NCBI GenBank assembly: GCA_012841305.1
Contig: DUVA01000207.1
Location: 1-34,133, forward strand
Direction of reading: 5' to 3'
Origin: Bacillota bacterium
GTDB taxonomy: Bacteria; Bacillota; SHA-98; UBA4971
DNA: 34,133 bases
Shown here: piece by piece, positions 1 to 34,133 of the stretch
Layout: every line of letters starts with the position of its first letter
Position numbering within the stretch: position 1 is the first letter of the stretch
Position numbers and translations under genes: made by a program
The notes under the pieces: model-generated
Seen by the model: the letters and a program-made list of their open reading frames with translations, nothing else
Told to the model about the DNA's origin: nothing
Database searches by the model: none

Positions 1-155
1 ACTTCAAGACAACCGGTAGCGCATCCAACCACAACATCCGTGTTGACCGCCATTAACGCCTGTCTGATGGCGATAGGGGCGGCGCAGCCTGCGCATGCGC
101 GATGTCCGCCGCACAGGAGTTCTTCCTTCATTGCGAGTTCCTTCAGACTTGCCAT
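1..155 (-). CDS. porB: 2-oxoacid:ferredoxin oxidoreductase beta subunit, N-terminal part (runs off the left edge)
   Basis: Minus-strand translation from ATG at 155 reads MASLKELAMKEELLCGGHRACAGCAAPIAIRQALMAVNTDVVVGCATGCLE. GGAGG lies just upstream. It follows porA directly. Confidence 0.85.
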   Translation of the reverse strand, partial: MASLKELAMKEELLCGGHRACAGCAAPIAIRQALMAVNTDVVVGCATGCLE

Positions 156-167
156 ATATGCCGCCTC

Positions 168-1358
168 CTATTCCCTGACTCCGAGGTATGTCACAGGCTC
201 TGCTATCTTACCTGTCTTAGCGATTTCCATAAGGTCATCATATACCCCGGCTATCTGTTCCATATTAATGTCTCGTCCTCCGAGACCGTAGATGTAGTTC
301 ACCATATTCACCTTTGGACCGGGCGAATTATACATCGCAGCGCGAAGATCGATGTACAGCGGGCCTCCCATTAGAGACAAGCTGTCAGCTCGATCAAGGA
401 CAGCTATAGCTTTCAGACCGGACAGAGCCTCAGCAATTTCCTTGTGAGGGAATGGCCTGAAAAGGCGAATCTTAAGAAGTCCTACTTTAAGGCCTTTTTC
501 TCTCAGCTGATCTACCACTGTCTTAGCAGTCCCTGCTGCGGAGTTGATAACCACAATTGCGACTTCAGCGTCGTCCAGCTTGTATGCGTCGAACAACTTA
601 TATTCTCTGCCTGAAATCTCCTTAAACTCCTTAGCCACCTGGAGCACAACGTCTTGCACCCTGGTATGGGCATCAGCCAGTTGGCGACGATGCTCAAAAT
701 ACCAGTCGGAGAAGTCCAAGGCTCCCACAGTGATGGGGTTTTCCACATCCAAGAGATAATGCTCGGGTTCATACTCGCCTACGAACTTCTTCGCCACATC
801 GTCTGGAAGAAGCTCAGCGTTGCCCATCCCATGGCTGACAATGAAACCGTCCATCGTCACCATAGTAGGTAGAAGCACATCAGGATGCTCCGCAATACGC
901 ATAGCCTGGATGAGGTTATCATAAGCTTCTTGAGCGTCCTCTGAGTATATCTGTATCCATCCTGAATCCCGCGCCCCCATTGTGTCACTGTGATCACAGT
1001 GGATATTAATCGGGGCTGACAGCGCTCTGTTTACAATAGGAGCTACTATCGGAAGTCTAAGCCCGGCAGCGATATATAGCATCTCCCACATAAGGGCAAG
1101 CCCCTGTGAAGATGTAGCAGTCATCGCCCTGGCGCCTGCGGCTGACGCGCCGATTGTCGCGCTCATCGCAGAATGCTCGCTCTCTACGGTAACAAATTCT
1201 GTATCAACTTTGCCGTTTGATACAGAATCAGCAAAGATCTGGACGATTTCAGTCGCAGGGGTGATTGGGTAGGCTGCCACAACATCAGGATTGATCTGGC
1301 GCATAGCCTCTGCTACCGCTTCATTACCGGTAATCGCAACTCTCTTATTCACCTGCAC
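168..1358 (-). CDS. porA: Pyruvate/2-oxoacid:ferredoxin oxidoreductase alpha subunit
   Basis: 396-aa ORF with PorA-type motifs (GNEAVAEAM, AAYPITPATEI, EHSAMSATIGASAAGARAMTATSSQGLALMWE). It sits in a por gene cluster. Confidence 0.95.
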   Translation of the reverse strand: MQVNKRVAITGNEAVAEAMRQINPDVVAAYPITPATEIVQIFADSVSNGKVDTEFVTVESEHSAMSATIGASAAGARAMTATSSQGLALMWEMLYIAAGLRLPIVAPIVNRALSAPINIHCDHSDTMGARDSGWIQIYSEDAQEAYDNLIQAMRIAEHPDVLLPTMVTMDGFIVSHGMGNAELLPDDVAKKFVGEYEPEHYLLDVENPITVGALDFSDWYFEHRRQLADAHTRVQDVVLQVAKEFKEISGREYKLFDAYKLDDAEVAIVVINSAAGTAKTVVDQLREKGLKVGLLKIRLFRPFPHKEIAEALSGLKAIAVLDRADSLSLMGGPLYIDLRAAMYNSPGPKVNMVNYIYGLGGRDINMEQIAGVYDDLMEIAKTGKIAEPVTYLGVRE

Positions 1359-1659
1359 CAGCCTCCCCGTTCTCTCCTGTATCCAGTATCATCTCTATAC
1401 ATTTTCTGGGACACTCGTGAGCGCATATCCCACAACCCTTGCAGTGTTTGTAGTCAATTCCGGACATTTCTCCTTCGCTCACAATGATTGACGCATCCGG
1501 GCAGAAAACCCAGCAAATCATACAATTACTGCACTTCTCTTTATCCCAGACAGGCTTGTAAGTTCTCCAGTCTCCGGTTTCATACTCCTTAGCGTTTCCG
1601 GCTTTAAGGATTAGCCCGCCCCTGGGAACGTCTTTCCATCCCTTTTCTGCGGCACTCAT
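1345..1659 (-). CDS. porD: 2-oxoacid:ferredoxin oxidoreductase delta subunit (2x[4Fe-4S] ferredoxin-like)
   Basis: 104-aa ORF with two CxxCxxCxxxCP motifs (CSNCMICWVFCP, CKGCGICAHECP). It overlaps porA. Confidence 0.93.
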   Translation of the reverse strand: MSAAEKGWKDVPRGGLILKAGNAKEYETGDWRTYKPVWDKEKCSNCMICWVFCPDASIIVSEGEMSGIDYKHCKGCGICAHECPRKCIEMILDTGENGEAGAGE

Positions 1660-2231
1660 TCCTCCCCTTGCACCTCCTGGTAAGCCCTTTCAATAGCCTG
1701 AATATTCTTCTCGACTATATCAGGGCGGAACTTGGCTTCAAGCCTCTCTCTGGTATTTCCCACGAACTCATCAATTGTCAATAGACCAGTCGTTCTGATG
1801 AGAGCTCCCATCATCGGAGTATTAGGAATAGCCCTTCCTATGGTCTCCATTGATATCTGTGTTGCATCGAGCGTATAAACCTTACCACCTGTTAGACCCA
1901 ATTGCTCCCGCATCTCTTTAGGTGATAGGTTGGTATTAATAATGTACAATCCATCTTTCGGCACTCCTGCAGTTACGTCGGCTTTCCCGATCAATGTAGC
2001 ATCAAGAACTACAACCATCGCAGGATTTGCCACCTGACAATGCAACCTGATAGGATCCTCACTAATGCGGTTGAATGCAAGCACCGGCGCGCCCATCCGT
2101 TCAGGACCGTACTCAGGAAATGCCTGAATATACTTACCTGAAGCAGAGACTGCTTCCCCCAGTAGGATGGCTGCAGTTTTTGCGCCCTGGCCGCCTCTTC
2201 CGTGCCAGCGAATCTCTAGAAGTTCTGCCAT
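1656..2231 (-). CDS. porC: 2-oxoacid:ferredoxin oxidoreductase gamma subunit
   Basis: 191-aa ORF starting MAELLEIRWHGRGGQGAKTAAILLGEA, a typical PorC/gamma signature. It overlaps porD. Confidence 0.94.
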   Translation of the reverse strand: MAELLEIRWHGRGGQGAKTAAILLGEAVSASGKYIQAFPEYGPERMGAPVLAFNRISEDPIRLHCQVANPAMVVVLDATLIGKADVTAGVPKDGLYIINTNLSPKEMREQLGLTGGKVYTLDATQISMETIGRAIPNTPMMGALIRTTGLLTIDEFVGNTRERLEAKFRPDIVEKNIQAIERAYQEVQGEE

Positions 2232-2395
2232 AGCCTGTCCCCCTCACATGTGCGTCAAAATCTTTACTATCCAACCTCCAGTATGTTCCTACTCATCTGA
2301 AGGCACATTTAAATACACACATAAGTTATTCTAGCATATCCTGTTTACTTATGCACCTCCAAGTTTGTAAACGCTACGCATAGGCATTTTTTGGG

Positions 2396-2430
2396 TTTAC
2401 TTTGCATTTGGTGTATGTTATTATAACAAT
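2396..2430 (+). promoter_or_regulatory. Putative promoter (TTTACT-N17-TATTAT) overlapped by palindrome TGTTAT-T-ATAACA, upstream of the CBS-PAS-HD gene and divergent from por
   Basis: -35-like TTTACT at 2396-2401, 17-nt spacer, -10-like TATTAT at 2419-2424. A perfect 13-nt inverted repeat at 2416-2428 covers the -10. Confidence 0.35.
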
Positions 2431-2540
2431 TGGATTTTTACTATAGATTGTCGCTGGTATTCATTTCTCCGAAATGTACTCTTCTCTCTTCTTCAGCTAT
2501 ATGAAACGGCAGGTGAACAGCCACGAGTAACAGCATTAAA

Positions 2541-3953
2541 GTGAGCCGGGCTTCCCTGCTCAAGCCTGAGAGCGTCAGTCCTACGGCTGATATCCATCAA
2601 ATCGCCGGTATTCTGGCAGAACGTGAAGTAACTTATGTCGTATCATCTGATAAAATGCTCCTTGGTGCCATTTACAGAGATTCTCTTAATCTTACACCCA
2701 ACTTCATAGCTGAAGCATCTGAACGCAGTATTGAAGCTTGTGAGCTAATGACCCCGAAAGAAAGAATCCCCTGCATTTCCCTGGAGACACACCTGGATTC
2801 CGCGATATCTGTTTTTCTCGAGACAGAGCTCAAAGAGATTCCGGTGCTTGAGAATGACCGCTTAGTCGGAGTGTTGCCTCTGCGTTCCCTGCTAAAAGGA
2901 TTGACAGAGTCTTTAGGCTCAGTGAAACATCAACAGGAGCATGACAAACGCTCCAGCATGATTCTTCAATCTATAAACGAAGGCCTTATTATGATAGATA
3001 AGGATTTGATAATCCGCGAATATAATCGCGCTGCTGAAGAGCTCCTCGGCGCCAAAGCCTCTGAGAGAATAGGAAGCAAAGCCGTGGTGAAGACAAGGGG
3101 CGGATCACCGGTATTTGAGGTTATGAAGACAGGGAAACCACGCTTTGGCGTAATGAGTCCGCTGGCAGATGGGCGCATATTCTCTGTGAACTACGTCCCT
3201 ATGCTGGACAACGGTAATGTAGTAGGTGTGATTCAGACATTCCAGGATATTACCGGGCAAGAAGAAATGCGATCTCAACTCCTGTCCTCCAGGGATGAAT
3301 TGGATCGCGCCTTCGCTTTGACTCTTCCGAATTCCAGAGTCGAGCATAAACTGAAGAATACAGCGGAATACAGAGATATTTATGATTCTGACAGTGGACA
3401 GATCACAATCACTGAGGTTATTGCCGATGGAGGTTATAAACACGTAGTAAATGCCCTTAAAGTACTTGCAGATCTTAACAACAAGGGTATCATGTCGCTC
3501 CTTGGAATCAGTAAGGACGTGTTAGTCCAGAGCATTATCTTTCACGACTTGGGCAAATCCCAACCCCAGTTCGAAATCGGACAGACTGTAGATCCCCTGG
3601 ATGAGTTTGAAGAAAGCTGTGCCCATGCTGAAAGGAGCGCAGATATAGCAGCTCACTTTTACCAACGCGAAGATGACGTCATATGGCTCATCAAGTACCA
3701 TCATCATCCGGAAAGTCAACTTCCCGCTGATTTCCCTAACCACTTGAGGCCTATGCTACGCCTCTTGAAACTGGTAGACGGACTATCCGCTGCACTCACA
3801 CGTCGTAATGGCAAGATAACGCTGGACGTAGATGGAACCAAAGTCTATGTCTATGAACGTAATCCCCATCCTGATTTCGACAAATCAAGAGTTGTGGATC
3901 TCTTCACAGGTGAGACAAGAGAAATACCTGACTACCCTGATGGTACAGGATAG
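2541..3953 (+). CDS. CBS-PAS-HD domain signalling protein
   Basis: 470-aa ORF (GTG start). CBS-like N-terminus (ACELMTPKERIPCISLETHLDSAISVFLETELKEIPVLENDRLVGVLPLRSLL), PAS domain (ILQSINEGLIMIDKDLIIREYNRAAEELLG...GVIQTFQDITGQEEM), HD-type C-terminus (IIFHDLGKSQPQF...IKYHHHPES). Confidence 0.8.
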   Translation: MSRASLLKPESVSPTADIHQIAGILAEREVTYVVSSDKMLLGAIYRDSLNLTPNFIAEASERSIEACELMTPKERIPCISLETHLDSAISVFLETELKEIPVLENDRLVGVLPLRSLLKGLTESLGSVKHQQEHDKRSSMILQSINEGLIMIDKDLIIREYNRAAEELLGAKASERIGSKAVVKTRGGSPVFEVMKTGKPRFGVMSPLADGRIFSVNYVPMLDNGNVVGVIQTFQDITGQEEMRSQLLSSRDELDRAFALTLPNSRVEHKLKNTAEYRDIYDSDSGQITITEVIADGGYKHVVNALKVLADLNNKGIMSLLGISKDVLVQSIIFHDLGKSQPQFEIGQTVDPLDEFEESCAHAERSADIAAHFYQREDDVIWLIKYHHHPESQLPADFPNHLRPMLRLLKLVDGLSAALTRRNGKITLDVDGTKVYVYERNPHPDFDKSRVVDLFTGETREIPDYPDGTG

Positions 3954-3981
3954 CCAGGTATTACAAAGTAAATAGTTATTT

Positions 3982-5229
3982 TTATGTCAATTCAGGATAG
4001 AGTGGGAAGCGTTCAGTCAAGCTTTCCACTTTTTGTTTGGCGGCATGCAGAACGCTTTCATCATCAGGGTTATCCAGGACATCCGCAATAATCCCTGATA
4101 TCTCAAGCATTTCGGCTTCTTTCATACCTCTTGTTGTCACGGCAGGGGTTCCGATTCTGAGCCCACTGGTTATAAAGGGCTTCTCAGGATCAAACGGAAT
4201 CGTGTTCTTGTTTACAGTAATTGCGCAGCTATCAAGAAGCCTCTCAGCCTGGAGTCCGGTCAATCCGTGCTCCCTGACGCTTACCAACATCAAGTGGTTG
4301 TCGGTGCCTCCTGATATGACCCGAAAACCGCGATTCATGAGTGCCGCAGCAAAGACTTTCGCATTCTTCACTACCTGTGCCTGGTAGGCTTTGAACTCAG
4401 GCGAAGCAGCTTCTTTAAAAGCGACAGCCTTGCCTGCAATCACATGCATCAGAGGACCTCCTTGAGTCCCTGGGAATATAGCTTGATCAATCTTCTTTGC
4501 GAACTGCTCCTGACACAGGATTAACCCGCCTCTCGGGCCACGGAGCGTCTTATGAGTTGTAGTGGTAACAAACTCAGCGTAAGGAACGGGACTAGGGTGA
4601 AGGCCTGTGGCTACAAGGCCTGCAATGTGCGCCATATCCACCATCACAAGAGCGCCTACTTCGTCAGCGATCCGGCGTATTCTAGGGAAATCAATAATCC
4701 GAGGATACGCACTGGCGCCTGCCACAATCATCTTTGGCTTGTGCTCTTTGGCAAGATCGAGAAGGGCATCGTAGTCAATGGTTTCTGTCTCTTTAGTCAC
4801 TCCGTAAGGAACGAAATTGAAGTACTTACCTGATAGGTTTATCGGGTGTCCATGGGTAAGATGTCCGCCATGGGACAGATTCATTCCAAGGACAGTGTCC
4901 CCAGGCGTCAGCATGGCAAAATAGACAGCCGTATTCGCTTGCGCCCCTGAGTGAGGCTGAACATTAGCGTGGCCTGCACCGAACAGAGCTTTCGCCCTCT
5001 CAATCGCAAGGCTCTCCACAACATCGACAAACTCACATCCGCCATAATAGCGCCTACCAGGGTAGCCTTCTGCATAATTGTTAGTTGCAGTTGACCCCTG
5101 AGCCTCCATGACTGCCCTGCTGGTGAAGTTCTCAGAGGCTATCAACTCAATATTTCCCCTCTGGCGTTCTGTTTCGGCCTGCAACGCATCAGCAACTTCC
5201 GGGTCAATGGCTCTGACAATATTGTACAC
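3982..5229 (-). CDS. glyA: Serine hydroxymethyltransferase
   Basis: 415-aa ORF with SHMT hallmarks ([52 protein letters not shown]). Confidence 0.98.
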
Positions 5230-5278
5230 CGACTATGCCCTCCCCTTAGAATTTATGATCCAAGGGCTACCAAATAGT

Positions 5279-6163
5279 CTACCAGCCCCTGGTCTGAAGT
5301 TTCTCCTCATCTGTGAGGGTTGCTGCTGCCATTCCCTCCATCGGTTTCCCAAGACCTTTCGACACCTTCAGAAGGACATCGGGTTTGTCAAAGTTAGTCG
5401 TAGCTTCAACAATTGCCCTGGCTCTTGCAGGCGGATCATCAGACTTGAATATCCCTGACCCGACAAATACTCCTTCTGCGCCCAACTGCATCATAAGCGC
5501 TGCGTCCGCCGGAGTGGCAACCCCGCCGGCAGCGAAATTCACCACAGGGAGCCTGCCTTCTTTGGCTACCCATGTAACCAACTCGTATGGAGCCTGCATA
5601 TCCCTGGCAATTGCCATGAGTTCATCTTCGCGCATCCCGGCCAGTCTACGAATCTCGCTCTGGACACGCCTCATATGCCGGACTGCTTCGACAATATCCC
5701 CTGTCCCTGCCTCACCCTTTGTGCGCATCATAGACGCTCCTTCTGCGATACGGCGAAGGGCTTCACCCAGATTACGACATCCACATACAAAAGCGACTTT
5801 GAACTGGTGCTTATCTATGTGATGCTCTTCATCGGCAGGGGTTAAGACTTCGCTTTCGTCTATGAAGTCCACTCCAAGGGCTTCTAGTATTTGGGCTTCG
5901 ACAAAGTGCCCTATACGACACTTAGCCATGACAGGGATTTTTACAGCTTCCATAATGGAAGAAATTATGTCCGGATTGGACATCCGGGCAATCCCGCCAT
6001 GAGCCCTTATGTCGGCAGGCACTCTCTCAAGTGCCATCACTGCAACAGCACCCGCATCCTCTGCTATTTTTGCCTGCTCTGAAGTGGTAACATCCATAAT
6101 TACGCCGCCTCTGAACTTCTCTGCGACAGCCCTCTTCGCTTCAACTGATGACTGATTCCCCAT
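5279..6163 (-). CDS. pdxS: Pyridoxal 5'-phosphate synthase, PdxS subunit
   Basis: 294-aa ORF with [46 protein letters not shown] and [34 protein letters not shown]. Confidence 0.98.
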
Positions 6164-6319
6164 CTTTGCGGTCCCTCCATTGGAATTAAACTTCCCCTTG
6201 TAATTTTACTACAGTGAGAGTGCTAAAACAAGGCGAGAATCGTAGTTCTATTGTAGTTCTGTTTGACAGTGGGCCTGAGTCTGTGTTCGAAGCCTCGCTT
6301 CAGGCAGTCCCGTTACCTG

Positions 6320-7477
6320 CTAGAGATTGTCAACTGCACTGTGCAACCTCGTGAGGGCCTTCTCCAGGATGGAACGAGGGCAACCAATATTCATTCTGAT
6401 GAATCCATCTCCACCGCTCCCAAAGGAGTAACCCTGGTTAACCCAAAGCCCGACCTTGTCCAACATGAACCGCTCTAAATCTTCATTATCCATACCAAGT
6501 TTCCTGCAATCCAACCAGACTAAATACGTGCCTTCAGCTTCAACTTCCTCAATCTGCGGGATTTTTTCGCTCAAGTACCCTGCTAGGAACCGCCGATTAC
6601 CCTGTAGGTAATCCAGCAGTGCATCCAACCATTGGTCTCCCCAAGTATACGCAGCTTCAGCTGCTATGCCTCCGAAAATCGTCGCCTGTCTCGGCAGGAC
6701 CGAGCTTCTGAACTGCCTGCGAACCTCTGAATCCGGTATTACCAGGTACGCTGTTTTCAACCCAGCCAGATTAAAGGTCTTGCTGGGAGAAATACACGTA
6801 ATGGTATTGTCTCTTAATTCATTGCAAATAGAAGCTAAGGGGATATGCTTGTACTCCCTGTAAATCAGATCAGAATGGATTTCGTCTGAAATCACAACAA
6901 CTCCGTGCTCCATGCAAATATTGCCTAACATGGTCAGCTCGTCCCTGGTCCAAACCCTCCCTACAGGATTATGGGGACTGCAGAGGATCAAAGCCTTCGT
7001 CCTTGGATCCTTTGCCTTCTCTTCAAGATCAGCGAAATCCATTGTATAACGACTGTGTTCATATTTTAGTTGATTATTAAGCACATGGCAGCCGCTGTCT
7101 CTAATCGCGCTGAAGAACGGAGGATAGACAGGGGATTGAAGGATAACCTTATCTCCCGGACGGCTAAGGGCTTGAAGGAGTCCTCGTATGCCAGGCATGA
7201 CTCCGGGCGTGAATGCTATCCAATCTTGCTCTATAGTCCAGTCATGCCTGCGGCTGAGCCAGTCTGTGACTGCCTTGTAAAGGCCAACGGATTCAATAGT
7301 ATAGCCATATATCCCGTGCCTGGCCCTTTCTACGATGGCATCTTGCACCTCGCGCGGGGACTCAAAATCCATGTCCGCAACCCAAATGGGAATTACATCG
7401 TCATCTCGCATGTCCCATTTGACTGAGCCAGTACCACGACGCTCAACTACTCTGTCAAAGATAAAGTCAGATTTCAT
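6320..7477 (-). CDS. PatB/MalY-type PLP-dependent aminotransferase / C-S lyase
   Basis: Start placed at ATG 7477 (MKSDFIFDRVVERRGTGSVKWDM), preceded by GGAGGT. Motifs: IPIWVADMDFESPREV, CSPHNPVGRVWTRDEL, SPSKTFNLAGL. The supplied ORF extends upstream to 7591. Confidence 0.88.
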   Translation of the reverse strand: MKSDFIFDRVVERRGTGSVKWDMRDDDVIPIWVADMDFESPREVQDAIVERARHGIYGYTIESVGLYKAVTDWLSRRHDWTIEQDWIAFTPGVMPGIRGLLQALSRPGDKVILQSPVYPPFFSAIRDSGCHVLNNQLKYEHSRYTMDFADLEEKAKDPRTKALILCSPHNPVGRVWTRDELTMLGNICMEHGVVVISDEIHSDLIYREYKHIPLASICNELRDNTITCISPSKTFNLAGLKTAYLVIPDSEVRRQFRSSVLPRQATIFGGIAAEAAYTWGDQWLDALLDYLQGNRRFLAGYLSEKIPQIEEVEAEGTYLVWLDCRKLGMDNEDLERFMLDKVGLWVNQGYSFGSGGDGFIRMNIGCPRSILEKALTRLHSAVDNL

Positions 7478-7730
7478 CAGCAGAACCTCCATGATGTATG
7501 TATCTACTTTTGCGCCGAACACTGAATCTAATTTATACTCTATTAGGACCATTATCAAGCACATGATAAGCCTCGTGTCATTTTGCGGCAATCTTGGACA
7601 GGAGATGAGAAAGCATTACATTCGCCTTGAATATGTGCTGTCTTTTGGATAAACTGAAAATATGGGAAAACTTTCTCAAAAGACGAAAGCGCAATGGATT
7701 TCGTAATCAACCTAGAGGAGGACAACTGAC

Positions 7731-8585
7731 ATGACCGGTTCCTTGTTCAGTATCTTGTGGCTGATTCTAATCGCGTCAAGCCTTCTCTCGCCTCTGCTGG
7801 ATAAGAGGCGAACAGAATCCGCTCGGGTAAAGCTTCTCAATACTCTGTCGCGGAAAAGGGGATCTCGGGTTATTTCAATGATCCATAGGATGGAAGCTTT
7901 CAGTTTCTTAGGGATCCCTATCTCACGACATATTGATATTGAAGACTCAGAGCAAGTCCTAAGAGCGATAAGGCGCACCCCCAACGATGTCCCCATTGAC
8001 ATCATACTCCATACACCCGGCGGTCTGGTATTGGCTGCAGAGCAGATTGCAAGGGCTATAGCAGGCCATGAAGCGAAGGTCACTGTATTTGTGCCGCACT
8101 ACGCAATGTCAGGCGGCACGCTCCTGGCGCTCGCAGCAGACGAGATTATCATGGACGAACATGCAGTCCTAGGACCTATAGACCCCCAACTTGGTAATTA
8201 TCCTGCGGTATCCATCCTAAGGGCTATTGAGCAAAAGGACAAGAACTCGCTGGATGATACCACGCTCATACTGGGGGATATGGCTGCCAAAGCCATGGTG
8301 CAAGTCTATGAAAGCGTCTATAATTTGCTGCTGGCGAAATTCCCTGAAGACCAAGCACAGAACATTGCAAGAACCTTAACGGAAGGCAAATGGACTCACG
8401 ATTATCCTATTACCTGCCGAATGCTGCGAGACATGGGACTTGCTGTCTGCAACGAGATGCCGGGCGAGGTATACCGGCTTATGGAGCTCTATCCACAACC
8501 TGCCCAGCGTAGGCCTTCTGTTCAATATGTGCCTGTGCCTTTTGAGCGAAGATCCCCGACACCTCCGCCACGTGGAAGAGACTGA
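7731..8585 (+). CDS. SDH-type (ClpP/SppA-like) membrane serine protease family protein
   Basis: 284-aa ORF with N-terminal hydrophobic segment, IDIILHTPGGLVLAAEQIARAIAGHEAKVTVFVPHYAMSGGTLLALAADEIIMDEHAVLGPIDPQLG. GGAGG upstream of ATG. Confidence 0.85.
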   Translation: MTGSLFSILWLILIASSLLSPLLDKRRTESARVKLLNTLSRKRGSRVISMIHRMEAFSFLGIPISRHIDIEDSEQVLRAIRRTPNDVPIDIILHTPGGLVLAAEQIARAIAGHEAKVTVFVPHYAMSGGTLLALAADEIIMDEHAVLGPIDPQLGNYPAVSILRAIEQKDKNSLDDTTLILGDMAAKAMVQVYESVYNLLLAKFPEDQAQNIARTLTEGKWTHDYPITCRMLRDMGLAVCNEMPGEVYRLMELYPQPAQRRPSVQYVPVPFERRSPTPPPRGRD

Positions 8586-8587
8586 CG

Positions 8588-11020
8588 TCAGTCGTCTCCC
8601 CTGGCAGACGGACACCATGCCAGGCCCACTAGGTGCACAGTTATGTTGGCAGACGTTGTGCGGATGCTGACTTCCTCCAGTTTTTGGTCTATAGGGTTGT
8701 AGATTTCTGCAACCCTATCCAATTCCTGCTGGAGTTGTAACGCCAGCTCTCCGAGTTGAGCCTCTACAGACTGTAGGGTCTCCTCGGCCTGGCTAATGCC
8801 GTCACCGCTCTGCCGCGCCCGGCCTGCGCTTCGAACAGCTGTGCCGACCCGGGAAAGCGAGGTAGAGCTGATGGACTTACGTCCAAGAAGAACACCTAGC
8901 AATGCGGTGCCTGTGGAAACCGCAGCATCCAGCTTCTTCTGCTGAGCTTGGGCAGTCTTTCTTTCCAAAGCCTGCCTGGCTCGCCTTTGACGATCTTCAA
9001 GTGTAGCCATCCTCGAGGCGTACTTCGTCCTGAGCGTTTCCATGGCCTCGTCACGGCGCTCGTGGCCTAAATGCTGAAGGCGGATACGAAAGTCTCGTTC
9101 ATCCTCACCGGGTTCAGATACTACCTTCAGGGTCGGACTGTAGAAAAGCTTCAGAGGAACCTCAGTGCGCAAAAACTGACTGAACAGCTTCTTCCACCTT
9201 TCGTAGCTGCCAGGATCTGCAGCAGACTGCGGATAAGTCGCAAAAGCCGCTCCCTCAAGGGGCGAAGCCTCCAGGTCACTAAGATCCAGATCTAGAGGCT
9301 TAGATTCCTTCCAGTCCAGCGCAACCGGCCCATCGTAAAGGGGCACCAAGAACACGTGACGTTGAGATGTGGCCACCCCGTGCTTGGCATTGGTATACTG
9401 TGCATCAGCCACGCCTATGACAGAAGGCACATATACCAGGCCACCCATGACACGGCCTGTCGGCGGCAGGTAAACCTGCCGGATCTTCGGTGAAAGCACC
9501 GGGGGAACAGTGCCTGCCTCTTGCAATTCGGTTTGCGGCGCCTTGACACCCGCAGTCTGTATAGGCGTCTCCATGAGCGAAGACTCATGCATCTCCCTCC
9601 GAGGCGCAGCAGGACGCTGTGACGACGGCAATGCAGCTATCTGGTCTCTTGTCAGCGGACCCGCCAGGTAGGAAAGGACCCACCTCGTCTGGAAAATCTG
9701 CGGCTCGTCCTCATGCACACTGTGCAGGTAAAACATGCGTTTCCCGAGCCCGGCCAGGATCTGCTCTGTCCTACGGCGGTCAAACAGGCCCCCGGCTGCC
9801 GCCCCTTCCAGCCCGGCCAGAACCCGCGCCTTGTCACGCTCGGTCTGAAGCCTGCCGATAAACCATGTTCCGGCATTGGAAAGGGCCTTGTAGTCCAGAT
9901 CAACTGGGTTCTGAGTTGCCAGAATCAGTCCTAATCCGTAGGCTCTGGCTTGTTTGAGAAGGGTCAGAAGCGGAGTCTTCGACGGAGGGTTTGCGGTGGG
10001 AGGAAGATAGCCAAAAAGCTCATCCATATATAGGATGGCTCGAAGACTCCCGGTTCCCGGCTGAGTGCGCACCCAAGCCAGTATCTCATTTAAGAGCATG
10101 GTTACGAAAAACATACGCTCGCTGTCAGAAAGGTGGGCAATAGAGAAGATAGAAACCCGTGGTTTGCCGTCTTTAGTATATAGGAACCTATTGACATCCA
10201 GGGGTTCACCCTCCAGCCACGCCTTGAAGCTGGGAGAAGCTAGCAAGCTGTTAAGCCTCATAGCAAGAGCAAAACGGTCTTTGGCAGGGTAGAAGCTCTC
10301 CAGATCCATTACGCCTACCTTGTCCATGGGCGGAGTTTGTATCGCCATGATCAGCTCGGCGAGGCCTAAGTTCTGCCCCAACTTCCAGTAATGCTCCAGA
10401 ATACCGGAGATTAAGATATGCTCCCGGCTTGTGAGTGGATCCGCATCCATACCCAATAGAGCCAGTAAACCTGTGGCAGTAGCATGTAGGCGATCGCTGT
10501 ATGCATCCTGGTCTTCTTGCAGGCGGGGCGGAGGAGCATCAAAAGAACGAAGGGCGGAAACACCGGGGCCGGCTGAGCTACCCGGCGTATAGACGGTAAT
10601 ATCCGCTGCATCCAAGAGCTTCTCAATGCGTTTTCCGCTCTGGCCCCAATCTTCCAATCCTTTTTGCCACAATTCTGCTTGCGCTGCAGCATAGTCGTCC
10701 GGGCTATACCCTTTGTTTGCAGCTTCATGAAGGTTTATCCAAGGACGGAAGTCTTCAGGACGCAGATCGGGGAACGTCAGAGCCATGTTGCCCAAGTCAC
10801 CCTTGGGGTCAATAGCGATCACCGGGATACGGTCGATAGCAGCCTCTTCCAGGATCCCAATGCCCAGCCCGGTTTTGCCGCTGCCCGTCATACCGATGAT
10901 GACTGCATGAGTTGTCAGGTCTTTCGACTTGTAGAGAACCAAGTCATCCAAAAGCTTACCTTGCTCCGGATCATAAGCCTTTCCAAGGTAAAACACACCG
11001 AGCTTCTCAAAATCCTGCAT
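8588..11020 (-). CDS. HerA/DUF853-like ATP-binding protein
   Basis: 810-aa ORF with Walker A (GMTGSGKTGLG), IDPKGDLGNM, Walker B-like AILYMDELFGYLPP, ILATQNPVDLDYKAL, and a coiled-coil-like C-terminus. Confidence 0.8.
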   Translation of the reverse strand: MQDFEKLGVFYLGKAYDPEQGKLLDDLVLYKSKDLTTHAVIIGMTGSGKTGLGIGILEEAAIDRIPVIAIDPKGDLGNMALTFPDLRPEDFRPWINLHEAANKGYSPDDYAAAQAELWQKGLEDWGQSGKRIEKLLDAADITVYTPGSSAGPGVSALRSFDAPPPRLQEDQDAYSDRLHATATGLLALLGMDADPLTSREHILISGILEHYWKLGQNLGLAELIMAIQTPPMDKVGVMDLESFYPAKDRFALAMRLNSLLASPSFKAWLEGEPLDVNRFLYTKDGKPRVSIFSIAHLSDSERMFFVTMLLNEILAWVRTQPGTGSLRAILYMDELFGYLPPTANPPSKTPLLTLLKQARAYGLGLILATQNPVDLDYKALSNAGTWFIGRLQTERDKARVLAGLEGAAAGGLFDRRRTEQILAGLGKRMFYLHSVHEDEPQIFQTRWVLSYLAGPLTRDQIAALPSSQRPAAPRREMHESSLMETPIQTAGVKAPQTELQEAGTVPPVLSPKIRQVYLPPTGRVMGGLVYVPSVIGVADAQYTNAKHGVATSQRHVFLVPLYDGPVALDWKESKPLDLDLSDLEASPLEGAAFATYPQSAADPGSYERWKKLFSQFLRTEVPLKLFYSPTLKVVSEPGEDERDFRIRLQHLGHERRDEAMETLRTKYASRMATLEDRQRRARQALERKTAQAQQKKLDAAVSTGTALLGVLLGRKSISSTSLSRVGTAVRSAGRARQSGDGISQAEETLQSVEAQLGELALQLQQELDRVAEIYNPIDQKLEEVSIRTTSANITVHLVGLAWCPSARGDD

Positions 11021-11290
11021 AAGGACTCCCCTCCAAGCCTTTTTCTCCCAGTCTGGCCCAAAGATACAAAGGGCTTGTCAATTAACGGCAACGCTGCGGC
11101 AACGCTGTCTTTTGCACCGATTTCTACAGCTAGCAGAGCAAATCGGTCTTCGTGTGTACTTTAGCATAGTTAGGACAGGATTCCAAGAAGTACAAGATTA
11201 CCGTCTGACACGATATCGGACTCAAACCCAACAAGCTGCCTGGCGAAATGCCCTGCCCAACTCTTAGGGATCACGTCGGTTAACACGAAC

Positions 11291-11825
11291 ATGGTCGATT
11301 TCCGACCACTTTTTTCAAAACGCTGCTTCAATTTCAACCACCTTCTTGGATTTTCGCATCAGAAAGCCGATAAGTGGTAGGTTCTCGACCACCTCCACTG
11401 GCAAACGTGTATGTTTTTCGACCACATTTCTGGGCTAAAGAGGGATTTTGATAGGTTCTCAAGGCTCAGGCGGAAGGTTTTCTACCACTTTTTTGGAAAA
11501 GGTGGCAGGTTTTCGCCCACCTTTCCAAAAAGTGTGGTCGATTTTGTATCCACAAGCCTCAAGTGAAGGGATTCTCTATGGTGAGGTGTTCTATATTCTA
11601 CCCGCTTGAGGCATGATGGTGGTTGATAATCTACCACCAATAAGCCTCGGGATGGTCGATTTCCGACCACGCAAGCCGTCGCTCCAAAAAATATGGTTGA
11701 AAATCGACCATCAACAAGCCCGAAGGTGGTCGATTACCTATCAACCCATCTAGGCAATTGCTCGGTGGAAGGTTGCAGAAAACCATACGGCAAAAAGAGA
11801 TTTATAGTTGATTTTCAGCCACCTA
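11291..11825. repeat. Array of degenerate ~19-bp interrupted palindromes (core GTGGTCGATTTTCGACCAC-like), ~32-33-bp spacing, non-coding
   Basis: Copies read at 11291-11309, 11374-11392, 11407-11425, 11470-11488, 11502-11520, 11534-11553, 11619-11637, 11652-11670, 11693-11711, 11726-11744, 11804-11822, plus more degenerate ones (~11332, ~11448, ~11585). The first and eighth copies are identical (ATGGTCGATTTCCGACCAC). Confidence 0.85.
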
Positions 11826-11887
11826 AGATGTGGCTTCGCAAAATGCGGAGTTTTCTATGTGCTATGGTCTGGAGATAGTAGATTATC

Positions 11888-11963
11888 TGGTGGAGACGAG
11901 GAGATTCGAACTCCCGGCCTCGTGAGTGCGATTCACGCGCTCTCCCAACTGAGCTACGTCCCC
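11888..11963 (-). tRNA. tRNA-Ala (anticodon CGC), CCA encoded
   Basis: Minus strand GGGGACGTAGCTCAGTTGGGAGAGCGCGTGAATCGCACTCACGAGGCCGGGAGTTCGAATCTCCTCGTCTCCACCA folds as a cloverleaf. Anticodon loop ATCGCAC. G3-U70 pair in the acceptor stem fits the Ala identity element. Confidence 0.95.
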
Positions 11964-12041
11964 ACCTTAAGATTGGTAGATTTCATTCTATTCTTCCTCG
12001 CTCAGATACTAGCACATCCTACTGCTGCAAGTCAAGAGCGC

Positions 12042-12062
12042 CAAAAGCCGGTGTCGCCGGCT
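12042..12062 (-). terminator. Possible terminator of the greA-lysS transcript
   Basis: Minus strand AGCCGG-CGACA-CCGGCT followed by TTTT. Short stem, short U-run, ~85 nt after the lysS stop. Confidence 0.4.
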
Positions 12063-12145
12063 AAGAGCCGACAGGCTCAGGATCAAAGCTAGAGAACCAC
12101 AGCATTAGGACAGCACCAGGCGTATTCGATCTATGATTATTCCGC

Positions 12146-13651
12146 CTATGCTCTGGGGCGCATCGTCGGAAACAAGACTACATCCCTGATCGATTCCTGA
12201 TTAGTAATGAGCATCACCAATCTGTCAATGCCTATACCCATGCCTCCCGTAGGTGGCATACCATGTTCAAGAGCAAGCAAGAAATCCTCATCCATCATGT
12301 GGGCTTCTTCATCGCCCTTGTCGCGAAGCGCGACTTGTGCTGCAAAACGTTTCCGCTGGTCAATCGGGTCATTCAACTCGCTGAATGCATTGGCCATTTC
12401 ACGGCCGCCGATGATCAATTCAAACCTATACGTGTAACGAGGATCGTCCTTTCTCCTTCTAGCAAGCGGTGATACCTCTATCGGATAGTCTGTGATAAAG
12501 GTAGGCATTATCAATTCCGGCTCCACCAGCTTATCATAGATCTCTGCCAACACGGCCCCACGTGAGCTGTCCTGTCCTATTTCAACCCCTAAGGAGTCCG
12601 CAGCCAAGAGGGCATCGTCGTCAGTCTCAATCTTGGTAAAGTCCACACCTGTATGTTTCAATACTGCATCAACCATAGTCAGCCTTGGCCAGGGCGGCGT
12701 AAGGTCTATTTCTTGTTCTCCGCACTTTACCACCGGAGTCCCCAGCACCTTAGTGGCTACGTAGTGGATGAGATTTTCGGCAATATTCATCATATCGGTA
12801 TAATCGGCATATGCCTCATAAAGCTCAAGCATGGTAAACTCGGGATTATGCTTAGTGGATATGCCTTCATTTCTGTACACACGGCCAAGCTCATAGACTT
12901 TCTCCAGCCCGCCCACGATCAAACGCTTCAGATGAAGTTCCAGAGCAATCCGCATATAAAGATCCATATCAAGGGCATTATGGTGCGTAATGAAAGGCCT
13001 TGCACTTGCTCCTCCGGGAATGGAATGCAAAGAAGAAGTCTCGACCTCAATGTAACCTCGAGAGTCAAGGAATTCCCTCACTGCCTTGAGCACAGCTGTG
13101 CGCTGCAGAAACACCCGGCGCACGTCAGGATTAACTATAAGGTCGAGATAGCGGTGCCTATAGCGAAGGTCAACATCAACCAGGCCATGCCACTTCTCAG
13201 GCAAGGGACGAAGGGCTTTGCAAAGAAGAGTGAATTCGTCTATCTCAACGCTTATTTCTCCTCTTCGGGTGCGGAACACCTTACCTACTACACCTATGAT
13301 GTCCCCGATATCCAGGGATGTAAGAAGCTCGTAGGCAGCCTCACCCAGGGAATCAACTTTGGCATAAACTTGGATACGCCCGGAAAGATCCAGGATATCC
13401 GCGAAAGTTGCCTTGCCGTGACTGCGCATTGCCATTAATCTGCCTGCTATCCTCACGACACTTCCGTCAAGATTGGAAAAATCATCTATGATTTCCTTAC
13501 TGAGATGCGTTCGCTCAAATCTGGCTCCGAAAGGATCCACACCGTTAGCCCGGAGGGTTTCTAATTTCTGCATCCGAACTCGTACATGTTCGCTGTCAAA
13601 CTCAGATTGATGTAATTCTCCCTCGTTCCCTCCGTTGCTTTCCAAGTTCAT
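12146..13651 (-). CDS. lysS: Lysyl-tRNA synthetase (class II)
   Basis: 501-aa ORF with class II aaRS motifs ([63 protein letters not shown]). Confidence 0.98.
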
Positions 13652-13655
13652 CTTA

Positions 13656-14135
13656 TCACCTCGAAATTTCTAGGACTTGGAACTTAAGAGTCCCTACAGG
13701 CGCAAAAACATCTACAACACTACCTACCGGCTTGCCCAAAATTGCCTTGCCCACAGGGGACTCATTGGATATTCGAGAATTGGCTGGATTAGCCTCCGCT
13801 GAACCGACAATTATATATTCAAAGACCTCTCCCCCGGTCATGTCCTTTAGCTTTACTCTTGACCCTAGGCGGACAGTATCTGTATCCAGTTCGTCTTCAT
13901 CGATGACTTCGGCGTTTCTCAGCATGGTCTCCAGTTGAGCGATGCGACCTTCAACAAATGCCTGCTCGTTCTTGGCATCCTCGTATTCGGAGTTGTCTGT
14001 GATGTCGCCGAAAGCCTTAGCATCCTTGATCCTTGCCGCAACTTCGCGCCGCCTGGTAGTCTTAAGGTGCTCCAGTTCCTTTTCAAGCTTCTTGAGCCCT
14101 TCCAGGGTCAAAACTACCTTCTGCGCCATCGCCAT
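13656..14135 (-). CDS. greA: Transcription elongation factor GreA
   Basis: 159-aa [60 protein letters not shown]...[18 protein letters not shown]. Upstream of lysS on the same strand. Confidence 0.97.
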
Positions 14136-14327
14136 ACTTCTGATTCCTCCTTAATCAATGGATCTTCCTTGTACATCTTGGCATCGCGCGATATAGCCAA
14201 GCTTGATCATGCTTGATACTATGCCCATCGCGCGACGCCTCGTCGCATGCCAATATTATGTCTTCTGACCTTCCCGTTGTCAAGACTCAACGGGAATTCA
14301 GTAGAGAGCCCAGGTTATCATATGCGG

Positions 14328-15251
14328 CTACTGTAACACTTCAATCCTGGGACGAAATTCGAGCTTTGTCAGAATATCCAGATAGTCAGAGGGCGTGAAA
14401 TCCTCGGGGCTGCGCCCTGTAATGGCTACCAGCATTGCATCAATCACGTTGGTCGCAAAGGATCTGCCACTGAATTCAGGGGTGGACACGACAAGGGTCC
14501 TGACGCCTCGCGCCCTGAAAGCCTTAACATCGTCCTCAGTCACAGTATTCGTTATGATAACTTTCCCCGAAAGGTCTTCCGGCATGTGCTTCTTTATGAA
14601 ATGACAATCACCTCCGATAATATCCGCCCATTGATATATGGAGGTAAACTTTGGGATAACCTGCTCCTGACTCTTGCCGGTTGGATAGAGCACACTGATA
14701 GGCATGTGACCAAGGATCGGCATCAAAACATCAGCAACGATTCGTAGGGTAGGGAGAGTAGTCGGAAAAATCGGCACCCCTAAAGCAAACGCCAGATCGC
14801 CGATTTTCAAGTTGCACCCGGACTCAACAAGAGCAGAAGCCATGCCGTATCTATCCAGCGCACAAACGACAAACGCGTTCTTGCCATGGAACGGCATTTT
14901 CTCCTCATCACGCATATACTCTACGGCTCTGCGTTCGATGACTCCCTTAAGCATACTCCCGTCAGCAACCGGAGTCGTCTTTGCTACCTTGGCCATTCTC
15001 TCAGCTTCCCACAGAGTATACCGCTTGTTCCCCATGAAAAACCATCGGTCCGTTCCACCTAAACCTATAGCATCGACCTTTCCGTCGAGGCTGCGAATAA
15101 GCTCTATCGCTTTTTGAACATCGCCATTCGTCCCGCGACGCTCAAGTGTGATTTCCTCTCCGAGCAATGTTATTTGCGCCTTGTGATCGCGCTTTGTAGA
15201 ACCAAGGCTCACACCGACTACGTGCTTCAAAAGACCCCGCCCCCATTCCAA
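14328..15251 (-). CDS. Conserved protein resembling those annotated 'quinate 5-dehydrogenase' in Bacillota; function uncertain
   Basis: 307-aa ORF (VVGVSLGSTKRDHKAQITLLGEEITLERRGTNGDVQKAIELIRSLDGKVDAIGLGGTDRWFF). Family name recalled by overall appearance only. Confidence 0.5.
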   Translation of the reverse strand: MEWGRGLLKHVVGVSLGSTKRDHKAQITLLGEEITLERRGTNGDVQKAIELIRSLDGKVDAIGLGGTDRWFFMGNKRYTLWEAERMAKVAKTTPVADGSMLKGVIERRAVEYMRDEEKMPFHGKNAFVVCALDRYGMASALVESGCNLKIGDLAFALGVPIFPTTLPTLRIVADVLMPILGHMPISVLYPTGKSQEQVIPKFTSIYQWADIIGGDCHFIKKHMPEDLSGKVIITNTVTEDDVKAFRARGVRTLVVSTPEFSGRSFATNVIDAMLVAITGRSPEDFTPSDYLDILTKLEFRPRIEVLQ

Positions 15252-15265
15252 AATACGATTCTATA

Positions 15266-15784
15266 CTAGTTCGCAACGATTTCCCGAATGATTTTGCGGA
15301 TGGTCTCCGGATCTATCTCCGCGTCCTGCCTAATGGGTGATGCACCAATAACAACGCTTATCACTCGGTTCCCAAGGATTGATTCAACAAGGTTGCACCT
15401 CATGTCTGAGCCAATGAAGATCACAACATCGTAGATTTTCAGTTTACTTATAATTGCCATTATTTCATTGAGGACTTCAAGGCCGGATCTCTCCCGGACA
15501 AATCTCCATCTCTCTTCATCATCCATGAGAAACACAAAATCTACGCCTTCTTCCCTGGCCACTTTGTAGATGTCATTCTTGTTGCCTACAGGGAAGCCGA
15601 CCAGCGCAACTCTTCCGCCTTTGCGGATCTCACCGAGACTCTCCAGGCGTGAAACAAAAGCCCTGTCTATACCGATTCTGTCTGCGGTCTCTTGTTGTGA
15701 CAACCCGCGAGATCTAAGGTCCAAAATTCTCTCGACAGTATTCAGAAGGCGCCCCTTGTCTATTAGCTTCTCTCCTATACGCAC
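15266..15784 (-). CDS. HTH-domain regulator with conserved C-terminal domain
   Basis: 172-aa ORF with an HTH-like segment (RSRGLSQQETADRIGIDRAFVSRLESLGEI). GTG start, stop 14 nt upstream of the next gene's start. An in-frame CTG at 15793 is an alternative start. Confidence 0.65.
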   Translation of the reverse strand: MRIGEKLIDKGRLLNTVERILDLRSRGLSQQETADRIGIDRAFVSRLESLGEIRKGGRVALVGFPVGNKNDIYKVAREEGVDFVFLMDDEERWRFVRERSGLEVLNEIMAIISKLKIYDVVIFIGSDMRCNLVESILGNRVISVVIGASPIRQDAEIDPETIRKIIREIVAN

Positions 15785-15918
15785 GAACTCCAGAGCAATC
15801 CACCTCCTGCCGGCTGCCGCTTACCGGCCGCAGACCGACTTTGCCGACTCCTGCCCGCCAACTACCGGCGTCCCGGCTTAATCCGATTGGTGTTTACACA
15901 TTTGTGCACACACCCATT

Positions 15919-18105
15919 CTAGCAAAGGGGATCAAGAAATGCAACCTTCAAAGCACGGGCCATTTCATCCCTTGTTTTAGATGCGTTAATGCGAATACGG
16001 GCCGATGCAGCTCCCGGAATACCTCGGACATACCATGCTGCATGTTTCCTCATCTTGAGAACTGCCGCTTGTTCACCTACAAGCTGAATAAGCATATCAA
16101 GGTGCCTGAGGGCCAACGCGGCCCGCTCCTCATACGTAGGAGGCGCAGGCACTGTCCCCGTACTGAGGAATATGACAATATCCCTGATCAGCCATGGATT
16201 GCCCAGGGCTGCCCTACCAATCATTACTCCGTCACAACCTGTTTCAACAAGCATTCTCTTGGCATCCTGTGGCGAGCGGATGTCTCCATTACCGATAACA
16301 GGAATTGATACGGCTTCCTTTACATCCTTGATTATGTCCCAGTCGGCACTACCGGAATAGAATTGCTCACGGGTTCGGCCATGGACTGTCACCAGAGAAG
16401 CACCGGCTGCTTCAACTGCCCTGGCAAGTTCAACTGCATTTTTCAGCTCTCGGCTCCAACCCATCCTCATCTTGACCGTGACCGGGACATTCACTGTAGA
16501 CACAACAGACTCCACAATGTCCCTGGCAAGCGGCACATCCCGCATCAAGGCCGCGCCCTCCCCGTTTCTCACAATCTTCAGAGTAGGACAACCCATGTTG
16601 ATATCAATGATGTCAGGCGAGGCCAGCTCTTGTGTGATCTTAGCTGCGTGAGCCATAATCTTGGGATCGCTCCCGAACAACTGAACCGCAATGGGACGCT
16701 CCGTATCGGAAATCCTGAGCATGCTCTCGGTCCTTTCATTTCCGTATACGAGCGCTTTATCAGAAATCATCTCTGTGTAGACAAGTGCACAACCCATCTC
16801 CTTCGCAATGAGTCGATACGCTTGATCCGTAACTCCTGCCATAGGCGCCAGCGCCACCGGCGGTTTGCCGGCAAGGTCGACTCCGCCGAAGGATATGTCC
16901 CTGCGCCCTGTCCTGCTATTATCTGCGCCTGAATCACTTGCCTTGTTCTGCTCATAGGAATCCCCGGTTGTCGTAACACGAATGCTCCCGAATGCTTTCC
17001 TACTGCGAGACAGGTTGCCGTCCCCAAGCATCCTGGAAATAGTGAGTAAAAGCTCATCAAGTCCCTCGCGTGTTTCAGCGGACACCGGGATCGCTCCGGG
17101 GTGATCAAGCCGAATACGCTCTCTTTCCAGGCTCCCCGGTATGAGGTCTATCTTATTAAGGCAAGTAAGAATAGGCTTGTCAGCAATACCCAAAGTTTTG
17201 AGAACTTCTTCCACTGCTTCACAGTGATCATCCTTGCCGGGATGACTCGCATCCACCACGTGAAGTAGGAAGTCAGAGTAAGTAGCTTCCTCGAGAGTAG
17301 CTCGAAAGGCTGCTATAAGATCGTGCGGGAGTTTCCTTATAAACCCGACTGTATCAGCAAGTAATACAAACCCGCCTGAAGGTAGGTAGCATCTTCTTAT
17401 TGTCGGGTCAAGCGTGGCGAAGAGCTTGTCCTCAACGAACACCTGTGAATCTGTCAAGGCGTTAAACAGCGTGGATTTACCTGCATTTGTATAACCCACA
17501 ATCGATACAAGAGGCAGGCCTGATTTGCTCCGGTTCGACCTTTGGAGGCCTCGCCTTTTCGCTATCTCTTCGAGTTCCTTTCGAAGAATAGAGATCCGCC
17601 GCCTGATACGCCTCCTGTCAACCTCCAGCTTCGTCTCTCCGGGCCCTCTCGTGCCTATACCGCCTCCGAGTCTGGACAAGGAAGTGCCCTTCCCTACAAG
17701 CCTCGGAAGCAGGTAACAGAGTTGCGCCAGCTCTACCTGAATCTTTCCTTCCTTACTTGCAGCCCGTGATGCGAATATGTCCAGTATGAGCCAAGTCCTG
17801 TCAACAACCTTCGTTTTGAGGAGGCTTTCAAGGTTGCGCTGTTGAGCCGGAGACAGCTCATCATCAAATATTATGAGGTCAGCATGGGTTGTAATGGCAA
17901 GGACAGCTAGTTCCTCCGCTTTTCCCCTGCCAATGTAGTAAGCGGGATCAGGCTTCCCACGTCGCTGGACAAGCTTCACGATAACCTCGGCGCCGGCAGT
18001 GGAAGCCAATTCCGATAATTCATTGATGGAATCGTCAGTCTCCCACCACTGTGTGCCTGGCAATTCAAGTCCGACAGCAATCGCCTTCTCGCGTGGCGTC
18101 TCCAG
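15919..18105 (-). CDS. Fusion protein: HflX-type GTPase (N-term) + DusB-like tRNA-dihydrouridine synthase (C-term)
   Basis: Single uninterrupted frame. HflX part: [82 protein letters not shown]. Dus part: [87 protein letters not shown]. The supplied ORF starts at TTG 18063. Frame and homology extend to about 18105 (CTG). Confidence 0.88.
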
Positions 18106-18549
18106 AGCACCTTCACCTCCGATAATACATCAGAAATCTCCTGCCTCTGCTAGCAAAAAGCAATGGCATCTCTAATTCTTTATGATACCTTTGTTTCTCG
18201 CCAATGTCACCTGCTGCGCCCTTTTCTAGGCCCCCCTTCTCCGACTCGTTTGCTGTCCTGTTTTCCATCACACATTCCGGAACCGGGGTGTGGTAACTGT
18301 GTTCGAAAATAGGACACGGTTTTTAGAAAATCCCTGGCGACGGCCGAATTCCATTCCATATTTTGGCGAATAAGTTGAAAGGGCCTGAATTCCCATGGCA
18401 AGCTGATCGAATTTCGCACACTTGTGCCCGTTGGCGTGGTCGAATTACTGCCAATCTCAGACTCGCTGCGGTCCCTGAATGCAGTCATGGGCTAACAACA
18501 TCATTATCATTGTCTATACGAGTGCCATTAAGAAATGTTAACTACAATA

Positions 18550-18578
18550 TTGACATTGTTAACATTAGGATTTAATAT
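18550..18578 (+). promoter_or_regulatory. Candidate promoter TTGACA-N17-TAATAT upstream of the ABC exporter
   Basis: Perfect -35 hexamer at 18550-18555, 17-nt spacer, TAATAT at 18573-18578. Flanked by inverted repeat AATGTTAAC (18534-18542) / GTTAACATT (18558-18566). Confidence 0.5.
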
Positions 18579-18850
18579 ATTTATAAGCAACCAATCCCAT
18601 ATTACACATGATTTGTCACAGTTCACAGTGTTATGCCGCAACACAATATGTCGAGGCACTGATGTTAAGATCAACCCCTTAAAGACTTGACTCCCCGAGA
18701 GTCAAAAGCGCAAATCCACTACCTGACACCCAAGCCAAACGCATGCCTGATCCGGCTTAACAGAGTTCTCACAACGCTTCAGTCGCGCGCTAGAGATCCG
18801 TTGCTGATGGTGGATGCTTTCACGAATACATCCTTGAGAGGTGAGTTCAA

Positions 18851-19834
18851 TTGAGCAAGACAGCTACCGCACTGGACGTGACATCCCTCACGAAAGTATT
18901 CCATGAAAGAGGAAACAAAAGCGTCAAAGCAGTAGATAATGTCAGTTTCCATGTGAGACAAGGCGAAGTGCTGGGCCTCCTCGGCCCGAACGGTGCAGGC
19001 AAAACCACAACAATCAAATGCATCCTGGGGCTAATGCGTCCGAATGCGGGTGACATCAAAGTTTTCGGCGAGAGCGTAGAGGCGCATTATCCACGTATAC
19101 TCAAAAATATGAGCGCAGTTTTGGAAGGCAGCAGGAACCTATATTGGCGGTTAACGGTGTGGGAGAACATCCTTTTCTTTGCAGGACTTCACGGGGTTAC
19201 CTCTCGTGATAATAAGGCACATTTTGAGCATCTTGTCCGGCTCTTCTCACTGGAGGACAAAAGGGATGTCGAAGTGAGAAAATTGTCCCAGGGCATGAAG
19301 CAGAAAACCAGTGTCGTATGTGCATTGGCACGACGCACACCATTGGTCTTTTTGGACGAGCCTACCCTCGGCTTGGACGTGGAAACCTCCCTGGAGCTTC
19401 GGGCTGTATTGAAACAGATGGCCTCCGAAGAGAATCGCACAATCATAGTGAGTAGCCACAACATGGACGTAATACAGGACGTATGCAAACGCGTAATCAT
19501 CTTGTCGCAAGGACGGATAGTAGCAGATGATCATGTCAGCGATTTAGTGAGCCTTTTCGAGACCAAGGCGTACCGCATTACGTTGCTGGAACCTGTCCCC
19601 GAAGGCCTGCAGGAAGCTTTGGCGTCCAGATTCAGAGGTGCAACAGTAACCGGCGACGGAACAACGACAGAAGTCAAAGTCAATCTCCTCGAGAATGATG
19701 ACATCTACGTCCTCATGGACATCTTGCGTGACAGAGGAGCAATCATTGATGAGATCTCTCACGAGGAAACTGACCTCGAGAAGGCATTTCTGGAGATCGT
19801 CAGGAGGGAGAGGAATAATCATGAATCTCGGTAG
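18851..19834 (+). CDS. ABC-2 type transporter ATP-binding protein (DrrA/NatA-like)
   Basis: 327-aa ORF (TTG start): Walker A GPNGAGKTTTIKC, signature LSQGMKQK, Walker B LVFLDEPTLGLD. Confidence 0.93.
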   Translation: MSKTATALDVTSLTKVFHERGNKSVKAVDNVSFHVRQGEVLGLLGPNGAGKTTTIKCILGLMRPNAGDIKVFGESVEAHYPRILKNMSAVLEGSRNLYWRLTVWENILFFAGLHGVTSRDNKAHFEHLVRLFSLEDKRDVEVRKLSQGMKQKTSVVCALARRTPLVFLDEPTLGLDVETSLELRAVLKQMASEENRTIIVSSHNMDVIQDVCKRVIILSQGRIVADDHVSDLVSLFETKAYRITLLEPVPEGLQEALASRFRGATVTGDGTTTEVKVNLLENDDIYVLMDILRDRGAIIDEISHEETDLEKAFLEIVRRERNNHESR

Positions 19835-20600
19835 CGTTTTCGTTGCTGTTCTTCAACGAGATTGGGCAATGATGAAGAGGTACATAGTCAACACAGTCTC
19901 ATCACTGGTTTCCATATACATAATCTTTCTTCTCATCTTCTTGGGCTTCAAAAGCCTCTCAGGTTACGCTGCCACCGGAGCTCTTGAGGGAACAATGGAA
20001 GGCACTGTTATCGGATTTTTCGTTTGGACATTCACTGTAATGGCCTTTTCGGACCTGGCTTGGAACCTCGTAATTGAAGCGCAAGCCGGCACATTAGAGC
20101 AACTCTATCTGACGCCTTCCGGGTTTAAGTGGGTATCCGGGTGCACGCTTCTATCCAGCTTAACGCTGAACTTCATTCCTATCGTGGTATTACTCGTCAC
20201 AATGATGGCCACCACAGGACAATGGCTGAATCTTGACTTCATCAGCCTCATCCCGTTGTTGCTCGTCACAGTCCTCGGCGCTTATGGGGTCGGGTTTGCC
20301 CTTGGTGGCCTTGCCCTCATATTCAAGAGAATACAGGCTATCTTTCAGATATTTCAATTCGTGTTCGTTGGGTTCCTCGTCATCCCGCAGAGAGTGCCTT
20401 GGGCCAAACTCCTCCCGCTTTCAATGGGGAACTCCCTCATCTACGACGTGATGGTGGACGGAACCCGCCTTTGGGAGCTTCCGATTGGAAGTATTCTCAC
20501 AGCTCTCATAGTAGGCGCTGCGTACCTTGCCATCGGAGTTACCATATTCTCAGTTTGTGAGAATATCGCAAAGGAGCGCGGCCTACTGGGACACTATTGA
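19821..20600 (+). CDS. ABC-2 type transporter permease
   Basis: ATG at 19821 preceded by GGAGGGAG. Product MNLGSVFVAVLQRDWAMMKRYIVNTVSSLVSIYIIFLLIFLGF... has multiple hydrophobic segments. It overlaps the ATPase gene. The supplied ORF extends upstream to 19695. Confidence 0.88.
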   Translation: MNLGSVFVAVLQRDWAMMKRYIVNTVSSLVSIYIIFLLIFLGFKSLSGYAATGALEGTMEGTVIGFFVWTFTVMAFSDLAWNLVIEAQAGTLEQLYLTPSGFKWVSGCTLLSSLTLNFIPIVVLLVTMMATTGQWLNLDFISLIPLLLVTVLGAYGVGFALGGLALIFKRIQAIFQIFQFVFVGFLVIPQRVPWAKLLPLSMGNSLIYDVMVDGTRLWELPIGSILTALIVGAAYLAIGVTIFSVCENIAKERGLLGHY

Positions 20601-20614
20601 CATAATCAGCAAAA

Positions 20615-20651
20615 ATCCCCGGGCCTGGCTATTTCCAATAGGTCCGGGGAT
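20615..20651. terminator. Stem-loop between convergent genes (possible terminator)
   Basis: ATCCCCGGGCCT (20615-20626) / AGGTCCGGGGAT (20640-20651): 12-bp stem with one G-T pair. No long U-tract. Lies between the ABC permease stop and the coaX stop. Confidence 0.6.
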
Positions 20652-20674
20652 ACATTCCTTAGAAGGCGATATTC

Positions 20675-21442
20675 TCAGGCCTGATTTCTCTCGTATATAA
20701 TACGCAAACCCTCAAGTGTCAAGTTAACATCAATTTCGTCAATCTCCTGCGCTTCCTTGGCAATCAGCGGTGCCAGGCCGCCCGTGGCGATGACCTTAGG
20801 AGCTGTCCCCATCTCCTCTTTCATCCGCCTCACGATTTCATTGACCTGGCCGACCGCCCCATAGACAAGCCCTGACTGCATACTCCTGACTGTATTTCGT
20901 CCGATAACAGTCGGAGGCCTCACCAACTCCACACGGGGAAGTCTCGCCGCGTGAGAGAAAAGCGCCTCACTGGAAATCATGATTCCGGGACATATTATGC
21001 CACCAAGATACTCCCCGTCCTCTGACACTGCACAGAAAGTAGTGGCTGTGCCGAAATCCACGACTATGACGGAAGAGTGGTGCTTCTCATAAGCTGCGAC
21101 AGCATTAACGATACGGTCTGCCCCGATTTCCCTGGGGTTTTCATAGCGAAGCACCATTCCGGTCTTGATCCCGGGTTCCACTATAAGAGGTTCTATCTTG
21201 AAATATCTCTTGGCAAGCTCTTCAAATATACCGATAATCGGCGGAACCACGCATGAGATTGCGATCCCTGAGATTTCGTCAAACTTAGTATTGTCATATG
21301 AGAATAGAGCAGCCAAGATCATTGCATATTCGTCAGAAGTCTTACGTCTGTCTGTTGCAATGCGATAACCGGTCATAAGTTCAGCTTTGTCATAAACACC
21401 AATCATAATTTGGGTATTACCGATATCAAGCGTAAGAAGCAT
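20675..21442 (-). CDS. coaX: Type III pantothenate kinase
   Basis: 255-aa ORF: MLLTLDIGNTQIMIGVYD, GADRIVNAVAAYEKHHSSVIVVDFGTATTF, GGIICPGIMISSEALF. Confidence 0.96.
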   Translation of the reverse strand: MLLTLDIGNTQIMIGVYDKAELMTGYRIATDRRKTSDEYAMILAALFSYDNTKFDEISGIAISCVVPPIIGIFEELAKRYFKIEPLIVEPGIKTGMVLRYENPREIGADRIVNAVAAYEKHHSSVIVVDFGTATTFCAVSEDGEYLGGIICPGIMISSEALFSHAARLPRVELVRPPTVIGRNTVRSMQSGLVYGAVGQVNEIVRRMKEEMGTAPKVIATGGLAPLIAKEAQEIDEIDVNLTLEGLRIIYERNQA

Positions 21443-21570
21443 ACACAGGTTCTCCCCTTCCCATCCGAAACAAGGTAAAGCGGCGCGCCACTGTCATCGC
21501 GATCATGCCAAGCGCCACTATCGCCGTAATGGTGCCCAACGCCATTGCCACCGTGATCAAACAAAACAGC

Positions 21571-21858
21571 CTACACCATGATATTGGCAAAGGCCCTGAT
21601 GAGTATGACAATCCCCATTCCTACGAAAAGCAATCCGGCGACAACCTGAATGTACTCTGTCGGCACGAATTTCGAAGCAACGCTCCCGAAAAGAGCCCCG
21701 ATTAGGCTTACACTGGTCAGGGCCAGCGACGCCCCGACAAAAATCGGCATTATCTTTTGATGTTGCGCCACAAGGGTAAATACTGCAAGTTGTGTCTTAT
21801 CTCCTATCTCTGCAAGGAAAATAGTAGCGAAAGTAAGTCCAAGTAGCTTCCAGTCCAA
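21571..21858 (-). CDS. UPF0016/GDT1 (TMEM165-like) family half-length membrane protein
   Basis: 95-aa ORF with hallmark FLAEIGDKTQLAVFTLVAQ and three hydrophobic segments. TTG start preceded by AAGGAG. Confidence 0.85.
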   Translation of the reverse strand: MDWKLLGLTFATIFLAEIGDKTQLAVFTLVAQHQKIMPIFVGASLALTSVSLIGALFGSVASKFVPTEYIQVVAGLLFVGMGIVILIRAFANIMV

Positions 21859-22196
21859 AGAATCCCAACTCCTTAATCTTCATTTTCTTGGAGTTTCTAT
21901 TCCCTATTACAATATCCCTTCTTCAACTCAATATCCATTTACGAACCTCGCATTAATTCTATAGCTGAGGCGCTTCCATCCATATCTTTATATCCGACAC
22001 TCCCATGATGGATACCAAAGAGACATCTGGGAGGTTATGAATAGAAAAGGCTGGTATCAACCGGCTATGGCTGAAACGTAAGACGTGTTCAGAGGGGAGG
22101 AGGGCTGTGCCGCTTTCCCTTGGATCTTCCGGCACTTTCTGATAGTCTCCGGATAGTCTCCGGCAGCATACGTCCGCCTGCAGGCAGGCAGTCTAG

Positions 22197-22946
22197 CTAA
22201 CGGGATCCGGCTGTGTACCAATAAAACACCTGACTTGTTCGCAAGCTCGGGAAGTAATAGCCGTCACCTGTTTCGGTGGCTCTCTCCTTAACAAAGTCTC
22301 TCACAATCTCCAGTTCACAAGGAGTGAATTCGTGATAGCCGGATATGAGCTCAACGCCTTCATCAATGGATCGCAACGGTTGTCCGAATTCATAAGTATA
22401 GGTACCAGACTCAAAAGAAATACCTAAATCCTTAAGGACAGCTTCCGTATCCAGGGGACATCTTGCGCGCAACGGGGGCTTTCGATTCAGCCTTGCGTAA
22501 AGAGAATCAATACCGAAATTCTTCTTGGCTCTGCCGACAGGGGTAATCAGCACTACCCCACGCCCTGCCAAGGCATTAATCCTAATAATTGACTCCCGAG
22601 AACCCATGATGGCTCTCCCGGCATAGGACGCAATAATGACATCATGAACCTCGCCTGGCCAGTCTTCCCAGGTGGATTCAACATAACGTATGTTGTGAAT
22701 GCCTTTCTGAAGAGATGTTTTTCGGAGGTCTGAAAGGGCAAGGCTACATGGTTCCAAGGCAGTGACACTTCTCACTTTACCTGCCAGCATTCGCGAAAAC
22801 GGTCCGACACCTGCAGCGATCTCCAGCACTGTGCTCTCTGTGTCAAGCATGGTTTCAAGGATCGGCATGAAAACCCAAGGGTATTCACTGGTTTCAAGAG
22901 CCCTTGTAAACCACTTGATCTTCTCCTCGCTCCAGGTGAAACTCAA
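22197..22946 (-). CDS. Class I SAM-dependent methyltransferase
   Basis: 249-aa ORF with SAM-binding motif TVLEIAAGVGPFSRMLAGKVRSVTALEPCSLAL. Confidence 0.75.
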   Translation of the reverse strand: MSFTWSEEKIKWFTRALETSEYPWVFMPILETMLDTESTVLEIAAGVGPFSRMLAGKVRSVTALEPCSLALSDLRKTSLQKGIHNIRYVESTWEDWPGEVHDVIIASYAGRAIMGSRESIIRINALAGRGVVLITPVGRAKKNFGIDSLYARLNRKPPLRARCPLDTEAVLKDLGISFESGTYTYEFGQPLRSIDEGVELISGYHEFTPCELEIVRDFVKERATETGDGYYFPSLRTSQVFYWYTAGSR

Positions 22947-22957
22947 ACAACATACAC

Positions 22958-23479
22958 CTACTTCTCGGCCAGAACCCGGCTGAGCCAGTCTTCTACGTAT
23001 CGCCTAATATCATCGCGACTCTCCTCGGTGACTTCTAATATCTCAGTATCGTCCCGACTGCGGATTTCCTTCAAAAAGGGGTTGTCGTCTTCCTTAAGAA
23101 CCCCCACAACAGGCACCGGGCTGTCAAGAGCGTCGGTTACAGCCTGCCTAAACCCGTAAGCGCGGAGCTCAAACCTGCCGAGTTCATCCATGACGACAAG
23201 ATCCGCAGAACGAATACCGCGCCTGACGGCTTCCGCTCCTACGGTTTCGAATGCCTCAAGGTGAATATCCCAGCCACCTTTTCGAGCTGTAGATATGTCG
23301 GCTGACGAAGATGTGTCCAAATCGATGATGCGGAACGCACGCAAGCGCCTGCCTTCAAACACCCTATCCACGCGGAACCCGCCCAAAGTCACAGGGAACT
23401 TTAGAAGCGCTGAGAAGAGAGCAGTGGATTTGCCAACGTGTTTCGGTCCGGTAAGGAACAGATTTCGTCTCATATTCAC
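22958..23479 (-). CDS. THEP1-type nucleoside-triphosphatase
   Basis: 173-aa ORF with P-loop FLTGPKHVGKST, GGFRVDRVFEGRRLRAFRIID, DLVVMDELGRFEL (Walker B). Overlaps the upstream membrane gene. Confidence 0.82.
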   Translation of the reverse strand: MNMRRNLFLTGPKHVGKSTALFSALLKFPVTLGGFRVDRVFEGRRLRAFRIIDLDTSSSADISTARKGGWDIHLEAFETVGAEAVRRGIRSADLVVMDELGRFELRAYGFRQAVTDALDSPVPVVGVLKEDDNPFLKEIRSRDDTEILEVTEESRDDIRRYVEDWLSRVLAEK

Positions 23480-24078
23480 TGCAACCCGGTTCCTCCTGAC
23501 GCAGCTACATCCTGCGGAATCGTGTCGATTCCCAAGACCCTTACCAGATACGTACCGGCTGCAAACGCGAAAAATCCGCCGAGCCCTCCTGTAATGGCAG
23601 CAATTGGGGATATAACCATAATCAGGCTCCCTCCCATTCTAAACATGAGAATCGCGTTAGAGACGGAACCTGCGACATTAGCGACAGCCCCTGCCATTAT
23701 GCACGGGATCGATGCATGACGACAATCACGCCAGAATAGTCCCAACAGCAAATACAGGACTTCCACAGCTATACCGGGAAGGGCGTATGAGACGATGATG
23801 AGAGCTCCGAGTGCTCCGGTAAATCCCATCATCATCGCAAGTATCCCCTGTAGGAGGCAGAAGAGGAAAACAGAGCCTGGACGGCTTACTACGTAACCGG
23901 CAAGCACAACCCAAAACATGTAAACTGTGCCTGCAGCGACTCCTCCGGGAATACCGAGAGGCTGAGTAATAACTTTGACAACACCCTTCACATAGGGTTT
24001 TGTCACCATACTAAGAACAGCAATAAGAGCTAGAAATACAAGTTCTCGCGTAGTCCACCGCCATCGTCGAATTGGCAT
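23476..24078 (-). CDS. ECF transporter S-component-like membrane protein (YkoE-like)
   Basis: 200-aa strongly hydrophobic ORF: RELVFLALIAVLSMVTKPYVKGVVKVITQPLGIPGGVAAGTVYMFWVVLAG, LQGILAMMMGFTGALGALIIVSY. Confidence 0.65.
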   Translation of the reverse strand: MPIRRWRWTTRELVFLALIAVLSMVTKPYVKGVVKVITQPLGIPGGVAAGTVYMFWVVLAGYVVSRPGSVFLFCLLQGILAMMMGFTGALGALIIVSYALPGIAVEVLYLLLGLFWRDCRHASIPCIMAGAVANVAGSVSNAILMFRMGGSLIMVISPIAAITGGLGGFFAFAAGTYLVRVLGIDTIPQDVAASGGTGLQ

Positions 24079-24091
24079 ATAGCGTCCTCCT

Positions 24092-24628
24092 TTACCTTTC
24101 TGACAAGGGTTTTAGGAGCCCTCTGCGGATAAGTATTTCAGAAAGAAGAATCGCGATGGCGCCTCCTGCAAGAGCAGTAATGAGCTGTGGCAGTTGCATC
24201 ATTTGAGCGATTTTCGGCGGAACAGCAACTACAAACCTTACTGCGCCGGCCAGCACTAAGTACTTGATGATTGATGCTGCAACGACAGCAACATACTTGT
24301 TGCGCTTCTCAACCAATCCGTAAACTACAACCAAGACAACGTTCCCCAATGCGATGAATGGAATCATCGGCCCTAGCGGAGCAGGCAGAATACCGCGCCA
24401 AAAAGCGATGACAGGGGTGATGAGGCCTATTGCCACGCCTCCCAAAATCCCCACAAATACGCTTGCAATATACAGCATTGTGTTGACTAGCGGGCCGGTC
24501 GCATATTGTGGCATACCCATCATCTGTATTACTAAAGTGAGTGCCATTAATATGGCAGTCCTGGTAATAAAAAGAACATTTCGGCTCGTCTGCGTAACAT
24601 TCTTACGGTTGTTGTTCAAAACACCCAC
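24092..24628 (-). CDS. ECF transporter S component-like membrane protein
   Basis: 178-aa hydrophobic ORF: TRTAILMALTLVIQMMGMPQYATGPLVNTMLYIASVFVGILGGVAIGLITPVIAFWRGILPAPLGPMIPFIALGNVVLV. Confidence 0.7.
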   Translation of the reverse strand: MGVLNNNRKNVTQTSRNVLFITRTAILMALTLVIQMMGMPQYATGPLVNTMLYIASVFVGILGGVAIGLITPVIAFWRGILPAPLGPMIPFIALGNVVLVVVYGLVEKRNKYVAVVAASIIKYLVLAGAVRFVVAVPPKIAQMMQLPQLITALAGGAIAILLSEILIRRGLLKPLSER

Positions 24629-24759
24629 CTTCTTTCTCCTTGCAAGCCGGTTTGCATCTCTTTGGGACTCCTCGAGACTCCTCTACATTCTTCTGAGACT
24701 TTTCTACATCCTCGTGTCTTTTCCTCCCGGGCTGCAGTAATCGGCATCTGATGCTGATA

Positions 24760-26952
24760 TCAATCTTCCCCTGAATCCGAAGCCCGGATTCGCATGGATA
24801 AAGATATCCGTCCCCGTTCAGAGTCGACTTTGATCACCTTCACTCTTACTACATCACCAACTGCCACCACATTATGCGGGCTTTGCACGAAAGAATCACT
24901 CATCTCAGAAATGTGGATGAGTCCGTCCCGTTCAACCCCGATATCAACAAACGCCCCAAAATCGACTACGTTGCGTACGGTTCCAGAAACCACCATACCG
25001 GGCGCAAGGTCCTTCATGGACAGGACATCACTACGGAATACAGGGCCCGGCAGCTCCGCCCTGGGATCTCGTCCCGGACGTCTGAGCGCGTCTACTATGT
25101 CCTCAAGGGTGGGAACACCTGCATTAAGCTCTTCTGAAAGGGCTTTGACGTCAACATCCACAAGTTTGCGGCGTAATTGAGTTACCTTCTCCGGAGAAAG
25201 AAGATCCTCCGGGGAAGAGCCAAGGAGAATGAGAACCGCTTCAGCCACATCGTAAGACTCTGGGTGAATCGGTGTAATAGCAAGAGGATCCTCAACTGAC
25301 CTTATCCTGAGGAACCCGGCTGCTTGCTGAAATGTTTTCGGTCCGAGCCTGGGCACGTCCTGCAAGCCGGCTCTGGATTCGAATGGGCCGTTTTCCTCCC
25401 GAAACGAGACAATATTCTTTGCCACTGTCTTTGAAATGCCTGCTACGTAGGATAAGAGAGCAGCAGATGCCGTATTAAGATTGACACCTACATAGTTGAC
25501 ACATGATTCCACTGTTTTTTCCAAAGTTTCCCCGAGCCTCGCCTGGTTAATGTCGTGCTGATAAAGGCCTACCCCGATTGATTTGGGATCAATCTTCACA
25601 AGCTCAGCCAAGGGATCCTGAAGCCTGCGGGCAATCGATACTGCGCCCCTCACGGATACGTCAAGATCCGGAAACTCCTCCCGCCCCATATCAGAGGCGG
25701 AATAGACTGAAGCGCCGGCCTCATCCACAATTACATAGCTTAGACCATGAGCTGAGTTCTTTATGAATTCGCTGACAAATGCCTCAGTTTCACGGGAGGC
25801 GGTACCATTGCCGATAGTAATGACATTGACACCATGCTTCCGGACGAGATCCCCGACAATCCTCTCTGCTTCGTCGCGCCGCTCCTGTGGGGGGTGTGGG
25901 TATATGACTGCAGTCGCAAGTAGTTTACCTGTAGGATCCACTACTGCTATTTTCGATCCTGTTCGAAAACCGGGATCAATACCCAATACTACTTTACCGC
26001 TGACAGGAGACTGCATCAGGAGATTCCGAAGATTCCTTGCGAATACTCCTATTGCATGATCCTCCGCCTTCTCCGTGAGAGCGCTGCGAGTCTCCCGCTC
26101 CATTGCAGGACATAGAAGTCGCGTGTACCCGTCTTCAATCGCAAGGTCAAGCTGATCCTTGAATATCCCGTTGTCATCACTGACGAAATTTCCTCGAATG
26201 GCCGAAAGAAGGACCTCATCAGGCCTTGACACCTTAACCTTCAACGCACCTTTGGACTCTCCTCGGTTTATCGCCAAGATCCTGTGGGGAGGCATATTCG
26301 CAATTTGCTCCCCGTAGTCATAGTAGTCCTCATACTCGGGCATGCGCTCATCCTGCGCCTCGGCCCCTGTGGTCTCCAAGAAACCCTGCTCACGGAAATG
26401 CCGCCTGGCCATAGCCCTGACTTTAGCGTCTTCCATGACAATCTCAGCTACGATATCACGTGCTCCGGCCAGGGCATCATCGGCTGTGGACACGTCCTTT
26501 TCAGGGTCTATGTACAGGGCTGCTATCTCCTGGATATCTCCGTCCACATCCTGACGCTCCAGCATCAACATGGCAAGTGGCTCCAGTCCCTTCTCACGGG
26601 CTTTCGTAGCCCTGGTCTGCCTTTTTGGACGGTAAGGGAGGTAGAGGTCTTCCACTTCCTGCAGCGTAGATGCGCCAAGGATAGCGTCCCGAAGCTCGTC
26701 TGTAAGCTTACCTTGTTCGTCAATGGACCTTATCACTGCATCCTTACGTTCTTCGAGATTGCAGAGGTACGCCAAGCGCTCTTCAATTGATCTTATGACC
26801 ACTTCATCCAGTGATCCGGTAACCTCTTTTCTATACCTGGCAATGAACGGTACAGTATTTCCCTCTTCAAGAAGGGCGACTATGCTGGTTACATTAGCTG
26901 TCTTCACAGAAAGTTCCGCAGAAATTCTCTCTATGATCCCTTGTTTAGTCAT
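24760..26952 (-). CDS. tex: Tex family RNA-binding protein / transcription accessory protein
   Basis: Start placed at ATG 26952 (MTKQGIIERISAELS). Motifs: VPFIARYRKEVTGSLDE, DLYLPYRPKRQTRATKAREKGLEPLA, GIDPGFRTGSKIAVVD, YQHDINQARLGETLEKTVESCVNYVGVNLNTAS, C-terminal S1 domain. Confidence 0.97.
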   Translation of the reverse strand: MTKQGIIERISAELSVKTANVTSIVALLEEGNTVPFIARYRKEVTGSLDEVVIRSIEERLAYLCNLEERKDAVIRSIDEQGKLTDELRDAILGASTLQEVEDLYLPYRPKRQTRATKAREKGLEPLAMLMLERQDVDGDIQEIAALYIDPEKDVSTADDALAGARDIVAEIVMEDAKVRAMARRHFREQGFLETTGAEAQDERMPEYEDYYDYGEQIANMPPHRILAINRGESKGALKVKVSRPDEVLLSAIRGNFVSDDNGIFKDQLDLAIEDGYTRLLCPAMERETRSALTEKAEDHAIGVFARNLRNLLMQSPVSGKVVLGIDPGFRTGSKIAVVDPTGKLLATAVIYPHPPQERRDEAERIVGDLVRKHGVNVITIGNGTASRETEAFVSEFIKNSAHGLSYVIVDEAGASVYSASDMGREEFPDLDVSVRGAVSIARRLQDPLAELVKIDPKSIGVGLYQHDINQARLGETLEKTVESCVNYVGVNLNTASAALLSYVAGISKTVAKNIVSFREENGPFESRAGLQDVPRLGPKTFQQAAGFLRIRSVEDPLAITPIHPESYDVAEAVLILLGSSPEDLLSPEKVTQLRRKLVDVDVKALSEELNAGVPTLEDIVDALRRPGRDPRAELPGPVFRSDVLSMKDLAPGMVVSGTVRNVVDFGAFVDIGVERDGLIHISEMSDSFVQSPHNVVAVGDVVRVKVIKVDSERGRISLSMRIRASDSGED

Positions 26953-27201
26953 TTCTAGCTCACCATCTTTACAAACTCTCTTCACAGCAAGATACTGCAA
27001 TGGGGTTTTCCACTACCTGTAATGCATTACTATCATCATAATATGGACACAGCAAGGTCACAAGCTAATTCTTGCAGGTGACGACTCGCCGGACTTGACT
27101 TCGAGGCCGCTCTTGCTGCTATTGCCCAACATTTCTTATATGCTATACTAAGAAATGGTTCCCTAATTGTACACCCTTTGGAAGGAGGTATATGTGATCA
27201 A

Positions 27202-27897
27202 GTGAGAAACGTTTACGCAACTTCAATCGAGGCACTTATCGGTGTTCTTCCGGTAGTGCTGCTATTGCTCTTATTTAACAGATTTGTCTTGCGAGTGCCT
27301 CTGGAAAATGCCAGAGAAACCTTTATTGGGCTCGCACTGACCGTTATCGGTATCGTCCTCTTTTCTAATGGGCTGAAAATTGGCCTACTCCCCCTTGGCG
27401 AGACTGTCGGCATCAACCTCCCAGGACATGCTCCGATGTGGTTAGTCCTTGCCTTTGCTTTTGTCCTTGGATTCGGCGTGACTTTGGCTGAGCCGTCCTT
27501 ACAAGCACTGGGTGAGCAAATAGAAGAACTCAGCGCGGGAATCATACCGAAGCGCGCCATGATTCTTACTGTAGCTTTAGGAATCGGGCTTGGTGTGACG
27601 ATGGGTGTAATAAAGATTATCTTTCAAATACCTACTTCAAAAATTCTGCTCCCATCACTGGTTCTAATAGCAATACTTATGCAATTCGCGCCGAAGGCTG
27701 CAGTAGGCATAGCATTTGACGCTGCCGGAGTCACTACAGGGCCGGTTACAGTCCCGACTATAATAGCCATGGGGGTAGGTATTGCCACCGCGTTAGGAGG
27801 ACGTGACCCGCTCATAGATGGCTTTGGCCTAATAGCGCTATGTCTTGTCGGAGTCACCTTTACAGTATTGATACTCGGGATGATTTTTAAGATTTAG
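27202..27897 (+). CDS. DUF1538 family membrane protein
   Basis: Start placed at GTG 27202 after AAGGAGG (supplied ORF begins 27178). Hydrophobic; ETFIGLALTVIGIVLFSNGLKIGLLPLGETVG, GFGVTLAEPSLQALGEQIEELSAG. Confidence 0.8.
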   Translation: MRNVYATSIEALIGVLPVVLLLLLFNRFVLRVPLENARETFIGLALTVIGIVLFSNGLKIGLLPLGETVGINLPGHAPMWLVLAFAFVLGFGVTLAEPSLQALGEQIEELSAGIIPKRAMILTVALGIGLGVTMGVIKIIFQIPTSKILLPSLVLIAILMQFAPKAAVGIAFDAAGVTTGPVTVPTIIAMGVGIATALGGRDPLIDGFGLIALCLVGVTFTVLILGMIFKI

Positions 27898-27908
27898 GGG
27901 GTGAGGGC

Positions 27909-28241
27909 ATGGGATATAACGCCGTATTTGTAGTGCTTCCCAGAGGCACCGCAGAACATGTCATGAATGTAGCTAAGGAAGCGGGCGCACAGGGAGGAAC
28001 AATACTCCTTGCAAGAGGCACAGGTGCCCAGGAAGCGAAAACGTTTTTAGGACTTACTGTAGACATAGCAAAAGAGGTCCTTTTCGTCCTTATAGATGAA
28101 AAGGACACTGAAAGAATACTGAAAGCCATAGTTGAAGCAGGCCATCTCGAGAAACCCGGAACAGGCATTGCGTTCGTCATGAGCGTAGACAAAACAGTCG
28201 GCCTCATCACCAGGGATAGTATCAAGCCTGTTAACGAATAG
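27909..28241 (+). CDS. P-II family nitrogen regulator-like protein
   Basis: 110-aa ORF (MGYNAVFVVLPRGTAEHVMNVAKEAGAQGGTILLARGTGAQEAKTFLGLTVDIAKEVLFVLIDEKDTERILKAIVEAGHLEKPGTGIAFVMSVDKTVGL) immediately downstream of the DUF1538 gene. Confidence 0.85.
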   Translation: MGYNAVFVVLPRGTAEHVMNVAKEAGAQGGTILLARGTGAQEAKTFLGLTVDIAKEVLFVLIDEKDTERILKAIVEAGHLEKPGTGIAFVMSVDKTVGLITRDSIKPVNE

Positions 28242-28273
28242 ACCGGGAATACATATCGCTTACCTGTATTGGT

Positions 28274-28990
28274 CTAAACTGAGGTCTTGCCTCCTCCTCT
28301 GAGCACTAACGCGTTCAGCTCACGAATAAGAGGCCTAATCCTGGAATCAGTCGCCCTGCGCTGCAGGAGTTCAGTGGATGAGGCTGATCTCTTCCAATAC
28401 AGCTCGTTAGCGGCGTCGTCCGGGTTCACCTTCGCCCCTTCCAGAGAGAACCCTATGAATGCGCCTTTGCTCATTGAGTAACTGTAGATTGCAGCCTTAA
28501 GCTCGATATCTGTTCCGGCTTCCAAATGACGGCCGAGAGGGCCTGCTGCTACAGTCAAGTCACCACCCAGGGTGAAGCTGCCTTCCTCGAAGCTCTTCAT
28601 ACCTCGTTCATTTGTAATAACAAGGACAAGAGCGGTAGATTGCACACCAATCTGGAGGCCGTAAGAAAGCCCTGTCATTTCCACAAAACCTGGACCGTAC
28701 CATTGTCCTGTTGCCGAATTCCTCTTCAATACAACTCCTTTGCCGTGTCTTGCCCCCAGCATCAGACCGGCTTTGACTACTGACGGGAATATCGCCACTC
28801 CCTTGGCCCTGGCCAGAAGATCGGACATAGTACCGCAGTCTTCCTGGGCCGACATTTCCTGTAGCACATTTAGCGCGTCTTCAATGCGAGTCTCCGGAAC
28901 GGTTGAAGCTTCAGCGCCAAAGACTAAGCCTGCCAGTAATAGGATCACACTGAGACATGCCAACAGGTTGCATGCAGCCTGTTTCTTCAC
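28274..28990 (-). CDS. SYLF (YSC84-like) lipid-binding domain protein, exported
   Basis: 238-aa ORF with N-terminal signal-like segment (LLACLSVILLLAGLVFGAEA) and SYLF features (LLARAKGVAIFPSVVKAGLMLGARHGKGVVL, GLSYGLQIGVQSTALVLVITNERGM). Confidence 0.88.
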   Translation of the reverse strand: MKKQAACNLLACLSVILLLAGLVFGAEASTVPETRIEDALNVLQEMSAQEDCGTMSDLLARAKGVAIFPSVVKAGLMLGARHGKGVVLKRNSATGQWYGPGFVEMTGLSYGLQIGVQSTALVLVITNERGMKSFEEGSFTLGGDLTVAAGPLGRHLEAGTDIELKAAIYSYSMSKGAFIGFSLEGAKVNPDDAANELYWKRSASSTELLQRRATDSRIRPLIRELNALVLRGGGKTSV

Positions 28991-29247
28991 CGGGCAACCC
29001 TCCTCCTTGAGGTTAATGGACGCAAAGAACTGTCTGATAGAATTCTATCAGATAATCTCCAAATTGAGAACATTAGCCTTTGGCAATTCCTTCCCAGCTC
29101 AGCCAAGCCGGCTTAGCTAAATGGCTTAGTTATGCCAGCTTGACCATACGGCTTGGCTTTTGTGTTGTCCGGTTACACGTCAAATATGCCAAATGTTCCT
29201 AGCGTACGGGACTTCTTTCGGTCCATCGAGTCAGCAAAATGCCAGAC

Positions 29248-29304
29248 AGACATGGGACTGACGCACGCATCAGGCATGCTACATGCGCACATCAGTCCCT
29301 GTCT
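29248..29304. terminator. Long imperfect stem-loop downstream of the envelope operon
   Basis: AGACATGGGACTGACGCACGCAT (29248-29270) pairs with ATGCGCACATCAGTCCCTGTCT (29283-29304). No long U-run seen. Confidence 0.5.
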
Positions 29305-29322
29305 CGTATTTGTGTCTTTAGT

Positions 29323-30840
29323 TCACCACACGACTTTGGCGCCGGCAAACACAGACTTGCTAATTGACAGATTGCCGAACTCAGTAGCCTCCTCACCGAG
29401 TAGGAATGTAGTTCCAATCCAGGCGCTGAGCATAGGATTCACCTTATAGGTATACCTGGGCACAATAAGCCCGCTCTTATCACGCAAATTGCAGATGTTC
29501 ATGAGCTCAATCTGATGATCATCATGTATCGTAGCGCGGCCGACTGCAGCTAAATAGTGGCCTGCCTTGGCTTTTTCACCTGGCATCCTATACGGTGAAA
29601 GCAACGAACCGCTGCCATTATACATGTACTGTCCCATGACATAGTATTCACTTGCGCTCCCGAACATCCGGTCCGCGCCCACTACTGCCCGGAGGTAGGG
29701 GTCGTTGGTCGACATGGCGATATTTCCCTCAGCGTCAAGCTCTTTTACCTTATCCGGCCATGTGTAGCTTCCTTCGCCCCAAAAGGTGTACGGACCCCAT
29801 GTACCGCTTGCAGCAGCGCCGAGCGCAGTTGCCTTGCGGTATGCTGCCTTAGGATAAATATCCATGTAAACATCTAATTGGGGAATGGGGACTGCCGGCA
29901 CAACCTCCATTGATGGGACAGTCTCGACCCAAAGAACAGGTGTATCCTCCCACCCGCGAAACCCGCTGAGGTATAGGTCCCACATTCCGAAGTTCATGCC
30001 TGCCCGTCCAGCTAATTCCAGACGGTCTGTGAATGAATTCGGAGGCTTGGCGGAAAACTCAGGTGAAGTCAGACGTACTTCTGCGTTCCTTATACTTTCG
30101 GCTAACTGCACTTCAATGCCAGGTATGCCCGACATCTCAGGAGGTAATAGTGGCAACATGGCCCCAGCTAACGCCTCAGCTGCTCCCGGGGCCTGCAATC
30201 CCGCTTGGACGCCATAACCAATGCCGCCCAAGATTTCCGCATGATACTCTTCCGGCAACGGCACCCCTTGGAGCCTCGGGTTCAGCACTAATACCATGCC
30301 AACATCAGCTGACATATGCTTCCATGACGGATATGCTGATACATACACAGCAGGCACAGGCAGCCCGGTAAGTTCCGTAAGCCCTCCTTGGGTCAAAGTA
30401 GCCATAGACGGCAGTGGGTTGACATAGCTTGTGGGATTGAATCCATAAGCAGTCCCCCACGACACCAGCTGCTGGCCAAGGCGCAAGTCAAACAGATCAT
30501 GATAGATATCAGCATATGCCTCATCCAGCTCAAGCCATTTGCCTTCAGATGCCTTATGGTTATACCAACCCTTGACAGATACGTGAGCATGTCCGTCAAT
30601 CCCTGCTCCCGCCCTCCTCAAGTCCTGGTCCAGTGAAAGCTTATACCTTGTAATGCCGAGAGAGAGTTCTCCCTCAGTCAGAAACCAATTCACCGTCTGC
30701 TCGGCCTCTCCGGAAAGACTGAGCCCTGTGGGCCCTAACTCCATCCCACATGCGACGCCGGATGACAGTCCTAATGCTAATACAGCACAAATGAGAATAG
30801 ATATCATACTCTTGAATCTAAGCATTCTTCTGGATTTCAT
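29323..30840 (-). CDS. Putative outer-membrane beta-barrel protein (DUF1302-like)
   Basis: 505-aa ORF with signal peptide-like N-terminus (MISILICAVLALGLSSGVACG), DLFDLRLGQQLVSWGTAYGFNPTSYVNPL, alternating beta-like segments, C-terminal residues SVFAGAKVVW ending in Trp. Confidence 0.65.
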   Translation of the reverse strand: MKSRRMLRFKSMISILICAVLALGLSSGVACGMELGPTGLSLSGEAEQTVNWFLTEGELSLGITRYKLSLDQDLRRAGAGIDGHAHVSVKGWYNHKASEGKWLELDEAYADIYHDLFDLRLGQQLVSWGTAYGFNPTSYVNPLPSMATLTQGGLTELTGLPVPAVYVSAYPSWKHMSADVGMVLVLNPRLQGVPLPEEYHAEILGGIGYGVQAGLQAPGAAEALAGAMLPLLPPEMSGIPGIEVQLAESIRNAEVRLTSPEFSAKPPNSFTDRLELAGRAGMNFGMWDLYLSGFRGWEDTPVLWVETVPSMEVVPAVPIPQLDVYMDIYPKAAYRKATALGAAASGTWGPYTFWGEGSYTWPDKVKELDAEGNIAMSTNDPYLRAVVGADRMFGSASEYYVMGQYMYNGSGSLLSPYRMPGEKAKAGHYLAAVGRATIHDDHQIELMNICNLRDKSGLIVPRYTYKVNPMLSAWIGTTFLLGEEATEFGNLSISKSVFAGAKVVW

Positions 30841-30897
30841 CTAAACTTGTCCTCCCCTCTGATCATAGAGAGTCTAGTGATGACATTGCGGAATGCC

Positions 30898-31737
30898 TTA
30901 ACGTCTGCGCAGGTAACGCACAGTGAAATACTCGTCAGGCACATCCGCCTCAGACGCCTCCATAATCTTGATTATCGTCTTTGTGCCTGCCAAAACATCA
31001 CTCATCACAACTTGAGACGGCTCCCACTTCCCCTTTGTGTTCTTTTTCCACCCTGATGTATCAAGGGATTTTCTTAGCTTATCCCCGCGGCCATAGAACT
31101 CTACCCTAACCGGGATAGACTCATCCTGCCATACCCACATCTTCACGAACGTATATTCACTCTTTGCCTTGGGAGTAAGCTGAAGCACATAGCACTTATG
31201 CCCGTCGAACGTATCGTCATCCAGCCTCTTGGACTCATAGTCTTCCTTATATGTAGCTGTTCCCGATATTTCCTCATATGTAAAGTCAGTCCCCATGAAC
31301 TTCGTTTGCATTTCCTGAGCTGCGATTCTTCTTTCTTTTCCAAGGGCGGGCATGAAAAGCCATATCTCAGAATCCTTGCCATCCGGTTTCGTTATGCTAA
31401 GCAGCTTTGTACCTGCGACATCCGCCGGCTGCAGGTATTCAAGTAATTGTTTCTCTGTATCATCAGCGTCTGTCTTCCTATAGATCTGCAGTGTATTACT
31501 TCTCTGTTGACCGCGTTTACTCTCAGTTATGAGCTCAATCTTAGCTGAACCGCTCCCTACGAGTAGCGCTGTGCCTTCAACTTCGTCCAAGATCTGCCTA
31601 GCGGTAAGCTCTGCGCCATGCACGTTACAAGGCATGACCAAGATACACATGCTAAGCACCGCCAGCAACACCCACGCATCTCTAATCTTAGGCCCGCTCA
31701 AGCGCGATAGCCTTCGTGCCTTATTTGCCGGGTTCAT
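30898..31737 (-). CDS. LolA-like outer membrane lipoprotein-sorting protein
   Basis: 279-aa ORF with signal-like N-terminus, LTARQILDEVEG, LLEYLQPADVAGTKLLSITKPDGKDSEIWLFMPALGKERRIAAQEMQTKFMGTDFTYEEISG. Confidence 0.82.
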   Translation of the reverse strand: MNPANKARRLSRLSGPKIRDAWVLLAVLSMCILVMPCNVHGAELTARQILDEVEGTALLVGSGSAKIELITESKRGQQRSNTLQIYRKTDADDTEKQLLEYLQPADVAGTKLLSITKPDGKDSEIWLFMPALGKERRIAAQEMQTKFMGTDFTYEEISGTATYKEDYESKRLDDDTFDGHKCYVLQLTPKAKSEYTFVKMWVWQDESIPVRVEFYGRGDKLRKSLDTSGWKKNTKGKWEPSQVVMSDVLAGTKTIIKIMEASEADVPDEYFTVRYLRRR

Positions 31738-31760
31738 AACTACATCACCGTCCTGAAGGT

Positions 31761-34106
31761 TTATTTACTTGCCTCTGTTGAGGTCTTATCCCGAAAAAAC
31801 ATCTTCATACCCCTTATGTGTCTGGGGTCTATGAGTCGAAGGACTGCAGGAAGGAAAACAAGCGCTCCCAGTCCCGACGTAAACATCGTCCCTGCCACCA
31901 ACATGCCGAAAATCGATATGGCTCGGAACGTTGAGAACACAAGCAAGCCGAAGCCTAACATCAAGGTGAATGCATTGAAGAAAATCCCACGGCCGGTTGA
32001 AGTTATAGTGGCCCTCAGCGCATCGCTCTGGCCTTTGCCGTTTCGGAGTTCATAGCGATACCTGCTTGTCAAGTGAATTGAGTAGTCAACGCCGATTCCA
32101 ATGCTTATGCCTGAGATCATTATCGTCACAACATCCAATGGTATATGCATGTAGGACATGAACCCGAAATTGATCAAAACACTGACACAAAGCGGAATTA
32201 GACAGAGGAACCCGATAATCGCAGATCCTGAGATAACAGAGACGACAAGCCACACTCCGAGAGCTGAAAGGATAAGGCTCTTCGTCTGGTCGTCCATGAA
32301 TTTATCCATCATCCTCAGCATCACTTTAGGAAGGCCGACGACTTTGGTGTCAATCCCGGTACCTCTGAATTCCTCGTCAGCGATAGCGTCTACTTCATCG
32401 ATAATTCCTCCGAGTTCAGATGTGGGCACGTTCGCTGCTCTGGCGCTTACCAACGCTTTCTGGAAATCATAACTCACCATGGAGTCCAGTCCGCTTCCCC
32501 CTTGCATCGTGAAGAGGAGAAGTTCTTGGGCAACTGCCTCACGCGTGGACGGAATCGAATAGTAGGCCGGATCATCGGCATTGAGAGCCTTGTTGACATT
32601 GCGCACCAACTCTGCAATGGAAGATGCATGGCTCAACCTGTCAACTTCGCCCATCCTGTCCTGGAGCCTTGCCATGCGATCCAGCACGTCCGGCTCCTTG
32701 ACACCGTCGTACTCACCGGTATCCACCAACACGCTAAGACTGTAAGTCCCGCCAAACAGGTCTTCCACCAAACGTGTGCCCAGGACTGCGGGGCTGTCTT
32801 GCCTGAAGTATTGCATCCAGTTGGTTTCCACCTTCAGACCTGGAATAGCTACGGCGAAAATGAGAGTTACTGCCAGCACAACCAATATGACTCTGTCAGG
32901 TCGAGTTACTACTAAGGAGGCAGCGGACTCTAACAGGCGGCTCAGGAAGGACTTGCGGTTTTGCCTCGCTAAAGGAACGCGGTTGGATTCAACGCGTCTG
33001 CTTTCATGTCGACTTCCCAGAATCAGCAAGGCCGGAACGCACGTCAAGGTAATCAGCAAGTTGATCATGATACCTGCTGCTGCAAATATCCCAAATGTCC
33101 TTACAGGGCTTATAAATGACGTAGCGAAAGATGCAAATCCCACGGCTGTAGTTAGGCTGGTCATAGATACCGGACCTGTTAATTCCTGTATCACCTGCTC
33201 TATTGCGTCTTCCGGGGATCTGCCTTTGCCGTGTTCTTCATGGAAACGGTTCAATATGTGGATTCCTGCTGCGCTACCCATTGATACTAGGATAATCGGC
33301 AGAATCATGGATACTATCGTGATGTCGTAACCAAGGACAGCCATCAGGCCTATGGTGCACGCCAGGCTCATTAGAATACTGGCTATGAGAGTCGCTACAT
33401 CAAACATACTCCCGAAACTCATGTATAAGGACGCAACGACCACCACTAAGGAGAGGGGAAAGAGAATTCTAAGGTCACGGAGCATGTTATTTGTGGCTAT
33501 GTAACCAAGATACACCTCGCCAATGACATATATTTCCTCACCGGGCACTTTTTCCTGAAAAGCAACGGACTCGATATCTCTCGCAAGATCCCGAGATTCC
33601 AGTGAAGTTGCGACTCCGGGTTCTAATGTAATGAATATCGCAAGCGCGTCTCCATCATCAGATACCATGGCGGATCCCTGAGGACTGTCCTTCAGCGCCA
33701 TTTTAAACTCTTCAATTTCCTCCTCAGTTTCCGGTGTTCCGTACGCGACAGGCGAGATTTCAAGGCCAAATTCATCGCCTCGGATGATTTGAGCATTCAA
33801 GGGAGTCACCACGTCCTCGACTCCTGGCAAATCTATTATCCGATCTGCAATCCGCTGTACTTTCGCAAGGGTCTCCTTTGTATATACGTTTCCTTTGATG
33901 GCTACCATCATCATATCCTGAGACCCGAAATCTTCCACGGTTTCTATGAGATCCTGAATTACCGGATCATCCTTAGGCACCATAGACTCTGTATCTACTT
34001 TTAGATCTACTCCTCGGATGTTGATCCCGAGCAAAAGAGATACTATACAAAGAACCACTAAGACAGCTACGGGATGCCTGGCAATAATATCTGACAGTCT
34101 TTTCAT
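31761..34106 (-). CDS. RND superfamily (MMPL/HpnN-like) transporter
   Basis: 781-aa ORF with N-terminal TM, large loop, two TM bundles (LRILFPLSLVVVVASLYMSFGSMFDVATLIASILMS; MISGISIGIGVDYSIHLTSRYRYE). GGAGGG upstream of the start. Confidence 0.9.
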   Translation of the reverse strand: MKRLSDIIARHPVAVLVVLCIVSLLLGINIRGVDLKVDTESMVPKDDPVIQDLIETVEDFGSQDMMMVAIKGNVYTKETLAKVQRIADRIIDLPGVEDVVTPLNAQIIRGDEFGLEISPVAYGTPETEEEIEEFKMALKDSPQGSAMVSDDGDALAIFITLEPGVATSLESRDLARDIESVAFQEKVPGEEIYVIGEVYLGYIATNNMLRDLRILFPLSLVVVVASLYMSFGSMFDVATLIASILMSLACTIGLMAVLGYDITIVSMILPIILVSMGSAAGIHILNRFHEEHGKGRSPEDAIEQVIQELTGPVSMTSLTTAVGFASFATSFISPVRTFGIFAAAGIMINLLITLTCVPALLILGSRHESRRVESNRVPLARQNRKSFLSRLLESAASLVVTRPDRVILVVLAVTLIFAVAIPGLKVETNWMQYFRQDSPAVLGTRLVEDLFGGTYSLSVLVDTGEYDGVKEPDVLDRMARLQDRMGEVDRLSHASSIAELVRNVNKALNADDPAYYSIPSTREAVAQELLLFTMQGGSGLDSMVSYDFQKALVSARAANVPTSELGGIIDEVDAIADEEFRGTGIDTKVVGLPKVMLRMMDKFMDDQTKSLILSALGVWLVVSVISGSAIIGFLCLIPLCVSVLINFGFMSYMHIPLDVVTIMISGISIGIGVDYSIHLTSRYRYELRNGKGQSDALRATITSTGRGIFFNAFTLMLGFGLLVFSTFRAISIFGMLVAGTMFTSGLGALVFLPAVLRLIDPRHIRGMKMFFRDKTSTEASK

Positions 34107-34133
34107 TATCCCTTCAACCCTCCGCCTTTGCTA

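Follow-up and report, generated by a model that had tools for sequence, protein, structure and literature searches.

What is the non-coding array of degenerate palindromes that lies between a HerA-like gene and tRNA-Ala in a member of the Bacillota (GenBank assembly GCA_012841305.1, contig DUVA01000207.1)? The first-pass annotation of this stretch, which is 34,133 nucleotides long and is termed the window herein, described at least eleven copies of the palindrome and offered three options, namely, a centromere-like locus or one that binds protein at multiple sites, a structured RNA that forms hairpins in series, and an eroding repeat family. We built a position weight matrix from the array sites and used it to scan the window, which bore out the annotated palindrome coordinates and gave 13 degenerate 19-bp sites at 11291..11822 (no strand assigned), starting at 11291, 11323, 11374, 11407, 11470, 11502, 11534, 11586, 11619, 11652, 11693, 11726, and 11804. 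The 32- to 33-bp steps noted between neighboring sites were also confirmed. At ≤3 mismatches, the consensus matched five times in the 34-kb window, versus 0.00 times in shuffled sequences. The most conserved positions were G3/C17 (pairwise identity of 0.98 to 0.99), followed by T2/A18, T10, and G7/C13; the annotated ranking of G7, C13, and the outer GG/CC as most conserved was therefore roughly right.

The same scan revealed a second, small array of four sites at 18253..18454 (no strand assigned; starts at 18253, 18299, 18403, and 18436), with an HflX-Dus gene on one side and a gene for an ABC transporter on the other; no transposon end was recognized nearby. The first half of the open frame at 15919-18063 matches HflX-type GTPase domains and the second half dihydrouridine synthase, an apparent fusion. 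The array observation is thus confirmed to be real and to be larger than annotated, extending to this second array, to a genome-wide family, and to transposon ends elsewhere.

The genome-wide motif search that the annotation had proposed uncovered a family across the organism's own genome (G000), with 235 consensus matches at ≤3 mismatches and 0 in the reversed control. Sequence was read from the genome as stretches around matches plus a few samples, and in the stretches around matches we mapped 45 arrays, which together contain 490 sites. Grouped by sequence, these arrays comprise 29 type-1 arrays (including that of the window), 13 type-2 arrays, and 3 small ones, and complete arrays carry 10 to 16 sites each. 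Twenty-five other long collinear copies of the window array were found, with identities of 76 to 89%. Among other genomes of the genus, the motif (≤2 mismatches) was present in five of six, being sparse and degenerate in G002, and was absent from G001 in the same search. A search of 398 phylum genomes gave no more than single matches outside the genus. Phage and plasmid collections contained no match to the array, and among viral contigs, five had a single consensus match each and none an array. In samples of the array-free genomes G001 (269 kb) and G007 (200 kb), palindrome clusters of other motifs reached about the shuffled maximum. Type-1 arrays have mean identities of 93% within G003 and 87% within G004, while those of G003 or G004 are 60 to 69% identical to arrays of other genomes and 57 to 62% identical to those of G006, so that the family was amplified separately in different lineages.

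No protein family recurred consistently beside the arrays in 40 stretches, and the HerA-like gene was accordingly rejected as a conserved partner. The annotated lack of cas genes holds as well, with none among the window proteins scanned and none recurring beside arrays; a CRISPR array was rejected because the repeats are degenerate and the spacers are homologous among copies. Short imperfect tandem repeats crowd beside several arrays (L008, L177, L185, L186, and L187), and a gene for a GmrSD-type restriction endonuclease adjoins one type-2 array (L193:853-2706).

Comparison of the flanks of different copies revealed end modules common to type-1 and type-2 arrays, and the junctions between end and array were common to copies at different places. 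A recognizable transposon end was located ≤350 bp from 22 of the 45 arrays, and none was recognizable near the remaining 23. The ends are of two kinds, and the same array is found between both. The first terminal inverted repeat, TIR-A (CAGGAATTCCGCAAGC), bounds the array-bearing copies L171, L175, L181, L197, and L331, and L179 is a degenerate TIR-A copy; L171 has both TIR-A ends and a perfect 9-bp target duplication, CCTCAACCC. The second, TIR-B (GTAAGCGTCAAATAGCCCCCACC), is present at both ends of array copy L226 of G003, together with a perfect 8-bp target duplication, CTATTGAC. Target duplications at other copies were imperfect or absent, and empty sites were found, but in fast-evolving gaps where duplications are not visible. 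Within the array loci, all 17 TIR-B matches and 15 of the 21 TIR-A matches lay ≤300 bp from an array, a zone that makes up 14% of the array-loci sequence.

The annotation had noted that no transposase is present, which is right locally; elsewhere in the genome, an IS66 transposase is encoded between ends identical to TIR-B. This IS66-family element (G000:C62:166-2614; locus L378) looks intact, with perfect 23-bp inverted repeats, an 8-bp target duplication (ATTATCCT), and TnpB and TnpC identified by Pfam. Its end sequence matches several array copies over 45 to 170 bp. The array elements are non-coding, and tnp genes occur only in the complete IS. For TIR-A ends, no transposase was found. The palindromes might instead be internal binding sites of the element's own transposase, as would suit their occurrence in transposable elements and their retention across copies. 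Against this, palindromic sites are missing from the IS66 elements of both G000 and G003, ends of two kinds flank the same array, and one TIR-A copy lacks an array altogether, which also indicates that mobility does not require the array. We therefore regard a role as transposase sites as very unlikely.

How does the window copy relate to this family? In G002, G003, G004, and G006, neither the HerA-like gene nor the array occurs in the interval from tRNA-Ala to an SDH-type protease gene. In G005, the closest relative, the orthologous place retains the array along with the start of the HerA-like gene. The G005 array is 95.7% identical to that of the window. Window positions 11181-11848 and 11847-11900 align to G005 locus L221, which has 156 extra bases between them; this piece ends in a TIR-B-like right end (L221:2640-2662), and the stretch leading to that end has a 97-bp match in the TIR-B end of copy L217. 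On the window's forward strand, the array is followed by a remnant of the right-end module (11823..11848) that stops at the 156-bp deletion relative to G005, and it is adjoined on its other side by the inner part of a transposon left end (11268..11292, forward strand), 24 of whose 25 bases are those found in L178 between array and TIR-B end. The window copy has no recognizable TIR, and no target duplication was seen; its assignment to a transposon is thus by homology. On other copies, we established the ends, the two perfect duplications, the shared junctions, the lineage-specific bursts, and a TIR-B-identical IS66 element lacking the sites; on the window copy, we established that the inner left-end sequence is shared and that the G005 orthologue retains a TIR-B-like right end. 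By this homology, the window array appears to be a decayed member of a transposon-borne family. The option of an eroding repeat family was to this extent borne out, in that the copy is decayed, and the specific form, a family carried by transposons, had not been proposed.

Integration targeted to the tRNA gene was also considered and rejected, as the tRNA 3' end was not seen, on inspection by eye, to be repeated on the far side of the insertion. The HerA-like (DUF87) gene (8588-11020; 810 amino acids), which lies in the insertion missing from the four genomes, has weak PADLOC matches to HerA and mad8. Beyond tRNA-Ala, the protein gene encodes a class-II tRNA synthetase, read as LysRS from its GreA neighbor, whose closest named relatives are in Thermanaeromonas and Moorella (64 to 65%).

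We then analyzed the spacing of the sites along the helix. Neighboring sites fall into spacing classes of 32/33 (the commonest), 41, 51/52, 62/63, 72, 83/84, and 103/104 bp, with 93 and 135 bp also seen in G006. Scanning periods of 6 to 16 bp over whole arrays gave best periods of 10.60 bp for type-1, 10.55 bp for type-2, and 10.50 bp for five G006 arrays, with mean register R values of 0.83, 0.88, and 0.91, respectively. The first 12 sites of the window array have a register of 10.60 bp with an R of 0.90 (P = 0.0001 against jittered spacings), and seven single arrays beat jittered spacings with P values of 0.00005 to 0.00025, values behind which stand few independent array architectures, as the copies share descent. 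Site detection was independent of spacing, except that matches <10 bp apart were merged. A helical fit from neighbor steps only, which gave 10.32 to 10.37 bp, was discarded because whole-array positions are incoherent there and coherent at 10.5 to 10.6 bp. Intrinsic curvature from phased A-tracts was likewise rejected, since the A/T-tracts of the spacers showed only loose phasing relative to the sites (R = 0.30). In 50 aligned type-1 copies from five genomes, sites were more conserved than spacers (0.78 versus 0.68; P = 2e-9), and nearly all indels were of one base. The positions and spacing of the sites are conserved while the sequence between them drifts.

Could this regularity be neutral debris, that is, an ancestral tandem repeat of ~32 to 33 bp serving as inert transposon filler, with the register a by-product of duplication and shared descent? 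The predominance of the 32/33-bp spacing would be expected of such a repeat, much of the conserved spacing is inherited through the shared descent of the copies, and G001 does without arrays and G002 has degenerate ones only. However, the steps of 41, 51/52, 62/63, and 72 bp keep the register although none is a multiple of 32.5, the sites are conserved above the spacers, and type-1 and type-2 arrays, which sequence similarity does not link, have motif and period in common. We consider neutral debris quite unlikely. The option of a multi-site protein-binding or centromere-like locus, by contrast, gains support from the whole-array register and from the conserved positions and spacing of the sites.

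If the array were transcribed into a structured RNA with serial hairpins, compensatory changes would be expected. The annotation had remarked that copies keep pairing despite substitutions; this turned out to be anecdotal, with pairing barely above that of independent columns. Over the 490 sites, pairing was close to the independent-column expectation, which only pair 4-16 of type-1 arrays modestly exceeded; over the 50 aligned copies, pairing was 0.734 versus an expected 0.731 ± 0.002, and double changes numbered 80 versus an expected 64 ± 7 (shuffled maximum, 85). Base-pair covariation is at most marginal. The window array does fold better than shuffled sequences (z = −5.1), as any set of palindromes would, and its first palindrome (11291-11315), which is followed by six T residues, scores terminator-like; a T-run after the first palindrome is common to many type-1 copies. 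An Rfam search of the window matched tRNA-Ala only and left the array without a match, and hairpins in an RNA would have no need of helical register. With no clear signal from the covariation test, the hairpin option is not supported, and we judge it highly improbable. Conserved half-sites without clear compensation would rather be the trace expected from a dimeric DNA-binding protein.

The same data bear on REP/BIME elements mobilized by a RAYT (Y1) transposase. Like these, the arrays consist of dispersed, clustered, intergenic palindromes in both orientations and are lineage specific. Unlike REP palindromes, which are maintained by complementary mutations (PMC2817692), the array palindromes exhibit no clear changes of this kind; the array elements end in TIRs with target duplications instead of REP ends; and no RAYT gene tracks them, as no Y1_Tnp was found in the array-bearing genomes G003, G004, and G006 and two were found in the array-free G001. 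A REP/BIME origin is therefore extremely improbable. Taken together, register, conserved sites, and marginal covariation fit protein-binding dyads on one face of the DNA, not RNA hairpins, CRISPR, or REP/BIME.

We conclude that the window array is likely the interior of a decayed, nonautonomous, MITE-like transposon, most likely of the kind with TIR-B ends matching those of the IS66 element, that carries a putative protein-binding strip on one face of the helix. The moving unit would consist of a left end, an array of about 12 dyad sites, and a right end. A dimeric DNA-binding protein may bind each palindrome and, with the sites on one helix face over about 40 turns, the bound dimers would align as a one-sided strip that could be bridged, polymerize, or dock to a partner. 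TIR-B copies would be moved in trans by the IS66 transposase, and TIR-A copies would need another transposase. Most tentatively, the strip might benefit the element or its host as an architectural or anchoring site. Two ParB_N proteins are present in array-bearing and array-free genomes alike, so that ParB counts do not track arrays and a standard ParB is not indicated. A bolder version, in which transposons with two types of ends picked up and keep re-spreading one-face dyad arrays, the arrays recruit a host protein into a one-sided strip, and each insertion acts as a chromosome-organizing or centromere-like anchor, is conceivable and in our view unlikely; if it is true, the nucleoid architecture of this genus would be shaped in part by its mobile elements.

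MITE-like elements are usually regarded as passive deletion derivatives; here, the interior consists of sites in an ordered arrangement, which retain their helical position in different species even as the intervening sequence drifts. The family thus makes it possible to test whether mobile elements spread strips of multiple protein-docking sites through a bacterial chromosome, and the arrays could serve as bait for finding the candidate DNA-binding protein.

Among known systems, the sopC centromere of the F plasmid is built of twelve 43-bp repeats, and a ParB dimer binds the 16-bp inverted repeat in each of them (PMC9178275). The arrays likewise pack about 12 short dyads into about 0.5 kb, and dimers bound to them may line up somewhat as on sopC; this likeness would concern the way of working only. 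They differ in being dozens of dispersed chromosomal copies inside transposons and in having no partition genes recurring beside them. With the IS66 family, the array elements share the identical TIR-B ends and the 8-bp length of the duplication; they lack tnpA, tnpB, and tnpC, and their interior is a palindrome array that is missing from the complete IS. The array elements come closest to MITEs, some of which carry a site for a host protein such as IHF (PMC10969869). Like MITEs, the array elements are short, non-coding, and dispersed, have no transposase gene inside, expanded in lineage-specific bursts, bear terminal inverted repeats and duplicated target sites where copies are complete, and carry a putative host-protein site. 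As for an autonomous relative with the same ends, TIR-B has one in the IS66 element, and none was found for TIR-A. We therefore view the array element as a variant of a MITE-like element that differs from a MITE in the number of its sites, with about 12 dyads in helical register rather than one, and in having the same array between two kinds of transposon ends.
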